From Verrucomicrobiia bacterium (lineage in GTDB: Bacteria > Verrucomicrobiota > Verrucomicrobiia > Verrucomicrobiales > DEV007): a stretch of DNA of 64,000 nt. The DNA is taken from the NCBI GenBank assembly GCA_030427505.1, contig JAUICH010000007.1, forward strand, positions 62,001-126,000, read 5' to 3'. Numbering within the stretch: the stretch's first letter is position 1; every line of letters starts with the position of its first letter. A program made the translations under genes and the position numbers. Positions 1-64,000 of the stretch are shown here, one piece after another. The notes beneath the pieces are model-generated. The model did no database searches. It had not been told where the DNA came from and saw only the letters and a program-made list of their open reading frames with translations.

Positions 1-420
<420 letters not shown>

Positions 421-467
421 CGCAGCCAGCGCCGGGTTGGCGGCGCAGCTTTCCCCTAAGCGGAATC

Positions 468-1466
468 ATGAACGCCAAGCTGGACGCGCCGTTTCTTGCG
501 CGTTTGCGGGCGGCCTACCCGGTTCGCCGTAGATACCTCGTGGGCGTGTCCGGGGGGCCGGATTCCGTAGCCTTGCTGCATTTGTTGCACGAGGCCGGAT
601 TCCGGAAGCTGGTGATCTGCCACCTGAACCACCGGCTGCGGGGGCGAGAGTCCACCCAGGACGCGGCGTTTGTGAAGCGCCTGGCCAAACGGCTCGGATA
701 CGAGGCCGTGGTGGAATCCGAAGACGTGGCAAAGCGGGCCCAGGCGAGCCGTCAATCCATCGAGACGGCAGCCCGGGAGGCTCGTTACGCCTTCTTTGCC
801 CGGGTGGTGAAGCGGGAGCGGTGTGGGCGTCTCTTCCTGGGGCACCACGCGGACGACCAGGCGGAGACCATCCTCATGAACTTCTGCCGGGGCGCTGGAG
901 CCGCTGGACTGGCCGGTATGTCAGAGGTTTCTCACCGGACGGTGGACGGCCGACGCCTCGAAATCATCCGGCCCCTGCTAGCGGTGTGGCGGGAGGAGGT
1001 AGAGGCTTACCTAGGGCGACATCGCCACACATTTCGGGTAGATCATACCAACCAGTCTGTCGATTATGTGCGAAACCGGGTAAGGCTTCAAGTCATTCCG
1101 TTGCTTCAGGAGGCTTTTGGCCGAGACGTGCGGCCTCTCTTGTTGCGCACTGGAGAATTGGCGCGAGAAGAAGAAGCGCTGATACAGGCTCTCATCGAGG
1201 AACGGCTGGCGGAATGCCAGCCAAGCGAACAGGAGGAGCTTTCCGTGCCCTTTCTCAGGAAGCAACCCGTGGCCCTGCAGCGCCGCGTTCTACGGGAATG
1301 GCTTCTGGCGCGAGGCCTGCCGGGAATCGGCTTTCAGGAAGTGGAAACCGTCCGGTCCCTGATCGCGCAGGGCGCGAGGGTGGCCAAGGTGAATCTTCCA
1401 GGGAACCACTGGGTTCGCCGCCGGGAGAAACGCCTCTTTGTCGAGAGACCAGCGGCGATTGAGTGA
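468..1466 (+). CDS. tilS: tRNA(Ile)-lysidine synthase TilS
   Basis: TilS modifies C34 of tRNA-Ile(CAT) to lysidine with ATP and lysine, so the tRNA reads AUA. The protein has 332 residues. The PP-loop motif SGGPDS sits at about residues 28-33, followed by CHLNHRLRG near residue 51 and GHHADDQAET near residue 124, all diagnostic of the TilS N-type ATPase domain. The remaining 150 residues form a shorter C-terminal tRNA-binding part than in E. coli TilS (about 430 residues). The ATG start at 468 follows serS closely. It ends 20 bp from a convergent minus-strand gene. Confidence 0.94.
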   Translation: MNAKLDAPFLARLRAAYPVRRRYLVGVSGGPDSVALLHLLHEAGFRKLVICHLNHRLRGRESTQDAAFVKRLAKRLGYEAVVESEDVAKRAQASRQSIETAAREARYAFFARVVKRERCGRLFLGHHADDQAETILMNFCRGAGAAGLAGMSEVSHRTVDGRRLEIIRPLLAVWREEVEAYLGRHRHTFRVDHTNQSVDYVRNRVRLQVIPLLQEAFGRDVRPLLLRTGELAREEEALIQALIEERLAECQPSEQEELSVPFLRKQPVALQRRVLREWLLARGLPGIGFQEVETVRSLIAQGARVAKVNLPGNHWVRRREKRLFVERPAAIE

Positions 1467-1485
1467 AAAGGCTCAGCCCCCCCAA

Positions 1486-2358
1486 TCAGGGGTTTTTCGC
1501 CACGGCGGGCCGCTTTTCATCAAAAGCCACGACAACCATTTGCTCGATCTTCTGGTACATGAGGTCGAGTTCTTCCTTGGTGAAGGCCTTACTCTCCGGA
1601 ACATCCAGCATGAGGAGGAGCTGTTCCAAGTCGGAGGTCAACTGTTGGATGTGGGGCAATTCCTGGATTTGCGGTTCCAGGGTGGTCATTTCCTGGAGGA
1701 AATAGGCACAGACATCGGCTCGGCCGAGGACGGAGGCTTTCTTGGGGTCGAAGGGATCCTTGGCGGTGACACAACCGATCTCAAAAGCGCGCAGCCAGCC
1801 GCCCAGGCTGATCAGGTGAGCCGCATCCACGTCGCGCAGGAGCACCATTTCGGCCTCCACGTCGCGTTGAGTCTTGGCCAGCTCGCTCTTCAGTTGCGTC
1901 CATTCACCCAGGGCGCTGTGTTCCAGCAGGCTCTTGGTATGGCCAGAGAGGCGGGTTCCGGCGCCCAACACCTTGGCGTGTTTCAGCAGCGCGCGGCCCA
2001 CTTCCTCCAGATCCAGGAATTTCTCCGACTGCACGATCAGGAAACCGTCCGCGATCAGGCCGCCCAGGCGCAGGGCCAGCAGGGTCCGGTCGGAAGGGGT
2101 ATCTTCTGGAATGGGACGCTTCAGTTTGTCGTAAGGCAGGTCTCCGAGGTTATCCAGGTCTTCGAAAATTTTCTTGATGGAGGGGGTGGTGAAGCTGTTC
2201 ACCCCGAATTCCTCACGGACGTGCTCGTCCTCCAGCAAGTCCTCGGGAAGGTCCTGGGCCTTGAGAGCGGAACCGGCGAGGAGGAAGAGGCCGATCAGGC
2301 AGATCCCCTTCAGAGCCGGACTGAAAAGTGCAATCGCGGAAGATCCGAATGATTTCAT
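1486..2358 (-). CDS. Exported protein of unknown function
   Basis: A 290-residue protein that I do not recognise. Residues 1-35 look like a signal peptide: a hydrophobic stretch (GICLIGLFLLAGSALKAQ) ending in an Ala-x-Ala-like cleavage site before acidic DLPEDLLEDE. The mature part is acidic and mostly helical in appearance, with repeated Leu-rich segments and no cysteine pair or known catalytic motif. It is probably periplasmic. The gene is transcribed alone toward tilS (convergent). The upstream region 2400-2465 is strongly AT-rich and may hold its promoter. Homology could not be tested here. Confidence 0.7.
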   Translation of the reverse strand: MKSFGSSAIALFSPALKGICLIGLFLLAGSALKAQDLPEDLLEDEHVREEFGVNSFTTPSIKKIFEDLDNLGDLPYDKLKRPIPEDTPSDRTLLALRLGGLIADGFLIVQSEKFLDLEEVGRALLKHAKVLGAGTRLSGHTKSLLEHSALGEWTQLKSELAKTQRDVEAEMVLLRDVDAAHLISLGGWLRAFEIGCVTAKDPFDPKKASVLGRADVCAYFLQEMTTLEPQIQELPHIQQLTSDLEQLLLMLDVPESKAFTKEELDLMYQKIEQMVVVAFDEKRPAVAKNP

Positions 2359-2931
2359 GGAAGATGACGTGTTGATGGGGCGACGGAAACGCGGAGGCAG
2401 CGAATTGATATTAGAAACAATACAACTTATCTAAAAATTTTGTTTTTCTAAAATTTGTGGTTTAATGCACTCGCTCCGGTACGTCCTTTGCTATCTAGCG
2501 GATTTCGTAGCGTTTGGTCCCAGGGTGCTTCCATGAATTATTCCGGCGTGACGTCAGGCCATGTACTTTCCGCCCTCGCGGCGATTCGTGGTTTTTTTGG
2601 TCCTCTTCAGCGGGCGATCCCCCATGGCGGTCAGCTTGCGGCCCGGCCCTTGGGAATGCCTCGCGGGATGGAGAACTTTGGCCCACGTCGCGCCGCCGAT
2701 CAAGCGACCTTCTACAGGGAAAGAGGCTTTAAGCAAAGCCGAATTCTTCCGTTGAAAAAAGTAAAAACGACTTTGGCCAGCAGGCTGCTCCGTGGTCCGT
2801 CCCGGGTGGCGGAAGTGCGTGCCTTTCCGGATTTTCAAAGTGGTGTAAACTCCGCGCTTCTTTCAGGAGGAGAGAGCGGGGAATGACGAAAACAGGCCCG
2901 GCTGGCCCGCCGGGTAACGCAGGTAGAATAA
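2359..2931. other. Intergenic region between divergent genes
   Basis: About 570 bases without a convincing gene. Positions 2410-2465 are very AT-rich, with an imperfect direct repeat (TCTAAAAATTTT/TCTAAAATTT) that could carry promoter or regulator sites for the divergent genes. Several short reading frames exist but have no ribosome site or family features. A strong GGAGGAGAG purine stretch at 2866-2876 lies just before the L,D-transpeptidase gene and is better placed for an ATG at 2883 in another frame. Confidence 0.5.
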
Positions 2932-3756
2932 ATGAGCAGGATGGGAGAACTAGAAAGAAGAACGCTGAGAGCGTTGCGGGTGGCATTGTTAGCGATGCTG
3001 CCGGTGTTAGGCGTCAGCTGTGCCGGAACGGCAGGCAAGGATCGGAATCACGTCATGATGATCTCCGTGCCAGAGCAGAAGATGGCCGTGTTCCGCGAGG
3101 GGGTAAAGATCAAGGAATACAAGGTCTCCACTTCGAAATTTGGCGTGGGAGACCAGCCGGGAAGCAACCGGACGCCGCTTGGGCGGATGGAAGTGGCGGC
3201 GAAGATTGGAGAAGGAGCCCGTCCGGGAACCGTTTTTAAGAGCCGCCGGCCCACGGGAGAAGTGGTGGCCGTGGATGCTCCGGGGCGGGACCCGATCGTT
3301 ACCCGAATCCTGTGGTTGCGGGGCCTGGAGGACGGCAATCGAAACGCTTTTGGCCGTTGCATCTACATTCATGGAACGCCCGAAGAGCGGAACATTGGAG
3401 TACCGGTCAGTTATGGATGTATCCGGATGCGGTCGAAGGACGTGGTCCAGCTTTGCCGCATTGTGGGAGAGGGAGCACGGGTGGATGTGACGATGAATCC
3501 GCTGCCTCGCCCGTTCCAGAGAGCGACTCAACCCGCCGCGCCAGTGGCCGCGCCGGACCCAGGGCTGATCCCTCCCAATTTGGCGGCGGCTGAGTCTCGC
3601 GAACCGCAACCTTCCGCGGCGGGGAGACCACCGCTCGTGATCAACACGGCGCCGTCTCAGAATGTCCGGCGGAATACGATCGCGCCAGCCGACCGGGTGA
3701 GCTATACGGCATGGACGCCTCCGGCCCCGCCGCAGTCCGCGGGTCAGAATTTATAA
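2932..3756 (+). CDS. L,D-transpeptidase (YkuD domain)
   Basis: Cell-wall enzyme of the YkuD family, which forms 3-3 cross-links in peptidoglycan or attaches proteins to it. The 274-residue product starts with a hydrophobic leader (about residues 12-33) ending LGVSC, a possible but imperfect lipobox. The catalytic segment has HGTPEERNIGVPVSYGCIRM with the active-site cysteine at codon 163, matching the HxGT...SxGC(I/V)R(M/L) signature. The last 80 residues are Pro/Ala-rich and probably disordered. The start at 2932 is chosen because it gives the export signal. The purine-rich ribosome site upstream at 2866 is about 55 bases away, so start assignment or a small upstream frame deserves attention. 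Confidence 0.88.
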   Translation: MSRMGELERRTLRALRVALLAMLPVLGVSCAGTAGKDRNHVMMISVPEQKMAVFREGVKIKEYKVSTSKFGVGDQPGSNRTPLGRMEVAAKIGEGARPGTVFKSRRPTGEVVAVDAPGRDPIVTRILWLRGLEDGNRNAFGRCIYIHGTPEERNIGVPVSYGCIRMRSKDVVQLCRIVGEGARVDVTMNPLPRPFQRATQPAAPVAAPDPGLIPPNLAAAESREPQPSAAGRPPLVINTAPSQNVRRNTIAPADRVSYTAWTPPAPPQSAGQNL

Positions 3757-3837
3757 AACTATTCCCGGGTGTCGCTTGACATCCGGGCGGTCAACGGTAG
3801 TTTCCCGGCTCCTTTAATCTGGAACCGCTTTTTCTGA

Positions 3838-4110
3838 ATGGCTAATACGAAATCCGCCCTCAAACGCGTCCGGCAAAACAATGCCCGGGCTCTGCATAAC
3901 AAGACTTGGCGTACCCGCGTGAAGACGGAGCGCCGCCGTTTGCAGAAAGCCATCGACGAAGGCGATGCCAAAGGGGCTCAGGAAATATTCGGCGAGTTCG
4001 CTTCCGCGATCGATCGTGCGGCCCGCCGTAAAATGGTGCACCGCAACGCGGCCGCCCGGCTCAAGTCGGAGATGAGCCTGCGGGTCAACGCCGTGGCCGC
4101 CGCCAAGTAA
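3838..4110 (+). CDS. rpsT: 30S ribosomal protein S20
   Basis: Ninety-residue basic protein beginning MANTKSALKRVRQN, the usual S20 N-terminus, and continuing with Lys/Arg-rich helices through KMVHRNAAARLKSEM. S20 binds 16S rRNA early in small-subunit assembly. The gene stands alone, as is common for rpsT. Length and sequence agree with the family. A GC-rich inverted repeat lies 45 bases downstream. Confidence 0.97.
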   Translation: MANTKSALKRVRQNNARALHNKTWRTRVKTERRRLQKAIDEGDAKGAQEIFGEFASAIDRAARRKMVHRNAAARLKSEMSLRVNAVAAAK

Positions 4111-4154
4111 GGAAAGGAAGTCCGCCTGGATTCTCCAGGGTTCTAGCCTGTCCT

Positions 4155-4179
4155 GTCCCACCCCGCTGGCTGGTGGGAC
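4155..4179 (+). terminator. Hairpin after rpsT
   Basis: Perfect 8-bp inverted repeat GTCCCACC/GGTGGGAC with a 9-base loop, 45 bases after the rpsT stop. There is no T-run after it, so it may be a weak or factor-assisted terminator or only a 3' stabilising hairpin. Confidence 0.45.
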
Positions 4180-4373
4180 GGCTCCTCATTCGGGCAATAC
4201 CCGGAATGTAGTCCTTCCCGGCGTACCAGCCTCCCGTCCGGTCAGTCCTGCGGGAATGCTCGTCCATAAGTCCCGGAAACGACGGAATCCACGGGGCGGA
4301 GCGGTTGATTTTAAGGCCGTTTCACGGCTTAGTAAGGGAAGAACGGAAAAACTCTAAAAAACTCGATTCGATC

Positions 4374-4402
4374 TTGCGAAAAAATATCAGTTTTGGTATT
4401 TT
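4374..4402 (+). promoter_or_regulatory. Predicted sigma-70-type promoter
   Basis: TTGCGA and TATTTT separated by 17 bases, inside an AT-rich stretch that stands out from the GC-rich surroundings, 10 bases before the ATG of the zinc-ribbon gene. The transcript would be nearly leaderless. Prediction only. Confidence 0.4.
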
Positions 4403-4411
4403 TACAGCCTC

Positions 4412-4648
4412 ATGACTAAAGAAGACCCTTCGTTGCTGGAGCGCGCTAAGAGAGCCAAGCGGATCGTTCGCAATCCGGCGCAGTACAAGGTCTGTGTGGG
4501 TTGTGACTCCATTGTGGCGGCCAAGGTCAATATCTGCCCCAATTGCCACAGCTATCGCTTCGAGTCCGATCAGGAGTTCGTCGTGGCTCAGGCGAAGAGT
4601 CTTTCCTGCCGTGAGCAACACTCGGTGGTGTCCGAAGATCTGCTGTAG
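4412..4648 (+). CDS. Small zinc-ribbon protein
   Basis: A 78-residue protein with two CxxC knuckles, CVGCDS at about residue 28 and CPNC at about residue 46, spaced as in a zinc ribbon. A single cysteine follows near residue 68 (LSCREQ). A basic N-terminus (ERAKRAKRIVRNP) suggests nucleic acid or ribosome contact, but the function is unknown. It has its own predicted promoter and no operon partner. Real-gene confidence comes from the ordered CxxC pairs and the AT-rich promoter region. Confidence 0.75.
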   Translation: MTKEDPSLLERAKRAKRIVRNPAQYKVCVGCDSIVAAKVNICPNCHSYRFESDQEFVVAQAKSLSCREQHSVVSEDLL

Positions 4649-4893
4649 ATCTTCCGGAAACTCAGCTCCCTTCCACCGTCAGATTCCGCCCAGTTTCGGG
4701 GCGGTCCGCGATCAAGTTGCGACTGTCAGTCTTTCAGGCTGGATTCCCTGTGGCGTTTTCGGTATTTCGCTGATACTCGCCTGAACCATTCGCTTTTGGA
4801 AGTCTCCTGCTCTAGCGGCAGGATGAAGCCAGTTTTTCCAACAGCGGCAGGCTAGAGTGGTCTAAGCTTGAAACCCCGAACCCGCCCACACTC

Positions 4894-6147
4894 GTGAAAA
4901 CGCTACCTACCATCCTGTCCGGTTCCCTCCTTGCTGCCTGCATTGCCGTTGTTTTAGCTCCGCTCCGTCCCGCGTTGGGCGAAGAGAACTGGCCGCGCTT
5001 TCGCGGACCGGCGGGCACCGGTCACTCCGAGGTGACGGACCTGATGGTCGAGTGGGGACCGGAAAACGTCGTGTGGAAGGTGGAATTGAAAGGCGCGGGA
5101 CAATCCGCTCCCGTGAACTGGGGCGACCGGCTGTTTGTCACCAGCGCCTCTGAAGATGGCAAAGAGCGCTACCTCTTTTGTCTGGACCGGAACAATGGCG
5201 AGCTGATTTGGGAAGACACCCTGCCCTGCGGCTCCCCGGAGACCCCGCACAAGATGAACAGCTGGGCCACGCCCACCTGCGCGACCAATGGCGAGTACGT
5301 CGTCGCGTTCTTCGGGCCCGGTGGGCTTCATTGCTACAACCTGGAAGGCGAAAAGCAGTGGTCGAAGGAACTTGGAACCTTTCCCGGTTCCTGGGGCATC
5401 GCGGCCTCACCCATCATCCTGGGGAATCTGGTCATCCAGAACTGCGACGCCGAAGGCCAGTCCTCGCTGGTGGCGCTGGATTTGAAGACCGGTGAAGAGC
5501 GCTGGAAAACTCCCCGGGCGGACATGCCAAAGGGTGGATGGTCCACCCCCATCCTCATCGAGGCGGAGGGCCGGCCGGAACTGATCCTGAACGGCGAGTT
5601 CGGCGTGAATGCCTACGATCCCGAGACCGGTAAAGACTTGTGGTTTTGTGAGGCGTTCAACGGACGCGGTTCGCCGGTGCCGGACTACGCGAACGGATTG
5701 CTCTACGTGGTGAATGGAAAACCGGGCGATCTCTACACCGTAAAGCCGGGAGGCTCTGGCGACGTGACCGCCACGCACCGGAAGTGGCACGCGGAGCGCC
5801 GGGGCGGCCGCGATCTTCCCGCGCCCGCGGTGGTGGGAGACTACCTGCTTGTGGTGAGCATGTCAGGCATCGCCACCTGCTATGACGCGCATACGGGAGA
5901 AACGTTGTGGACCGAACGTCTGGAGGGCGAATTCGCGGGTTCTCCTCTAGTGGCCAATGGCTTGGTCTATCTCCAGACTGTCGCTGGAGGGGAGACATAC
6001 GTGATCCGCCCGGGCAAGACCCTGGACATCGTGTCACGCAATTCTCTGGGGGCGGATAGTCAGGAGCAGTTCCGCGCCTCTCTGGCGCCGATTGGCGACA
6101 AGCTTTACGCCCGTTCTTTCTCCATGCTTTACTGCATCGGATCCTGA
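4894..6147 (+). CDS. PQQ-binding-like beta-propeller protein, exported
   Basis: A 417-residue protein with a signal peptide (about residues 1-30, ending RPALGEE) followed by ENWPRFRGPAGTGHS, the start found in many Planctomycete and Verrucomicrobial 'outer membrane protein assembly factor BamB-like/PQQ repeat' proteins. Several WD/PQQ-type blade repeats are visible, for example GDRLFVTSASEDG, LFCLDRNNGELIWE and ATCYDAHTGETLWTE. No dehydrogenase catalytic residues are evident, so it is more likely a periplasmic binding or scaffold protein than an enzyme. GTG is the annotated start. It appears monocistronic. Confidence 0.85.
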   Translation: MKTLPTILSGSLLAACIAVVLAPLRPALGEENWPRFRGPAGTGHSEVTDLMVEWGPENVVWKVELKGAGQSAPVNWGDRLFVTSASEDGKERYLFCLDRNNGELIWEDTLPCGSPETPHKMNSWATPTCATNGEYVVAFFGPGGLHCYNLEGEKQWSKELGTFPGSWGIAASPIILGNLVIQNCDAEGQSSLVALDLKTGEERWKTPRADMPKGGWSTPILIEAEGRPELILNGEFGVNAYDPETGKDLWFCEAFNGRGSPVPDYANGLLYVVNGKPGDLYTVKPGGSGDVTATHRKWHAERRGGRDLPAPAVVGDYLLVVSMSGIATCYDAHTGETLWTERLEGEFAGSPLVANGLVYLQTVAGGETYVIRPGKTLDIVSRNSLGADSQEQFRASLAPIGDKLYARSFSMLYCIGS

Positions 6148-6375
6148 CAAACACACCCTGCCGCGAAGGCTCCCGAACGCCCTTCGGAAACAAGATAATG
6201 AGGTCGCGGATGTAAGGGAAAATGAGGGCCTGCGTCTTAGCTTCCCATCTGAAAGAATGCTGACGTCAATTCAGGTGGTCAAAGAGATTCCATGCCAAGA
6301 GCGGAAATAAGGAGAAATGGTCACATTTTTTTCTCGCTATTGATAGGAAACTGCGCTGAAGTGCCCAATATTGGA

Positions 6376-6406
6376 TTGACAATGGTCTAGAATTATTAGA
6401 TATACC
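6376..6406 (+). promoter_or_regulatory. Predicted promoter of the TorF-like gene
   Basis: A perfect TTGACA at 6376 precedes an AT-rich segment with TATA-like hexamers at about 6393-6406 (spacing 17-19). It lies 34 bases before the ATG at 6440 in an otherwise GC-rich genome. Prediction only. Confidence 0.5.
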
Positions 6407-6439
6407 AAATCCTCAACATCCAAGGGAAACCGTTATTCA

Positions 6440-7183
6440 ATGAAACCTACCTACCTCATCTCAGGAATCGTCGGGGTGTTTGCGCTCGCTACCAACGTTG
6501 CAAACGCCGGAGCTAAAGAAGTCGTCGTCACACCCGAACCGGCCGCGGTCGAAGAAGCAGACTTGGGCTTCACGCTGAGCGCGGGTTACGACTCCACCTA
6601 CATCTTCCGTGGCGTCGACTACGGGGATAACGGCGTCTGGGTCGGACTTGACTACGAAATCCCGAACACGCCGCTCGCTTTGGGCGTCTGGTACATCAAT
6701 CCTTCGGATGGTGATCAGATCCTGGACGACGAGCTGGACCTCTACGCGACCGTCAGCCAGAGCTACGGCGCCTTGGACGTGTGGTTGGGCTTTACCGCTT
6801 ACCTCTTCCCAGAGCTTGGCGACGGTCACACCTACGAACTCGCGACTGGCGTGGGCACCTCTCTGGGTCCGATCGACCTGGGTCTGTCCGCCGCTTACGA
6901 CTTCGAAATCGAAGGCTGGTTCTTCGAACTGACCGCTGGCCACAGCTTCCCGATCACGGATCGTATCAGCCTCGACCTCGCGGCTGGTATCTCCTACCAG
7001 ATCGACTACAACAGCAACGGCAGCGACTTCAACAACATCCTGCTCATGGCAAGCCTGCCGATCGAACTGACGGACGGAGTGGTGTTCACTCCTTACATCG
7101 CCGGAACGATCTCCCTGGACGCGGTTGAAGACTTCCAGGACGACGAACTGTTCGGCGGTGCGAGTCTTGCCGTCTCCTTCTAA
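6440..7183 (+). CDS. TorF-type outer membrane porin
   Basis: A 247-residue protein. A signal peptide of about 24 residues ends ATNVANAGA. The mature part is a series of alternating amphipathic beta-strands with many Gly, Tyr and Asp residues (TLSAGYDSTYIFRGVDYGDN) and ends in SLAVSF, with the C-terminal phenylalanine recognised by the Bam machinery. The FRG-x-D-x-G segment matches TorF-family putative porins. It would sit in the outer membrane. It has its own promoter and a strong terminator, so it is a single-gene unit. Confidence 0.85.
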   Translation: MKPTYLISGIVGVFALATNVANAGAKEVVVTPEPAAVEEADLGFTLSAGYDSTYIFRGVDYGDNGVWVGLDYEIPNTPLALGVWYINPSDGDQILDDELDLYATVSQSYGALDVWLGFTAYLFPELGDGHTYELATGVGTSLGPIDLGLSAAYDFEIEGWFFELTAGHSFPITDRISLDLAAGISYQIDYNSNGSDFNNILLMASLPIELTDGVVFTPYIAGTISLDAVEDFQDDELFGGASLAVSF

Positions 7184-7230
7184 TCTCACCTGCTAATACA
7201 GGACAAAACCTTATCCATTCCCTTGGACAG

Positions 7231-7262
7231 AAGGCCTCCCGGTGACCCCGGGAGGCCTTTTT
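7231..7262 (+). terminator. Rho-independent terminator
   Basis: Perfect 12-bp stem (7231-7242 with 7248-7259), a 5-base loop and a T-run at 7258-7262. It lies 47 bases after the TorF-like gene and ends that transcript before priA. Confidence 0.9.
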
Positions 7263-7339
7263 CGTTTTGGGAGGAAATGCATTCTGAAACAACGGGGCGG
7301 ATTGCTCGCATTCCGGCGCGGACTGACTAGGTTCATGGG

Positions 7340-9601
7340 ATGGAGACGACGGCCGCGCTGGTCCTTTTGGACGGAGCCAGCGATCTGCAATTTGACTACT
7401 CAGTTCCTCCAGAGCTGACCGGTCGTGTCGTGCCTGGTAGCCGGGTCCGGGTGCCGCTCCGGAACCGGACCGCCACCGGCACCGTGGTGGACTTGCATCC
7501 TCTCCTGGAAGAAGGCGCCAAGTTCAAGCTGAAGCCCATCGCCGATGTCATCGGCCAGGAACCCGCCGTCACCCCCCGCCTGTTGGAACTGGCGAGCTGG
7601 GTTTCCGAATACTACCTGACTTCCCGGGAAGCCGTGCTTCGCGCCATGCTTCCCCAGGCGGTACGAAAGGGGGGTGAGAACGCGGAGAAAAAGCAGTTGG
7701 CGGTCACTCTGCTGAAAGAACCCGCCGCTGAGGAGTTGGAGAAGATCGAGAAACGGGCTCCCCGCCAGGCTCAAGCCTTGCGTTACCTCCTAGACCGGAA
7801 CGGCCAGACGGACGAGCCGCTACTCCTGACCCATCTCATCGATTCCACGGGCGTCGGCCGGACATCCGTGACCGCGCTGGAGGGCGCGGGATTCGTGAGC
7901 GTGGGCAATGCCCGGGTCCACCGGGATCCCTTTGCGAACGAGACTTTTGTGGAGAGCGAAGCGCTGCCCTTGAATGAAGCGCAGCGGGAAGCGTTCGACG
8001 CGATTCACGCCGCCATCCGCGACCCCGAAAACGCAAAGCCCATTCTTCTGTATGGCGTCACCGGCAGCGGTAAGACGGAAGTCTATCTGCAAGCCATCCA
8101 GGAAACGCTGAACCTGGGAAAAGGCGCCATCGTGCTGGTGCCGGAAATCTCCCTGACACCGCAGACGGCCGAACGTTTCAAGCGCCGCTTTGCCGCCATG
8201 CAGGACCAGGTGGCCATTCTCCACAGCCACCTGTCGGAGGGCGAACGGCATGACGAGTGGCAAAAAGTCCTGCGCCGGGAAGCCCGTATCGTGATCGGGG
8301 CGCGCAGCGCCATCTTCGCGCCGTTGGACGACCTGGGGCTCATCATCGTGGATGAGGAACACGAAAACTCCTACAAGCAGGAAAACCCACCGCGTTATCA
8401 GGCGCGGGACCTGGCCGTGGTCCGGGCCCACCTGGAAAAGTGTCCGGTGGTGCTGGGCAGCGCGACGCCCTCTCTGGAGTCCTTTCACAACGCATGTACC
8501 GGGAAATACCTACAGCTGGACCTGCCGGACCGCGTGGATGACAAGGCCCTGCCGCTGATCCGGGTGGTCGACATGACCACGGAGACCCGCCACATCAAGG
8601 GCAAGGCGCAACTGGCCATTCTGTCCCGGAAGCTCGGCATGGAAATTCAGCGGCGCCTGGACGAGGGGGAGCAGGCGATCCTGTTTCTCAACCGGCGCGG
8701 CTTTGCCCGTTCTTTTCTCTGCCCGGAATGCGGCTACGTGGCCGACTGCCAGCATTGCAGCGTGACGCTGACCTACCACCGGGAGGACGAGCGCTTGATC
8801 TGCCATGTCTGCGGATTTCGCAAAATGCCACCCCGGCGCTGCCCAAAGTGCGGAGACCAGGGGGTGCTCTACGCGGGCTACGGCACGGAAAAGGTGGAGG
8901 GATTGCTGAAACAGGCCTTCCCCCAGGCCCGCATTGCCCGGGTGGATACCGACACCATGCGGCGGAAAAATCAGCTTCGCGACACGCTCAACGCCTTCAA
9001 GGCCAAGAAGATCGATCTCCTGCTTGGCACCCAGATGATCGCGAAAGGTCTCCACTTTCCCAATGTGACCCTGGTCGGCATCCTGAACGCGGACATCGGG
9101 CTGCACACCCCGGATTTCCGGGCCGGCGAACGGACCTTTCAGTTGCTGACTCAGGTGGCCGGCCGGGCGGGCCGGGGAGATGTGAAGGGCGAGGTGATTA
9201 TTCAGACCTTTACCCCGCATCATCCCTCCATCCAGTTTGCCCGCCACCACGACTTCACGGGCTACGCCGCCCAGGAACTGGACCTGCGGCGGCAGTTTGA
9301 GTATCCGCCCTTCCGCCATGTGACCCTGGTGACGGTCCGGTCCGCGCACCAGAGGCGCGCGGAATTCTCCGCCGAGACCCTGCACCGCCGGATCAAGGAG
9401 AAGCTTCCCAAAGGCATTGTCTTAAACGATCCGCTGCCGTCACCTTTGGAAAAAGCCCATGGCCAGTTCCGCTACCAGATGATGCTCCGCTGCGCGCACC
9501 CGAGGCGAATCGCGAAGCATCTCTCGACCGTGTTGAAAGACCTCTCCTTTCCCGAAGACGTCATCGTGAGCATTGACGTGGACGCCTATAACCTGAGCTG
9601 A
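7340..9601 (+). CDS. priA: Primosomal protein N', replication restart helicase PriA
   Basis: A 753-residue 3'-5' DNA helicase that recognises stalled forks and reloads the replisome. Visible in order: N-terminal DNA-binding domain, Walker A GVTGSGKTEVY (about residue 240), DEEH box (about 339), then the zinc-binding insert with paired cysteines CPECGYVADCQHC, CHVCG and CPKCG (about 461-515), and the C-terminal helicase motifs ending QVAGRAGRGDVKGEV. The length matches bacterial PriA. It heads a same-strand group with yicC, gmk and coaC, though gaps of 30-45 bp are present. Confidence 0.97.
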   Translation: METTAALVLLDGASDLQFDYSVPPELTGRVVPGSRVRVPLRNRTATGTVVDLHPLLEEGAKFKLKPIADVIGQEPAVTPRLLELASWVSEYYLTSREAVLRAMLPQAVRKGGENAEKKQLAVTLLKEPAAEELEKIEKRAPRQAQALRYLLDRNGQTDEPLLLTHLIDSTGVGRTSVTALEGAGFVSVGNARVHRDPFANETFVESEALPLNEAQREAFDAIHAAIRDPENAKPILLYGVTGSGKTEVYLQAIQETLNLGKGAIVLVPEISLTPQTAERFKRRFAAMQDQVAILHSHLSEGERHDEWQKVLRREARIVIGARSAIFAPLDDLGLIIVDEEHENSYKQENPPRYQARDLAVVRAHLEKCPVVLGSATPSLESFHNACTGKYLQLDLPDRVDDKALPLIRVVDMTTETRHIKGKAQLAILSRKLGMEIQRRLDEGEQAILFLNRRGFARSFLCPECGYVADCQHCSVTLTYHREDERLICHVCGFRKMPPRRCPKCGDQGVLYAGYGTEKVEGLLKQAFPQARIARVDTDTMRRKNQLRDTLNAFKAKKIDLLLGTQMIAKGLHFPNVTLVGILNADIGLHTPDFRAGERTFQLLTQVAGRAGRGDVKGEVIIQTFTPHHPSIQFARHHDFTGYAAQELDLRRQFEYPPFRHVTLVTVRSAHQRRAEFSAETLHRRIKEKLPKGIVLNDPLPSPLEKAHGQFRYQMMLRCAHPRRIAKHLSTVLKDLSFPEDVIVSIDVDAYNLS

Positions 9602-9646
9602 AAGCAGTTGTGCTTCCCCCAGGTTAGGCCTTAATGGAGCCCTGAA

Positions 9647-10522
9647 ATGAGAAGCATGACGGGATACGGACGGGCCGAGGGCGTGATTGGCGAGGAAAAC
9701 GTCACCATCGAGCTTACGTCGGTCAACCGCCGCCAGGCGGACATCGTCCTTCACCTGCCCAACCGCCTGACGGAAATCGAAACCGCCCTGCGCAAGCAGG
9801 TGGCGGCCCAGGTGTCCCGTGGCCGGGTGACCGCTTCCGTCAAATTCGAGCCGTTGGGCCGCGCCGAAGGGCGGCTACGCGTGGATGAAGGGCTGGCTCG
9901 GGAATACCTCGCCGCGCTGAAGCGAATCGCCGCGGAAACCGGGGAGCCGTTGAATCTGAACGCCGCGGATCTGCTCCGTGCGCCGGGGATTTTCACGGTG
10001 GAGGATGCGCCCTCGGAGCCCGATTCGCTTCTCCAACCCTTAAGCGAGCTGTTGGACACGGCGCTTCAAGCCTGGATCGCCATGCAGGAAACGGAAGGCA
10101 GTCACCTTCGCACCGACATGGAAGGCCGTCTCGCGACTCTGGCCGCCGAGGCGGACGCCATTCGCGAACTGGCGCCTCAGGTAGCTGTGAACTACCGGAA
10201 AAACCTGTTCAAGCGGCTTCAGGATTCCGGTCTGGACATCAACTTGGATGACGACCGGGTCCTGAAGGAGATCGGCATTTTCGCGGACCGTTCCGATGTT
10301 TCAGAGGAACTGACCCGCATCGACAGTCACCTGAAACAATTTCACGCCTACCTGAGGCAGGGTGAGGCGGTGGGCCGGCCCCTGGATTTCCTCTGCCAGG
10401 AGCTGAACCGGGAGTTCAACACCATCGGTTCGAAGGCCAATGATTCGGGCATCGCCCAGCGGGTGGTAAACGCCAAGACCGAACTGGAAAAGGTGCGGGA
10501 GCAGGTTCAGAATATCCAGTGA
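9647..10522 (+). CDS. yicC: YicC family endoribonuclease-like protein
   Basis: A 291-residue protein with the signature start MRSMTGYGRAEG and the conserved C-terminal DUF1732 segment (RPLDFLCQELNREFNTIGSK, then KTELEKVREQVQNIQ). YicC proteins are hexameric endoribonucleases implicated in small-RNA decay in E. coli. Adjacency to gmk directly downstream is the typical arrangement across bacteria and supports the assignment. Cytoplasmic; no export signal. Confidence 0.93.
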   Translation: MRSMTGYGRAEGVIGEENVTIELTSVNRRQADIVLHLPNRLTEIETALRKQVAAQVSRGRVTASVKFEPLGRAEGRLRVDEGLAREYLAALKRIAAETGEPLNLNAADLLRAPGIFTVEDAPSEPDSLLQPLSELLDTALQAWIAMQETEGSHLRTDMEGRLATLAAEADAIRELAPQVAVNYRKNLFKRLQDSGLDINLDDDRVLKEIGIFADRSDVSEELTRIDSHLKQFHAYLRQGEAVGRPLDFLCQELNREFNTIGSKANDSGIAQRVVNAKTELEKVREQVQNIQ

Positions 10523-10551
10523 ATCGGCAAGCCAAGTAGAAGCTTTTCAAA

Positions 10552-11208
10552 ATGGGGGACCGGACACAGCCTCGAGGCGTGCTTTGCGTGGTTTCCGGGC
10601 CCTCGGGCAGCGGAAAAACCACGATTTGCCGCGCCGTCAGCGAACAGGGAGAGGCCGTTTACGCCATCTCCGCCACCACCCGCGCGCCACGGGGGACGGA
10701 AGAGAACGGGAAAGACTACTTTTTCTTCACCCGCGAGGAGTTTGAATCCCGTGTCAAATCGGAGGCCTTCCTGGAATACGCGGAAGTTCACGGCAACTAC
10801 TACGGCACCCTGAAGTCCGAGGTCCTGGGTCACCTGGAAGCCGGGACGGATGTCCTGATGGACATCGATGTCCAGGGCGCGGCTCAGGTCCGGGCCTGTC
10901 AGGACCCGGCTATTCGCGAATCTCTGGTGGACGTGTTCGTCCTGCCCCCGAGCATGGACGAACTGAAAGCCCGGCTCTCCGGCCGCGGCACGGAAACGGA
11001 AGAACAGAAAGCCCTTCGCCTCGGAAACGCCACGGAAGAGATGGCGCATTGGCCGGAGTACGGCTACACCATTGTCAGCCGAACCCGGGAAGAGGACTTG
11101 GAAGCGTTTCTCCACATCTTGAAAGCGGAGCGCCAGCGGTCCCACCGCCTGGTCCTGCCCCCAGAGAGTGGCCTGCCGGTGCTCAAGAAACACCCATTCA
11201 AACCATGA
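10552..11208 (+). CDS. gmk: Guanylate kinase
   Basis: Phosphorylates GMP to GDP with ATP. The 218-residue protein has the P-loop GPSGSGKTTI near residue 15 and the GMP-binding TTRAPRGTEENGKDYFF segment, then EVHGNYYGT, all canonical. The stop codon overlaps the coaC start in an ATGA junction, so translation is probably coupled. It lies between yicC and coaC, a conserved neighbourhood (in many genomes with rpoZ, which is not visible here). Confidence 0.97.
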   Translation: MGDRTQPRGVLCVVSGPSGSGKTTICRAVSEQGEAVYAISATTRAPRGTEENGKDYFFFTREEFESRVKSEAFLEYAEVHGNYYGTLKSEVLGHLEAGTDVLMDIDVQGAAQVRACQDPAIRESLVDVFVLPPSMDELKARLSGRGTETEEQKALRLGNATEEMAHWPEYGYTIVSRTREEDLEAFLHILKAERQRSHRLVLPPESGLPVLKKHPFKP

Positions 11209-11783
11209 GCGACAGCGGCCCACAGGGGAAAAACGTGGTGCTGGCCGTGACCGGCTCCATCGCGGCCTACAAGGCGGCGGACATTGCCAGCCAGCTCCGG
11301 AAATTGGGGCATGACGTACATGTGGTGATGACCCGGGACGCCCAGGAGTTCATTACCCCCCTGACCCTCCAGGTGCTGACGCGAAACCCTGTGACCACCA
11401 GCCTTTACGACGAAAAAGAAAGCTGGCACCCCGGCCACATCCAGCTCGCGGACGACGCGGACCTGTTCCTGGTGGCGCCCGCCACGGCGAACGTGGTGGC
11501 GAAGCTGGCCCTGGGGCTGGCGGACGATGCCCTGGGGGCCATCGCCTTGGCGACCCTGGCGCCGATGTTGATCGCTCCCGCCATGAACGGAAAGATGTGG
11601 CTCCACCCCGCGACCCAGGGGCATGTGGAAACCCTGAAGAAGCGCGGCGCCCACTTCATCGGGCCTGAGGAAGGCATGCTGGCCTGCGGCTACGAAGGCG
11701 TCGGCCGGCTCTGGCCGGTGGAAGGCATCGTGACCCGCGCGCAGGAGATTCTCGCTGAAGGCTCCAAGGGAGAGTTGGCGTAA
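11205..11783 (+). CDS. coaC: Phosphopantothenoylcysteine decarboxylase, CoaC part as a separate protein
   Basis: The second-to-last step of 4'-phosphopantetheine synthesis in CoA biogenesis, FMN-dependent. The 192-residue protein shows the flavoprotein fold start VLAVTGSIAAYKAADIAS, the PAMN motif (LIAPAMNGKMWLHP) and the clamp GMLACGYEGVGRL with the catalytic cysteine. In most bacteria this domain is fused to CoaB. Here it ends at 11783 and coaB follows 34 bp later in a different frame with its own GTG start, so the two are separate proteins. The start at 11205 overlaps the gmk stop. Confidence 0.93.
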   Translation: MSDSGPQGKNVVLAVTGSIAAYKAADIASQLRKLGHDVHVVMTRDAQEFITPLTLQVLTRNPVTTSLYDEKESWHPGHIQLADDADLFLVAPATANVVAKLALGLADDALGAIALATLAPMLIAPAMNGKMWLHPATQGHVETLKKRGAHFIGPEEGMLACGYEGVGRLWPVEGIVTRAQEILAEGSKGELA

Positions 11784-11817
11784 GCAAGGCAAGAGAAACG
11801 ACCGACTCGGACAGCCC

Positions 11818-12471
11818 GTGAAGCTTCTCATCACCGCCGGCCCTACTCGTGAAGCGATCGATCCGGTGCGTTTCATCACGAATCGTTCCTCCGGAAAAAT
11901 GGGCTACGCCATCGCCGAAGCGGCGGTGAAGCATGGTATGGAAGTCGTGCTCATTTCCGGTCCCACGAACCTGCGTCCACCGGAAGGCGTGGAGTTCGTA
12001 CCGGTAGAGAGCACCCGCCAGATGTATGACGCCGTGGCCGGACGGATCAGCGGCGTAGAAGCGGCGATTTTCTGCGCGGCCGTGGCGGACTACCGGCCCG
12101 TTCGAGTCGCGGACCAGAAGATCAAGAAAACGCCCGGTTCGAACCGGCTAACCCTGGAACTGGAAGAGACCGAGGATATCCTGGGCAGCGCCCGCGATGT
12201 CATGGGGTACCAGGGACTCCTGGTGGGGTTCGCGGCGGAGACCCAGAACGTCGCGGAAAACGCCCGCTCGAAACTGGCCCGGAAGAAGTGCGACCTGATT
12301 GTGGCCAATGACGTCAGCCAGGAGGGAATGGGCTTCGATTCCGACCGCAACGAGGTCACGGTTTACTTTGCCTCGGGAGATCCCCAACCTATCGGACCCG
12401 CGACCAAGGCGGCGATTGGGGAGAAACTGGTCGAAATCGTGGCCTCATTGGTACAGGGTGCGCGCGCCTGA
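11818..12471 (+). CDS. coaB: Phosphopantothenate-cysteine ligase, CoaB part as a separate protein
   Basis: Joins 4'-phosphopantothenate and cysteine. The 217-residue protein begins KLLITAGPTREAIDPVR and continues FITNRSSGKMGYAIAEAA, the nucleotide-binding core of CoaB. Later CAAVADYRP and KIKKTPG hold conserved catalytic residues, including the lysine of the KxKK segment. A GTG start at 11818 places translation right at the domain border, so this is a complete stand-alone CoaB rather than a broken fusion. Confidence 0.93.
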   Translation: MKLLITAGPTREAIDPVRFITNRSSGKMGYAIAEAAVKHGMEVVLISGPTNLRPPEGVEFVPVESTRQMYDAVAGRISGVEAAIFCAAVADYRPVRVADQKIKKTPGSNRLTLELEETEDILGSARDVMGYQGLLVGFAAETQNVAENARSKLARKKCDLIVANDVSQEGMGFDSDRNEVTVYFASGDPQPIGPATKAAIGEKLVEIVASLVQGARA

Positions 12472-12527
12472 ACGGCCTTTGCCCTCTTGTCCCAAACCGC
12501 AACCCGTCACGACTTTCTTTTCTCTCC

Positions 12528-13280
12528 ATGAGCGCCTATCTCGATATCGCCGCCAAAGCTGCCCGCGAAGCGGGAGCCCTGATGCGGGAACACTTTGAGT
12601 CCGATCTGAACGTCAACGAAATGCACCAGTTCGACATCAAGTTGGAACTGGACGTGCGGTGCCAGGATCTCATTACCAAGATCCTGCTCGATGCCTATCC
12701 GGAGCACGCCTTATATGGAGAAGAAGGCCTCGCCGGTAACCAGGACAGCTCCCTTCAGTGGATCGTCGATCCCATCGACGGCACGGTGAACTACTTCTAC
12801 GGCATCCCTCACTTTTGCGCCTCCATCGCCCTGCGGGATGGGAAGGAGTTGATCGCCGGGGTCATTTACGATCCCATGATGGACGAACTGTTTACCGCCG
12901 AAGCTGGCGGAACCGCCACGAAGAACGGCAAACCCATTTCCGCCAGCCCACGGGAAAAGCTGGAAGACGCCATGGTGACGATCGGCTTTTCGAAAAGCCT
13001 GGACTCCATCGATGCGGGAATGGAACGCTACCGCCGTATCGCTCCCGCCGTGCGCAAGACACGCATGATGGGCAGCGCCGCCCTGGCCCTGGCCTACATC
13101 GCCTGCGGTCGCCTCGATGCCTACGTGGAGGAATCGGTTAGTCTGTGGGACGTGGCCGCGGGCCAGCTCATCCTGGAACGCGCAGGCGGCGAAACCACCC
13201 TGACAAAGTCCTCGCCGGACTCCGACCGTTTCGGTATCATCGCCACGAACGGAAAAATCCCCCTGAGGGAAGCTTTGTAA
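12528..13280 (+). CDS. suhB: Inositol monophosphatase family protein
   Basis: A 250-residue Mg-dependent phosphatase of the SuhB/IMPase family. Conserved motifs appear in order: GEEGLAGN (Glu ligand), WIVDPIDGTVNYFYGIPHF (the WxxDPxDGTxN metal site) and SLWDVAAGQLILERAGG (the WDxAAG motif). Substrates may be inositol-1-phosphate or other sugar phosphates; sequence alone cannot tell. It lies 10 bp before ispF and may be co-transcribed. Confidence 0.92.
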   Translation: MSAYLDIAAKAAREAGALMREHFESDLNVNEMHQFDIKLELDVRCQDLITKILLDAYPEHALYGEEGLAGNQDSSLQWIVDPIDGTVNYFYGIPHFCASIALRDGKELIAGVIYDPMMDELFTAEAGGTATKNGKPISASPREKLEDAMVTIGFSKSLDSIDAGMERYRRIAPAVRKTRMMGSAALALAYIACGRLDAYVEESVSLWDVAAGQLILERAGGETTLTKSSPDSDRFGIIATNGKIPLREAL

Positions 13281-13290
13281 GGAGGCAGGT

Positions 13291-13770
13291 ATGCAGCGGA
13301 GCGGAATAGGATATGACGTGCATCGATTCATCGACGGCCGTCCCTTAATCTTGGGCGGCGTCAATATCCCTCATAATCAGGGTCTGGAAGGTCACTCGGA
13401 CGCGGACGTGCTCTGCCACGCCATCGCCGATGCCGTGCTCGGAGCGGTGGGCGCCCCGGACATCGGTTTCTACTTTCCGCCCAGCGACGACAGCATCGAA
13501 GGGATCAGCAGCCTCGAAATCCTGAACAAGGTCCGCGAAGTGGCCGAAAGCCGCTCCGCCTGGATTCATAACGTGGACAGCACCGTCGTCGCCGAATGTC
13601 CCAAGATCATGCCCCATGTGGAACGCATGAAACAAAAGATCGCCGGCGCGCTGGGCATCGACATGACCCAAGTTGGCATCAAGGCCACCACCAATGAAAT
13701 GATGGGTTTCATCGGACGAAAGGAAGGCATCGCCGCCATGGCCGTGGCCAGCGTGGAGATCCGGGATTGA
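13291..13770 (+). CDS. ispF: 2-C-methyl-D-erythritol 2,4-cyclodiphosphate synthase
   Basis: Fifth step of the MEP isoprenoid pathway. The 159-residue protein has the zinc site GYDVHRF (Asp, His) and GHSDADVLCHAIADAVLGA with the second histidine, then the conserved C-terminal KATTNEMMGFIGRKEGIAA. Length and motifs match the family exactly. It follows suhB by 10 bp. Confidence 0.97.
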   Translation: MQRSGIGYDVHRFIDGRPLILGGVNIPHNQGLEGHSDADVLCHAIADAVLGAVGAPDIGFYFPPSDDSIEGISSLEILNKVREVAESRSAWIHNVDSTVVAECPKIMPHVERMKQKIAGALGIDMTQVGIKATTNEMMGFIGRKEGIAAMAVASVEIRD

Positions 13771-13895
13771 GCGGACCCGGTCCCAGATTCATTCATGAAG
13801 CCCTGCGCCGGGGCGCGAATCATTGAAGTAGGCAATCGCGGGTATTCTAAATGCGCCCATTCAGCCTGAGTCACTTTAAACTAAATTCCTACGCC

Positions 13896-14153
13896 ATGCC
13901 CTACATAGACAAAGACGCCCGGCAACGGCTCGAAGAAGGCGGCGAACCGGAAACCGCGGGGGAACTCAACTACGTGATTTCCAAAATTGCCGACAGGTAC
14001 CTGATCGCCAAAGGGGGTCTCCGCTATGCCAATATCAATGAAGTCATTGGAGCACTTGAGTGCGCCAAGCTCGAATTTTACCGGAGAATCGCGGCCCCCT
14101 ACGAAGATACTAAGATAGAATCAGCCGGTGATGTGTATGAAGTGTTAGAGTGA
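13896..14153 (+). CDS. Small DUF6899-like protein
   Basis: An 85-residue protein starting [16 protein letters not shown]; the longer reading frame from 13851 lacks this typical start. The segment [15 protein letters not shown] and the ending [19 protein letters not shown] with [12 protein letters not shown] resemble a small conserved family found in bacteria and phages (DUF6899-like). Function unknown. It is cytoplasmic by composition and has no partner gene. The family call is from memory, not a search. Confidence 0.7.
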
Positions 14154-14316
14154 CGGTTTCAATGTCCAGGCACGGCTGCCCCGCAACCTAAGGCAATGCC
14201 TACCGAGCCGTCCCGAGCGCGGCAATTCTAGAGGCAATTACATTCACCGCTGTGTAGAAGCTCACCAGGTGAGGTACGGCGGCGCGGGCCAGATAGATTT
14301 CGGAAATCATCTCTGG

Positions 14317-15225
14317 TTAGGTCGATTGATCATCGGAAAGCTCCTCTGGCAGAGAAAACTCTGGAGTCACTTTTTCTTCGATCTTGATCGTGGCCGGCAC
14401 CGGAATAAACCCAACCCCTTCGACGATCTCCCGGGCCTCTTCACTTTCGATGGCCCACTTGAGAAACTTGGCGGTTTCGCCCTGAGGTTCGCCCACCGTG
14501 TAGTAATAGAGCCGCCGGGTAAGGGGATACTGCGTGCAGGTTTCGTTGCTGGGGAGTATCCCCTCGATGGACAGGGGCTTGGTGCCTTCGGTGTGGATGT
14601 AGGCAAGTCCCGCATAACCAGTACCGCTGGGATTCTTGGCGACTTCGTCCGCCAGAAAATCGCAGCCTCCCATCTTCTGAGTGTTGTCGCCATAAGGGCG
14701 CTTTCTCATGGCCAGTTCCTGGAAAGACTTGTAGGTCCCGGATGAGGTGTTGCGGGTATACACGGAAATGGGTCCGGGACTTCCGCCCACCTCGCTCCAA
14801 TCGGTAAGGTCGCCGGTGAAGAGGCCTTCCACCTGTTCCAAAGAGAGATCGTCCACGGGATTCGTGGCGTTCACGATGACGGCGATCACATCAAACGCCG
14901 CGACGTACTCCTTCAACTCCAATCCTTGTTCGGTGAACCTCTTCGCTTCTTCTGGTTTCACCTTGCGGCTCGACATTCCGATCTGGGCCGAACCGTCCAG
15001 GAGCGAAGAAAAAGCGGTGGAGGAACCTTCCGCGGCAATTTCAAAAATGACCGGATGCCCGGCTGACCGGTAGCCCACCATGAGCTGAGGCACCATCTTC
15101 GCGCCGAGCGTGTCGGAGCCCTTGCAGACGATCTTTTCTTCCTGGGCCGAGAGACTGGCAGGTAGAAGGAATAGTGCGAAAAGAAGCGGAAATCCCTTTG
15201 AAACAGTCTTCTTCCTTTTTTTCAT
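14317..15225 (-). CDS. Phosphate-binding periplasmic protein, PstS-like
   Basis: A 302-residue substrate-binding protein. The start at 15225 gives a clear signal peptide (MKKRKKTVSKG then FPLLFALFLLPASLSAQ), with a purine-rich ribosome site AGAAAGAG before it. The mature protein begins IVCKGSDTLGAK, and it has AEGSSTAFSSLLDGSAQIGMSS and TRNTSSGTYKSFQE, phosphate-contact loops typical of PstS/SphX-type proteins. No pstCAB genes are nearby, so it may serve a distant transporter or sense phosphate alone. Upstream lies a REP-RAYT locus. Confidence 0.88.
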   Translation of the reverse strand: MKKRKKTVSKGFPLLFALFLLPASLSAQEEKIVCKGSDTLGAKMVPQLMVGYRSAGHPVIFEIAAEGSSTAFSSLLDGSAQIGMSSRKVKPEEAKRFTEQGLELKEYVAAFDVIAVIVNATNPVDDLSLEQVEGLFTGDLTDWSEVGGSPGPISVYTRNTSSGTYKSFQELAMRKRPYGDNTQKMGGCDFLADEVAKNPSGTGYAGLAYIHTEGTKPLSIEGILPSNETCTQYPLTRRLYYYTVGEPQGETAKFLKWAIESEEAREIVEGVGFIPVPATIKIEEKVTPEFSLPEELSDDQST

Positions 15226-15374
15226 CGGTACTCTTTCTAACTCAGGGGAGAAGATTCGAGAATTTGGGTTAGGAAACGAAATTGTTCCATTCTCCGAATT
15301 GTCTATCTTTCTCGAACTGAACCAGACGATATGTCTGGTAAGGTACTCGGATTCAGAATGGGAAGCTCTATTGA

Positions 15375-15470
15375 ACCCGGGTTGAAGACCCGGCAGCACA
15401 AAGCACAGGGTTGAAACCCTGTGTATTGTCGATAACCGAATATGCGGGCCGAAGGCTCGCGCGCGAGCGT
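15375..15470. repeat. REP-like palindrome cluster, left copy
   Basis: Three small palindromes in a row: CCGGGT/ACCCGG, ACAGGGTT/AACCCTGT and GCGGGCC/GGCTCGC, with the linker CAGCACAAAG between the first two. The same modules recur in reverse order at 15978-16076, and again at 49641-49735, marking a dispersed REP family beside its RAYT transposase. Confidence 0.75.
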
Positions 15471-15497
15471 TGCATTCTTCCAACGCGTCCGTTTTGT

Positions 15498-15955
15498 CTA
15501 GTCCCAGACATACCGTTCGTCATATTCGACACGGTACTTTCTCAGGAACTTCCGGTACTCGTCTTCGAAGGTAATTTTCTTGTGATGCGTCTTCTGATTT
15601 CGAATGTACGCCGCTGCGTTCTCTACTTCCGCCGGGCTGACGCTGAACCAACCGTATCCTTTTGCCAGGAGAACCGGGGTTGACCGGGAGGTTTAAGCGT
15701 GGTGTTGAACCATCGTGAGGAATCTCCTTTCAATTGAGACATGAAATCTTGAGCAGAGACCGATTTCGATTCGCGAATGAGGAGATGCACATGATTGGAG
15801 GTGCCGTTGATTTCAACGAGGCGGCTATTGAGACCTCGGACGATACCTCCCAAGTATTCGTAGAGTTCCTTTTCGTAGGTGCCGGTGATTGTGGGAAACC
15901 GGTCTTTCGTGGAAAAGATCAGATGTCCATAGACGCAATGAAGAGACTGGGGCAT
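15498..15955 (-). pseudogene. REP-associated tyrosine transposase (RAYT), frameshifted
   Basis: The first frame (15623-15955) encodes a Y1/TnpA_REP-type start MPQSLHCVYGHLIFSTKDRF and the metal site NHVHLLIRES. At about 15656 the frame is lost: FSWQK continues as DTVGSAS instead of the family's GYGWFSVS. In the neighbouring frame I read GYGWFSVSPAEVENAAAYIRN and then EYRKFLRKYRVEYDERYVWD to a stop at 15498, so a single base is missing in the AAGGAT stretch. The complete protein would be about 150 residues. It is probably inactive unless frameshifting or a sequencing error restores it. Inverted REP clusters flank it. Confidence 0.88.
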
Positions 15956-15977
15956 GGCTCGAACGATCCCGGGGATA

Positions 15978-16076
15978 GCGAACGTTCGCGCGCGGGCCTT
16001 CAGCCCGCAATTGCTAACTCAAATGAATACCAAGGGTTGAAACCCTTGGCTTTGTGCTGCCGGGCTTTCAGCCCGG
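15978..16076. repeat. REP-like palindrome cluster, right copy
   Basis: Palindromes GCGGGCCTTCAGCCCGC-like, CCAAGGGTT/AACCCTTGG and CCGGGCTTTCAGCCCGG, joined by CTTTGTGCTG, which is the reverse complement of the left cluster's linker. The cluster is an inverted copy of 15375-15470 on the other side of the RAYT gene. The remaining 16077-16299 shows no gene. Confidence 0.78.
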
Positions 16077-16299
16077 TGGAGAAGTGATCTCGCAGGTACT
16101 TTTCCAGAGGCAATTGCGGAAGGCGTTAACCCTCTTGGACTGTTTTCGTGGAAGACGTCTCGGGTCTCTTCCCGATGAATCGTCATAGAAGGCGACGAAG
16201 AAACAGAGCGAACCTAATTCGGAAGGCCCAGGCTCGGACCTGTCAGAGGCTGCATGAAAGCTGTTTCGGTAGGAGATTGTCCTCCGATTCTAAACTGAC

Positions 16300-17433
16300 T
16301 TACCGCTCGCTCATCGGCGGTACGGGCACGTCTTCCGTGGGGCCGGTGTAGGCGGTGAGGGGGCGGTAGAGGCGGTTGTCTTCGAGCTGCTCGAGGACCT
16401 GGGCGGTCCAGCCGGCGGCGCGGGAGATGGCGAAGATCGGGGTGAAGAGGTCCGTCGGGATGCCGAGGGAGTAGTAAACCGTGGCGGAATAGAAATCGAC
16501 GTTCGCGTTCAGGCCTTTTCTTTCGCGCATCATTTCCGCGATGCGCTCGGACATGCGGATCCACTTGGGTTCGCCGAGTTGTTCGGTGAGCTTGATGGCC
16601 ATCCGTTGCAGGTGCGGGGCGCGGGGGTCGAGCACCTTGTATACGCGGTGGCCGATACCCATGATCTTCTTCTTGTTGGCCAGGCAGTCTTCCACGTAGG
16701 CGTCCACCTTGTCTTCGCTGCCGATCTCTTCCAGCATCTTGATGACCCCTTCGTTGGCGCCGCCGTGCAGGGGGCCTTTCAGGGTGCCGATGGCGGAGGT
16801 GATGGCGGAATACATATCGCTCAGCGTGGCGATCGTGACACGGGCGGAGAACGTGGAGGCGTTCATGCCGTGGTCCGCGTGAAGGATGTAGGCCACGTCC
16901 AGCGTTTTAGCCGCGCTCGCGCTGGGTTCCTCACCATTGATCAGGTAGAGGAAGTGAGCGGCTTCGGAAAGATCGTCGCGCACCGGGGGCAGGTCCAGGC
17001 CCTGACGGATGCGGTGGAAATACGCCACCATGACCGGAATTTTCGCGCAAATGCTGATGGCCCGCTTCTCATTCAGTTCGCGGTCCTGATTTTTCTTGGC
17101 CTTGTCATAGCAACCCAGCATGCTTACGCCCGTGCGCAGCACGTTCATCGGGGTGGCGTCTTTGGGCATCAGCTTCAGCAAATCCACGACGCCTTCAGGA
17201 AGCTCGCGCTGGGCCCGCAGGGACTTGGTGAACTCGTCAAGTTGAGCCTGGTTGGGAAGCTTTCCGCGGTGGAGGAGATAGGTGACTTCCTCGAAGGTGC
17301 AGTTTTCGACCAAGTCGTCGATGTTATACCCGAGATACCGGAGAATCCCCTCCTGCCCCATCACATCGCTGAGACGGGATTCGTTGGCAATGACGCCTTC
17401 CAGGCCTTTGGCGTATTCAGGGGGATTCGACAT
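16300..17433 (-). CDS. gltA: Citrate synthase
   Basis: A 377-residue citrate synthase condensing oxaloacetate and acetyl-CoA. The length is that of the short dimeric type. Active-site segments are clear: YILHADHGMNASTFSAR (His), LKGPLHGGANEGVIKML (His), MGIGHRVYKVLDPRA and the Asp in NVDFYSATVYYSLGIP. It is the third gene of a minus-strand set sucC-sucD-gltA with gaps of about 50 bp, linking TCA-cycle entry and the succinyl-CoA step in one likely operon. Confidence 0.96.
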   Translation of the reverse strand: MSNPPEYAKGLEGVIANESRLSDVMGQEGILRYLGYNIDDLVENCTFEEVTYLLHRGKLPNQAQLDEFTKSLRAQRELPEGVVDLLKLMPKDATPMNVLRTGVSMLGCYDKAKKNQDRELNEKRAISICAKIPVMVAYFHRIRQGLDLPPVRDDLSEAAHFLYLINGEEPSASAAKTLDVAYILHADHGMNASTFSARVTIATLSDMYSAITSAIGTLKGPLHGGANEGVIKMLEEIGSEDKVDAYVEDCLANKKKIMGIGHRVYKVLDPRAPHLQRMAIKLTEQLGEPKWIRMSERIAEMMRERKGLNANVDFYSATVYYSLGIPTDLFTPIFAISRAAGWTAQVLEQLEDNRLYRPLTAYTGPTEDVPVPPMSER

Positions 17434-17476
17434 AATGGGTAGAACGGATGGTACGAGTGTAGTCAGGTGAAAAGCG

Positions 17477-18349
<873 letters not shown>

Positions 18350-18403
18350 GTCTTGAAGTCGTAAGAAGAATAAGAAAAGGGGCGAAAAGAATTACGGCGG
18401 TGA

Positions 18404-19600
18404 TCAGGCGGCCGTTGCCTCGGCGGCGGCTTTAACGACTTTGTCCGCCGCGTCCGCGAGATCGCTGGCGGTGATGAGGTCGATGCCGGACTCCTCCAGG
18501 AGTTTGCGGCCCTGATCCACGTTAGTGCCTTCCAGGCGCACCACCAGCGGCACCGTCAGGTCGATGCCCTTGGCCGCGTTGATGATGCCTTCGGCAATCA
18601 CGTCGCATTTCATGATGCCGCCGAAAATGTTCACCAGGATAGCTTCCACCTTGGGGTCGCCCAGGAGGATGCGGAAGGCTTCGCGCACCTGCTCTTCTTT
18701 CGCGCCGCCGCCCACGTCCAGAAAGTTCGCCGGGTCGCCGCCGTAGTGTTTGATGGTGTCCATGGTGGCCATGGCCAGGCCCGCGCCGTTCACCATGCAG
18801 GCAATGTTTCCGTCCAGACCGATGTAGTTCAGGTCGAACTTGGAAGCGGCTACTTCGCGAGGGTCTTCTTCCTCCGTGTCGCGCATGGCGGCGATCTCCG
18901 GGTGACGGAACAGCGCGTTGTCGTCGAAGTTGAACTTCGCGTCCAGGGCCAGCACCTGGCCATCCTTGGTCAGCACCAGGGGATTGATTTCCACCATGGA
19001 ACAGTCGCAGGCCATGAAAAGCTTGAAGGCGGCGGCGAACAGTTTGCCCGCGTCCTTCATTTGCGCGGTATCGAAGCCGGTCAGCTTGGCGATCTTCCGC
19101 GCTTGGAAGCCTTGCAGCCCCAGGGTGGGATGGATCGGGATGCGGAGAATCTTCTCGGGCCGGTTTTCAGCCACTTCTTCGATGTCCACGCCACCTTCGC
19201 TGCTGGCCACAATGACGGGACGCTCGGTAGCGCGATCCATCAGGATGGCGAAGTAAAATTCCTTTTCGATCTCGACCGATTCCGCGATGAGAACCTTGCG
19301 GACCAGCCGGCCTTCTTCGCCCGTCTGGTGGGTCACCAGCACTTCGCCCAGCATTTTTCCGGCAATATCGCCCACCTGTTCGGCGGAGTCGCAGAGGTGG
19401 ACGCCTCCTTTAAAACCGTTTTTGAAAGTTCCTTTTCCGCGTCCGCCGGCATGGACCTGAGCCTTTACCACCAAGTTGGTTCCGCCCAGTTCGGCGGCGA
19501 TGGTGGCGGCTTCTTCCGCGGTCTCTGCTACTTTTCCTTTTGGGGTGGCGACTCCGAATTTTTCGAAGAGTTCCTTGGCTTGATACTCGTGGATGTTCAT
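18404..19600 (-). CDS. sucC: Succinyl-CoA ligase beta subunit
   Basis: A 398-residue ATP-grasp subunit. I chose the ATG at 19600 because [22 protein letters not shown] is the universal SucC N-terminus; the upstream in-frame 16 codons lack family residues. [17 protein letters not shown] is the nucleotide loop, and [17 protein letters not shown] with [16 protein letters not shown] is the C-terminal CoA-ligase domain. First gene of sucC-sucD-gltA. Confidence 0.96.
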
Positions 19601-19800
19601 CGCGCTGGCGTGCCGGTTCCGGGAGGCCCCGGGGAACGGAGGCTGCAACTTAGGAAGCGGGTTTCACCCCGTCAAGCGGCGATTCGGTAAAGCATGGGGA
19701 AAGGCTTTATTCCCTTGGCCCCAGCACATTCTGAAGACCGGATATTCAGGATGTCTGAATCATTGTGAAGGGAACTATGTTAGGACTCAGGGGCAGCTCC

Positions 19801-21390
19801 TCACTGCTTCAACCCCTCGCCAGTCTTGACCGCCTCCAGATCTTCCCGCATGGCGGCGGCACGCCGCGGTTCGGCCAGGTAGAGGTTCCTGGTTTCCTGG
19901 GGATCTTCGGAAATGTGGTAGAGCTGTCCGTCTGCTTCGCCTGGTTTGGCGTCGATCGAGCGCGGTGTGGAAAAGCCACCCGATCCCCGGGCCTCCACGA
20001 ACTTCCAGTCGCCCTCGCGGATGGAAAACATTCCGCGCAGGGAATGGTGTACCAGGAAGGGCCGGGAGATTTCGGAACCGCCCAGCGGTTCGCTTTTCAG
20101 TTCGCGGAGAAAGGAATAGCTGTCTGGCGCCGCATCGGCGGGGTTGGGATCGCCAAAGATCGCGGAAATGGTGGCAAAGACGTCGGTCAGTTCCACCGGC
20201 TGGTCCGATACCGAACCCGCCCGCACGGCGGCCGGCCATTGAATGATGAAAGGCACGCGGTGACCGCCCTCCCAGATGTCCGCCTTGGTGCCGCGCCAGT
20301 CCGCGTTGCTTTGGTGGCCGTGCTCCCAGTTATACTTTCCGCGTGGCGTGGGTTTGTAGTGAGCCAGGTCGTCTGCTTCCTGGGGTTCCCAGCGGTGCCA
20401 GAGACCGCCATTGTCCGAGGTGAAGAGAACCAGCGTGTTTTCGGTCAGCCCGTGCTGTTCCAGGGCCGCCATCACGGCGCCGGCGAAGTCGTCCGTTTCC
20501 ACCACAAAGTCTCCGTAGTCACCCGCGCCACTCTTGCCGCGAAACGCATCGCTGGGCACGACCGGTAGATGGGGAGAGTTTAGGGGCAGATACATAAAGA
20601 AAGGCTGCTCCGGGTGCTTTTCCTGGTGTTCGCCGATCCAAGCCACGGTTCGTTTCTTTAATTCCGGCAGCACTTGGTCCCGTTCGAAGTCCGAGCGTGA
20701 CACGCCCGTGCCGCCGTTCAGAAAAATGGTGTCCGGAATCTCTTCGTGAACCGCATCCGGCGGTCCCGGCCAGACATGATCGTTTTCGATCCAGCAGTAG
20801 GGCGGCATATCCAGAGAGGCGGAAATGCCGAAGTAGGAATCGAAGCCATTCGCCGTGGGGCCGCCGGTGATGGGAGTGGCGAAATCGATGGTCTCGCCGC
20901 CGCGGAATTTTCCTTCCCGATCGACATCTTCCGGTGTGCCGTCTTTCCGGGTCCATTGCATGCCCAGGTGCCATTTGCCGAGGCAGGCGGTGGCATAGCC
21001 TTTCTGCTTGAGATAGGAAGCAATGGTGGGCCGGTCCGCTTCGATGAGTGGCGGGCTGAAGCCATCCAGCACGCCGGACTTCAGCCGGGTGCGCCAGCAG
21101 TAACGGCCGGTCAGCAGGGTATAGCGTGTCGGCGTGCAGACCGACGAAGGCGTGTGCGCGTCCGTAAAGCGCATACCGCCCGTCGCCAGGGCATCCAGGT
21201 GTGGAGTGGGAAACTTGGATTCCGGGTTGTAGCATCCCGGATCGCCCCAGCCCATGTCATCGGCCAGGATGATGATAACGTTGGGGGGCGACGCAGGCCC
21301 GGCGGCGCGGGCACTGTCCAAAATGCCGGACAGGATGAGCAGGGTCCAAATGCAGAGCCACGGAAGGAATTTTGAGGGGAGTATTTTCAC
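19801..21390 (-). CDS. Type I sulfatase, exported
   Basis: A 529-residue arylsulfatase-family protein with a signal peptide (about residues 1-30). NVIIILADDMGWGDPGCYN supplies metal-binding aspartates. SSVCTPTRYTLLTGR has the CxPxR motif, whose cysteine is converted to formylglycine by a maturase. FTSDNGGLWHRWEP and the C-terminal LYHISEDPQETRNLY are also family features. The substrate is probably a sulfated polysaccharide or similar ester, as expected for Verrucomicrobia and Planctomycetes; the exact one cannot be told. Monocistronic on the minus strand. Confidence 0.93.
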   Translation of the reverse strand: MKILPSKFLPWLCIWTLLILSGILDSARAAGPASPPNVIIILADDMGWGDPGCYNPESKFPTPHLDALATGGMRFTDAHTPSSVCTPTRYTLLTGRYCWRTRLKSGVLDGFSPPLIEADRPTIASYLKQKGYATACLGKWHLGMQWTRKDGTPEDVDREGKFRGGETIDFATPITGGPTANGFDSYFGISASLDMPPYCWIENDHVWPGPPDAVHEEIPDTIFLNGGTGVSRSDFERDQVLPELKKRTVAWIGEHQEKHPEQPFFMYLPLNSPHLPVVPSDAFRGKSGAGDYGDFVVETDDFAGAVMAALEQHGLTENTLVLFTSDNGGLWHRWEPQEADDLAHYKPTPRGKYNWEHGHQSNADWRGTKADIWEGGHRVPFIIQWPAAVRAGSVSDQPVELTDVFATISAIFGDPNPADAAPDSYSFLRELKSEPLGGSEISRPFLVHHSLRGMFSIREGDWKFVEARGSGGFSTPRSIDAKPGEADGQLYHISEDPQETRNLYLAEPRRAAAMREDLEAVKTGEGLKQ

Positions 21391-21631
21391 GGGCTTTCAG
21401 GATGGCTGGTTACGCCAGGATTGCCAGCCGGTAACAGGCCGGGTGTGCGCCAGATCCGCTCCGTGGAGCTTGCGGTTACACGCAAAGAGCATGCAACCGG
21501 AAGGGCTTCAGTTACCGGTTCGTCCAGGATCCGGCGGAGAAGCTGATGCGGATAAGCTAAACCTCCAGGGGCAAGCCAAGGGTGGGAGCATGAAGCGCTC
21601 TCGCGTTGACCGGGAAGGTGATGGATTCTAG

Positions 21632-21822
21632 GGTGTATGGACAAATTCCCGAACCGCCCGGAATTGATGAAAGAGGAAGACAGAATTAGCGCCGCAAGCG
21701 GCGAATTTTCCGCTTGGCTGCGTTCCGCCTCACTCTATTGGGACTACCCAAAGGTGTTCGGCGCGCCTTGCCAGCCGTAAGATGGTCTCGCGCCTGGCCG
21801 TCCGCCAATTTGTCCACACACG
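21632..21822. mobile_element. MITE, family A, copy 1
   Basis: A 191-bp non-coding element with imperfect 16-bp terminal inverted repeats (left GGTGTATGGACAAATT, right AATTTGTCCACACACG), flanked on both sides by CTAG. An internal palindrome GCGCCGCAAGCGGCG is shared with related sequence near 29.7 kb. No transposase is encoded. The CTAG target fits the YTAR preference of IS5-type transposases. Confidence 0.75.
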
Positions 21823-21826
21823 CTAG

Positions 21827-22020
21827 TAGTCCGTCAATGTTGAGATGAGAGATGCTTGGTCTGAAACGAAAGCCGTCAGGGAGAAGGCGCGGAGCGGTCC
21901 TTTTGGCCGGGGCCTTCGTTACTCTTCAGCCGGTTATGATTCACATAGCCTCCTTCATCGCGCCTTGTCCCCGGCCAAAAATCCTCGCCAATCACCTCTC
22001 ACCTCAACATTGACGGACTA
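21827..22020. mobile_element. MITE, family B
   Basis: A 194-bp element with about 25-bp terminal inverted repeats starting TAGTCCGTCAATGTTGAG (one mismatch), also flanked by CTAG. The left CTAG (21823-21826) is shared with the neighbouring MITE. Inner sequences GGTCCTTTTGGCCGGGG and CCCCGGCCAAAAATCC extend the hairpin. It is non-coding. The two elements together fill the gap between the sulfatase and the nucleotidyltransferase gene. Confidence 0.8.
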
Positions 22021-22054
22021 CTAGGGTCTGCGCCATGAATCGCGGGGAGGCCTC

Positions 22055-22810
22055 ATGAAGAATGCGGTGATCATTACGGCCAAGGGCGGAAACACGTCGA
22101 TCCCGAACAAGAACTGCCTGCCGGTGCTGGGGGTGCCCGTCGTGTTGTACCCCATTCGGGCCGCGCTTTCGTCCTCATCCACCGAGGGCGTGTTTGTGTC
22201 CACCGAGGACGCCTACATCCGGTCGCTGGCGGAGTCGGAAGGAGTGAAAGTCATTACGCGGCCGCCGGAACTGGCGCAGCCAGGTTCGGAGCATAAGGAC
22301 GTGATTCTCCACGCCGTGAACGAGGTGAAGACAGCGCATCCCGAGTTGGAGAACGTGTGTGTCTTGTTAGGAAACACGGTTCAGATCACGGCTGGATTGA
22401 TCGACAAGGCCTTTGCCATGCTGGAAACGGGCGATTGCGATTCCGTGGTGACGGTCTGGAAAGCGCAGGACGACCATCCCTACCGGGCGTTGCGGTTTTC
22501 GGATGAAGGCTACGTGGAGTCTTTCCTCGGAATGGACTGCGGCTCCAACCGTCAGAGTTACCCCCCCGCGTACTATTACGATCAGGGCATCTGGGCATTT
22601 CAGTGGGAGTGCGCGAAGAAGCAGGAGGGCCCGAATCCCTGGGTCTGGCTGGGGAAACGGTGCGCGGCCATCGAGCGGCCCTGGGTGACCGGGAGGGATG
22701 TTCACGGCTGGATCGATCTCTCGGCGAGCGTGTGGTACCTGACTGGCATCCAGGCCATCGATCACATTGGGTACTCCGATCTACCGTCGGCGGAGGACAA
22801 GGAGAATTAG
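22055..22810 (+). CDS. Acylneuraminate cytidylyltransferase-like protein
   Basis: A 251-residue nucleotidyltransferase resembling CMP-sugar synthetases (NeuA/PseF group). The start AVIITAKGGNTSIPNKN corresponds to the usual (I/V)xARxGSKxIPxKN nucleotide loop, here with the Arg replaced (TAKGG). VFVSTEDAYIRSLAESEGVKV and CDSVVTVWKAQDDHPYRAL are further family segments. It probably activates an acidic or amino sugar for a surface glycan. It sits 69 bp upstream of an unrecognised gene, possibly its pathway partner, and just downstream of two MITEs, a hint of a transferred cassette. Confidence 0.75.
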   Translation: MKNAVIITAKGGNTSIPNKNCLPVLGVPVVLYPIRAALSSSSTEGVFVSTEDAYIRSLAESEGVKVITRPPELAQPGSEHKDVILHAVNEVKTAHPELENVCVLLGNTVQITAGLIDKAFAMLETGDCDSVVTVWKAQDDHPYRALRFSDEGYVESFLGMDCGSNRQSYPPAYYYDQGIWAFQWECAKKQEGPNPWVWLGKRCAAIERPWVTGRDVHGWIDLSASVWYLTGIQAIDHIGYSDLPSAEDKEN

Positions 22811-22879
22811 GCAGAGCGGACAGATTGGGGAACGGACTGGGAATGAAGGAAAGAGAAAAAAACTCACCGCCGAGGAACG

Positions 22880-24379
22880 GTGAAAATCTGGAGACCCGGC
22901 CCCACGCTAGGAAAACTCGACATGGAGACGGGAGGGATTCGATACGACTTTCAGTTCAATCAGGACCGGCCGGATCAGCTGATGCGCGTGCCGAAGCCGC
23001 CTGACATTGAGATCCGGACGGACAATGAATTTTACGGTCAAGCGGCGGTGTTGAAGGAGTACGCCGGGCTGCCCCGGACCTATCCGCTCCGTTTGGTGTT
23101 GGATCACGGGTTGATTTTTGACGGACGTCCCGGACCGCGCGCGAAAGTCACGGACGTGAAAACGGTGTTAGTGCCGTCCCGGCTGCGGGCGCGAATTTTG
23201 AGAACGGCAACGGAAAACCGCGTGGTGCCAATAGGCTTCGGGTTTCTCTACGCAAAGGCTCTGCAGGAGGCGCGCGGACTGATGCCGTTGGAGGACAGCC
23301 GGCGCGCCGGAACGCTGGTCTATCCGTATAAGACCCGTTCCCGATATGTCGTGGGCTTCGACCACCGTGCCTTTGCCCGGCAGTTGTTGAATCTGCCGGA
23401 CGAGCTTCAGCCGGTGGTGGTCTGTCTCTATTATCTGGATTACTTGAACGGAGCCAATCAAGCGTATGAGGCGGAGGGAGTGCCCGTGGTGTCGGCGGGT
23501 CAGCGTCACGATCCGGATTTCCTTCCCCGGCAGTACGATCTGTGCCGGCATTTTCGCTATGCGGCCTCAAACTTCCTCGGGACGAACATGTTCATCGCGG
23601 TTGAGAGTGGCTGCCGGTTTTTTTTCCTCGACGGTCCGGAACTGGACGTCCGGAAGAAGAACCCGGAAGACACGACCCAAAATGTGGAAGAGGGCCCCGT
23701 GTTCGACGCGACGTATGCCAGAGCAAGGCAGCTTTTTCCGAAACCGGTGGAAGCGATCACTCCCGAGCAGCGGAAGTTCATCGTGTCGTATTTCGGTAAC
23801 GACTGCATGCGCTCGCCGGGTCAGCTACGGTCCGTCCTGCTGAACGCTCACCGGCGGCAGGAAGGGCGAAAGTGGTGGTATCCCGCCCGGCGGCTTCTCG
23901 CGCCACCCGATGGGGCGGACTACCGGTTTACGGAGTTGGCGCCGGGGGATGGGTGGTACCGGATCGAAAAATCCGGAGACCGCCGCTACCGGTGGATGGG
24001 TTACACCCGCGAGGCGTGGTTGGAACTCGGGTGGAAGAAGAGAAAGGGAAACCAGGCGAAGGAAGGGGCGGTGTTGGCCTGCGAGATCGCGGCGGTGGCC
24101 TCCCAGGAAATTGTCGAGGGTCTGGAGATCTCGGTGAATGGGGAGTGGCTGGCCCCACTCCGTCGGGGCGTGTCCAATGGGAATCTGGAGATCCGGGCGG
24201 ACGTTCCGGCTTCTCTGCTGGCGAAAGCGCCGGAACCCGGCCGCGCCCGCATTGGGTTCCGGGTGCCCCAGGTGCTCCGCCATTGCGATGTGTTTCCGCT
24301 CAGTCCCTTGGAGCGGACCTTGGGCGTGGCGGTTTGCCGGATTTCCCTGTTTTCCCGGCACGAAACTGGAGGCGAGTGA
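22880..24379 (+). CDS. Unknown protein, possibly glycan-related
   Basis: A 499-residue protein I cannot assign. There is no signal peptide or membrane segment. A central part (ESGCRFFFLDGPELDVRKKN) and the preceding RHFRYAASNFLGTNMF have the feel of GT-B-like glycan enzymes of capsule clusters: a stretch that could choose between cell-surface locations by a 'date and place' Rossmann domain. That is weak evidence. The last 110 residues form a separate, beta-rich domain (AQKEIVEGLEISV-like repeats). The GTG at 22880 has GAGG close by; ATG at 22922, 14 codons in, has AGGA at a better distance and could be the true start. Its neighbour is a CMP-sugar synthetase-like gene. Confidence 0.6.
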   Translation: MKIWRPGPTLGKLDMETGGIRYDFQFNQDRPDQLMRVPKPPDIEIRTDNEFYGQAAVLKEYAGLPRTYPLRLVLDHGLIFDGRPGPRAKVTDVKTVLVPSRLRARILRTATENRVVPIGFGFLYAKALQEARGLMPLEDSRRAGTLVYPYKTRSRYVVGFDHRAFARQLLNLPDELQPVVVCLYYLDYLNGANQAYEAEGVPVVSAGQRHDPDFLPRQYDLCRHFRYAASNFLGTNMFIAVESGCRFFFLDGPELDVRKKNPEDTTQNVEEGPVFDATYARARQLFPKPVEAITPEQRKFIVSYFGNDCMRSPGQLRSVLLNAHRRQEGRKWWYPARRLLAPPDGADYRFTELAPGDGWYRIEKSGDRRYRWMGYTREAWLELGWKKRKGNQAKEGAVLACEIAAVASQEIVEGLEISVNGEWLAPLRRGVSNGNLEIRADVPASLLAKAPEPGRARIGFRVPQVLRHCDVFPLSPLERTLGVAVCRISLFSRHETGGE

Positions 24380-24428
24380 TCCACTTTTCCGCCGCCTTCT
24401 TGAGTCAGAGCCCGTATGATATGCTTGC

Positions 24429-25316
24429 GTGACCCTTCCCCTCGTCAGTCTCCTTAGCGGGCTTCTCCTGGTGGCGGCCCTGGCTTGGATGGGTTCCACG
24501 GGCTGGCGCCGCGAACGCCGCTGGAAGGAAGTTCGGGAACAGCCGTTTCCGGAAGCCTGGGAAGGGGTGCTCGAAAAGAAAGTGGCCTTTTACCGCCGCC
24601 TGCCGGGGGACCTGCGGGAACGGTTGAAGCAACACATTCTCGTCTTCCTGGACGAAAAGCGCTTCGAAGCCTGTGGCGGACTGCCGGCGATCACGGACGA
24701 AATGCGGCTGCTGGTGGCGGCCCAGGCCTGTCTGCTGTTGATCGGGCTGGAGAAACACCGGTATTATCCGGGGCTGCGATCCATCCTGCTTTATCCGGGC
24801 GCGTTTCGCGATCACGGGCGGCGGCGGTTTTCGCTTTCCGAGCATGCCGGGGACTGGGACGAGGAGGATGGTTTTTTCGATGACGATCCGGAGATGCGCC
24901 TCGGCGAGTCGTGGACATCCGGCTCCGTGGTGCTGGCCTGGGACAGCGTACGCTTTGGCGCGGCGGAGGATGACGACGGAGTGAACGTGACCTACCACGA
25001 GTTCGCGCACCAACTGGATCAAACCGACGGCACCGCGGATGGCGCGCCCGTTTTACGGGACGTGGAAAGCCGTCACCGCTGGGCGCGCGTCATGAAAGAA
25101 GCCTTTGAAGAACTGGTGGAAGAAGCCGCCGACAATCGCGTGACCTTCATCGATGATTACGGCGCGACCAACCCGGCGGAGTTCTTCGCGGTGGTCACGG
25201 AAACGTTCTTCGAACAGGCCCGGGAACTGCGCCGTGGTCACTCGGAACTTTATGAAGCCTTGAAGGACTATTACGGCTTGGACCCGGCACAGTGGGAGGC
25301 GTCCGCGGGTGCCTGA
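24429..25316 (+). CDS. MtfA-like zinc metallopeptidase (M90)
   Basis: A 295-residue protein with one N-terminal membrane segment (LVSLLSGLLLVAALAWM) and the active site VTYHEFAHQLDQTDGTADG, containing HExxH, as in MtfA/M90 peptidases. WDSVRFGAAEDDDGVNV and NPAEFFAVVTETFFEQ, with the third zinc ligand Glu, also fit. MtfA in E. coli acts on the Mlc glucose regulator; that role cannot be assumed here. GTG start. It converges on a minus-strand pseudouridine synthase with a 46-bp overlap of the two reading frames. Confidence 0.88.
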   Translation: MTLPLVSLLSGLLLVAALAWMGSTGWRRERRWKEVREQPFPEAWEGVLEKKVAFYRRLPGDLRERLKQHILVFLDEKRFEACGGLPAITDEMRLLVAAQACLLLIGLEKHRYYPGLRSILLYPGAFRDHGRRRFSLSEHAGDWDEEDGFFDDDPEMRLGESWTSGSVVLAWDSVRFGAAEDDDGVNVTYHEFAHQLDQTDGTADGAPVLRDVESRHRWARVMKEAFEELVEEAADNRVTFIDDYGATNPAEFFAVVTETFFEQARELRRGHSELYEALKDYYGLDPAQWEASAGA

Positions 25317-25999
25317 CCGGCAAACTTCGCCAATTCATCCGGGAGTGGGCATTCCCAGGCGTGATGGCCGTGGCGCAGCCCGCTGGCGTGGAGCGCCTGG
25401 CGGTCCAGGAGCAACTGTGAAGCGAGACGTTCCGTCCAGCCGGTTTCGATGAACTCCAGGTAACAGTTTTCGTCCGGACCGTACATTTTGTCTCCCACGA
25501 TGGGGAAGCCCGCCCACTGGAGGTGCACGCGGATCTGGTGGCGCCGCCCGGTCAGGGGGCGGCATTCCAGGAGGCTGAAGCGGGTGCCGTTGGACGTTTC
25601 CTTTTCAAAACGCCGCAGCACGGTGACGTCCGTCCGGCAGGAACGGCCGTCCGGATGCACCATTTGCTTCACCCAGATGGGAGAGGGCGTGACGGTGCCC
25701 TTGCGCAGCAGGGGCTGATCGACGGTGAAATGATCTTCCTCCGGCCAACCCCAGACCAGGGCCAGGTAGGTTTTTTCGATGTGGCCGTGCAGCATGGCCA
25801 GACCCAGTTGGCGGGCGGAGCGGGCGGTTTTCGCCACCAGCACCAGGCCGCTGGTCTCCCGGTCCAGCCGGGTGATGATGGAAATTTGGCCACCATTCAC
25901 CATTTCGTAGGCCAACAACTCCTTCAGGTGACTCCACAGGGTAGAGACATGCTTCGGGAGGCTGGGGTGCACCAGAAAGTGCGCCGGCTTGTCCACCAC
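25271..25999 (-). CDS. RluA-family pseudouridine synthase, probable N-terminal frameshift
   Basis: RNA pseudouridine synthase of the RluA group: VDKPAHFLVHPS, TRLDRETSGLVLVAK (catalytic Asp) and CRPLTGRRHQIRVHLQWAGFPIVGD are diagnostic. The only usable start in this frame is GTG at 25999, which removes the first beta-strand. Conserved-looking coding continues upstream in the same frame (HFEVIDESPAYI) until a TGA at about 26086. An ATG at 26106 in another frame would join it if one base were added to the run of five G at 26080-26084. So either the start is atypical or the gene has an indel there. Target RNA unknown. Confidence 0.82.
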   Translation of the reverse strand: MVDKPAHFLVHPSLPKHVSTLWSHLKELLAYEMVNGGQISIITRLDRETSGLVLVAKTARSARQLGLAMLHGHIEKTYLALVWGWPEEDHFTVDQPLLRKGTVTPSPIWVKQMVHPDGRSCRTDVTVLRRFEKETSNGTRFSLLECRPLTGRRHQIRVHLQWAGFPIVGDKMYGPDENCYLEFIETGWTERLASQLLLDRQALHASGLRHGHHAWECPLPDELAKFAGQAPADASHCAGSKP

Positions 26000-26167
26000 G
26001 ATGTAAGCGGGGGACTCGTCGATGACCTCGAAGTGCGGGTTGTGGAAATCGGCGCCGATGGCGACACGGTAGCCGGACCGGGGGAGTCAGACAACCAGCG
26101 GCCCATTCGCGATCGGCGTCTATTCCAAGCGAGACATGCCCCTGTCCCGGAGGGCCGTGGACGGCCA

Positions 26168-26968
26168 TCAAGAATCGACCGCGCAAGCCTGGGTCAGAAA
26201 GTCGTTCGGAATCGAACTCGTCTTCCTCGCCACCAAGGCATAGTAGAACAGCGGCGAGCCTTCCATCGAAAGCCGGTGGCGATACCGTTCCAGGTGATAG
26301 ACCTCCAGGTACTCGGAAAAGATCAATTCGCGGATGAAGCGGGAAAAGCCCGACTGATCGGAACGGTCGAGAAAGGTCTCTTTGATGTTAAAGGCCACCC
26401 AGCCCTGTGGTTTGATGAGTTGGAGGGCGGTAAAGAATGCCTTTGGCGGGATGTCCCCAAAGCCCAGAGCCGCCACGGAGGTGAGACAATTGAAAGACCA
26501 CTCCTGGGCCAGGTCTTCATCCTGGGGGCTGAGCTTGGTGAAGTCCGCCACGTAGTAGTCGTCATAGACGTCCGGGCGGTCGCGAAACGCGGCGTCGCGG
26601 GCCTCCACGATGATGTCCGCGCCGACCAGCCGGGCGACGCCGTGCCGGTTTTTCAGGACTTCCCCCATCATGCCGTTACCGGCGCCCAGGTCGAGCACCC
26701 GGAGTTCGGTGATGGGTTCGCTGGCGGTGTTCAAGGCGCGTTCCAGCAGTTCGCCTACTTTGGTGGGGGAGGCGCACTTCAGCCGGTCGTAGAACAGTTG
26801 TTCGTATAGACCTGGCCGAAGGTAGATCTGATCGTAATCGTGAAAACGGATGCGGACTTCCTGACTGCCGTTTTCGATGATGTGGAAGAATACTTCGTCT
26901 TGTTGGAGGTCGTGAGCGTCGGCGGGAGGAAATTGGACGCGGTAGCGTGAGGTCTTAGCGGCTCTCAT
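26168..26968 (-). CDS. Class I SAM-dependent methyltransferase
   Basis: A 266-residue cytoplasmic protein with the SAM motif ELRVLDLGAGNGMMGEVL near residue 93 and an acidic loop after the second strand (VGADIIVEARDAAF). FNCLTSVAALGFGDIPPKAF and GWVAFNIKETFL are plausible motif IV/post motifs. The substrate is not predictable. It precedes the pseudouridine synthase gene on the same strand with a gap under 170 bp and follows an ABC importer operon by 18 bp, so it may belong to that transcript. Confidence 0.82.
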   Translation of the reverse strand: MRAAKTSRYRVQFPPADAHDLQQDEVFFHIIENGSQEVRIRFHDYDQIYLRPGLYEQLFYDRLKCASPTKVGELLERALNTASEPITELRVLDLGAGNGMMGEVLKNRHGVARLVGADIIVEARDAAFRDRPDVYDDYYVADFTKLSPQDEDLAQEWSFNCLTSVAALGFGDIPPKAFFTALQLIKPQGWVAFNIKETFLDRSDQSGFSRFIRELIFSEYLEVYHLERYRHRLSMEGSPLFYYALVARKTSSIPNDFLTQACAVDS

Positions 26969-26986
26969 TTACTTTCGAGTGTGGGT

Positions 26987-28567
26987 TTAGTCTTGGGTTG
27001 GTTTTCGTTTGTAAAAGGTTTCCTGAAGGAACCTCCGCACGACTTCGCGGGGGCTCTTCTTTTCGACGTCCACCTCGTGGTTCAGGCGCGTCATGGTGGC
27101 GGTGTCCAGGATTCCGCTCAGGCGGCGCAGCGCGGTTTCGAGTTCCGGGAATTGTTTCAGTATTTCGTGCCGCGCGACGGGCACGGCCTGGTAGGGGGGG
27201 AAGAAGCCGCGGTCGTCCTCCAGAGTCTGGAGATCGAATTCGAGGATCCGGCCATCGGTTGAAAAGGCTCCGATGACGTCCACGTCTCCCTGTGCGGCGG
27301 CGGGGTACATCAGTTCCGGGCTCAAGTCGCTGACCGAGGCGAAGTGTAGGCCATAGGCGCGTTTCAGACCGGGCAATCCGTCGGGCCGCTCCATGAATTC
27401 GGAGGTGAATCCGCCCCGAAGGGTTGCCGCTTTTTCCGCCAGTTCGCTGATGGAGCGCCAGCCGTATTCGTCCGCCATGGCCCGGCGCACGGTAATGGCG
27501 TAGGTGTTTTCAAAACCGAGAGGAGGGAAGATATTACAGTCAAACTGGTTGGTATATTTTGTGCGGATGTCGCGGAGGATCGCCTCCGGCGTCATTCCGG
27601 GCTGGTACTCGCGGCCCAGCAAGGTGAGGAAAGCAGTGCCACTGTATTCGACATAGAGGTCGATCTCTCCAGCGGTGAGCGCCTGGTGGCAGATCACCGT
27701 GCCGCCGAGATTGAAACGACGGTCGGCTTGGAGACCCGTCTCCGCCTCGATCCATTGAGCCAGCAGTTCGCCCAGGAGAAGCTGCTCGGAAAAGTTTTTC
27801 GATCCGATGCGGACCACGCCCGCGTCCAGCTCAGAAGGTGAGCGGAGTCTTCCTCCAGCGGGAATCAGGGCGGCAGCCGTCAGCAGAAACAAGAGGACGC
27901 CGCAGGTGGCCACCCGGCGAGTCAGGCTGGCGGGCTTCCGGCCTGGGTGGAGCGCGATGCCTGCGGTATCGAGGAAAAAGTCCAGAATCAGGGCGAGCGC
28001 GGCGGCGGCCACCGCTCCGGTGAGTAGCAGAGACATGCGATTGAGGGCGAGGCCACGATTGATGAAATCTCCCAAACCGCCGGCTCCGATAAAGGTGGAC
28101 AGCGTGGCGACGCCCACGCAGATGACCGTGGCGGTCCGGAGGCCGCTCACGATGAGGGGCCGGGCCAGGGGCAGTTCCACCAGAAAGAGGCGCTGCCGGC
28201 TGGAGTAGCCCATGCCATCGGCGGCTTCCAGCACCCCGGCGGGTAGGTCGCGCAGGGCGGTGACCGTGTTCTGAAGGATAGGCAGGATGGCGTAGAGCGT
28301 CAGGGCGATGATGGCCGGCAGCTTGCCGATGCCGAAGAGGGGCAGCAGAAAGGCCAGCATGGCCAGGCTGGGAATGGTCTGCACCACGCCGCAGGCGCCC
28401 ACGGTGATCGAGCGAAGCACCGGAAGATGGCGGACCGCCACCGCCAGGGGAATGGCGATGGCCGCGGCCAGCGCGACCGGCAGCAGGGTGAGCAGCAGGA
28501 GGTGCTCCAAAAGCGCAATCTTCAGCTGCGGCAAGCGCTCCAGCCAGGACTGAAAGGTCGTTTCCAT
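26987..28567 (-). CDS. OpuB-type ABC importer: permease fused to substrate-binding domain
   Basis: A 526-residue fusion. The ATG at 28567 is chosen because METTFQSWLERLPQL starts the permease right after the ATPase gene; the longer frame is not conserved-looking. Residues 1-215 are a six-helix OpuCB/ProW-type permease (EAA-like loop GVLEAADGMGYSSRQRLFLVELP). Another hydrophobic segment follows, and from about residue 250 an OpuAC/QAT-type binding domain (VRIGSKNFSEQLLLGELLAQ, DLYVEYSGTAFLTLLG). It probably imports betaine, choline or a related quaternary amine for osmoprotection. Confidence 0.9.
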   Translation of the reverse strand: METTFQSWLERLPQLKIALLEHLLLLTLLPVALAAAIAIPLAVAVRHLPVLRSITVGACGVVQTIPSLAMLAFLLPLFGIGKLPAIIALTLYAILPILQNTVTALRDLPAGVLEAADGMGYSSRQRLFLVELPLARPLIVSGLRTATVICVGVATLSTFIGAGGLGDFINRGLALNRMSLLLTGAVAAAALALILDFFLDTAGIALHPGRKPASLTRRVATCGVLLFLLTAAALIPAGGRLRSPSELDAGVVRIGSKNFSEQLLLGELLAQWIEAETGLQADRRFNLGGTVICHQALTAGEIDLYVEYSGTAFLTLLGREYQPGMTPEAILRDIRTKYTNQFDCNIFPPLGFENTYAITVRRAMADEYGWRSISELAEKAATLRGGFTSEFMERPDGLPGLKRAYGLHFASVSDLSPELMYPAAAQGDVDVIGAFSTDGRILEFDLQTLEDDRGFFPPYQAVPVARHEILKQFPELETALRRLSGILDTATMTRLNHEVDVEKKSPREVVRRFLQETFYKRKPTQD

Positions 28568-28574
28568 GAGTTCC

Positions 28575-29336
28575 TCAGCCCTGACTGTCCTGAAATGCCT
28601 CCAATTGCTTCGCCGGTTTCCCGAACAGTTCCCTGACAAAGGGGGTGGCGGGTTTTTGGAGCACTTCCTCCCGCGTGCCCACTTGTTCCAACCGGCCCTC
28701 ATGCATGACCCCAATGCGGTCGCCGAGGGCCAGCGCTTCGAAGAGATCGTGCGTCACCAGCAGGATGGTTTTTCCCAACTCCCGCTTCAGGCGCAGGACT
28801 TCCTGCTGGAGCTTTTCGCGGGTCACCCCGTCCAGAGCGCCAAAGGGTTCGTCCATGAGGAGGATGTCAGGGTCGTTGGCCAAGGCCCGCGCCACGCCCA
28901 CGCGCTGCTGTTGCCCGCCGGAAAGCTCATCGGGATAGCGGTCGCCAAACTCGGTGGGCTCCAGCCCGACCATGGTCAGTAGCTCCCGGCTGCGCTCGCG
29001 GCGCCGGACTGTGGAACCGCCGGCCATACGGAGCGGGCCCCCCACATTTCCCTCCACGGTCCAGTGAGGGAAAAGGCCCACGTTTTGAATCACGTAGCCC
29101 ATGGACCGCCGAAGTTTCAGGACTGGCTGGTCCGCGACCGGTTCGCCATTGACGCGGATTTCGCCCGCATCGGGCTCCAGCAGCCGGTTGATCAACTTTA
29201 GCAGCGTGGACTTCCCGCTACCCGAAGAGCCAAGTAACACCAGCGTTTCGCCGGCTTGGATAGACAGCGAAACGCCATCCACCGCCGGTCGTTCCATTCC
29301 CGGAAAGGATTTCGAAACGCGGGTTAGTTCAATCAT
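28575..29336 (-). CDS. OpuB-type ABC importer, ATP-binding protein
   Basis: A 253-residue ATPase with Walker A GSSGSGKSTLLKLINR, Q-loop GYVIQNVGLFPHWT, signature LSGGQQQRVGVARALA, Walker B ILLMDEPFGALD and the H-loop VTHD. The long H-region and the IQ...GLFPH pattern match glycine betaine/carnitine/choline ATPases. ATG at 29336 starts IELTRVSKSFPG; upstream in-frame codons are not needed. It lies 7 bp before the permease-binding fusion, an obvious operon of two genes. Confidence 0.94.
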   Translation of the reverse strand: MIELTRVSKSFPGMERPAVDGVSLSIQAGETLVLLGSSGSGKSTLLKLINRLLEPDAGEIRVNGEPVADQPVLKLRRSMGYVIQNVGLFPHWTVEGNVGGPLRMAGGSTVRRRERSRELLTMVGLEPTEFGDRYPDELSGGQQQRVGVARALANDPDILLMDEPFGALDGVTREKLQQEVLRLKRELGKTILLVTHDLFEALALGDRIGVMHEGRLEQVGTREEVLQKPATPFVRELFGKPAKQLEAFQDSQG

Positions 29337-29599
29337 TCGGCTTCGCAGGAAACGGGGCCTGCTATTCTTAAAAGGATGTCCCGGTGTTGTTGAGACCGGG
29401 AGGAAGTGATGTCGTTGGCTCGCCAATCGAGCCTGGGAATTTCCGGAAGCTTCCGGGTTGGGGAACGGAAGAAATGGTGGGTCGACTTCGCCCCAACAGG
29501 GTCTGTGCCTCCATAGGCTTGCTAAGGGCTACCGGGGGAGGTGTCAAGGTGTCCTGGAATCCGGCTGGCTGACTCAGGGCGGTTCCGACGGGGAAAACC

Positions 29600-29757
29600 G
29601 CCTAGCTATTCGCAAATTCGTCACCTTCAGGCCGTGGCGCAACGCAGCCAGGTGTAACACGGGCCGCGTTTCTGGAAAAATCGCCGCTTGCGGCGCTAAC
29701 TTGATCGCCTTTCCGTATCTATCCAGGGCGGTCCGGAAATTTGTCCGTACACTCTGG
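29600..29757. repeat. Degenerate MITE related to family A
   Basis: Read on the minus strand, this stretch matches the left part of the 21632-21822 element: AGRGTGTAYGGACAAATTYCC, a shared TTAGCGCCGCAAGCGGCGAWTTTTCC core and a GGCTGCGTT segment. The right-hand end is decayed. It lies in the 457-bp gene-free gap (29337-29794) before the LolD-like gene and may have brought or disturbed promoter sequence there. Confidence 0.6.
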
Positions 29758-29794
29758 ACTCGCTCAACGGCCGGGGGACGTATTGCTTTCAGCC

Positions 29795-30466
29795 ATGATC
29801 CAGTTTGAAAACGTCAGCCGCACCTATGAAACCGGCGAGCGCGAGGTTCATGCCCTCGTGGAAGCGAACTTGGAAATCGCCCGTGGAGAGTTCGTGGCGG
29901 TGACGGGCCCGAGTGGCTGTGGCAAGAGCACCTTGCTGCACCTGCTGGGAGCGCTGGATCAGCCTACTTCCGGGCGATTGGCGGTGGATGGCGTGGACCT
30001 GACCCGCGCCAGCGAACCGGAGCGGACCGCTTACCGCCGGAAGACGGCGGGCATGATCTTTCAGTTCTTCAACCTGATGCCCACCCTGAGCATGGAGGAG
30101 AACGTGATGCTGCCGCTGCTCCTTCAAGGTGTGTCGAGATCCGCCGCCAGAGACCGGGCGGTGGAATTGTTGAGCCTGGTGGGGCTGGAGGCGCGCGGCA
30201 CTCAAATGGTGCAAAAGCTGAGCGGCGGCGAAATGCAGCGCACCGCCATCTGCCGGGCGCTGGCTCACCGGCCTCAGCTGGTCATCGCGGACGAACCGAC
30301 GGGAAACCTGGACAGCGAGAACACGGAAACCGTGCTGCGCGCTCTGGACCGGGTGCATCAGGAGTCCGGGGTCACCCTGGTGGTCGTCACCCATAGCGAC
30401 CGGGTGGCGGAACACGCCGGCCGCCGCGTCCGCATGCGCGACGGGCGTGTCTTACCCGGGGAATGA
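29795..30466 (+). CDS. LolD/MacB-type ABC transporter ATPase
   Basis: A 223-residue ATPase with start MIQFENVSRTYETGEREVHAL, Walker A GPSGCGKSTLLHLLGALDQPTSG, signature KLSGGEMQRTAICRALA and DEPTGNLDSENTE. The last is typical of the LolD/MacB/FtsE class, which extracts lipoproteins or drives MacB-like efflux. No permease lies beside it in this window. The ATG at 29795 is chosen over an earlier one at 29741 because the extra residues are not family-like and would run into the degenerate MITE. It precedes lpxC-fabZ on the same strand, so it may belong to outer-membrane biogenesis. Confidence 0.87.
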   Translation: MIQFENVSRTYETGEREVHALVEANLEIARGEFVAVTGPSGCGKSTLLHLLGALDQPTSGRLAVDGVDLTRASEPERTAYRRKTAGMIFQFFNLMPTLSMEENVMLPLLLQGVSRSAARDRAVELLSLVGLEARGTQMVQKLSGGEMQRTAICRALAHRPQLVIADEPTGNLDSENTETVLRALDRVHQESGVTLVVVTHSDRVAEHAGRRVRMRDGRVLPGE

Positions 30467-30521
30467 CCGGCCAAAATCGTTGGACTAGAAAGGGATATTC
30501 GCTAGTAAATAGCCCCTTACC

Positions 30522-31838
30522 ATGCCATCCAGCGTCGAATATCAACAAACCCTGGCCAAGCCGGCTTCCCTGGCCGGGACCTCTCTGCACACCGGGGAAC
30601 AGGTGACGCTCACTTTGAAACCCGCGCCCACGGGCCACGGTTTGAAGTTTCGCCGCGTGGATCTGGACGATCAGCCCTTCATCGAGGCGCACGTGGACAA
30701 CGTCCAGAAGGTGGAGCGTGCCACCACCCTGGCCCAGGGCAGCGTGAAGGTGCATACCGTGGAGCACGTCATCTCCGCCCTGTCCGGCATGGGAGTGGAC
30801 AACGCCATCATCGAGATGGACGCGAACGAGCCGCCCATTGGCGACGGCAGTTCCCGGCCCTATGTGGAGTGCATCAAGAAAGCCGGCATCGTCCAGCAGG
30901 ACGAAATCCGCAGCGTCTTCGAAATTCGCGAACCCATTCACCAGGAAACGCGGGACGGCAGCATCCTCATGATCGTGCCGGACAAGGACTTCCGCATCTC
31001 GTGCACCCATGTGGGTCCGGACGGCCGGATGACGCAGTACTACAGCACGGTCATCACGCCGGAAATTTACGAAAAGGAGATCGCGCCCGCCCGGACCTTC
31101 GTCTTTTACGAAGACGTGGAGCCGCTCCTGGAAAAAGGCCTCATCAAAGGCGGCAGTCTGGAAAACGCCGTGGTCATCAAGGGAGACTCCGTGATGAGCA
31201 AGGAGCCCGTGCGGTACAATGAGGAGTTCGCCCGGCACAAGATTCTCGATATCATTGGCGACCTGATGCTGTCCGGGAAACGCATCATGGGCCACGTCAT
31301 CGCCGTGAAACCCGGCCATGGGCCGAACACCGAGATGGCCCGGCGCCTGACGGCGGAGGTGCTCCGCACCCGCGCCATGGTGCCGCCGGTGAATATCCCC
31401 ACCGGGGAAGCGGTGATGAATACCGAGGAAGTCATCAAGCTCCTGCCCCACCGCTACCCCTTCCTGATGGTGGACCGGGTGGTGAAGTTCGAAGGGGACA
31501 AGTGCACCGGCATCAAGCAGCTCACCATCAACGAGCAGTTCTTCCAGGGTCACTTCCCCGGTCACCCCGTCATGCCGGGGGTGCTGCAGTTGGAAGCCAT
31601 GGCTCAGATCGCGTCCATTACCATGCTCCGGAAGGAGGAGTACCAGGGCAAGATCGGCTACTTCATGAGCGCGAATAAGGTGAAGTTCCGTAAGCCGGTT
31701 TTCCCGGGGGACACCCTCTTCATCGAGAGCGAGATCGTTAAGACCAAGCGGAACATCGCCTTTGCCGAGTGCCGCTGCATGGTGAACAACGAGACCGTCT
31801 CCGAGGCAGAGCTTTCCTTTGCGCTGCTCGCCCATTGA
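30522..31838 (+). CDS. lpxC-fabZ: Bifunctional UDP-acyl-GlcNAc deacetylase / hydroxyacyl-ACP dehydratase (LpxC-FabZ fusion)
   Basis: A 438-residue fusion. The first 300 residues are LpxC: SLAGTSLHTGEQVTL, KVHTVEHVISALSGMG with the zinc histidines, GDGSS, and EFARHKILDIIGDLMLSG with the third ligand. The last 140 are FabZ: LLPHRYPFLMVDRVV and GHFPGHPVMPGVLQLEAMAQ, with catalytic His and Glu. The first commits UDP-GlcNAc to lipid A; the second dehydrates hydroxyacyl-ACP, the acyl donor pool for the same pathway. The same fusion is known from Bacteroidetes and some PVC bacteria. lpxA follows by 54 bp. Confidence 0.96.
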   Translation: MPSSVEYQQTLAKPASLAGTSLHTGEQVTLTLKPAPTGHGLKFRRVDLDDQPFIEAHVDNVQKVERATTLAQGSVKVHTVEHVISALSGMGVDNAIIEMDANEPPIGDGSSRPYVECIKKAGIVQQDEIRSVFEIREPIHQETRDGSILMIVPDKDFRISCTHVGPDGRMTQYYSTVITPEIYEKEIAPARTFVFYEDVEPLLEKGLIKGGSLENAVVIKGDSVMSKEPVRYNEEFARHKILDIIGDLMLSGKRIMGHVIAVKPGHGPNTEMARRLTAEVLRTRAMVPPVNIPTGEAVMNTEEVIKLLPHRYPFLMVDRVVKFEGDKCTGIKQLTINEQFFQGHFPGHPVMPGVLQLEAMAQIASITMLRKEEYQGKIGYFMSANKVKFRKPVFPGDTLFIESEIVKTKRNIAFAECRCMVNNETVSEAELSFALLAH

Positions 31839-31891
31839 CCGGAAGGCCCGCTGGCGCTAGGAATGGTGCGTTTTATTTTCAGCGCACCACC

Positions 31892-32671
31892 ATGGTTCAG
31901 ACCACTACGATACATCCGACCGCGGTCGTCGATCCCAAGGCGGAAATCGGCGAAGGCGTCGAGATCGGTCCCTACTGCGTGATCTACGCGGGAGTGGAAA
32001 TCGGAGACGGCTGCTGGCTGCAGAACCACGTCACGATTGACGGGCCCACGAAGGTTGGCCGGGAGAACCGCTTTTACGCGGGATCTTGCATCGGTGGCCG
32101 GACGCAGGATCTGAAGTACGAAGGCGAGCCGACCTACCTGGAGATTGGGGACGGTAACGTCTTCCGCGAGTACTGCACCGTGAACCGCGCGACCGCACCC
32201 GGCGGCAAGACCATTGTCGGCAACCAGGGAAATTTCCTAGCCTATGCCCACATTGCGCACGACTGCATTGTGGGGGATCACGTCATTTTCTCTAACAACG
32301 GCACTCTGGCCGGACACGTCACCATGGGGGACCATGCCATCCTCGGCGGGCTGACCGCGGTGCACCAGTTTTGCCGGATCGGCGCCCACGCCATCACGGG
32401 CGGCTGCTCGAAAATCGTGAAGGACGTGCCGCCCTACATGATCGCGGACGGGAACCCGGCGCAGGTCCGGGCGGTGAACGTGGTGGGGCTGCAGCGGCGC
32501 GGGTTTGACGAAGCGGCCATCCGCCTGGCCAAAGTGGCGCTGCGGAAACTCTACCGGGAAAAGATCAACGTCAGTGAAGCCCTCAAACAACTGGAGGACC
32601 TGGACGACCAAGGCGGCATCCTGGCTTCAGTGATCGATTTCGTGCGCGGGTCGGAGCGGGGGATTCACTAA
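31892..32671 (+). CDS. lpxA: UDP-GlcNAc acyltransferase
   Basis: First enzyme of lipid A synthesis, moving a hydroxyacyl chain from ACP to UDP-GlcNAc. The 259-residue protein has a left-handed beta-helix of hexapeptide repeats (IHPTAVVDPKAEIGEGVEIGP and onward), the catalytic His segment AYAHIAHDCIVGDHV, and the C-terminal helical part. ATG at 31892 gives the standard start; upstream codons lie inside lpxC-fabZ. Operon with lpxC-fabZ. Confidence 0.96.
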   Translation: MVQTTTIHPTAVVDPKAEIGEGVEIGPYCVIYAGVEIGDGCWLQNHVTIDGPTKVGRENRFYAGSCIGGRTQDLKYEGEPTYLEIGDGNVFREYCTVNRATAPGGKTIVGNQGNFLAYAHIAHDCIVGDHVIFSNNGTLAGHVTMGDHAILGGLTAVHQFCRIGAHAITGGCSKIVKDVPPYMIADGNPAQVRAVNVVGLQRRGFDEAAIRLAKVALRKLYREKINVSEALKQLEDLDDQGGILASVIDFVRGSERGIH

Positions 32672-32696
32672 CATTCCCACTCCCTCCGGGGCACCG

Positions 32697-33431
32697 CTAC
32701 TCGATGGAAAGGGGAGAGATCCGGAGGTTCCGGTAAGCCACCGGACCGTGGTCGCCTTGGAGCTTGAGCGGGCCTAGTGGTTTTTCGTCCTGGAATGCCG
32801 CCGCGTGAGTCGGCGCGGGAACGGAGACGTTTTCGTGAATGACGGTCCCGTTGTGGGTGACCTTCACAAAGCGCGCGTCTTCGGTTTTTTTACCCTCCGT
32901 GTCGAAGCGGGGCGCGCGAAAGACGATGTCGAAGGACTGCCACTCGCCCGGCGCTTTGCTGGCGTTTACGTCCGGCGCTTTGCCCGCCCAGATGATCTCC
33001 TCTTTGTCTGTCTGATAGATCCCGCCGCAGTCGCCGTAGTGCACCTCTTCCACGCCGTAGCTGTCGAGGATTTGCACTTCGTAGCGGCCCTGAAGATACA
33101 CGCCGGAGTTGGACCCCTTGGGCACGCAGAACTCCACATGCAGTTCGCAGTCGCCGAATTCGGCTTCCGTGAAGAAGTCCGCCGTTTTGCCGTCCGGGCT
33201 GTTGAGGAGAACGCCGGTACCTTCTTCGGTTTGGAAGGCTTTCGGGTTTTCAGGATTGAGGGAGACGGCTTTGACGGTTTGCCAGGTTCCGTGGGGTTCC
33301 TTCCAGCCGGAAAGGTCCGTGCCGGTGAAGAGCGAGATTTCTTTGGGTTCTTCAGCGCAGCCTGAGGCGAGTGAGGCGACTAACAGAACCACTACGGCCA
33401 GGATGGGGGATATGACTTGCTGAGATTTCAT
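32697..33431 (-). CDS. DUF1080 protein, exported
   Basis: A 244-residue protein with a signal sequence ending VASLASGCAEEP, a likely lipoprotein box (LASGC). The fold is the DUF1080/3-keto-disaccharide hydrolase beta-sandwich: EISLFTGTDLSGWKE, FFTEAEFGDCELHVEFCVPKGSNSG and ESYGVEEVHYGDCGGIY-like core. Such proteins are abundant in Planctomycetes and Verrucomicrobia. The start at 33431 gives the signal peptide. It follows the sialidase-like gene on the same strand (38 bp) and may be co-expressed for glycan breakdown. Confidence 0.87.
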   Translation of the reverse strand: MKSQQVISPILAVVVLLVASLASGCAEEPKEISLFTGTDLSGWKEPHGTWQTVKAVSLNPENPKAFQTEEGTGVLLNSPDGKTADFFTEAEFGDCELHVEFCVPKGSNSGVYLQGRYEVQILDSYGVEEVHYGDCGGIYQTDKEEIIWAGKAPDVNASKAPGEWQSFDIVFRAPRFDTEGKKTEDARFVKVTHNGTVIHENVSVPAPTHAAAFQDEKPLGPLKLQGDHGPVAYRNLRISPLSIE

Positions 33432-33468
33432 GGGATGCGGATGAGGGCTTGCAAATCTTGAGGTTCGG

Positions 33469-34797
33469 TTAATAGACCAGGTCACGGAAACTCTTCACCC
33501 GGTGAAAAGTGATCAGGTTTCCGTCGTGGGCGGACTTGGCGCGCGCGTCGCCGCTGCGGCTGAGGATGCAGAGGTCGTCTCCGTCGATGCACATGCTGGC
33601 GTAGTGGCGGGCTTCCTTGGGGTTGTTCCCCATGCAGACGAGACCCGCGAAGCACCAGTCGACCATGTTCTTGGAGTAATGCAGGACCAGGCGGTGCCGC
33701 TCGTTGTCCGGAGTGCCGAAACGTTCCTTGGTCATGAGGTCCGGCTTTATCATGGAGTCCGTGGCCTGGGTGCCGAGCAGCCAGTAGAGCTGGGTCTTCT
33801 CATCCCACAGGACGTGAAAGCGCATCTGCCCACCCGGACAGGGCACATAGAGCATGGTCTTTCCAGAGGGCGCCTGGACCAGTGAGGTGGTCATGGAGCC
33901 GTCTTCATTTTCGGTGACCTTGGCGATGGCCGCGTAGTTCGTGGCGCCGGTGTTGGCTCGCATCCAGAGGTAGAAGGTTTTTCCTTTGGGATCGTGCCAG
34001 AGGTGCTGAGGATCGGTGAACTGCACCACGTTGGTCTCCAGCCAGCCCAGGGGCGCCTGCCCGCGCGTCTCACGAGAGTTCAGCCAGGTGACTTTCTTTC
34101 GATCGGCGGGATGGAAGGGGACGCCGAAGAAGTGGTTCTGGTCCGCGTCCCAGATGTCTTCAAACACCAGCTTGCTGGCGAAGGTCCAGTTCTTGGGGTC
34201 GGTCAGGTCGTCCTCCACTTTGGCTCGCATCAATACCGGCGCCAGGTCCCCGACCTGCCAACCCTGAATGCCGCGCAAAGGCGCGTGCACTTCCATGACC
34301 AGGTAAACGCAGCCATTGGCGTAGAGGACATTACAGGCGGACTGATGCCAGATTCCTTTCTCCACGAGAAAGAAAGGCTTACTCCAGGTCACGCCTTCGT
34401 CGTCCGACCGCATGATGGCGACCTGTTTCTGGCGGCCCAGGAGGTAAAGCGCGCCACCCGCTTCAAAGGTGCGGCAAAAGGACAGGTGGTGATCGGCGCG
34501 GTGGGTCCAAGTCAGGCCGCCGTCGTCGCTGGTGGCGATGACGCTCCTGGTGGCGCTGGGCAGTTTGCCCCGGGAGGAAATTTCGTAGGTGGCCACCAGC
34601 CGCCCGCTTTCCAGGCGGCAGATGCCCGGTGTGTAGCCGAACAACGGCTTGGGATCCGGCGACTCCCAGACGGTCACAAAGTCCTGAGCGAGGGGCCGGA
34701 TGGGACCGCCTACTGCAGAGGAAGCCGGTTCTTCAGCGCGAAGGGCGGGGAGAGACAGGAGGATTGCCAGACCAAGGAAAAGATTCCGCACAATCAT
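33469..34797 (-). CDS. Sialidase-like protein with Asp-box repeats, exported
   Basis: A 442-residue protein with a signal peptide (IVRNLFLGLAILLSLPALRAEE). Asp-box motifs are present: IATSDDGGLTWTHRAD and IMRSDDEGVTWSKPFF, the SxDxGxTW turns of six-blade sialidase/BNR propellers. The catalytic residues of true sialidases cannot be confirmed, so 'exo-alpha-sialidase family' is the limit. It lies upstream of the DUF1080 gene in the same direction. No transporter for the product is close. Confidence 0.78.
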   Translation of the reverse strand: MIVRNLFLGLAILLSLPALRAEEPASSAVGGPIRPLAQDFVTVWESPDPKPLFGYTPGICRLESGRLVATYEISSRGKLPSATRSVIATSDDGGLTWTHRADHHLSFCRTFEAGGALYLLGRQKQVAIMRSDDEGVTWSKPFFLVEKGIWHQSACNVLYANGCVYLVMEVHAPLRGIQGWQVGDLAPVLMRAKVEDDLTDPKNWTFASKLVFEDIWDADQNHFFGVPFHPADRKKVTWLNSRETRGQAPLGWLETNVVQFTDPQHLWHDPKGKTFYLWMRANTGATNYAAIAKVTENEDGSMTTSLVQAPSGKTMLYVPCPGGQMRFHVLWDEKTQLYWLLGTQATDSMIKPDLMTKERFGTPDNERHRLVLHYSKNMVDWCFAGLVCMGNNPKEARHYASMCIDGDDLCILSRSGDARAKSAHDGNLITFHRVKSFRDLVY

Positions 34798-34939
34798 GTA
34801 TTCAGGCCGTCGCGTCGGGGGTGCAAAGGGCACCGGACGGTTCGGAATCGATTCAGCCGACGCCCGGATAGGCGGTAGAGCCTAGCACGAAGCCGGCGAC
34901 TTTCCAGAAACGGAGGAGGTCCCGCGAGCTGACCGGCCA

Positions 34940-36001
34940 TCAGGCGGACAGCGCGGCGGCGGACCGGGGCTGAGAGGACGGCACGCTGCGCTTCATGATC
35001 ATGATCTGCTCCAGGACGCGCTCCGCCAGGTCGTGTTGACCCCGGGTGAAGCGGAGAACGATGCGCTGCTTTCCTTCTGGCTGGTAAAGCTCGATGTCTT
35101 CGCTGAGAAAACGAGTCTCGTGGCGGAACGCGAGCCCTTCCAGGGGAATCCAGACGTAATACCAGCCGCCGAGGCTGCGGCCGACGAAGAGCAGCCGGCC
35201 GGGCTTTTTCCCGTCCGCGACGAGCCGGCCGAAGCGGTTGCCATTCAAGCCTTTGAAAGCTCTTACGCGACCCGTCACGCATTTGACCGTCCAGAGCACT
35301 TCGGGAGACTCGGGCGAGGTGGCCTGACGGATGGTCAACTGCTCGGGAACGGCCAGGCTCCCGAAGACGCGGAACTCTTTCTCCGGTTCCACTTGGCCGG
35401 TAGAAAAGATCTTTTTGCTCAAAAGCCAAGCCGTGGCCTTCACCCGCCGGAACAGACGCGGCGTGTAAAGGGCCGCCAGGAACAGAAAGACCGAAAAGAC
35501 AAGGCCAGCGGCAACAGGGGCAACCAGCATGAGTCCCAGGCCAGCCAGGACGGCTGTGTCCTCGGCGGTGCTGACGGCCACGTTGGAAAACGGTTCCGGG
35601 GAGGTATTGACCGCCAGACGCGTGCTGGCCTTGGCCCCGTGGGTCACCAGGGTCACGCCGCCCGCCAACAGGGCGACGATGACTTCATACTGAGGGTCCG
35701 TGAGACCCAGTGTTCGAACCGCCAGCACCGCGCCGCCCACCGGCCGCACCAGGGTGTGAATGGAGTCCCACAGGGAATCCACCCACGGGATCTTGTCCGA
35801 GAAAAACTCAAGCACGAAAAACACGGCTGCCGCGCCGATGACAGGCCATTCGCCCAGCACGCTCAGTTGATCGTATTGAGACGCGAGCGTCAGCAAGTCC
35901 AGCCGGATGGCAAGACCGGTCACGAGTACCACCAGGTAGAGGTTTAGACCCGCGAGCGTGGCGAAACCCAGCGCCACTGAGAGTTGTTCGATGACATCCA
36001 T
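34940..36001 (-). CDS. DUF4126 membrane protein with extra C-terminal domain
   Basis: A 353-residue protein. About residues 1-190 have five or six membrane helices and the DUF4126 pattern (LGFATLAGLNLYLVVLVTGLAIR, EFFSDKIPWVDSLWDSIHTLVRPVGGA). The remaining 150 residues are soluble and basic, with FKGLNGNRFGRLVADGKKPGRL. Function unknown. ATG at 36001 is used because it begins the first helix; 34 bases separate it from the PBP1A stop, and both are on the minus strand. Confidence 0.8.
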   Translation of the reverse strand: MDVIEQLSVALGFATLAGLNLYLVVLVTGLAIRLDLLTLASQYDQLSVLGEWPVIGAAAVFFVLEFFSDKIPWVDSLWDSIHTLVRPVGGAVLAVRTLGLTDPQYEVIVALLAGGVTLVTHGAKASTRLAVNTSPEPFSNVAVSTAEDTAVLAGLGLMLVAPVAAGLVFSVFLFLAALYTPRLFRRVKATAWLLSKKIFSTGQVEPEKEFRVFGSLAVPEQLTIRQATSPESPEVLWTVKCVTGRVRAFKGLNGNRFGRLVADGKKPGRLLFVGRSLGGWYYVWIPLEGLAFRHETRFLSEDIELYQPEGKQRIVLRFTRGQHDLAERVLEQIMIMKRSVPSSQPRSAAALSA

Positions 36002-36035
36002 GGTCGAGAAGGGGAGGTTAGAATCCCGACCCCTA

Positions 36036-38249
36036 TTATTCGTCGAAAACCCCAATCAGGCGCTTAAAAAATCCGTCCCTTTTTGTAACGGGGTGACCGG
36101 GAACCGCCTGGGTTTGCCGGTACCATTCTTCGTGGGATTGGCAGTTCTCCCGGGGGATGAGCTCCGTGGGAATGCGGGCCAGGTAGGCATGCCCGGACTG
36201 GCGGCATTCGTCCGTGGCAAAGCATCCCGAGAGATTGCAAAGCTCCACCTCCCGGAGCGAGGTGGGTTCGTTGAAAGGCCCCGGCGCATAGCCCAGCTTT
36301 TCGGCGGACAGCATGGTGTCCGTCCAGATGGGCAAGGCCAGGCGGGAGCCGTAGCCGCGATCCACTATTCGTTCCGGTTGGTCCAGACCCACCCAGACTC
36401 CGCAACTGAGCTTGCTGGTGAAGCCCGCGAACCAGGCATCTTCGTAGTTGTTGGTGGTGCCGGTTTTCCCGCCCGCCGGCTGGTGGAAGCCCATGGAGCG
36501 CGCCCCGGCGCCGGTTCCGCCGGGCTCCATGGCTTTCTCCAGGATGTTACGGGTCAGGTAGGTGGAAGCAGGCGAGAATACCTGGTAGCCGACGTTCAGG
36601 TTGTCATAGATCGGACGGCCGCTGGTGGAGACGATTTTCCGGATCATGAAAGGCCGGTGCCGGTAGCCTTCGTTGGCAAAGACGGAATAGCTGCTGGTGA
36701 CGGCCTTCAGGCTGGCGCCCAGGTTCCCGATGTAGATCTGCGGGTTGCGCTCTTCCAGGGGTCCGAGCCCCGCGTGGTTGGCGGCGTCGAGGACGAAATC
36801 GATCCCAGCCACTTCGCCCACCCGGACGCTCATGGTGTTCCGGGAGCGGATCAGGCCATACTCCGCCGGCATCCATTCGTCATGAAAGGTGAGGTCGGAA
36901 TTCTTCGGGCTCCATTCCCGGTTGTACCAGGGGATCTCCTGCGGCAGGATGGGCTGGTCGCTGATCAGCGTGCCGGGAAAAAGGCCCCGTTCGAAGGCGG
37001 CGGTATAGGCGATGGGTTTGAAAAGGGAGCCGATCTGCCGGTTGGACTGGGTGGCCCGGTTGAAGCGGCTGTGGGCAAAATTCCGGCCTCCCAGCATGGC
37101 GCGAATGGCGCCGGTTTCGTTCTCGATGACGATGACCGCCGCCTGCAGATACTCCGGCGTGGGCAGGTGGTCCGGATCGTCCCCTGGGGCGAAGTCCGAA
37201 AGCCTGGGATGCGGATAGTTGGGCGCGCGTTCCAGGGCCACGAGGCGCCGTTCCACGGCGTCCTCCACGGCATGTTGCAGCTTGGTGTCGAAGGTGGTGT
37301 AGATGAGCAGCCCCCCGTCTTCGATTTCGCGCTCCGCCAAGAGGAGATCCAGGTCGTGCCGGACGGCGTTCAGAACGTAGTTTTCCTCCGGCATCCATTC
37401 ATGCACGGGTTCCTGGGGGAGCGCCTGGGTGGGATGGGCCTTGGCGGCCGCGGCTTCGGCCTCCGTGATGAAGCCTTCCTCCAGCATACGGTCCAGCGTG
37501 GCATCGCGTTCGCGGATGGCGTCGTCCGCGTGGCGGAAGGGTGAAAAGCGGTTGGGCGCCCGGATGATGCCGGCGATCATGGCGGACTCCGGCAGGTTCA
37601 GGTCGGCGGCGGACTTTCCGAAGTAGGCCTGGGCGGCCCGCTCGATGCCATAGAGCCCGGAGCCGAAGTAAATGCGGTTCAGATAAAAGAAGAGGATCTG
37701 GTCTTTGCGGAACTTGCGCTCGATTCGCCGCGCCAGCAGGGCTTCCACCATCTTCCGTTCGAAGCTTTTCTCCCGGAGGTCGAAGCTGTTCCGGGCCAGC
37801 TGCATGGTCAGGGTGCTGGCCCCCTGGACGATCTCCCCCTCCTTGGCGTTGCGCAGCATGGCCCGGCCCACGCCGACGTAGTCCACTCCGCCGTGATCGT
37901 AAAAGCGGGCGTCTTCCCGCGCGATGAGGGCGTCCTTCAGGAAGGGCGAAACCTTGTCCAGGGAAGTGATGATCCGGTTGTCCCCGTGGAGACGGCCGAT
38001 CACCTCGCCATTGCTGTCGTAGACAATGGAGCGCTGCGGCATGTTGCCAATGCGGTCCAAGTCGTATTGGGCGGCCTGGCTGTCGAAGTAGGACCAGGCG
38101 ATCGACCCGCTGATACAGACGCTGAGCAGGGGTAGAATGAGGACAAAGAGGAGAAGGCGCTTTCCGCGGCGTTGCCGGCGTTTTTCCGGAGACTCCGTAC
38201 CCGCCGCGCGCTCTCGCCAATTTTTTGGTCGTCTCCGGCCCCGATGCAC
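36036..38249 (-). CDS. Penicillin-binding protein 1A-type glycosyltransferase/transpeptidase
   Basis: A 737-residue class A PBP. A basic cytoplasmic tail is followed by one membrane anchor (LLLFVLILPLLSVCISGSIAW). The GT51 part has REDARFYDHGGVDY (catalytic Glu), GASTLTMQLARNSF and LARRIERKF. The transpeptidase part has SNRQIGSLFKP (SxxK serine), RSRNTM (SxN) and GGKTGTTNNYEDAW (KTG). It polymerises and cross-links peptidoglycan in the periplasm. The C-terminal tail has clustered cysteines (ELCNLSGCFATDEC), possibly a small disulfide or metal knuckle, which is unusual. Confidence 0.95.
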   Translation of the reverse strand: MHRGRRRPKNWRERAAGTESPEKRRQRRGKRLLLFVLILPLLSVCISGSIAWSYFDSQAAQYDLDRIGNMPQRSIVYDSNGEVIGRLHGDNRIITSLDKVSPFLKDALIAREDARFYDHGGVDYVGVGRAMLRNAKEGEIVQGASTLTMQLARNSFDLREKSFERKMVEALLARRIERKFRKDQILFFYLNRIYFGSGLYGIERAAQAYFGKSAADLNLPESAMIAGIIRAPNRFSPFRHADDAIRERDATLDRMLEEGFITEAEAAAAKAHPTQALPQEPVHEWMPEENYVLNAVRHDLDLLLAEREIEDGGLLIYTTFDTKLQHAVEDAVERRLVALERAPNYPHPRLSDFAPGDDPDHLPTPEYLQAAVIVIENETGAIRAMLGGRNFAHSRFNRATQSNRQIGSLFKPIAYTAAFERGLFPGTLISDQPILPQEIPWYNREWSPKNSDLTFHDEWMPAEYGLIRSRNTMSVRVGEVAGIDFVLDAANHAGLGPLEERNPQIYIGNLGASLKAVTSSYSVFANEGYRHRPFMIRKIVSTSGRPIYDNLNVGYQVFSPASTYLTRNILEKAMEPGGTGAGARSMGFHQPAGGKTGTTNNYEDAWFAGFTSKLSCGVWVGLDQPERIVDRGYGSRLALPIWTDTMLSAEKLGYAPGPFNEPTSLREVELCNLSGCFATDECRQSGHAYLARIPTELIPRENCQSHEEWYRQTQAVPGHPVTKRDGFFKRLIGVFDE

Positions 38250-38374
38250 GTTATTAATAAACTTTAGATATACCTGTTATCAAACTATCCGGCATTATGG
38301 TGGATTGATTTTCACCGGGCGCGGCGGAAAGTAGTAAACCGGAAACTATCAGCGCAATTCGGAAAGACCTGACC

Positions 38375-39292
38375 ATGGCGGAAGACCGGCCCTCATTTCC
38401 CCAAGACAGTCAAGCAGCCCTGGCCGCGGCCATGGACCACCGGGCCGTGCTGGTGGAATTGGCCCTGGAGGAAGACCTCGCCAAGGAGGGCGACCTGACC
38501 GCCCGCTATTTCTTGCCGGAGGATCTGGAGACGTCGGCCTACATCGAAGCCCGGGAATCCGTCATCGTCTCCGGGATTGAAATGACTGAGGCCGTTTACC
38601 GGAAGATCGACCCAAGTCTGGAAATCACCGTTCTGAAACAGAATGGAGAAGAGGTGAACCGGGGCGACCGGGTGCTGACCTTGAAGGGCCGCGTGCGCTC
38701 CATCGTGTCCGGCGAGCGCACGGCGCTGAATTTTCTACAGCACCTGTCGGGGATCGCTTCCCTGACCCAGATCTATGTGAGCCACATCGGAGATGCCAAA
38801 GCCCAGCTATTGGATACCCGCAAGACCATCCCCGGCTACCGGGTGCTGGAAAAGGCCGCCGTGAAACATGGCGGCGGCGTGAACCACAGGATGGGTTTGT
38901 GGGATGCGGTGATGGTCAAGGACAACCACCTCATGGCCAACAGCGACCTGGCAAGCCTCCAGGAAGGCATCCGGCAGGTGCGGGCGAACCATCCCAAGGC
39001 CGCGGTGCAGTTGGAGGCGGATACCCTGGATCAGGTGAAGCAATTCCTGAAATTGGAGGGCCTCGACAGTCTCCTGCTGGACAATATGAGCCCGGAGGAG
39101 CTGAAGCGCGCCGTGTGGCTGCGGGACGAGAACGCGCCCGGTGTGCTGCTGGAGGCCAGCGGCGGCATTACGCTGAATACCATCGCGGCGGTGGCGGAAA
39201 CCGGGGTGGATTTCATTTCCGTGGGGGCGTTGACTCATTCCGCCAAGGCGGCGGACTTCTCTTTGCAGTTGGAAACGGTGTCCGGGACATGA
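38375..39292 (+). CDS. nadC: Nicotinate-nucleotide diphosphorylase (carboxylating)
   Basis: Quinolinate phosphoribosyltransferase of de novo NAD synthesis. The 305-residue protein contains NFLQHLSGIASLTQ, LDTRKTIPGYRVLEKAAVKHGGG and RMGLWDAVMVKDNH, which carry the quinolinate and PRPP contacts, and ends with the EASGGITLNTIAAVAETGVDFISVGALTHS barrel segment. The stop overlaps the birA start (ATGA). nadA and nadB are not in the window. Confidence 0.96.
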   Translation: MAEDRPSFPQDSQAALAAAMDHRAVLVELALEEDLAKEGDLTARYFLPEDLETSAYIEARESVIVSGIEMTEAVYRKIDPSLEITVLKQNGEEVNRGDRVLTLKGRVRSIVSGERTALNFLQHLSGIASLTQIYVSHIGDAKAQLLDTRKTIPGYRVLEKAAVKHGGGVNHRMGLWDAVMVKDNHLMANSDLASLQEGIRQVRANHPKAAVQLEADTLDQVKQFLKLEGLDSLLLDNMSPEELKRAVWLRDENAPGVLLEASGGITLNTIAAVAETGVDFISVGALTHSAKAADFSLQLETVSGT

Positions 39293-40146
39293 TGGAAGAC
39301 ATTTCCTGGCTGTCAGCCCGGGACATTCAGCGGCACCTGACTCGCCGGCGCGAGGAGATCCACAGTTACCGCGCGGAAGAAGCCCCCCCAGCGCCCCTGC
39401 CCTGGAAGGTGGACGTGTTGGAAGTGACGGACTCCACCAATGACGAAGTCTGGCGGCGGGCCACGCCGGCGGAAACGGCCCGCGTCTTGTTCGCCGAGCG
39501 GCAGACCGCCGGCCGGGGCCGCCGGGGAGACGCCTGGCACTCGCCAGTGGGTGAAAACCTGCTGCTCTCCGCCCTCATCCGGCCGGAACTGGAGCCGCGG
39601 TACTGGCCGCGCATTTCACAGGCCGCGGGGCTGGCGGTCCGGCAGGTGGTGGACGACGCGTTGGAGCAGACCGGCTCGCAACTCAAGTGGCCGAACGACG
39701 TTTATTTTGACGGCCGTAAGATCGCCGGCATTCTCGTGGAAAGGAGAGAATCGCCCGATGGTATGGCGAATGCTGCGGCTATCATTGGAATCGGTTTAAA
39801 TGTGAACGCCCAAAAAGAGAGTTTTCCCCAAGATCTGGCCTTTCCCGCGACTTCGCTTCGCCTGGAATCCGGCCGGAACTGGGACCGGAATGAGGTGGCG
39901 GCCCGGTTGCTATTCTCCCTGGAACGGTACCTGGGACGGTTGGACCGGTTCTCCGAGTTGCGGGAAGAAATCCTGGGGTGCAGTTACCTGCTGAACCGGG
40001 AAGTCACCGCTGAAACCCCGCGGGGAAGCCTGCGCGGAAGGGTCACCGGTCTGGCGGAAAATGGGGAACTCCTGCTCGAAACGGCACCCGGCGCGGAGAC
40101 CATAATGCTTTACAGCGCGGATCGGATTCGGGTAATTGAGGAATAA
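39289..40146 (+). CDS. birA: Biotin-[acetyl-CoA-carboxylase] ligase
   Basis: A 285-residue biotin protein ligase. The motif AGRGRRGDAWHSPVGENLL is the biotinyl-AMP loop, followed by QLKWPNDVYFDGRKIAGILVE and GIGLNVNA. The first 45 residues are not a classic HTH, so it is likely a ligase without repressor function (class I-like). It starts at ATG 39289 overlapping nadC; a second ATG follows immediately. nadC-birA is a coupled pair, both cofactor genes. Confidence 0.95.
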   Translation: MMEDISWLSARDIQRHLTRRREEIHSYRAEEAPPAPLPWKVDVLEVTDSTNDEVWRRATPAETARVLFAERQTAGRGRRGDAWHSPVGENLLLSALIRPELEPRYWPRISQAAGLAVRQVVDDALEQTGSQLKWPNDVYFDGRKIAGILVERRESPDGMANAAAIIGIGLNVNAQKESFPQDLAFPATSLRLESGRNWDRNEVAARLLFSLERYLGRLDRFSELREEILGCSYLLNREVTAETPRGSLRGRVTGLAENGELLLETAPGAETIMLYSADRIRVIEE

Positions 40147-40240
40147 GAAGCCCAACTCGTTTAGTTTTCCTGATTATCTATAAGTTCAAGAAATAAGGTT
40201 GGCATTCTGGACCAGCCTGTATAACTTCACTTAACTTTTC

Positions 40241-40990
40241 ATGAGCGACGTTCTCGAGAACCAGAGCAGCTTTGTGTTTGCCGATCATCTTGTTCTGGAT
40301 GAATCGCCCACCCGTGACTTCTATAAGTCCCTTCTCCAGGGTCTGATTCACAAGAACAACAACATGCTGGGCGTGGTGCAGGGCTTTTCCAGCCTGATCC
40401 TGATGGAGGAGAGTATCTCTCAGTCCACCCGGGAGAACGTGGAGCAGATGAAAGACTCCGCGCAGAACGCGTCGGATCTAGCCAAGATCATCCTTTCCGC
40501 TTCGGGTTGCGCTCAAGTGACGGTGGAAGCGGTGAAACTGTCCGAGCTGCTGCCCTATCTGGAACAGAACGCGCGGAAGATTTGTGAGGACAACGGCGTC
40601 ACCCTGCAAATGAACGTCTCCGAACCGGTGCCCGCCGTCATGGCGGACTCCACCAGGCTCATTGACGTGCTGAACGAATTGCTGAAGAACGCTGCTGAAG
40701 CCGCCGGTACCGTGGAAGGCGGTCAGGTGGCGTTGGACATCCTGCGTCCGGGTGAGGCCACGCCTGAGAGCGATAACCGGGTGGATTTTTTCATCCGGAA
40801 CACTGGAAAAGGGATCGCCCCTGAAAAGATCATGAAATCTTTCCTGCCCTTTCACTCTGACAAAAACAGCTCGCACTACGGCATCGGTTTGACGATGTCG
40901 GGTGTGCTGGCCGGTCAGATGAAAATGCGCCTGGGTCTCCAGAGCCAGGACGGCATGACCACCGCGTGGCTCAGCGCGAAGGCGGCGTAG
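40241..40990 (+). CDS. Histidine-kinase-like protein without sensor domain
   Basis: A 249-residue soluble protein. FYKSLLQGLIHKNNNMLGVVQGFSSLI resembles a phosphoacceptor (H-box) helix with HKNNN in place of HDFNN. A second helix follows, then the HATPase motifs: N-box VLNELLKNAAEA, RNTGKGIAPEKI and GIGLTMSG. No membrane or input domain and no response regulator gene lies alongside. It may act with an unlinked partner or as an adaptor. It has an AT-rich upstream region. Confidence 0.82.
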   Translation: MSDVLENQSSFVFADHLVLDESPTRDFYKSLLQGLIHKNNNMLGVVQGFSSLILMEESISQSTRENVEQMKDSAQNASDLAKIILSASGCAQVTVEAVKLSELLPYLEQNARKICEDNGVTLQMNVSEPVPAVMADSTRLIDVLNELLKNAAEAAGTVEGGQVALDILRPGEATPESDNRVDFFIRNTGKGIAPEKIMKSFLPFHSDKNSSHYGIGLTMSGVLAGQMKMRLGLQSQDGMTTAWLSAKAA

Positions 40991-40999
40991 GAAGGTTTT

Positions 41000-41536
41000 C
41001 TAAGCGATTGGGTCCGGGCACACCTCGCGCAGGGCGCAGGTCTGGCAGAAATCTCCGATCCAGAAGCTGTCCAGGTAGTCCATGAGGGGACCGATGATCT
41101 CCGGGTCGTCCGTGAACATCCCGGCCTCGAAGTTCCGGCGTTTCGCTCCTTTGGCGCCCATGCCGGCGCCGGTGAGATTCGCGGACCCGACGTAGGCGAG
41201 CTTTCCGTCCGCGATGACACACTTCATGTGCATGCGTGGGCAGAGCACGCGCTCGAAGGCATCGGATTGGATGAGTTCTTCATTCCGGTCGAAGTCTTCC
41301 CGGAAACGCGGTCCGGGTTCCTTCGCGTGGACCAGGCGCACCTCCACGCCGTCGCGCACTTTTCCGGCGATGACGGAGACAAAGGGTACGAACTCAGAGC
41401 CCCGGATTCCCTCCGGATCTTCCACGTAGAGGTCTTTGAGATCCGCCGTGACCAGCCAGAGGAAACGCCGCGCGGCGGGCACCAGCTCGCGCATCACGCA
41501 GGCGTAGGTGTCTTCGTTCAGGATGAGCTTCGTCAT
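41000..41536 (-). CDS. Phospholipase D-like protein with one HKD motif
   Basis: A 178-residue protein starting MTKLILNEDTYACVM. The PLD signature is MHMKCVIADGKLAYVGSANLTGAG (HxKxxxxD then GSxN). Only one motif is present, so a homodimer would be needed, as in Nuc or BfiI. The C-terminus carries cysteines (FCQTCALREVCPD) that could bind zinc or an Fe-S cluster. It is convergent with the kinase-like gene and has no secretion signal. The substrate is unknown: DNA or phospholipid are both possible. Confidence 0.8.
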   Translation of the reverse strand: MTKLILNEDTYACVMRELVPAARRFLWLVTADLKDLYVEDPEGIRGSEFVPFVSVIAGKVRDGVEVRLVHAKEPGPRFREDFDRNEELIQSDAFERVLCPRMHMKCVIADGKLAYVGSANLTGAGMGAKGAKRRNFEAGMFTDDPEIIGPLMDYLDSFWIGDFCQTCALREVCPDPIA

Positions 41537-41633
41537 GCGAGTGACTGGCGGCAAAGCGCCGCGACAAGATCCGGGGAGAATTCGCGCTCGACAAGCCGGA
41601 CATTGCGCTTAGCTTCCCCTCATACTGTTCGAA

Positions 41634-41711
41634 ATGGGCCACCGCCGCAACAGCCTCCTTCTTCCGCTGCTTCAGCTCCGGCTGCTGGCCCTAGGGCTTG
41701 CCACCCGCTAG
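41634..41711 (+). CDS. leuA leader peptide (leucine attenuator)
   Basis: A 25-codon frame encoding MGHRRNSLLLPLLQLRLLALG and ending ATR, with 10 leucines in the first 22 residues, 168 bases before leuA. Such Leu-rich peptides measure charged tRNA-Leu by ribosome stalling. A CATACT hexamer 7 bases before the ATG suggests a leaderless transcript. Downstream hairpin arms at 41780-41800 (CCCGAAG/CTTCGGG) could form the terminator/antiterminator switch. The peptide is too short for normal gene calling. Confidence 0.72.
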   Translation: MGHRRNSLLLPLLQLRLLALGLATR

Positions 41712-41779
41712 CCCCTTTTCCTTTTCCAGCGCCGTTTGGCCGCACCCCCGTCGCCCGCTTTTCCCTGGGCGAACTGTGT

Positions 41780-41800
41780 CCCGAAGACAAGACCTTCGGG
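41780..41800 (+). promoter_or_regulatory. Hairpin of leuA leader
   Basis: CCCGAAG and CTTCGGG pair around a 7-base loop, between the leader peptide and leuA. It could be the attenuator stem; no strong T-run follows, so the exact terminator is not proven. Confidence 0.45.
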
Positions 41801-41878
41801 GCGGCTGCGTGTGCTTTCGCCCACTTCTTTTCACCTCTTTACTCAACCCTTTTTCTTTCCAACCTAGAACCAAACCAA

Positions 41879-43579
41879 ATGAAACCTGAGAACATCCGAA
41901 AATACCGGCCGTTCCCGCCCGTGCATTTGCCGGACCGTACCTGGCCTGACCGCACCCTTTCGGCGGCGCCGATCTGGTGCAGTGTGGACCTTCGCGACGG
42001 AAATCAGGCACTGCCGGTGCCGATGAATGTCGCGGAGAAGCTGGAGATGTTCGACCTGCTGGTGGACGTGGGTTTCAAACAGATCGAGATCGGCTTTCCC
42101 TCCGCGGCGGACACGGAGTTCAACTTTGCCCGCCGGCTGGTGGAGGAAAAGCGCATCCCCGCGGACGTGAAGCCGCAGGTGCTGGTGCAGGCGCGGGAGC
42201 ACCTCATCCGCCGCACCTTTGAGAGCTTGCAGGGAATGCGGCAGGCCATTGTGCATTTGTACAATTCCACCTCGCCCTTGCAGCGGCGCGTCACCTTTGG
42301 CGATGCCTCTCAGGCGCAGATCAAAAAGCTCGCCACGGACGGCGCGACACTGATCAAGGAACTCGCCGCCGCCACGCCGGAGACGGCCATTACCTTGCAG
42401 TACTCGCCGGAAAGCTTTTCCGACACGGAGTTGGAATTCGCCTTGGAAATCTGCGAGGCGGTCATGGACATCTGGGAACCGGACACGGAGAACAAGATCA
42501 TCCTGAACCTGCCTGCCACGGTGGAGTGGACCACGCCGAACGTACACGCGGACCAGATCGAGTGGTTCTGCCGGAACCTGAAGGAGCGGGACAAGGCGAT
42601 CATCAGCCTGCACACCCATAACGACCGCGGCACGGGCGTCGCCGCCACGGAGTTGGGCCTCCTGGCCGGCGCGGATCGGGTGGAAGGCACCCTCTTTGGC
42701 AATGGCGAGCGCACGGGTAACCTGGATATTGTGAATGTAGCGCTGAACATGAACAGCCACGGCATACCCACGGGACTGGACTTCTCGGACTTGCCCTCCA
42801 TCCGGGCGGTCTATGAGCGCGTCACCCGCCTGAACGTGCCGGAGCGTTTGCCGTATTCCGGGGAATTGGTCTTTACCGCTTTTTCCGGCAGCCACCAGGA
42901 CGCCATCAAGAAAGGCATGGACCGCCGCGCGGCGGAGCAGGCCGCTGGAAAGAACGGCGATCTGCCCTGGGGAGTGCCGTATCTCACCATCGACCCGCAG
43001 GACATCGGGCGCAGCTACGAGGCCATCATCCGCATCAATGCCCAGAGCGGCAAAGGTGGCGTGGCCTACATTCTGGATCGCGAGCATGGCTTCGATTTGC
43101 CGAAAACGATGCATCCCGAAGTGGGCAGACTGGTCTATTCCCAGGCCGACACCATGAACCGGGAATTGACGGTCGATGAAGTGCGCGACGTGTTCTTCGA
43201 GCACTTCGTGAACGTCTCCGAGCCACTGGCGCTGGTCGATTATGAGTTGAACCATCACCCCGCCGAACGCGGACAGGTGGAGTGCTCGGCGACGATCATC
43301 TTCGAGGGCCAGGAGTCCAAGATTCAGGGTCAGGGGAACGGCCCCATCAATGCCTTTGTCCACGCCTTGGAGAAAGCAGGTCTGAAGACTTTCAACCTCA
43401 CGGACTTTCGCTCCCACGCCGTTCGGGGCGGGTCGGACGCGGATTCGGCGGCCTACGTGCAACTGAAGGAGGCCGGAGACGGCCGGCTGGTCTGGGGCTG
43501 TGGCGTCGATCCATCGATTGAGATGGCCGGCCTGAAGGCTCTGGTCAGCGCCTACAATCTGCTTTCGAAAAGTTCGTAG
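41879..43579 (+). CDS. leuA: 2-isopropylmalate synthase
   Basis: First committed step of leucine synthesis, condensing acetyl-CoA with 2-oxoisovalerate. The 566-residue protein starts MKPENIRKYRPFPPVHLPDR. The TIM barrel has APIWCSVDLRDGNQAL (metal Asp) and IISLHTHNDRGTGVAATE (metal His). The C-terminal LeuA regulatory domain (GQGNGPINAFVHALEKAGL) allows leucine feedback. Length and N-terminus match the long LeuA type found in actinobacteria and yeast. It is preceded by a leucine-rich leader peptide. Confidence 0.96.
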   Translation: MKPENIRKYRPFPPVHLPDRTWPDRTLSAAPIWCSVDLRDGNQALPVPMNVAEKLEMFDLLVDVGFKQIEIGFPSAADTEFNFARRLVEEKRIPADVKPQVLVQAREHLIRRTFESLQGMRQAIVHLYNSTSPLQRRVTFGDASQAQIKKLATDGATLIKELAAATPETAITLQYSPESFSDTELEFALEICEAVMDIWEPDTENKIILNLPATVEWTTPNVHADQIEWFCRNLKERDKAIISLHTHNDRGTGVAATELGLLAGADRVEGTLFGNGERTGNLDIVNVALNMNSHGIPTGLDFSDLPSIRAVYERVTRLNVPERLPYSGELVFTAFSGSHQDAIKKGMDRRAAEQAAGKNGDLPWGVPYLTIDPQDIGRSYEAIIRINAQSGKGGVAYILDREHGFDLPKTMHPEVGRLVYSQADTMNRELTVDEVRDVFFEHFVNVSEPLALVDYELNHHPAERGQVECSATIIFEGQESKIQGQGNGPINAFVHALEKAGLKTFNLTDFRSHAVRGGSDADSAAYVQLKEAGDGRLVWGCGVDPSIEMAGLKALVSAYNLLSKSS

Positions 43580-43610
43580 GCGGATTTACCCGTCCGGTTT
43601 CCGGGCGAGC

Positions 43611-43640
43611 GGCGCTCCCTCCTTTACAAGAGGGAGCGCC
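43611..43640 (+). terminator. Hairpin between leuA and recJ
   Basis: Perfect 11-bp stem GGCGCTCCCTC/GAGGGAGCGCC with an 8-base loop, 31 bases after the leuA stop. A C-run follows instead of T, so termination efficiency is uncertain. Confidence 0.5.
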
Positions 43641-43656
43641 CCCCTATGGTGGCTCC

Positions 43657-45357
43657 ATGCAGCCGGGGTTGGTGTGGACGGTTACGGACAGTTTTGAGAA
43701 AGAAAGGGTTACCGCCCTTGCCCGAGACCTTGGCTTGGAAGAACTGGTGGCCGAACTGATCCTGAAGCGCGGCTTTACGGAGCCGGACGCCATCGCCCGC
43801 TACCTTCACCCGAAGTTTCAGGACCTGACGGATCCCTTCCTGATTCCAGGCATGCGGGATGCCGTGCCCCGGTTGCTTCGAGCCATCGACGAGCAGGAGG
43901 AAGTGCTCCTCTACGGGGACTATGATGTCGATGGAGTTACTTCCCTGACACTGTTTCACCATGTGCTGACGGCCTATGGCTTGCGGCCCATGACGTTCCT
44001 GCCTCACCGCATGGACGAAGGGTACGGCCTTTCTCACGACGGAATCGAGAAGTGCCTCGAAATGCCCCGGCGCCCCAGCCTCATCGTGGCGATGGACTGC
44101 GGGACCAATTCCGTGACCGAAGCGGTCCGGCTCCGGGAAGAAGGCATCGGGCTGGTCATCATCGATCACCATGAACCGTCTCCGAGCGGAGTGGCGGAGT
44201 GCGCCGCCGTGGTGAACCCAAAGCTCGGTACTGAAGGCCACTACTTCTGCACTGCTGGGGTGGCCTTCAAGGTGGCGCATGGCTTGTTGAAAGAACGGCC
44301 CTTGCCGGATCTGGACCTGCGCCTCTTGACTGACCTGGTGGCCCTGGGCACGGTGGCGGACATCGTGCCGCTGGTGGAGGAAAACCGCATCCTCGTAAAG
44401 AAAGGGCTCCAGCAGCTGGATCGCACGCACAATCCCGGGATCGTTGCCCTGAAGGCGGCTGCCGGGGTCGGAACTCCCGTACGGGCCATGGACATCGGCT
44501 TCAAGCTGGGTCCCCGCCTGAACGCCGCCGGCCGGGTGGACTCGGCTCGCGAGTCGCTGGACCTTCTGCTCTGCGAAGACCATCTCCAGGCCCGCCGCCT
44601 GGCCGAAAAACTGGACCGCCGCAATCGCGAGCGTCAGGACCTGGAAAAGCGCATCAGGGATGAAGCGGAAGCCCTCATCACCGGCTTGCCCCAAGCCGGA
44701 AAGGAGGAAGTCCTGGTGGTGGAGTCCCGCCAGTGGCACCAGGGCGTGGTGGGTATCGTGGCCTCCCGCCTGATGCGGAAGTATCACCGGCCCACCTTCG
44801 TCATCGCGGTGGACGAATCGGGCTTCGGCAAGGGCAGCGGACGCGGCATTCCCGGGCTGTCCCTGGTCCGCGCTATCGATCACTGCCGGGAACTCCTCGA
44901 AAACGGCGGCGGCCACGACATGGCGGCGGGCATTACCATCCAGGAAAGCCGCATCCCGGAATTCCGCGCGCGTTTCCGCGACTACGTCATCGCCTGTATG
45001 GACGGGCAGACTCTGAAACCCCGCCTGGAAATTGACGCCGTCGCCGAACTGAAAGACCTGACCCTGAATCTCCTGGACAGCTACGAACTGCTCCGCCCCT
45101 TCGGCGTGTGTAACTCGCAACCCGTCTTCATGTCCCACGCCGTGCAGGTGCTGGAGGCTCCGAAGGTCATCAAACAGCGCCACCTTAAGTTCCGCCTCCA
45201 GCAAAACGGAGCCGTGCGCGAAGCCATGTTCTTCGGCGGCGCCGAAGTGGACCTTCCCCGCCCCCCCTGGGACATCGCCTACACCATCGACCGCAACGAT
45301 TTCCGCGGTCAGACCCGGCTGAGCATGTTCATCCAGGCGGTGCGGAAGGCGGGGTGA
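43657..45357 (+). CDS. recJ: Single-stranded-DNA-specific exonuclease RecJ
   Basis: A 566-residue 5'-3' exonuclease of recombination and repair. DHH-family motifs: VLLYGDYDVDGVTSLT, VAMDCGTNSV and VIIDHHEPSP. The DHHA1 part has LENGGGHDMAAGITI, and the C-terminal OB-like domain ends the protein. The length matches bacterial RecJ. No operon partner is evident; a hairpin lies upstream. Confidence 0.95.
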   Translation: MQPGLVWTVTDSFEKERVTALARDLGLEELVAELILKRGFTEPDAIARYLHPKFQDLTDPFLIPGMRDAVPRLLRAIDEQEEVLLYGDYDVDGVTSLTLFHHVLTAYGLRPMTFLPHRMDEGYGLSHDGIEKCLEMPRRPSLIVAMDCGTNSVTEAVRLREEGIGLVIIDHHEPSPSGVAECAAVVNPKLGTEGHYFCTAGVAFKVAHGLLKERPLPDLDLRLLTDLVALGTVADIVPLVEENRILVKKGLQQLDRTHNPGIVALKAAAGVGTPVRAMDIGFKLGPRLNAAGRVDSARESLDLLLCEDHLQARRLAEKLDRRNRERQDLEKRIRDEAEALITGLPQAGKEEVLVVESRQWHQGVVGIVASRLMRKYHRPTFVIAVDESGFGKGSGRGIPGLSLVRAIDHCRELLENGGGHDMAAGITIQESRIPEFRARFRDYVIACMDGQTLKPRLEIDAVAELKDLTLNLLDSYELLRPFGVCNSQPVFMSHAVQVLEAPKVIKQRHLKFRLQQNGAVREAMFFGGAEVDLPRPPWDIAYTIDRNDFRGQTRLSMFIQAVRKAG

Positions 45358-45440
45358 GAACCGGGAATTCAAAAAGCCGGCCTAATCCAAGTTGAGCATT
45401 CCAGCTGGAATCCCAGCGAAGAACCGAATAAGGTGAATCA

Positions 45441-45731
45441 GTGAACATTCCTCACCAGACTGTCTTAGGGGAAGACGGGAAGCCGGTTGCCGCGCTGATC
45501 CCTCGGGAATTGTTCGAACGCCTGCAAGAGCGATTTGATGAAGAAGAGGAGCCGTTCGAAGTTAGCAATGAATGGCGGGAGGAATTGCACAGCCGGGCAC
45601 GGGAGATTGATGAAGGGCGCGTGGAATTAGTCGAAGGCCAAAATTTCCTGAAGCGTCTGCGCGCCGTGCGAAAACATGTTGCCATTTCGGCTACATCCCG
45701 AAGCGGAAAGAGAAGCCATCGGTGCCGCTGA
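45441..45731 (+). CDS. Antitoxin-like protein of a type II module
   Basis: A 96-residue acidic protein with GTG start; EEEEPFEVSNEWREELHSRAREIDEGRVELVEG is typical of small addiction-module components paired with ParE. Its last 19 codons overlap the start of the ParE-like frame by 56 bases, as toxin-antitoxin genes often do. The C-terminal KRSHRCR reads through the toxin start and is unlike the rest. It would bind the toxin and its own promoter. Its partner is interrupted (see next). Confidence 0.7.
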   Translation: MNIPHQTVLGEDGKPVAALIPRELFERLQERFDEEEEPFEVSNEWREELHSRAREIDEGRVELVEGQNFLKRLRAVRKHVAISATSRSGKRSHRCR

Positions 45732-45990
45732 GTGGATCAAGGAAGACAATCCGTATCAGGCTTCTCTGTTTGTTGAAGCCTTGGAGCAAGCGACTAAGCG
45801 CGCCAGAAAAAGTCCGGAGATCTTCCGTGTTTTCGATGAAGATTTCTGAAAGATCCGGGTGGGAAAGTTTACCTATGCCGTGGTTTTCAGGTTGAGAGAA
45901 AACGAAATCCAGATCATTGCCGTGATGCACCTCCACCGCCAGCCGGGTTACTGGAAGAAGAGAGCAGGGGATTGGCCGGAGACCCGTTAG
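45676..45990 (+). pseudogene. ParE-like toxin interrupted by a stop codon
   Basis: From ATG 45676 I read MLPFRLHPEAEREAIGAAEW, a ParE/RelE start. The frame meets TGA at codon 58 (45847-45849) after FRVFDEDF. The same frame continues past it as KIRVGKFTYAVVFRLRENEI then HLHRQPGYWKKRAG, the conserved second half, ending at 45990. A CGA to TGA change would explain it. The toxin is therefore likely dead unless read through, while the antitoxin remains intact. Confidence 0.8.
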
Positions 45991-46044
45991 TAATCCATCT
46001 CCCCTTTTGTAAGGTGGTGGCATTCGCTCGCTCGACGAGTAGTC

Positions 46045-47580
46045 TCATTTGCCACTCATCACACTGGCCCAATGGTAGAGGTCAACAGCTTCCCGTGAGG
46101 CGTGTTGCTCTTCTTCTTTCAGCGGAACCCCGAAGCCGGTGGCTTTGGCGCCGATGCCGAGTTGAAGGGATGGACTGCCCTTCATTTGTTCCACCACCTG
46201 TTGGGCGTCGGATTGGCTGAGGAGTTGATTGGTAATGGTGAAAATGGCGTTCGGGCTGTTCACAATTCTGGAAGCGGCGGGGCTCACTTCTATCTTGTAA
46301 GCTTTCTCCAGCACTCCGCCGGTGATGGTGGCATGAGTCAGAGGTTCTCCGCGAAGTCCGCCTGAATAGGCGTGCAAGAATAGCCAGGGTTTCTTGTTAT
46401 CGCTGGTGGTGGCAAAGAAGAGGCAGTTGCTATAGTCCACGCGGCGATCGTCCCAGCCCTCTGGATAGTAGTAGGACCACTTGGCTTTCTTGGTGGGTTC
46501 CTTGCCGGCGAGTTCTTTCAGCCGCTCATCGAAAAGGGCGCGTTGGCCGCCGGAGTCAAGTTCTTCGAAGGGGACTTTCTTCACTTCACCAGAGGCGGTC
46601 CGGATGACGGCTCCGCTGCCGATCCAGCCAAGGCCGCGGACCAGTTCGGGTTTTCCCCCTGCGTCCTGGGGAGTCCAGGTCATGTCGCCAAAACGGCCCT
46701 GACCCTGGTTGGACCGGAAGCGCTCCAGGGCGGCTTCTTCTTCCTCCAGGAGAAGCGCATTCGGGGCCGTGGCCATGGAGGCTTCAGGAGACTGGCCAGC
46801 GGCGCCAAAGGTCTGCGTATCGAGGCGGGCTTCGGCGAGGACTCCGGCCTTTACCAGTTTCTGCGCTTTCTTGAACCCGTGGAGGACGTCCCGCAGGCCG
46901 GCTCTTTCTTCCTCCGAAAGCTTGAGATCTATTGTGTTCTTGCCGGACCGGCTGACGGAGATTTTCAATTTTCCGTTTTCAAGACCGGTATCCAACAGAG
47001 GAACCAGTTCCATGTTGTGTACTTTGAGAACCGAAACGACGACCCGTGTTTTTACGTTGGGCGGATTGCCGACACGGGTCACTTCGTTGTCCTTGTAGGG
47101 GAAAGAGAAGGTGCCCCCCGTGCCGTCCGCGAAATCGACCTGGTTGTAGTCGCCCATATCGAAATCCAGCCCAAAAACCATGATCCCCATGGTGAAGCGA
47201 TTCGGGCCCATAGAGATGTGAGAGACGACTCCCTCATTGGCCCGTGATTCCGGGATTTCCATGGAGGAAATGAACTGGGTATTGATGCCTTCCGCCAGAT
47301 TCACGCGGTAGTGGTTCAGGAGCCGCGCCCGGACCAGTTCCGCCTGATCGGGAAGGGCGAAACGCTCTTCCGGCACCAGAACCCGCTGGCCGTTTTCCAT
47401 GCGGAGCTGGGCCTGATTCTCCTGAAAGCCGAGAAGCTCGGCCTTGATCTTCTTACCGTCGCTGCTGGTCCAGTCGCGGAGCGGCAGCAGGGAATCGAAC
47501 TGGGCGCGGACAGCTCGCGGCGCGCCGAGTAGGGGTACGAAGGTTGTTAAGGCAATAGCGAGGGTTAGAATTCGCGGCAT
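46045..47580 (-). CDS. Exported protein with SHD1-like repeats
   Basis: A 511-residue protein. The start at 47580 gives a signal peptide (PRILTLAIALTTFVPLLGAPRAVRAQ). Next comes an SHD1-type motif, LRDWTSSDGKKIKAELLGF then ENGQRVLVPEERFALPDQ, as in SLA1-homology domains widespread in Planctomycetes and Verrucomicrobia. A second similar unit is WIGSGAVIRTASGEVKKVPFEELD. Between lies a long beta-rich region I do not recognise. Probably periplasmic or surface; function unknown. Single gene between two toxin-antitoxin loci. Confidence 0.7.
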   Translation of the reverse strand: MPRILTLAIALTTFVPLLGAPRAVRAQFDSLLPLRDWTSSDGKKIKAELLGFQENQAQLRMENGQRVLVPEERFALPDQAELVRARLLNHYRVNLAEGINTQFISSMEIPESRANEGVVSHISMGPNRFTMGIMVFGLDFDMGDYNQVDFADGTGGTFSFPYKDNEVTRVGNPPNVKTRVVVSVLKVHNMELVPLLDTGLENGKLKISVSRSGKNTIDLKLSEEERAGLRDVLHGFKKAQKLVKAGVLAEARLDTQTFGAAGQSPEASMATAPNALLLEEEEAALERFRSNQGQGRFGDMTWTPQDAGGKPELVRGLGWIGSGAVIRTASGEVKKVPFEELDSGGQRALFDERLKELAGKEPTKKAKWSYYYPEGWDDRRVDYSNCLFFATTSDNKKPWLFLHAYSGGLRGEPLTHATITGGVLEKAYKIEVSPAASRIVNSPNAIFTITNQLLSQSDAQQVVEQMKGSPSLQLGIGAKATGFGVPLKEEEQHASREAVDLYHWASVMSGK

Positions 47581-47687
47581 GATTGGGATGGTATTGCCGG
47601 ACGTTGCGAATTCAAGCCATCCCGGTGGTGAAGAAGCCACAGTACCAGGGAGAAGAACCACGCTAACGTTCAGTTCTCTGACGACTG

Positions 47688-47981
47688 TCAAAGATTCCGC
47701 CGCCAGGACGATGGCTCCCGATGTTGATGAAACACCGAGACGATCAAGACTTCGTCCAAATCCTGGACAGTATAGATCACCACGTAGGGAAAACTTCTCA
47801 GGCTACAATGACGGTATTGACCGGAGATCATTCCCCATGCCTCCGGGTGACGGAGGATTCGATCCACGGCAGCCTCGATTTCGTCGATAAACTTGGCACC
47901 AAGACCGGAAACCCTCTCTTCGTAATATTCGGCGGCCTCAGCCAATTCAATGACTGCGGGGGAGAGAAAGCGGTAAGTCAC
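47688..47981 (-). CDS. RelE/ParE-type toxin
   Basis: A 97-residue protein beginning TYRFLSPAVIELAEAAEYYEE, with RHCSLRSFPYVVIYTV and ending HQHREPSSWRRNL, all characteristic of the ParE/RelE plasmid-stabilisation fold. The GTG start at 47981 overlaps the antitoxin stop (GTGA). Full length, so probably active. Targets are ribosome-bound mRNA (RelE) or gyrase (ParE); this subgroup cannot be told apart here. Confidence 0.88.
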   Translation of the reverse strand: MTYRFLSPAVIELAEAAEYYEERVSGLGAKFIDEIEAAVDRILRHPEAWGMISGQYRHCSLRSFPYVVIYTVQDLDEVLIVSVFHQHREPSSWRRNL

Positions 47982-48202
47982 TTGGAGAAGCGTTCCCGAA
48001 GTGTGCGAAGGGTAGCGGGACCGTCAACGGCCTCGAGAGTTCCCTTCCGAAACGCCTCCATGCGTGAATCGGACTCTCGAATCCAGGCAGCTTTCAAGTT
48101 GCCGGATACCGGCGAAAGGCTTGCCAAAAGGCGGTCGGCAAGAACTGCCCGTTCGGCTTCGCTGAGCTTCAGAGCCTCACTTTCGATGATGGCGGCGTCC
48201 AT
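47978..48202 (-). CDS. Addiction-module antitoxin
   Basis: A 74-residue helical protein. MDAAIIESEALKLSEAERAV and LADRLLASL fit the addiction-module component family (TIGR02574-like), which pairs with ParE/RelE toxins. ATG at 48202 is preferred over an upstream one because it begins the conserved helix. It lies first in the minus-strand pair, overlapping its toxin. Confidence 0.85.
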   Translation of the reverse strand: MDAAIIESEALKLSEAERAVLADRLLASLSPVSGNLKAAWIRESDSRMEAFRKGTLEAVDGPATLRTLRERFSK

Positions 48203-48369
48203 GACGAAGAAAGTATAGCCGGACAGCGATCTCATAGCAATTCCAGAGGTGGTCCGTTCGTCAAACGTGAAGGAGGAATAGCGAATCCTGCCGGTCAGAG
48301 GTGATATTCTTTGGGGGAATGGTATTTTGAAGAGGATCCTTCCGCGGCGGTTACAACGTCCCGTTCCCT

Positions 48370-49566
48370 ATGCCCACCTCTTCTTCCATCTACCTGGACA
48401 ACAACGCGACCACCCCGGTGCTGCCGGAGGTGTTTGAGGCGATGCGGCCTTTTTTGACTGAACGCTTCGCGAACCCGTCGGCGGGTTACCGGGCGGCGCG
48501 GGCGGTGCGGAAGGCGGTGGATGAGGCGCGGGCCCAGGTGGCGGCGCTGGTGGGGGCGGACACTTCGGAGATCGTGTTTACCAGTGGCGGGACGGAATCG
48601 AACAATACGGCTATCCAGTCCGCGTTGCGGTCTTTCCCAGAACGGCGGCACGTCATTACCACCGCGGTGGAGCACAGCGCGGTGCGCGAGTACAGCCAGC
48701 ATCTTGAGAAAGATCTGGGCTACGAAGTGACCTGGCTGGGAGTGGACGAACAAGGCCTAATCGATCTGGAGGAATTGCGAAGCGTCATTCGTCCGGGGGA
48801 AACCGCCGTGGTGGCGTTGATCTGGGCGAACAATGAGACGGGGGTCATCTCTCCCCTTGCGGAAGCTGCGGCGATCACCCGGGAGGCGGGGGTGCTGCTG
48901 CACACGGACGCGGTGCAGGTGGCGGGGAAACTGCCGCTGGATCTGCACGCCGCCGGGGTGCAAATGGCGGCCTTTTCGGGTCACAAGTTTCATGCTCCGA
49001 AAGGGGTTGGCGCGCTGTATGTGAAGCGGGACTCGCGGTTTTCTCCGATGATCATCGGCGGCGGACAGGAAGGCGATCGCCGGTCCGGCACGGAGAACGT
49101 GGCGGGCATCGTGGCCATGGGGAAGGCGGCGGAAATCCTGAACCGCGCCTTGCGGGAGGAAGGGCACGCGGAGCATTTGAAAACGCTCCGGGATCGTTTT
49201 GAAGGCGCGGTGCTTTCCGCCATGGAAGAAGCGGAAGTCAACGGTCACCCGGAGCGGCGGCTGCCGAATACGTCGAACCTCTATTTCAAAGGGGTGGACG
49301 CGGAAGGTCTGCTCATCTTGCTGGACGACGCGGGCGTGTACGCCTCCCCCGGCTCGGCTTGCAGCACCGGGGCGGTGAAACCTTCGCCGGTGCTGACCGC
49401 CATGGGGATGACGTCGGCGCGGGCCCGGAGCAGCATCCGCTTTTCATTTTCGATGCTGAACACTGCGGAGGAAGCGGACCGCGCCGCCGAAGCCGTGGTG
49501 AAAGCCGTGGGAAAACTGCGAATCACGCTGCCGAAGGGTGGGGGCAGAGTCGTGAGCTATTCCTAG
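48370..49566 (+). CDS. Cysteine desulfurase
   Basis: A 398-residue PLP enzyme that takes sulfur from cysteine for Fe-S clusters or tRNA thiolation. IYLDNNATTPVLPEV is the N-terminus; FTSGGTESNNTAI, TAVEHSAV, HTDAVQVAGK and FSGHKFHAPKGVGALYV (PLP lysine) follow. The active cysteine is in SPGSACSTGAVKPSP. NifS or IscS subtype is not decided. No iscU or sufE is adjacent. Confidence 0.94.
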   Translation: MPTSSSIYLDNNATTPVLPEVFEAMRPFLTERFANPSAGYRAARAVRKAVDEARAQVAALVGADTSEIVFTSGGTESNNTAIQSALRSFPERRHVITTAVEHSAVREYSQHLEKDLGYEVTWLGVDEQGLIDLEELRSVIRPGETAVVALIWANNETGVISPLAEAAAITREAGVLLHTDAVQVAGKLPLDLHAAGVQMAAFSGHKFHAPKGVGALYVKRDSRFSPMIIGGGQEGDRRSGTENVAGIVAMGKAAEILNRALREEGHAEHLKTLRDRFEGAVLSAMEEAEVNGHPERRLPNTSNLYFKGVDAEGLLILLDDAGVYASPGSACSTGAVKPSPVLTAMGMTSARARSSIRFSFSMLNTAEEADRAAEAVVKAVGKLRITLPKGGGRVVSYS

Positions 49567-49640
49567 ATTCTATCCACGCGTCGCGCGCGGCGACGGCCGC
49601 GAGGTTCTGGATTAGTCGAACGGTTTTCGAAACGGCGTGT

Positions 49641-49735
49641 GTTCGCTGGCGGGCCTTCAGCCCGCAACAGTCCGGGCACGTGGTCCCCAGGGATAAATCC
49701 CTGGGCTTTGTGCTGTCGGGCCTTCAGCCCTTTGT
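49641..49735. repeat. Orphan REP-like cluster
   Basis: Same modules and order as 15978-16076: GCGGGCCTTCAGCCCGC, then CCCAGGGATAAATCCCTGGG, the linker CTTTGTGCTG and TCGGGCCTTCAGCCC, without any RAYT gene. It lies in the 466-base gap 49567-50032 before ilvC; the rest of the gap shows no gene. Confidence 0.75.
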
Positions 49736-50032
49736 TGACGGCCGGGCCGGATGACCCGGGAAGGAAAGAGTCCTTTTCTTTCTTTCAGAAGTGAAACCAA
49801 CGAGAGAGGAAAGAGAGGTGATCCACGCGTTTGTATTCAGCGGGGAAAGAGTTGCTTCTCTCGGGGCGTTCCAAGGCCGTCAGCCTCAAGGGGAGAACCG
49901 GGATTTTTCAGTTTGACCGCATGGGGGTTTGAAACCACGGTAGCGCTCGCCCGGCCCCCGGGCCCCCTTTGTGATGGCGGAACCCGTTTCCCTTAGGGCC
50001 GCCGTTTTATACACCAAGCTAACGAATAGGAT

Positions 50033-51061
50033 ATGCCTGCGAAAATTTACACGGACGCCGACGCAGACTTGAGCGTTCTGAAGAACAAAACCTGTGCCGT
50101 CATCGGTTTCGGCTCCCAGGGTCACGCCCACGCGCTGAACCTGAAAGACAGTAAGGTGAAGGTCATCATTGGCCTCTACCCGAAAAGCAAGTCGCGCGAA
50201 GTGGCTCAGCAATTGGGCTTCGAAGTCATGGATACCGCCGACGCGGTGAAAGCGGCTGACGTGATTTTCGTGGCGGTCCCGGATACGAAGATTCCCGCCG
50301 TGTACGAGGCGGACATCGCGCCGAATCTGGAGAAGGGCAAAACGCTGCTCTTCAGCCACGGTTTCGCGATTCACTTCGATACCATTACTCCTCCGAAGGA
50401 CGTGAACGTGATCATGGTCGCGCCGAAAGGCCCGGGCCACATCGTGCGCCGTCAGTTCACGGAAGGAAAAGGCGTGCCGGCCCTGATTGCCGTTCACCAG
50501 AACCCTGGCAAGGACGCGAAGAAGATCGCGCTGGCTTGGGCAAAGGGTGTGGGCGGCACCCGCGCGGGTGTCTTCCAGACGACCTTCAAGGAAGAAACCG
50601 AAACCGACCTTTTTGGCGAACAAACCGTGCTTTGCGGCGGCGTGACCGCGCTGATCACCGCCGGTTACGAAGTGCTGGTGGAAGCCGGTTACCAGCCGGA
50701 GATGGCTTACTTTGAATGCCTGCACGAAATGAAGCTGATCGTGGACCTGATTAACGAGTCGGGTATCGCGGGCATGCGCTTCTCCATTTCCGAAACCGCC
50801 GAATACGGCGACGTGACGGTGGGGCCGAAAATCATCGACGCTTCCGTGAAGAAGCGGATGGAAAAGGCGCTGAAGCGCATCCAGGACGGCAAGTTTGCCA
50901 AGGAATGGATCGCGGAAAACGAAGCAGGCCAGCCGAACTTCAAAGCTCTGCGCAAAGCGGGCGAGCAGCACCCCATCGAGAAAGTGGGCAAGCGTCTCCG
51001 TTCCACGATGCCGTGGATCAAGAAGCGCGACCTGAAGGGGCAGCAGGCTTCTTATTCCTGA
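50033..51061 (+). CDS. ilvC: Ketol-acid reductoisomerase
   Basis: Second step of valine and isoleucine synthesis. The 342-residue class I enzyme has [20 protein letters not shown] (NAD(P)H loop), [16 protein letters not shown] and [17 protein letters not shown] with metal residues, and ends in the helical knotted domain ([14 protein letters not shown]). The segment GLYPKSKS after the nucleotide strand suggests NADPH preference. No ilvB/ilvN lies in the window. A terminator hairpin follows. Confidence 0.96.
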
Positions 51062-51119
51062 CCCGGCACGGCCGGAGATGACGCAACCCGAACTCGCCGG
51101 CTAAAATGTCTCTGTTTTG

Positions 51120-51155
51120 TCAGGCCACGCCCTACCCGGCGTGGCCTGATTATTT
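51120..51155 (+). terminator. Terminator after ilvC
   Basis: Perfect 12-bp stem TCAGGCCACGCC/GGCGTGGCCTGA with a 6-base loop, then TTATTTC. Good stem with a modest T-tract. Confidence 0.75.
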
Positions 51156-51178
51156 CGGGGGAGCGTAGATTTAATCTA

Positions 51179-51964
51179 ATGCCGGCCGAAACGGATTCCG
51201 AACTCGCGACCAAGCCGGTGGACTCAGGCCGGGGCTATGCCCTGTTTGACCTGGATCACACGCTGCTCCCGCACGATACCCAGGTGTTGTTCTGCAATTT
51301 CGTGCTGCGCCGCGAGGGCTGGCGGCGGGTGTATTTGCTATGGTTTCTCCCCCTGTTACCGCTGGCGGCGCCGAAGGTGCTGGGCCTGCGCCAGATGAAG
51401 CGCGCTTTTTGTTCCTACTTGTGGCGGATGCCGCTGGCTAAGCTGCGGGAATACGCGCGGGACTTCGCCCGGGAGGTCTTGGAGAAACACGCCTATCCGG
51501 AAGTGGTGGCGGAACTGAACCGGCACCGGGACGCGGGCCGGGTGACCATTCTGAACACGGCCAGCCCCTCCTTTTATGCCAAGGCGTTGGCGGAGGCTTT
51601 TGGGTTCGACCACTGTGTCTGCACGCCGGTGACGGAGATGGACCCCATGCCGCTGTTTCCGGAGATCACCGGGCCGAACAATAAGCATGAGGCCAAGATT
51701 GCCCGTATGGCGCCGCTGTTACCGGCGGGGTTTGACGCGGCCCGGGGCGATGTGTTGCCGGATTCCACCGGATATTCGGACAGCAGCGCGGATGTGCCGT
51801 TGCTCTCCGTTTGCGAGCACGGGGTGCAGATTCACCCTTCGGAAAGATTTGCCGCCATTGGCCGGGAACGCGGCTGGCGGGTGCTCACGCCTCCCCGGCC
51901 CTATGTGGGGAAATGGGGCGACCGCCTGAGCGCTTTTCGCCAGGCGCTGGGGGTCTACCGCTGA
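51179..51964 (+). CDS. HAD-IB family phosphatase
   Basis: A 261-residue protein with motif I LFDLDHTLLPHD (DxDxT), ILNTASPSFY (motif II) and DSTGYSDSSADVPLLSVCEHG (motif IV DSxxD). A helical cap after the first motif (YLLWFLPLLPLAAPKV) looks membrane-near. SerB/CicA-like HAD-IB members are often beside UbiA prenyltransferases; here the next gene, convergent, is such an enzyme. Substrate unknown, possibly a phosphorylated lipid or sugar. Confidence 0.85.
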   Translation: MPAETDSELATKPVDSGRGYALFDLDHTLLPHDTQVLFCNFVLRREGWRRVYLLWFLPLLPLAAPKVLGLRQMKRAFCSYLWRMPLAKLREYARDFAREVLEKHAYPEVVAELNRHRDAGRVTILNTASPSFYAKALAEAFGFDHCVCTPVTEMDPMPLFPEITGPNNKHEAKIARMAPLLPAGFDAARGDVLPDSTGYSDSSADVPLLSVCEHGVQIHPSERFAAIGRERGWRVLTPPRPYVGKWGDRLSAFRQALGVYR

Positions 51965-51998
51965 ACCTGCAAAAGACGAAATCCCGCCCTCTTTCCGT

Positions 51999-53027
51999 TC
52001 AGGGAATGGGGGTGGGAATAGACTCGGGGCCTGGCTGCGAATCGCTGCTTTCTTGCCACTGGTGGTAGGGCAGCGTGGGGGCCAGAGGCGTGTGGTCCAG
52101 GTAATACTTGGCGTGGAACTTGTCAGTCTTGTGCAGATAGAGGAGGCCCACCGCCAATAGCGCGGTCACCAGGGTGCAGACGACGATCCACGGGTTGCGC
52201 AGGAGTTGTTCGGGTTCCAAGCGGGCGGTGGACTCCTTCATGGCGTGATTGAAGTAGGCCACCACGGCCAGGATGATGAGGGGGAAGACAAATACGAGGT
52301 TGTTCAACTGCTCGTAGGTGGAAATGGCCCAGCCGGCGCAGAAGCAGAAGAGGTTCGCGTAGCTGATCATGGCGATGATCAGGGACTTGTCGTTATAGAC
52401 CTGAAAAGACTTCCGGTATTTGCCGCTGAGTTCTTCGTTTCCGATGAAGCGGTATTCCGAATAGCGTTTTCCCGTCATGAGCAGGGCGCCGAAGAACCAC
52501 CAAGCCAGCATGATGGAGAGCGGCGGGGGCTGTGGGCCGGGGACCAGCGCGTACCAGCCCAGCCAGAGGCGAATGGGGTTGTTAAAAGACTCCGCGATGA
52601 CGTCCAGAAAGGCGCGGTCCTTCAATCGGACGGGAGGAATGTTGTAAACCAGCCCGCTCACGAGCAGGAGGGCCAGTGCGATGGTGTAGCCGATGTTGTC
52701 GAACCACCAGAGGGAGAGACCAAAGCCGACCACGATGTAGCCCCCCATCAGTCCCCAAAGGATAGGTATCTTGACCTTGCCCGCGGGGATGCCGCGCAAC
52801 CGTTTGGTGGGGTGCAGCCGGTCGAAGGGGGCGTCCAGGATCTCATTTAGAATGTAGTTCGCGGAAGCGATGAGACAGGCGGGAATGAGAGACAGAATCG
52901 CCTTGCCAATCAGCCCCCCCGAGATTTCCAGGTCCAGCACCAGCACGACCGCGACCGCGTGGCCAAAGAGAATAAAGATGTTCTTCAACCAGTGGTCGAT
53001 CCGGGAGACCTTCAGATATTCAATCAT
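51999..53027 (-). CDS. UbiA-family prenyltransferase
   Basis: A 342-residue membrane protein with about nine hydrophobic segments. The first Asp-rich motif, NYILNEILDAPFDRLHPTKRLRGIP, resembles the NDxxDxxxDxxHPxKRxRP site of decaprenyl-phosphate phosphoribosyltransferase-like UbiA members. LKDRAFLDVIAESFNNPIRL carries the second site. The acceptor is uncertain: a polyprenyl-phosphate or an aromatic. A Pro-rich C-terminus follows the last helix. The gene converges on the HAD phosphatase, a combination seen fused or adjacent in other genomes (from general knowledge). Confidence 0.82.
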   Translation of the reverse strand: MIEYLKVSRIDHWLKNIFILFGHAVAVVLVLDLEISGGLIGKAILSLIPACLIASANYILNEILDAPFDRLHPTKRLRGIPAGKVKIPILWGLMGGYIVVGFGLSLWWFDNIGYTIALALLLVSGLVYNIPPVRLKDRAFLDVIAESFNNPIRLWLGWYALVPGPQPPPLSIMLAWWFFGALLMTGKRYSEYRFIGNEELSGKYRKSFQVYNDKSLIIAMISYANLFCFCAGWAISTYEQLNNLVFVFPLIILAVVAYFNHAMKESTARLEPEQLLRNPWIVVCTLVTALLAVGLLYLHKTDKFHAKYYLDHTPLAPTLPYHQWQESSDSQPGPESIPTPIP

Positions 53028-53073
53028 GACAGGCGGGCAATCTGAGCTGAGATGATGTAGGGTGGCAGACTAG

Positions 53074-53182
53074 GCAGTGAGGACAAATTGGGGCCGCGTC
53101 TTCAGGTATTCGCCGCTTCGCGGCGCTGAGTTCGCTTTCCTTTTCTTCATTTCAGGTCCGTTCTCCAATTTGTCCACACTGC
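53074..53182. mobile_element. MITE, family A-like, copy at 53 kb
   Basis: A 109-bp non-coding element with 18-bp terminal inverted repeats (GCAGTGAGGACAAATTGG, one mismatch) and an internal palindrome CGCCGCTTCGCGGCG. Flanks are CTAG on the left and CTAA on the right, both YTAR. The GGACAAATT core of the ends equals the 21.6-kb copy. The stretch 53183-53389 that follows holds no gene. Confidence 0.72.
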
Positions 53183-53389
53183 CTAATGATTCTTCCGGAA
53201 GCTCCCGGAAAAGGGACGCACCGATAGCCTATGGCTCGAAGAATGTAAACCCTTTACGATTCATCCTGGGTCACGGAAATGGCACGGTCAGGGGCCGAGA
53301 TCCCCGGTCCGGGCGAAGGCTGGTTGCACGCCGGGTGGCTGCATGGTATTAGCTGGGGTGGCTAAGCTCCTTCGGCGCGGCCCCGAGCC

Positions 53390-53464
53390 GTCCCCGTAGT
53401 TCAACGGATAGAACGAGGCTCTCCTAAAGCTTAAATGCAGGTTCGATTCCTGCCGGGGACGCCA
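53390..53464 (+). tRNA. tRNA-Arg(CCT), canonical
   Basis: Acceptor GTCCCCG/CGGGGAC, anticodon loop CTCCTAA (anticodon CCT), T-loop TTCGATT, D-loop with GG, encoded CCA. All canonical elbow positions. It stands about 1.4 kb before the array and may mark the island's edge. Confidence 0.95.
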
Positions 53465-53826
53465 CTTTCCTTTTCTTATTGCGCCCATGGGTAAGCGGGG
53501 AAAGCGCCCGGAAATGCCGCCGCGGTCACGGGGTGAAAGTTGGACGAAGCAAAGGAGAACGCTTCGCGTCCGGTGCCACGCGACGGCGGAACATCCCTTC
53601 AGGCGCTGATTCCGGGACGATTCGAGGCCGGAAGATTGGTAGTAATGTTAGGGGAAGTGAATGCGCCGCGCAAGGTGGCGTCTTTGCTCATGGGCTCTGC
53701 CCGCCTGAGATCTTATCATATAAAGCAGTCTTCAAGACGGCCGGACACTGAAGTAAAGAATCGCGCTTCAGAATTCATCGTGATTCGAAGATATATAAAT
53801 AAATGCAATTTTCTTCGAACAAGTTG

Positions 53827-53855
53827 TTGACGCTTGCGTCTAACGATGATACAGA
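53827..53855 (+). promoter_or_regulatory. Predicted promoter of a possible small RNA
   Basis: TTGACG and TACAGA with a 17-base spacer, the best promoter match in the gap after tRNA-Arg. Confidence 0.35.
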
Positions 53856-54087
53856 CAACATTAGCAAAATCACGTCAATGTTTCCAAGAACATCCATCAT
53901 AACACATGCCGCCACGGGCTATCCGGGTTGCTGCTCGATGAGCGATAGCGTCATCGATTACGCCCCGTTGCGCTCCGGTCTCGCGAGAGATTCGAAACGG
54001 CACTGGTTTATGGAAGTGCTTGAGAATCAGGGAGAAAGGGGGGCCAGGACTACGTAGAAGAGTAGATACTCTTAGACTGTGCCTGGA

Positions 54088-54118
54088 CCCTGCTCTCCGA
54101 AAAGAGGCAGGGTTTTTT
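54088..54118 (+). terminator. Terminator of a possible small RNA
   Basis: CCCTGC(TCT)/(AGA)GCAGGG stem with one bulge, followed by six T. It would end a transcript from the promoter at 53827. Confidence 0.65.
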
Positions 54119-54295
54119 GTTGTCCAAATTTTGAATTTTCCATCCAACTCGAACCATCTGAAACACCGGGAACGAAAGCGTTCCCACCAGAAGTATACGA
54201 ATTAGATAGATTTTAACATAGCCAAAGAGAAACCCGCTGTCAGCGGCAACTGACAGCGGGTCGAGAGGCAAACTGACCGATATAGGTACCGATCG

Positions 54296-54350
54296 CTTGC
54301 TGTCTGCAAGTATAGTATAGCGGGAAAACTATATCAGTCAACACGGAGGC
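54296..54350 (+). promoter_or_regulatory. Control region at the head of the tRNA island
   Basis: Two palindromes lie just before the leader peptide: CTTGC-N5-GCAAG (54296-54310) and TATAGT-N11-ACTATA (54311-54333). They look like operator sites over an AT-rich promoter, but no confident -35/-10 pair or sigma-54 site could be fixed. GGAGG at 54345-54349 is the ribosome site of the leader peptide. Confidence 0.4.
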
Positions 54351-54353
54351 ACT

Positions 54354-54395
54354 ATGTCTTCGACTCTGGCCTCTCTCATTCTCCGGCGGCGCTGA
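54354..54395 (+). CDS. Short leader peptide before the tRNA array
   Basis: Thirteen codons, MSSTLASLILRRR, with GGAGG 4 bases upstream. Its codons 6-9 form the left arm of a perfect 10-bp hairpin (54369-54378 with 54393-54402), and its stop codon starts the right arm, so ribosome progress would control folding. Three consecutive arginine codons precede the stop. It resembles an attenuation or ribosome-stalling leader sensing tRNA supply; this is inference. Confidence 0.5.
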   Translation: MSSTLASLILRRR

Positions 54396-54818
54396 GAGAG
54401 GCTTTCCCGTAGGGAGGTGTGCCGGTAAACACTGAAACGTCCGTCGTGAAAACCCGCGGCAGTGGCCCTGAACAAGCCACTAAGGTGTTCGTTCTTTTTG
54501 AACCTGTCTCATTGGGAGACGGGATCGTCCGAAGGAGCGGAAGTCCGGCATCATAGCTGGAGTCCCCTCATGCCACGGCCGGTCCCGCTCACCGGTGAGA
54601 TGGGTTCTTGTTGGTAAGAAAACAAAACCATGAGGAATGAGACAGTAACGGTATCCCCGCTGCCGGTCTGGAGTCTTCGTCGTCTGGAAGGACGGCGCGT
54701 AAGGCGCTTCGCTTATTCGCGGAGTGTCTCGTGACGATCTGCCAGTCCAAGCGAAGATTCCTTCCCGTCAGTAAATTGGGTTCCGGAGCTAAGTCTCGTT
54801 TCCTTTCCAATACCATGC
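54396..54818 (+). ncRNA. Structured leader RNA, unassigned
   Basis: About 420 non-coding bases between the leader peptide and the first tRNA. Local hairpins are visible: AGTGGC/GCCACT (near 54455), GTTC/GAAC around a T-rich loop, GTCTC/GAGAC, and CTCACCGGTGAG. It does not match tRNA, tmRNA, RNase P or the Y RNA pattern of this island. It may be the processed 5' leader of the array transcript. Confidence 0.35.
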
Positions 54819-54896
54819 AGGCCGTCGGCGAGTGGGTATCGCGGCGAGACTCCAAATCTCGTGCCTCAGAGGGTTCGATTCCCTCGCGGCCTGCCA
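54819..54896 (+). tRNA. tRNA-Trp(CCA)
   Basis: Acceptor AGGCCGT/GCGGCCT, stem CGAGA/TCTCG around loop CTCCAAA (anticodon CCA), T-loop TTCGATT, D-loop with GG, CCA encoded. Canonical elbow; first tRNA of the array. Confidence 0.9.
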
Positions 54897-54985
54897 GGAA
54901 TTTTCAAAGAGCAGTCTTTCCAGCTCCTCTCGTGACCCAAAGACAGGGAAAACGTAGCGGAGCGGAACTGATCAAATCTTAAAAA

Positions 54986-55061
54986 GGGCGCCCATGTTCC
55001 ATAGGGGCGACATTGCCTTGCAAGCAACGTGTGGCGGGTGCAAGTCCCGTGGCGTCCACCA
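54986..55061 (+). tRNA. tRNA-Ala(TGC)
   Basis: Acceptor GGGCGCC/GGCGTCC, loop CTTGCAA (TGC), CCA encoded. T-loop is TGCAAGT (T55 to G) and the D-loop has AG where GG is expected. First member with the swapped elbow. Confidence 0.85.
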
Positions 55062-55098
55062 ATTCCAGGGAGGGATGTGCAAAGTCCCTCCCCCGATT

Positions 55099-55154
55099 CC
55101 GATCCTGACCATCAGACCGGACGCAGGATGTCTGTGCGACCAGGATCGGTTTTT
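55099..55154 (+). ncRNA. Hairpin RNA or terminator between tRNA-Ala and tRNA-Pro
   Basis: Outer stem CCGATCCTG/CAGGATCGG (9 bp), inner stem CAGAC/GTCTG, then TTTTT. It may end transcription early or be a small RNA inside the array. The surrounding 55062-55210 holds no tRNA. Confidence 0.5.
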
Positions 55155-55210
55155 CTTTCTTCCATTCTTTTTTCCAACGGCGGCGCGCGTTCATGCGGGC
55201 TGCCCCATTC

Positions 55211-55287
55211 CGCGGTGAAGGCGAAGGAGTCGAGCCACGTGCCTTGGGAGCACGGGAAAGCAGGTGCGAGTCCTGCTACCGCGACCA
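55211..55287 (+). tRNA. tRNA-Pro(TGG)
   Basis: Acceptor CGCGGTG/TACCGCG, perfect stem CGTGC/GCACG with loop CTTGGGA (TGG), T-loop TGCGAGT, D-loop GGAGTC with AG, CCA encoded. Swapped elbow. Confidence 0.87.
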
Positions 55288-55343
55288 TTTCCTGCCGGAA
55301 GATCCCCTCCATTTCTTAGGGGTCATTTCCGGCGCTTCCGAAT

Positions 55344-55414
55344 CGGAAACCAGGAAGTCCTGCGCTGGGGCTCATAACCCCGGATGCCCGGAGCATTACC
55401 GGGGTTTCCCACCA
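55344..55414 (+). tRNA. tRNA-Met(CAT), reduced D-arm
   Basis: Loop CTCATAA (CAT), T-stem CCCGG/CCGGG with loop AGCATTA, CCA encoded. Acceptor CGGAAAC/GTTTCCC has a C-C mismatch at 1-72. The D region is only CAGG-AAGT-CCTG, a 4-base loop lacking G18-G19; total 71 bases. Confidence 0.75.
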
Positions 55415-55443
55415 TCTGCACCAAACCAACAGAACAACCAAAC

Positions 55444-55531
55444 TGGGGCGCGACGGAGAAAGAGAGCCGTGCCGGTCTTTGAAACCGGAGTCCGTGCGAC
55501 TGAGTGGGTGCAAATCCCGCCGCCCCTGCCA
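55444..55531 (+). tRNA. tRNA-Gln(TTG) with long variable arm
   Basis: Anticodon stem CCGGT/ACCGG, loop CTTTGAA (TTG). A 15-base variable arm (AGTC/GACT stem) makes it class II, unusual for Gln. T-loop TGCAAAT, D-loop AAAGAG with AG, CCA encoded. First base mispairs (T-T). Confidence 0.8.
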
Positions 55532-55549
55532 ACTCAACTCCGAAATGCG

Positions 55550-56158
55550 ATGCAAGCCATGCCACTTCCGATTCCCGCCATAAGTAAGGAAACCCTGATC
55601 GAACGGGTCCCGGTCAGTTTCGAAACCGAACGGTTGCTGATACGCCGGACCTGCGACGAGGACGCCGGGCCGATTCACCAAACTATCCTGGAAAGTTGGG
55701 ACGCCCTGCACGACGAAATGATCTGGGCGGCGGAGGAATCGAGAAAAGACTTTGCCCGGACGGCCGAGTTCATCCGGGAAACCCAGGAAAAAAGCCTGGA
55801 GGGTGAAGGGTTCACTTTCCAGTTCTACCACCGGCGGGAAAGCTGCCACGTAGGCGCGATGGGGCTGCACCACATCGAGTGGGACGTGCCCAAGTTCGAG
55901 ATTGGGTACTGGCTGAACGCAAACCACTGGGGCCGTGGCTACATGACGGAAGCGGTGAGTGCGCTGAGCCGCCTCTTGATCGCTGAAGCCGGTGCCGCCC
56001 GGGTGGAGATTCGGTGTTCCAGTGCCAACCGGCGCAGCGCGGCGGTGGCGCAGAGGGCTGGGTTTCACCACGAAGCCACCCTGGCCAATGATCGCCGTCA
56101 TCATTTGACGCACGAGCTGCACGACACCCATGTGTATGTCTTGCTACCCAGCAGCTGA
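55550..56158 (+). CDS. GNAT acetyltransferase inside the tRNA array
   Basis: A 202-residue RimJ/RimL-like N-acetyltransferase. FETERLLIRRTCDEDAG is the family start, and FEIGYWLNANHWGRGYMTEAVSAL contains the acetyl-CoA loop (Q/R-x-x-G-x-G/A region, here HWGRGY), followed by RVEIRCSSANRRSAAVAQRAGF. Possible targets are a ribosomal protein, an antibiotic or aminoacyl-tRNA; GNAT toxins of the AtaT/TacT type acetylate charged tRNA, but this sequence is closer in feel to RimL. It lies 18 bp after tRNA-Gln and 20 bp before the next tRNA-like gene, so it is probably in the array transcript. ATG at 55559 is an alternative start. Confidence 0.85.
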   Translation: MQAMPLPIPAISKETLIERVPVSFETERLLIRRTCDEDAGPIHQTILESWDALHDEMIWAAEESRKDFARTAEFIRETQEKSLEGEGFTFQFYHRRESCHVGAMGLHHIEWDVPKFEIGYWLNANHWGRGYMTEAVSALSRLLIAEAGAARVEIRCSSANRRSAAVAQRAGFHHEATLANDRRHHLTHELHDTHVYVLLPSS

Positions 56159-56178
56159 CGCACCGTCGTCTTTCAAAC

Positions 56179-56247
56179 TCCCCCGTAGCTTAACGAAGAG
56201 CGCCACCCTTCGGGGTGGAGGTCCCGGAGCGAAACCGGGCGGGGCAA
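56179..56247 (+). tRNA. tRNA-like RNA with UUCG tetraloop in place of the anticodon loop
   Basis: T-arm CCCGG-AGCGAAA-CCGGG, acceptor TCCCCCG/CGGGGCA with one mismatch, D-arm GCTT/GAGC. The anticodon arm is CCACCC-TTCG-GGGTGG, a perfect stem closed by the very stable UUCG tetraloop; read as a 6-base loop it would be TCG (Arg). No CCA is encoded. Probably not a decoding tRNA. Confidence 0.65.
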
Positions 56248-56271
56248 CTTTCCAAATTCAGTTTTCTCAAA

Positions 56272-56361
56272 AGGCGCGCGCCGGAGCTTAGAGAGCCGGG
56301 CCGGTCTGTAAAACCGGTGCCCGAAAGGGTTGAGAGGGTGCAAATCCCTCGGCGCCTACCA
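56272..56361 (+). tRNA. tRNA-Tyr(GTA)
   Basis: Class II with long variable arm, as normal for bacterial Tyr. Stem CCGGT/ACCGG, loop CTGTAAA (GTA), T-loop TGCAAAT, D-loop TTAGAG (AG), CCA encoded. Swapped elbow. Confidence 0.88.
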
Positions 56362-56380
56362 CTTTCCAACCATCTGGAAT

Positions 56381-56469
56381 TCGCCCGTAGCTCAATGGTA
56401 GAGCGCCCGGCTGTTAACCGGGAGGCCCTTATAAGGTGCGTCGTGGTTCGAGTCCACGCGGGTGAGCCA
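56381..56469 (+). tRNA. tRNA-Asn(GTT) with long variable arm
   Basis: Acceptor TCGCCCG/CGGGTGA, stem CCCGG/CCGGG, loop CTGTTAA (GTT). A 19-base variable region with CCTT/AAGG stem is unusual for Asn. T-loop TTCGAGT with D-loop GG: canonical elbow. CCA encoded. Confidence 0.85.
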
Positions 56470-56488
56470 ATTTCGCCAATCTTTCAAC

Positions 56489-56580
56489 GGAGGTCCGCAA
56501 GGCTGGCGTGCTAATCGGTCTTGAAAACCGTGAGTACCTCTGACCGGGTCGTGAGAGTTCGATCCTCTCGGCCTCCGCCA
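56489..56580 (+). tRNA. tRNA-Ser(TGA)
   Basis: Class II. Acceptor GGAGGTC/GGCCTCC, loop CTTGAAA (TGA), long variable arm, T-loop TTCGATC, D-loop GG, CCA encoded. Canonical. Confidence 0.9.
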
Positions 56581-56597
56581 TTTTCCAAACTAACAAA

Positions 56598-56673
56598 GGT
56601 CCAGTAGCTCAATTAGCAGAGCGTCCGCCTGATAAGCGGGAGGCAGTTGGGGCAGAACCAACCTGGACTACCA
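56598..56673 (+). tRNA. tRNA-Ile(GAT)
   Basis: Acceptor GGTCCAG/CTGGACT, loop CTGATAA (GAT). T-loop GGCAGAA lacks TTC; D-loop AATTAGCA has A18-G19. CCA encoded. Confidence 0.85.
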
Positions 56674-56696
56674 TTTTTTCGACCCAGAAAAGAAAC

Positions 56697-56770
56697 GGCT
56701 GCATAGCTCACGCAGGAGAGCGTTGGTCTGAAGTACCGGAGGGCAGGGTGCGACTCCCTGGCAGCTACCG
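56697..56770 (+). tRNA. tRNA-Phe(GAA)
   Basis: Stem TTGGT/ACCGG, loop CTGAAGT (GAA), T-loop TGCGACT, D-loop GCAGGA (AG). The 3' end reads CCG instead of CCA; the acceptor has a weak first pair. Confidence 0.75.
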
Positions 56771-56785
56771 TCTTTCCTAACCGAA

Positions 56786-56859
56786 GGCCCGTTGGGGTAA
56801 TAGTAACCTGCCTGTTTGTCTCACAGGAACCGCCGGAGCGTAACCGGCACGGGCCGCCA
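56786..56859 (+). tRNA. tRNA-Asp(GTC), copy 1
   Basis: Acceptor GGCCCGT/ACGGGCC, stem CCTGT/ACAGG, loop TTGTCTC (GTC, with T37). T-loop AGCGTAA, D-loop TAGT (AG), CCA encoded. Confidence 0.82.
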
Positions 56860-56875
56860 CTTTCCCTGACAAAGG

Positions 56876-56951
56876 GGTCCATTGGTGCAGCCAGTCAGCA
56901 CACCGGCCCGTCAAGCCGGAGACACCGGAGCAAAGCCGGTATGGACCGCCA
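56876..56951 (+). tRNA. tRNA-Asp(GTC), copy 2, with C33
   Basis: Acceptor GGTCCAT/ATGGACC, stem CCGGC/GCCGG, loop CCGTCAA: position 33 is C, not the near-universal T. T-loop AGCAAAG, D-loop CAGTC (AG), CCA encoded. Confidence 0.78.
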
Positions 56952-56967
56952 TTTTCGATTCAACCAA

Positions 56968-57041
56968 CTTCCCGTGGTGTAAGAGAGGCATCTCACTCTG
57001 CGAAGGTGAGGGACCGGGTGCAATTCCTGGCGGGAAGGCCA
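56968..57041 (+). tRNA. tRNA-Arg(GCG)
   Basis: Acceptor CTTCCCG/CGGGAAG, loop CTGCGAA (GCG), T-loop TGCAATT, D-loop with AG, CCA encoded. Confidence 0.83.
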
Positions 57042-57071
57042 ATTTCTTAACCACCTAGAAACTTTCTCAAC

Positions 57072-57146
57072 TCCTCCGTGGCAGAACAGGTATGCACCCG
57101 GCTTTTAACCGGGGTGAAGTAGGTGCAAGTCCTACCGGGGGAACCA
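57072..57146 (+). tRNA. tRNA-Lys(TTT)
   Basis: Acceptor TCCTCCG/CGGGGGA, stem CCCGG/CCGGG, loop CTTTTAA (TTT), T-loop TGCAAGT, D-loop ACAGGTA (AG), CCA encoded. Confidence 0.87.
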
Positions 57147-57181
57147 ATTTTTCAATCCGGACGCTCTGGCGGCGTTCAGAT

Positions 57182-57256
57182 GGGGACCATGGTGTAAGAG
57201 CAGCATTCGGCTCTGTGACAGCCGCGGTGCGGGTGCGAATCCCGCTGGTCCCCCCA
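57182..57256 (+). tRNA. tRNA-His(GTG)
   Basis: Carries the His-specific extra G(-1) opposite C73, then GGGACCA/TGGTCCC. Stem CGGCT/AGCCG, loop CTGTGAC (GTG), T-loop TGCGAAT, D-loop AAGAGCA (AG), CCA encoded. The retained G(-1) argues for real charging. Confidence 0.87.
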
Positions 57257-57277
57257 CTTTACATCCATCCAAAAAAT

Positions 57278-57353
57278 GACGCCGTGGCGCGAGCAGTGAG
57301 GCAGCCGGCTGCAACCCGGCTTTACGAAGGTGCAACTCCTTCCGGCGTCTCCA
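57278..57353 (+). tRNA. tRNA-Cys(GCA)
   Basis: Acceptor GACGCCG/CGGCGTC, stem GCCGG/CCGGC, loop CTGCAAC (GCA), T-loop TGCAACT, D-loop GCAGTG (AG), CCA encoded. Confidence 0.86.
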
Positions 57354-57370
57354 TTTTCTGATCCCAGAAT

Positions 57371-57445
57371 GTGCCGTTCGTCTAATTAGAAAGATACCTG
57401 GCTTCCAACCAGGCGATGCCGGGGCAGATCCGGCACGGTGCTCCA
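57371..57445 (+). tRNA. tRNA-Gly(TCC)
   Basis: Acceptor GTGCCGT/ACGGTGC, stem CCTGG/CCAGG, loop CTTCCAA (TCC). T-loop GGCAGAT, D-loop ATTAGAA (AG), CCA encoded. Confidence 0.86.
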
Positions 57446-57473
57446 CTTTTCTTTCCACCCAAACCACCATCAA

Positions 57474-57570
57474 GGAGGTCTGAAGCGGCCAAGGTGCCGC
57501 CCGCGTCTGCTAAACGAAGGGTTCCCAGGGTCACCTGGAGAATGTGGAGCATGTCCACCGGCCTCCGCCA
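57474..57570 (+). tRNA. tRNA-Ser(GCT)
   Basis: Class II, 97 bases. Acceptor GGAGGTC/GGCCTCC, loop CTGCTAA (GCT) on a weak stem, long variable arm, T-loop AGCATGT, CCA encoded. Confidence 0.75.
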
Positions 57571-57592
57571 CTTTCCTGATCCGCACTGATAC

Positions 57593-57666
57593 GGGGGCTT
57601 AGTTCAAAAGCAGAACGTCTCTCTTACACGGAGAAGAAGGAGGAGCGTTACCTCCAGTCCTCACCA
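57593..57666 (+). tRNA. tRNA-Val(TAC)
   Basis: Acceptor GGGGGCT/AGTCCTC, stem TCTCT/GGAGA, loop CTTACAC (TAC), T-stem GGAGG/CCTCC with loop AGCGTTA, D-loop AAAAGCA (AG), CCA encoded. Confidence 0.84.
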
Positions 57667-57685
57667 GTTTCTCTCAATCAAGATG

Positions 57686-57756
57686 AAGGGCTTAGTTTAA
57701 AAGTAGAATGCCTCCTATTCAAGGAGGAGGCGGGGGAGCGTTACCTCCAGCCCTTC
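57686..57756 (+). tRNA. tRNA-Glu(TTC) with A33
   Basis: Acceptor AAGGGCT/AGCCCTT, stem CCTCC/GGAGG, loop TATTCAA: A at position 33. T-loop AGCGTTA, D-loop AAAAGTA (AG). CCA is not encoded (TGG follows). Confidence 0.7.
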
Positions 57757-57774
57757 TGGCTTCTTCTCTAGAAT

Positions 57775-57848
57775 GAGAGCTTAGTTCAAAAGTAGAACCC
57801 CTCTCCGACGCAGAGGTGACGATGGAGCGTTACCATCAGCTCTCACCA
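57775..57848 (+). tRNA. tRNA-Val(GAC) with C33
   Basis: Acceptor GAGAGCT/AGCTCTC, stem CCTCT/AGAGG, loop CCGACGC: C at position 33. T-loop AGCGTTA, D-loop with AG, CCA encoded. Confidence 0.76.
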
Positions 57849-57869
57849 CTTTTTTTCCCGAACTGAAGC

Positions 57870-57943
57870 GGGGGCTTAGCTCAAAAGAAGAGCGCTTCTC
57901 TCACGCAGAAGAGACGGCGGCGCGATACCGTCAGCCCTTACCA
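57870..57943 (+). tRNA. tRNA-Val(CAC)
   Basis: Acceptor GGGGGCT/AGCCCTT, stem CTTCT/AGAAG, loop CTCACGC (CAC), T-stem GGCGG/CCGTC with loop CGCGATA, D-loop AAAAGAA (AG), CCA encoded. Close relative of the preceding three genes. Confidence 0.8.
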
Positions 57944-57982
57944 TTTTTTGCGCCCTCATCCAGAGAGCCTGCCAAACGGAAC

Positions 57983-58059
57983 GCTTCCATAGCTCAATGG
58001 AGCAGAGCGCCTGGCTTCGGACCAGGAGGTTGCAGGTTCGAGTCCTGCTGGGAGTGCCA
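57983..58059 (+). tRNA. tRNA-Arg(TCG), canonical
   Basis: Acceptor GCTTCCA/TGGGAGT, stem CCTGG/CCAGG, loop CTTCGGA (TCG), T-loop TTCGAGT, D-loop ATGGAGCA (GG), CCA encoded. Confidence 0.92.
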
Positions 58060-58085
58060 GTTTTTCGGACCACAAGATTTTCAAC

Positions 58086-58159
58086 GCGGCATTCGTTTAA
58101 TAGTAAGACGCGGGCTTGCCAGTTCCGTAACCCCGGAGCGTTACCGGGATGCCGCACCA
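58086..58159 (+). tRNA. tRNA-Gly(GCC)
   Basis: Acceptor GCGGCAT/ATGCCGC, loop TTGCCAG (GCC) on an imperfect stem, T-stem CCCGG/CCGGG with loop AGCGTTA, D-loop TAGT (AG), CCA encoded. Confidence 0.74.
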
Positions 58160-58185
58160 TTTTATCATTCGTTTAAGACCAACTC

Positions 58186-58274
58186 GCCCGGTGTTCCCCA
58201 AGTGGCGTTCTAAACCACAGGCAGAAAATCAATGGGGGTAGAGCCGTGGGGTGCAACTCCTCCACCGGGTTCCA
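58186..58274 (+). tRNA. tRNA-like RNA, isotype undetermined
   Basis: Acceptor GCCCGGT/ACCGGGT with CCA and T-loop TGCAACT are clear. The interior does not fold as a standard cloverleaf: GTGG/CCAC encloses CGTTCTAAA (TCT if a 7-base loop), leaving no normal D-arm and a very long variable region. Total 89 bases. Confidence 0.55.
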
Positions 58275-58291
58275 ATCCTTTTCTTCTCAAC

Positions 58292-58368
58292 TCCCCACGT
58301 GGCAGAGACAGCAATGCACTCCTCTCGTAAAGGAGACCATGCCGGTGCGACTCCGGCCGGGGGAACCA
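58292..58368 (+). tRNA. tRNA-Thr(CGT)
   Basis: Stem CTCCT/AGGAG, loop CTCGTAA (CGT), T-loop TGCGACT, D-loop ACAGCA (AG), CCA encoded. The acceptor TCCCC-A-CG/CGGGGGA has a bulged A. Confidence 0.82.
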
Positions 58369-58398
58369 TTTTCTTTTCGAATTCTAACCCACATCAAT

Positions 58399-58474
58399 GG
58401 CCCCGTAGCCCAATAGCAGAGGCGCCGGTCTCAGAAGCCGGAGGTTGAAGGTGCAAATCCTTCCGGGGCTACCA
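58399..58474 (+). tRNA. tRNA-Leu(CAG) with short variable loop
   Basis: Acceptor GGCCCCG/CGGGGCT, loop CTCAGAA (CAG). The variable loop is only AGGTT, class I, whereas bacterial Leu tRNAs are class II. T-loop TGCAAAT, D-loop AATAGCA (AG), CCA encoded. Confidence 0.84.
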
Positions 58475-58499
58475 TTTTCACAACAAGCAAACCAACCAC

Positions 58500-58575
58500 G
58501 CCCGTGTGGCCCAGCAGCAGAGGCAATCGACTTAAAATCGATGAGTCGCGGGTGCAACTCCCGCCACGGGTACCA
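58500..58575 (+). tRNA. tRNA-Leu(TAA) with short variable loop
   Basis: Acceptor GCCCGTG/CACGGGT, stem ATCGA/TCGAT, loop CTTAAAA (TAA), 5-base variable loop, T-loop TGCAACT, D-loop GCAGCA (AG), CCA encoded. Again class I instead of class II. Confidence 0.84.
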
Positions 58576-58602
58576 ACCTCACTTTTACTAACAAAGCCAA
58601 AA

Positions 58603-58726
58603 CGCACGGTAGTGACCGCGAGAGATCCTTCGGAGAATCTGAGTGCTACTCAGAAGCAGGTTCGACTCCTGCCCGGGCCTCCTTATATATGGCCCGGATT
58701 CATGCTCTCCACCTGTTCTCCGTGCG
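58603..58726 (+). ncRNA. Y RNA-like gene 1
   Basis: Terminal stem CGCACGG/CCGTGCG, conserved GGTAGTGA at the 5' side and TTCTCC at the 3' side. The interior has a tRNA T-arm (GCAGG-TTCGACT-CCTGC) directly followed by a closed acceptor-like stem CCGGGCC/GGCCCGG capped by a loop, so the tRNA part is circularly permuted. No D-arm could be seen. Confidence 0.8.
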
Positions 58727-58740
58727 ACCCTCTTTTCCAT

Positions 58741-58811
58741 GCCCCTGTCGTCTATAGGTAGGATAACGGATTTTCATTCCGTCGAACCGGGTTCGATTCC
58801 CGGCGGGGGTA
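58741..58811 (+). tRNA. tRNA-Glu(TTC), canonical elbow
   Basis: Acceptor GCCCCTG/CGGGGGT, stem ACGGA/TCCGT, loop TTTTCAT (TTC), T-loop TTCGATT, D-loop ATAGGTA (GG). No encoded CCA. Direct contrast to the next gene. Confidence 0.88.
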
Positions 58812-58831
58812 CTTCTTTTCCTTTAACTAAA

Positions 58832-58907
58832 GGGCCTATCGTCTATGTCAGTAGGACGGCGAGCTTTCAATTCGCAAAACCGGGTGCGAGTCCCGGTAGG
58901 CCTGCCA
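58832..58907 (+). tRNA. tRNA-Glu(TTC), swapped elbow
   Basis: Acceptor GGGCCTA/TAGGCCT, loop CTTTCAA (TTC), T-loop TGCGAGT, D-loop ATGTCAGTA (AG), CCA encoded. Same isotype as its neighbour but with A18 and G55. Confidence 0.87.
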
Positions 58908-58939
58908 TTTTTAAAAACCAACACTAGCGGGAACGAGTT

Positions 58940-59061
58940 TGCGCGGCAGTGAGGCTGAGAGTTCCTTCGGTTAATCTGGCGAGAGCCAGAAAACAGGTTC
59001 GAGTCCTGTCCGGCCCCCCATTCGACGGGGCCGGATGACTTTCCCCGGTATTCTCCGCGCA
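58940..59061 (+). ncRNA. Y RNA-like gene 2
   Basis: Stem TGCGCGG/CCGCGCA, GGCAGTGAGG at the 5' side, TATTCTCC at the 3' side. Contains hairpin TCTGGC-GAGA-GCCAGA, a T-arm ACAGG-TTCGAGT-CCTGT and a capped acceptor-like stem (CCGGCCCC/GGGGCCGG). No D-arm. Confidence 0.8.
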
Positions 59062-59088
59062 TTTCTTTGCCGCTTCTTGCAATCAAAA

Positions 59089-59162
59089 TCACTTGGCAGT
59101 GAGGAGCTGGGTTACTTCGTTAAGGTAAACGCAAAACACCCACTCCGTATTTCTCCAAGTGA
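59089..59162 (+). ncRNA. Y RNA-like gene 3, minimal form
   Basis: Perfect 8-bp stem TCACTTGG/CCAAGTGA, GGCAGTGAGGAGCTGGGTTAC and CTCCGTATTTCTCC as in its neighbours, but only a short loop without any tRNA-like module. A farther stem TTCTTGCAA/TTGCAAGAA flanks it. Confidence 0.8.
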
Positions 59163-59192
59163 CCACTTTTGCAAGAATTTGAGACAGTAAAT

Positions 59193-59330
59193 CGCCTGGC
59201 AGCGAGGAATCGGGTTACTTCGACTCAGAATCGCGTGGTGCGGGTTCGAATCCCGCCTTCCCGGACATTGATCGGGAAGTAGCTTAATCGGTAGAGCACG
59301 TTACAGTCCCGCTCCGTTTTTCTCCGGGCG
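59193..59330 (+). ncRNA. Y RNA-like gene 4 with permuted tRNA module
   Basis: Stem CGCCTGG/CCGGGCG, GGCAGCGAGG and CTCCGTTTTTCTCC. Inside, in order: T-arm GCGGG-TTCGAAT-CCCGC, 3' acceptor strand CTTCCCG, loop, 5' acceptor strand CGGGAAG, D-arm GCTTAATCGGTAGAGC. That is a whole tRNA top in permuted order, with canonical G18-G19 and TTC. Confidence 0.88.
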
Positions 59331-59371
59331 GCCTGTCTCTTTTCTTTTATCGCCGTCTAGCGGCAACAAAA

Positions 59372-59511
59372 CATCTGGTAGCGAGGAACTGGGTTACTTC
59401 GCCTCATAAGCGCGTGGCCGCGGGTTCGAGTCCCGCCCTCCCGATGATCTGACCGGGAGGTAGCTCAGTAGGTAGAGCACGTATCGTTCCCAATCCGTTA
59501 TTCTCCAGATG
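59372..59511 (+). ncRNA. Y RNA-like gene 5 with permuted tRNA module
   Basis: Stem CATCTGG/CCAGATG, GGTAGCGAGG and TCCGTTATTCTCC. T-arm with TTCGAGT, capped acceptor CCTCCCG/CGGGAGG, then D-arm GCTCAGTAGGTAGAGC. Same build as gene 4 with canonical elbow bases. Confidence 0.88.
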
Positions 59512-59530
59512 ACCCTTTCCAACACCGGAA

Positions 59531-59625
59531 GCCATTTTGTCCAGCAGTGAGCTGAGGAGTTCTTCGATAGCAGACCCTAAGGGGTTAGCCCGGCACACAC
59601 GCCTCAGCGGTTCTCTCTGGATGGC
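59531..59625 (+). ncRNA. Y RNA-like gene 6
   Basis: Nested stems GCCA/TGGC, TCCAG/CTGGA and CTGAGG/CCTCAG with AGCAGTGAG on the 5' side and TTCTCTC on the 3' side. The loop holds CCCTAAGGGG but no T-arm. Nearest to rsr. Confidence 0.68.
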
Positions 59626-59725
59626 ACTCTCCTGCATCCGTCACTCTCTCCACTACCCGGCAGGTGGTGGAAGTAAACGAAAACAACCAAACCAAACAGA
59701 CACTGAAAGGAGGTCCTGCCGCCTT

Positions 59726-61153
59726 ATGAAATTCAATACCCAAGCACAAAACACCCAGCGCACGCTGAACCTGGCTGGCGGCGAGGCCATCGTGCAGTCT
59801 CCAAAAATGGAGTTGCTGAGCATCCTGCTGACCAGCTTTGTGGAAGACCAGTTCTACCGGAAGAGCGACCAGACGCTGGTGCGCCTCCGTGAATTGATGC
59901 ATGTCATCGGCGACCACAAGTTCGTCGCGAAAGCGGCGGTCTATGCGCGCACGCAGGCTGGGATGCGCTCCATCACGCATGTGGTGGCGGCTGACCTGGC
60001 GAAGAGCGTGAAGGGCGCCGACTGGACGAAGGACTTCTTCGCCCGCGTGGTGCATCGTCCGGACGACGTGCTGGAAATTCTGGCACGCTACGTGGCCGAG
60101 CATAAAAAGCCGCTGCCTAACTCCCTGAAAAAGGGACTCGGCCGCGCGCTGGCACGCTTTGACGCCTACCAACTGGCCAAGTACCGGGGCGAAACGCGCG
60201 CTCTGAAACTGGTGGACGCGGTAAACCTGCTGCACCCGCCACACACGGAAGCGCTGGGCGCCCTGGTGAACGGTACGCTGAAGCCAGCGGAAACGTGGGA
60301 AACGAAGCTGACCCAGGCCGGTCAGGAAGCAAAGACGGAACACGCGAAAGCCGCCAAAAAGTCCCAGGCATGGGCAGAGCTGATCGAAAGCCGGAAGATC
60401 GGCTACTTCGCTCTGCTGCGTAACCTGCGCAACATCCTGGAACAGGCGCCTAAGCTGGTCGATCCGGTCTGCAAGCTGCTGACCGACGAGAAGCTCATCC
60501 GGCGCTCCCTGGTGCTGCCGTTCCGGTTCCGCACGGCGATCGATGCGATTCAAAGCAAAACGCTGACGAATCAGCAGAAGATCTTCCGGGCGCTGAACCA
60601 GGCGGTGGATACGTCTCTGCGCAACGTGCCGCGTTTCGCGGGACGCACCCTGATCGCAGTGGACAGTTCTGCGTCGATGATCGGGCGACCGATGAAAATC
60701 GCATCTCTCTTCGCGGCAGTTTTGTATAAGTCGAACTGTTTGGATCTGATGCTTTTCAGCAGTGACGCGAAATACGTCATGATGAATTGTGATGACTCTA
60801 CGCTGACGATCGCGAAGCGCATCGAAGATAAGGCGCAATGTGGGGGAACTAACTTCCACGCCATCTTCCAGAATGCCGATAGAGCGTACGCCCGAGTGAT
60901 CATCCTATCCGACATGCAAGGATGGATGGGTTACCACGCGCCGAAGGACAGCTTCAACGCCTACGTGAGAGCACAGGGCGGTCACCGTCCGCGCGTCTTC
61001 AGTTTTGACCTGGCCGGCCACGGCACCCTGCAGTTCCCGGAAACGGGAGTGTACTGCCTGGCGGGCTTCAGCGACAAGACCATGGATACGCTGCGGTTCC
61101 TCGAAGAGGACAAGACCACGCTGCTGAAGGAAATCGAAGCGATCGAGTTCTGA
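59726..61153 (+). CDS. rsr: Ro60 (TROVE) RNA-binding protein
   Basis: A 475-residue bacterial Ro60 orthologue. The start at 59726 has a strong AAAGGAGGT site 20 bases before it; the longer frame covers Y RNA sequence. Residues 1-300 are the HEAT-like TROVE ring (LLTSFVEDQFYRKSDQTLVRL, AVYARTQAGMRSITHVVAADLA, YRGETRALKLVDAVNLLHPP). The C-terminal vWFA domain has the MIDAS motif AVDSSASMIGRP and CGGTNFHAIFQNAD. Ro proteins bind misfolded RNAs and Y RNAs and, in bacteria, guide exonucleases such as PNPase. Six Y-like genes lie directly upstream. A hairpin terminator follows. Confidence 0.95.
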   Translation: MKFNTQAQNTQRTLNLAGGEAIVQSPKMELLSILLTSFVEDQFYRKSDQTLVRLRELMHVIGDHKFVAKAAVYARTQAGMRSITHVVAADLAKSVKGADWTKDFFARVVHRPDDVLEILARYVAEHKKPLPNSLKKGLGRALARFDAYQLAKYRGETRALKLVDAVNLLHPPHTEALGALVNGTLKPAETWETKLTQAGQEAKTEHAKAAKKSQAWAELIESRKIGYFALLRNLRNILEQAPKLVDPVCKLLTDEKLIRRSLVLPFRFRTAIDAIQSKTLTNQQKIFRALNQAVDTSLRNVPRFAGRTLIAVDSSASMIGRPMKIASLFAAVLYKSNCLDLMLFSSDAKYVMMNCDDSTLTIAKRIEDKAQCGGTNFHAIFQNADRAYARVIILSDMQGWMGYHAPKDSFNAYVRAQGGHRPRVFSFDLAGHGTLQFPETGVYCLAGFSDKTMDTLRFLEEDKTTLLKEIEAIEF

Positions 61154-61210
61154 AAGGAACCGGTCGCTTTAGAGAAAGTCACCCAACGATTGCCAGCCCA
61201 AGCCCAAGAC

Positions 61211-61265
61211 AGAGCGGTGGCCGGTCTCCCAAGTGAAGGGAGCCGGTCGCCGCTCTCGTCTTTTT
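61211..61265 (+). terminator. Terminator after rsr
   Basis: Long stem AGAGCGG..GGCCGG..CTCCC/GGGAG..CGG..CCGCTCT with a 7-base loop, followed after CG by TCTTTTT. It separates rsr from the HNH gene. Confidence 0.8.
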
Positions 61266-61381
61266 ACACCTACAGAGATTTTCCTGACAGAACCAACAGC
61301 GAAAGAACGAACACCTAAAGCGCCGCGAAAGACGGGCGAGCCATGTCTCGACAGAAATGAATTTACCCAACTGTTTTCGTC

Positions 61382-61993
61382 ATGAACGCATCCGTTTTAC
61401 ATAAGAACATTGTGCTGGTCCTGAACCGGAACTGGCAGGCCATCAACGTGACCACGCCGGCTCTCGCTTTTTGCCAGATGGCGACGGATGTGGCGACCGC
61501 CCTGGATATCCAGGGGAAGGAAGCCATGGTCCCGGTGCGCTGGGACGTCTGGCGGACCCTACCCGTGCGGGACGGAGACGCCAGCATCGGCACGGCCCAG
61601 GGACACGTTCGCGTGCCCACCGTGGTGGTGCTGAGCAACTACTCCCGGGTGCCGATCAAGCGTCCGAAGTTCAGCGCGCGAAACCTGTGGCAACGCGACG
61701 AGGGCCGTTGCCAGTACACGGGACGAGAACTGAAACCCGGCGAAGGCAACATCGACCACATCCTGCCGCGTTCCCGCGGCGGGGGCACCACGTGGGAAAA
61801 CTGCGTGCTGGCCTCCGTGGAAGTGAACGGCCGGAAGGCCGACCGCACGCCGGAAGAAGCAGGACTGAAACTGCTCCGCGCGCCGCGGGCGCCGAGGGAT
61901 GTGCCGGTGACCGTGCTGCTGAACAACCCGCACGACATTCCGGACTGGGAACCTTTCCTGATCCGGAAAGACAAGAATCAATCAACGAATTAA
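61382..61993 (+). CDS. HNH endonuclease-like protein
   Basis: A 203-residue cytoplasmic protein. The N-terminal third (VLVLNRNWQAINVTTPALAF) is the small domain common in stand-alone HNH proteins. The nuclease core is WQRDEGRCQYTGRELKPGEG, NIDHILPRSRGGGTTWENCV (HH/N positions) and the extended NGRKADRTPEEA. One zinc cysteine (CQY) is visible; the usual second CxxC is TGRE here, so metal binding may differ. In this setting RNA may be the substrate, but related proteins cut DNA; that cannot be decided. It follows rsr after a terminator. Confidence 0.88.
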   Translation: MNASVLHKNIVLVLNRNWQAINVTTPALAFCQMATDVATALDIQGKEAMVPVRWDVWRTLPVRDGDASIGTAQGHVRVPTVVVLSNYSRVPIKRPKFSARNLWQRDEGRCQYTGRELKPGEGNIDHILPRSRGGGTTWENCVLASVEVNGRKADRTPEEAGLKLLRAPRAPRDVPVTVLLNNPHDIPDWEPFLIRKDKNQSTN

Positions 61994-62058
61994 CCAATAA
62001 GCGAAAAAAGGAAGCTAAACAGTCACCGCTGAAGAAACGCGGCCACGAAGGTTCTACC

Positions 62059-62145
62059 GGAGTGGTCCCGCACCTGATCGGCGAACAACGGGTGTCTGAT
62101 AAACACCACATGGAAACAACAGAGGGTTCGACTCCCTTACTCCAA
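62059..62145 (+). tRNA. Degenerate tRNA-Ile(GAT)-like sequence
   Basis: Perfect anticodon stem GGTGT/ACACC with loop CTGATAA (GAT) and T-arm GAGGG-TTCGACT-CCCTT; GGAGT/ACTCC closes the acceptor but the outer pairs are lost, and a long variable segment is present. Probably a decayed or specialised tRNA between the HNH and slipin genes. Confidence 0.5.
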
Positions 62146-62148
62146 ACG

Positions 62149-62300
62149 GGTGCTTCCTGGCTTCCGGCTTTCTTCCCCACGGGAAGGGAGCGGCGGCGGG
62201 ACGGCCTTGTGAGACTGGCCTCTCCCTAACTCCAGGGGTGGAAGGTGACGTCAGATCTCCCGCCGTTGAGCCGTGGAAGCCGGGAAGCACCTCTCTTTTT
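62149..62300 (+). ncRNA. Large hairpin RNA, possible terminator or structured RNA
   Basis: A 17-bp terminal stem (62149-62165 with 62275-62291, one G-T wobble) encloses about 110 bases and is followed by TCTCTTTTT. The loop is GC-rich with further pairing. It is much larger than an ordinary terminator and lacks the conserved Y RNA motifs of this island. Confidence 0.6.
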
Positions 62301-62406
62301 CCAGATTCGCATTTTCTGCAAGTCCGCCCGCTGACCCTGACAGAACCAGAAAGGGAAGAGGCGGGGGACTTATTGCTCAACTCAACTTTACCAGGAGAAA
62401 CATCTT

Positions 62407-63171
62407 ATGGAATGGACCTTTATCATAGTTTTTGCCGTCTTGCTGGCAGCCGCGATCGCCGGCTTCCGCATCCTGCATAGCCTGTATCAGGAGGTCACCA
62501 TCTGGGACTACCAGGTGGGGCTGCATTACAAGCATGGCCAGTACCGTGAAACGCTGAAGGCTGGGCGTCACCGCTTGTGGGGCCAGGGCCATGGAGTCGT
62601 GCTGTATGACACGCGACTCATGGAAATGGTCGTGAAAGGCCAGGAACTGCTGACCGCGGACGACGCGCCTGTGACGGTTTCCGCCGTGGCAAACTACCGC
62701 ATCGCCGATGCGCTGAAAGTTTCCCAGGCGGCCCAGAATCCTGTGCAACTCCTCTATGGAGAAGTGCAGTTGGCCCTGCGCCGCGTGATCGGCGCGGAGG
62801 AGCTGGATGCCGTGTTGCAGAAGAAAGCCGCCTTTGGTCAGGCCCTGTTTGACCAAGTGGTGCCAAGAGCTGCCGCCCTCGGCTACGAAGTCGACAGCGT
62901 GGATGTCCGGGACCTGTCCGTCTCCGGCGAGCTGAAGCGTGTCTGCGCCGGTGTGTTGCAGGCGCGCAAGGAAGCCCTGGCGGAACTGGAACGCGCCCGC
63001 GGACAGGCAGCCGCCCTGCGCACCCTGGCCAATGCCGCACGCGTCTATGAAAAGAACCCAGGTCTGGTGCGCTTGCGCTACCTGGATGTGGTGGAGAAAT
63101 CCGCCCAAGGCATGGGCAACACCATCGTGGTGGGTGGCCCGGAAAAATGGACCGTGGAGGTGGCTCCTTGA
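62407..63171 (+). CDS. Slipin / SPFH (band 7) protein
   Basis: A 254-residue protein with one N-terminal membrane helix (WTFIIVFAVLLAAAIAGFRI), then the SPFH domain: VTIWDYQVGLHYKHGQ, VLYDTRLMEMVVKGQELLTADDAPVTV and LRRVIGAEELDAVL, ending with a helical region (GELKRVCAGVLQARKEALAEL) and YLDVVEKSAQGMGNTIVV. Slipins assemble on the inner membrane. A slipin next to Ro60 and RNA-repair genes is a recurring arrangement in bacterial RNA-repair loci. A good AGGAG site precedes the ATG. Confidence 0.9.
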   Translation: MEWTFIIVFAVLLAAAIAGFRILHSLYQEVTIWDYQVGLHYKHGQYRETLKAGRHRLWGQGHGVVLYDTRLMEMVVKGQELLTADDAPVTVSAVANYRIADALKVSQAAQNPVQLLYGEVQLALRRVIGAEELDAVLQKKAAFGQALFDQVVPRAAALGYEVDSVDVRDLSVSGELKRVCAGVLQARKEALAELERARGQAAALRTLANAARVYEKNPGLVRLRYLDVVEKSAQGMGNTIVVGGPEKWTVEVAP

Positions 63172-63246
63172 ATGGGGCCGCCTCCTTTCCGTCCAAGGAA
63201 ATGAAAGAGACAAAGTAGACATAGAAAATCTGCTAACCGTAGTATC

Positions 63247-64000
63247 GTGAAAGAAAACTGTGACAGTAAGAGCCGGCGCCGTGATCGCGCCGGACGGATC
63301 ACGGCTCACGACAAGAAGCTGCTTGCTTTGGATAAAGAAGTGCGGCGCCTCTATCGTGTAAGATGGAACGCGCCACTGATCGAACTCGATAGGCCCTATC
63401 AGAGTGGTTGGCTGCGTTACTTTGAGCTGACTCCAGAAGCCAAACGAAGAAAAGATGCCGACGATCTGGAGAAGCCCCTTGCTCTGTTTAACCACCGCCA
63501 GCGGAGTCGGCACCGGGACTTTCGAAAGCCAAAGGCCTCGAAGCGCTCTGGCAAACCCGCGGGCTTTGGTTTGCGAAAGCTCCGCGCCGATACGCTGCTG
63601 AGAGAACGCTGCGATGAGGCGCTGCTGAAGTATGTCGAGTTCAGACGGCGGCCGATCATGACACTTGAACGATTGATAGAAATCTTCCTTTCCTGTCCCG
63701 GATACCGCGTGAGCTTCCGCTATCCGCAGTACGCCAAAGTACGGGTCGAGCCCTATATGATCACCCACCAACGGGTGGACTTGCCCGAGGTGCGGCAGCG
63801 GATCGACGAGATCGAAACCTACTTCGAATCCTGCCATGGACGCCAACGGTTGGCGTGGCTTCGCGGAAGGCGATGTTATTGGAAATTCAACTCTGAATTT
63901 GCCAAGCTAAAGGCTCAGATCGCGGACCGGGAGGTGGAGACCGCTTTCAGGTTCTGGGAAGGGCCGGATCTGGACGAACTGAGTTTCGGTAAGATTGTAG
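63247..64000 (+). CDS. Unrecognised basic protein, runs past the window
   Basis: An open frame of at least 251 codons from GTG 63247 with no stop before the window ends; it was found by reading this strand directly. The N-terminal half is very rich in Lys/Arg (SRRRDRAGRITAHDKK, FNHRQRSRHRDFRKPKASKR), suggesting RNA binding. RCDEALLKYVEFRRRPIMTLERL and YPQYAKVRVEPYMITHQRVD look like ordered structure. I do not recognise a family. No ribosome site is visible before the GTG, so the true start may differ. It lies 75 bp after the slipin gene and probably belongs to the same system. Confidence 0.6.
   Translation, partial: MKENCDSKSRRRDRAGRITAHDKKLLALDKEVRRLYRVRWNAPLIELDRPYQSGWLRYFELTPEAKRRKDADDLEKPLALFNHRQRSRHRDFRKPKASKRSGKPAGFGLRKLRADTLLRERCDEALLKYVEFRRRPIMTLERLIEIFLSCPGYRVSFRYPQYAKVRVEPYMITHQRVDLPEVRQRIDEIETYFESCHGRQRLAWLRGRRCYWKFNSEFAKLKAQIADREVETAFRFWEGPDLDELSFGKIV

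What the first reader, a model, noticed from the sequence alone, without database searches (positions are those of the whole stretch)
59193..59511. Y RNAs keep the canonical elbow that the tRNAs have abandoned
The permuted modules of Y genes 4 and 5 contain TTC in the T-loop and GG in the D-loop, whereas most neighbouring tRNAs have NGC and AG. If both are intentional, the Y RNAs imitate ordinary host tRNAs while the array tRNAs avoid looking like them. That fits decoys (Y RNAs) and resistant substitutes (tRNAs) facing the same elbow-reading enzyme or toxin. This is inference from the sequence contrast.
Basis: inference. Interest (0 to 1): 0.75.

Follow-up and report, generated by a model that had tools for sequence, protein, structure and literature searches.

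The report
Replacement tRNAs with a recoded elbow
Beside a Ro60 gene, some bacteria and a few large phages carry a near-complete spare set of tRNAs whose L-bend is held together by different bases from all ordinary tRNAs, perhaps so that enzymes reading the ordinary bend cannot act on them, while the neighbouring Y RNAs simply keep the ordinary bend that such RNAs normally have.

Summary
The contrast is real. Y4 and Y5 have T-loop TTC and D-loop GG; 22 of 26 array tRNAs have NGC, nearly all with A18-G19; 33 of 33 parsed host tRNAs are TTC/GG. It recurs across Verrucomicrobiota: 43/43 permuted Y modules are TTC/GG, against 430 of 485 array tRNAs NGC. But the tRNA elbow is recoded, not abandoned. 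Positions 18-55 co-switch (GG/TTC 33, AG/NGC 391, AG/TTC 0), 54-58 covary (0.93 bits against 0.11 shuffled), and G53-C61 and C56 stay fixed. The switch falls in one Ro60 clade that includes large phages. TTC/GG is the YrlA consensus, so Y RNAs need no decoy explanation. Best reading: an inherited, chargeable replacement tRNA set in an RNA-repair island, recoded to escape an enzyme that reads U54/U55 or G18. That enzyme is not identified. I found no published description of such an elbow in the searched open-access library.

The parts
56179..58907 (+). array of 26 tRNA-like genes, 22 with T-loop NGC, nearly all with D-loop AG (recoded elbow)
   Evidence: most also reach the Rfam tRNA gathering score
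56381..56469 (+). tRNA-Asn(GTT), one of four array tRNAs with canonical TTC/GG elbow
57983..58059 (+). tRNA-Arg(TCG), canonical TTC/GG elbow exception
58741..58812 (+). tRNA-Glu(TTC), canonical TTC/GG elbow exception; Glu is a recurrent exception in other islands
58604..58734 (+). Y RNA 1, T-arm TTC (58656), no D-arm
58941..59060 (+). Y RNA 2, T-arm TTC (58993), no D-arm
59091..59167 (+). Y RNA 3, short, no tRNA-like module
59193..59330 (+). Y RNA 4, permuted tRNA-like module, T-loop TTCGAAT, D-loop AATCGGTA
59372..59511 (+). Y RNA 5, permuted tRNA-like module, T-loop TTCGAGT, D-loop AGTAGGTA
59539..59627 (+). Y RNA 6, no recognisable T-arm
59726..61153 (+). Ro60/Rsr protein (TROVE, PF05731)
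   Evidence: 81.4 bits; PDB TROVE proteins matched
61382..61993 (+). HNH protein typical of tRNA arrays; found in 34 of 40 NGC islands and 3 of 23 TTC islands
62407..63171 (+). SPFH/Band 7 (slipin-like) protein, found in 9 of 40 NGC islands

Best explanation
The island carries a replacement tRNA set with Ro60, Y RNAs, HNH and RNA-repair genes. Shown: in one Ro60 clade (Verrucomicrobiota and some large phages) tRNAs of all isotypes have a recoded elbow (A18 with G55 instead of G18 with U55; position 54 changes with 58), while G53-C61, C56 and G19 are kept. Inferred: the array tRNAs still fold as an L, are matured and charged, and keep translation going when host tRNAs are damaged; losing U55 (and often U54 and G18) makes them non-substrates of some enzyme that reads the ordinary elbow, most likely a tRNA-cutting or tRNA-modifying effector of phage-host conflict. 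The Y RNAs are ordinary YrlA-type RNAs that keep the family's TTC/GG elbow to serve Ro60; they need not be decoys.
For: Recoding in all 20 isotypes among 485 distinct Verrucomicrobiota array tRNAs, while host tRNAs of three genomes are 33/33 TTC/GG. 18-55 co-switch, Fisher 1e-35; 54-58 information 0.93 bits against 0.11 shuffled within anticodon. Discriminator bases mostly fit the isotype. Array tRNAs resemble same-anticodon array tRNAs of other islands (mostly 73-88%) more than host tRNAs (mostly 58-72%), so the set is inherited. NGC lies within one Ro60 clade (99% SH-aLRT) that includes a T4-like phage contig with Ro, HNH and 30 NGC tRNAs. Phage contig L135 mixes three 18-55 types: G-U 9, G-C 7, A-G 6, so U55 was lost by two routes. 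RlaP RNA-repair genes follow the window; RtcB lies in sister islands. Precedents: CdiA-CT E479 cuts between the T and pseudouridine of the T-loop (PMC9086364); phage tRNAs escape tRNases through anticodon-loop changes (PMC10264068); AriB contacts the D-loop (PMC12409363). Host has TruB and a U5-methyltransferase-family protein.
Against: No elbow-reading attacker was identified; no gene was found that explains which islands are recoded. Ro islands and arrays elsewhere do without recoding. 34 array tRNAs of the clade stay canonical, recurrently Glu and Met. Gly array tRNAs mostly carry A73 and 14% of NGC tRNAs have C33, so charging or decoding of some is doubtful. No expression or charging data.
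Confidence: 0.42

Rival explanations
1. One reading: Y RNAs are decoys with the ordinary elbow and the array tRNAs are resistant substitutes facing the same elbow-reading enzyme; both states are selected together.
For: Perfect contrast in Verrucomicrobiota (43/43 Y modules TTC/GG); a competitive-inhibitor role for YrlA was proposed in PMC7790460.
Against: Y RNAs are TTC/GG by family default and in islands whose tRNAs are also TTC; reversed islands L090, L123.
Confidence: 0.13
2. Modification independence: array tRNAs lost U54/U55/G18 so that they fold and work without TruB, m5U54 and Gm18 enzymes (or escape their quality control), useful when they must be made quickly; no attacker is involved.
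For: G55 cannot become pseudouridine and 36% of NGC tRNAs lack U54; host has TruB and a U5-methyltransferase family protein. G55-C56-R57-A58 reads like a GNRA turn, which could hold the loop without pseudouridine (inference).
Against: Arrays in other phyla with the same presumed task keep TTC.
Confidence: 0.2
3. Partner discrimination: a shared island factor must tell Y RNAs from array tRNAs, so one of the two takes the alternative elbow.
For: Reversed islands L090 and L123, perhaps L100; no island found with both RNAs NGC in modules with a D-arm.
Against: Islands with both TTC are common outside Verrucomicrobiota; few independent switches; L090 and L100 Y RNAs are very similar; some Y modules without a D-arm are TGC in NGC islands.
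Confidence: 0.1
4. Founder effect: the array of the clade descends from tRNAs that switched once for no adaptive reason, with later compensatory changes only preserving the fold.
For: Single clade on the Ro tree; array tRNAs are related between islands and some anticodons appear shifted.
Against: All isotypes including class II tRNAs carry it; phage L135 lost U55 by two routes in one array; little drift back over deep divergence.
Confidence: 0.15

Closest known systems
YrlA-type bacterial Y RNA (Rfam RF02553) with Rsr/Ro60
   Same: permuted T-arm/acceptor/D-arm module, TTC/GG elbow, next to a Ro60 gene
   Different: six Y genes in one island; scores below the curated Rfam cut-off; module variants with and without D-arm or anticodon-like arm
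rsr-yrlBA-rtcBA RNA repair operon (PMC7790460)
   Same: Ro60, Y RNAs and RNA-repair genes together; operon tied to tRNA damage
   Different: a whole replacement tRNA array is added; in the window genome RlaP is adjacent and RtcB lies on another contig
tRNA array units (mycobacteria PMC5966550, PMC12803027; Anabaena trn operon PMC10272220)
   Same: dense array of redundant tRNAs with an HNH gene (M. avium), proposed anti-defence or translational-stress role
   Different: elbow recoded; the M. avium array tested here is 24/25 TTC; Ro60 and Y RNAs joined to the array
Phage tRNAs that escape host tRNases (PMC10264068, PMC11555353)
   Same: redundant tRNA set altered relative to host tRNAs; also found here in large phages
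   Different: published changes lie in the anticodon loop or in the choice of tRNA, here in the tertiary elbow of nearly every tRNA
CdiA-CT E479 tRNase (PMC9086364)
   Same: shows that the T and pseudouridine of the T-loop can be a tRNase target
   Different: no such toxin was found near the islands; the review names tRNA2-Arg as the substrate
Unusual tertiary pairs in eukaryotic tRNA-Ala (PMC7566577)
   Same: 54-58 pair replaced by another pair with the T-loop kept
   Different: that survey reports those pairs absent from bacterial tRNAs; here 54-58 and 18-55 both vary, across isotypes

Membership tests
YrlA Y RNA | permuted tRNA-like module (T-arm, acceptor-like hairpin, D-arm) | tested here: met
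   Y4, Y5; covariation over 30 modules
YrlA Y RNA | Rfam RF02553 curated score (69 bits) | tested here: not met
   38.8 and 31.5 bits, E 1e-6 and 1e-4; a diverged relative, not a curated-level member
YrlA Y RNA | basal stem that binds Ro60 | not testable with these tools
   closing stem and shared motifs (GGYAGYGAG-like, TTCTCC-like) in the Y genes; binding not tested
Ro60/Rsr | TROVE domain | tested here: met
   PF05731 81.4 bits
tRNA array unit | high number and density of tRNA genes, usually with an HNH gene | tested here: met
   26 tRNA-like genes in 2.7 kb and HNH at 61382
canonical bacterial tRNA | G18-G19 with U54-U55-C56 | tested here: not met
   22 of 26 array tRNAs NGC; host 33/33 canonical
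translation-competent tRNA | anticodon loop, discriminator and CCA end fit the isotype | tested here: inconclusive
   most N73 fit and CCA is usually encoded, but Gly mostly A73 and 14% C33
rtcBA RNA repair operon | RtcB/RtcA adjacent to Ro60 and Y genes | tested here: not met
   window genome: RlaP adjacent, RtcB on another contig; RtcB lies in sister islands L041, L042
escape tRNA against a host tRNase | shown resistance to a tRNase | not testable with these tools
   no candidate nuclease identified

The most novel reading that the evidence does not exclude
An orthogonal, near-complete replacement translation set whose elbow has been recoded as a class (A18-G55, in phage L135 also G18-C55) to escape an as yet unknown immune effector or toxin that reads U55/G18, exchanged between Verrucomicrobiota and large phages.
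Probability: 0.33. Interest if true: 0.85.

Novelty: new variant of a known kind. Interest (0 to 1): 0.68.

Why it matters
G18, U54, U55 and the 18-55 contact are among the most constant features of tRNA. A clade-wide set in which they are swapped with compensation shows that the elbow can be recoded without losing its shape, gives a natural set of tRNAs that cannot carry pseudouridine 55, and points to an enzyme that reads U55 or G18 as a possible selective force in phage-host conflict, which cultured hosts make testable.

Tried and rejected
(1) Y RNAs as the special partner: rejected, TTC/GG is the YrlA norm. (2) Strict opposition of Y and tRNA elbows: rejected as a rule by TTC/TTC islands. 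(3) A gene in NGC islands that explains the recoding: HNH is common in NGC islands (34/40) but also occurs in TTC islands; RtcB, RlaP and Band 7 are patchy; no candidate (ORF choice in GC-rich loci is imperfect). (4) Recoding as a general property of tRNA arrays: rejected, the M. avium plasmid and phages Tunturi_5 and Mx1 are TTC. (5) Viral-labelled NGC contigs as mis-binned chromosome: rejected for L181 (T4-like portal, baseplate gp25, tail fibre); less certain for L184. (6) The Anabaena trn plasmid is not in the collection. (7) Several key Ro/Y papers are not in the held library. (8) Rfam/ARAGORN tRNA calls inside Y4/Y5 are artefacts. (9) Energy folding alone does not support Y4 (z -0.03) though it does Y5 (z -2.3); covariation was used instead.

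Full report
Setting. The window is G000:C51:62001-126000 of a 6.4 Mb genome; its Ro60 falls among Verrucomicrobiota on the tree. The island holds a tRNA array (56179-58907), six Y RNA genes (58604-59627, interleaved with the last two tRNAs), Ro60 (TROVE, 59726-61153), an HNH protein (61382-61993) and a Band 7 protein (62407-63171). Just beyond the window lie two RlaP RNA-repair genes.

Observation. A cloverleaf parser that gives no credit for D- or T-loop sequence, plus reading by eye of a few degenerate genes, finds 26 tRNA-like genes: 22 with NGC at 54-56 and four with TTC (Asn, Ser, Arg, Glu), the four TTC ones with GG in the D-loop and nearly all the others with AG. Y4 and Y5 have TTC T-loops and GG D-loops in a permuted T-arm/acceptor/D-arm module; Y1 and Y2 have TTC T-arms without a D-arm. 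Host tRNAs parsed in three genomes are 33/33 TTC/GG.

The elbow is recoded, not abandoned. In distinct array tRNAs of Verrucomicrobiota islands the D-loop/T-loop classes are AG/NGC 391, GG/TTC 33, GG/NGC 22 and AG/TTC 0 (Fisher 1e-35, relatedness ignored). In 490 NGC tRNAs (phage arrays included) position 56 is C by definition of the class, 53-61 is G-C in 99%, and 54 and 58 change together: T-A 308, G-G 54, A-T 53, C-A 47, C-C 14. The mutual information of 54-58 is 0.93 bits against 0.11 (maximum 0.21) when shuffled within anticodons, and 0.03 for 54-57. Such compensation means that the tertiary contacts are kept. G55-C56-R57-A58 is GNRA-like in most, which may replace the U-turn of U55 (inference). 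[quoted passage not shown]

Comparison across islands. A search with four Ro60 sequences gave 79 genome and 78 viral loci. Array tRNAs are NGC in Verrucomicrobiota and TTC in Bacteroidota (118 of 123 GG/TTC), Acidobacteria L111, Chloroflexota-labelled L109 and others. A covariance model of the Y module finds 43/43 TTC/GG modules in Verrucomicrobiota, 16 TTC/GG outside, and three NGC/AG: L090 (Saprospiraceae), L123 (Aureispira) and L100. In L090 and L123 the tRNAs are TTC/GG, so the arrangement is reversed; in L111, L115, L125, L080 and L102 both RNAs are TTC. Some Verrucomicrobiota Y modules without a D-arm are TGC, so the Y rule is strict only where the D-arm partner exists.

Why the Y RNAs look ordinary. 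The Rfam YrlA consensus itself has UUCGA in the T-loop and GGUAGAGC in the D-arm (alignment). A review describes YrlA as a substrate of TruB and DusA (PMC8394870). The canonical elbow of Y4 and Y5 therefore needs no special explanation, and the change to explain lies in the tRNAs. A competitive-inhibitor role for YrlA was already suggested by Hughes and colleagues (PMC7790460).

Phylogeny and phages. On a Ro60 tree of 64 labelled loci the NGC label needs two changes (shuffled mean 20) and lies in one clade with 99% SH-aLRT; one long-branched TTC row, L111, falls inside it (quick method). Two phage lineages sit in this clade: L181 (225 kb contig with T4-like portal, gp25 baseplate and tail fibre, plus Ro, HNH and 30 NGC tRNAs) and L184/L203 (collagen-like tail fibre). 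Phage contig L135 (tail sheath) mixes G18-U55 (9), G18-C55 (7) and A18-G55 (6) in one array, so U55 is replaced by two routes with the partner fitting each time.

Are the tRNAs functional? Discriminator bases mostly fit their isotypes (Cys U, Asp/Asn/Gln/Trp G, Leu/Ile/Val/Pro/Ala A) and CCA is usually encoded. Array tRNAs resemble same-anticodon array tRNAs of other islands more than host tRNAs. But Gly tRNAs mostly have A73 where the parsed host Gly tRNAs have U73, and 14% have C33, so some may not charge or decode well.

Mechanism. Shown: a concerted, compensated recoding of the elbow in an inherited tRNA set in an RNA-repair setting, in bacteria and phages. Inferred: the set replaces damaged host tRNAs, and loss of U55/U54/G18 protects it from an enzyme that reads those bases. 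Precedents are a toxin that cuts between the T and pseudouridine of the T-loop (PMC9086364), AriB contacts to the D-loop (PMC12409363) and phage tRNAs changed in the anticodon loop (PMC10264068). No such enzyme was found here. Independence from tRNA modification is the strongest rival; the host has TruB and a U5-methyltransferase-family protein.

Novelty. tRNA arrays, Ro/Y/RtcB islands and escape tRNAs are known. I found no description of A18-G55 tRNA sets in the searched library, and a database survey reports unusual 54-58 pairs as absent from bacteria (PMC7566577); most subscription papers and preprints could not be searched. I rate it a new variant of a known kind.

Noticed in passing
L135:5945-9354: A phage tRNA array mixing three 18-55 elbow types (G-U 9, G-C 7, A-G 6) beside Ro60 and HNH.
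   Followed up: partly
L090:9683-9826; L123:128-290: Y RNAs with the NGC/AG elbow beside TTC/GG tRNAs, the reverse of the window.
   Followed up: partly
L050:128-910 and 907-1968 (G000:C51 just after the window): Two tandem RlaP-family RNA-repair nucleotidyltransferases downstream of the island; RlaP occurs in 11 of 40 NGC islands and no TTC island.
   Followed up: no
NGC islands, e.g. window 58086: Array tRNA-Gly mostly carries A73 (30 of 32) whereas the parsed host tRNA-Gly have U73; charging is doubtful.
   Followed up: no
NGC islands: The same tRNAs recur as TTC exceptions: Glu(TTC), Met(CAT), some Arg; 14% of NGC tRNAs have C33 instead of U33.
   Followed up: no
window 56179-56252: First array gene has an anticodon arm that can close as a cUUCGg tetraloop, and an imperfect acceptor without CCA.
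   Followed up: no
window 59374-59445 and 59273-59444: ARAGORN tRNA-Met and an Rfam tRNA match are artefacts made of Y4/Y5 parts.
   Followed up: yes
L042:5090-5440; L041:9800-9380 (minus strand): Conserved leader-like region with a terminator-like hairpin and a repeated stem upstream of two Opitutaceae arrays, a possible regulatory RNA.
   Followed up: no
window 16030-16075 and 49686-49731: Two Acido-Lenti-1 RNAs (Rfam RF01687).
   Followed up: no
L047 (LR745206.1, 634 kb phage): The closest Ro60 relative in the phage collection (50% identity) is in a huge phage, with no tRNA found within 12 kb.
   Followed up: partly
L181:1155-1509: The NGC phage contig also encodes a tmRNA.
   Followed up: no
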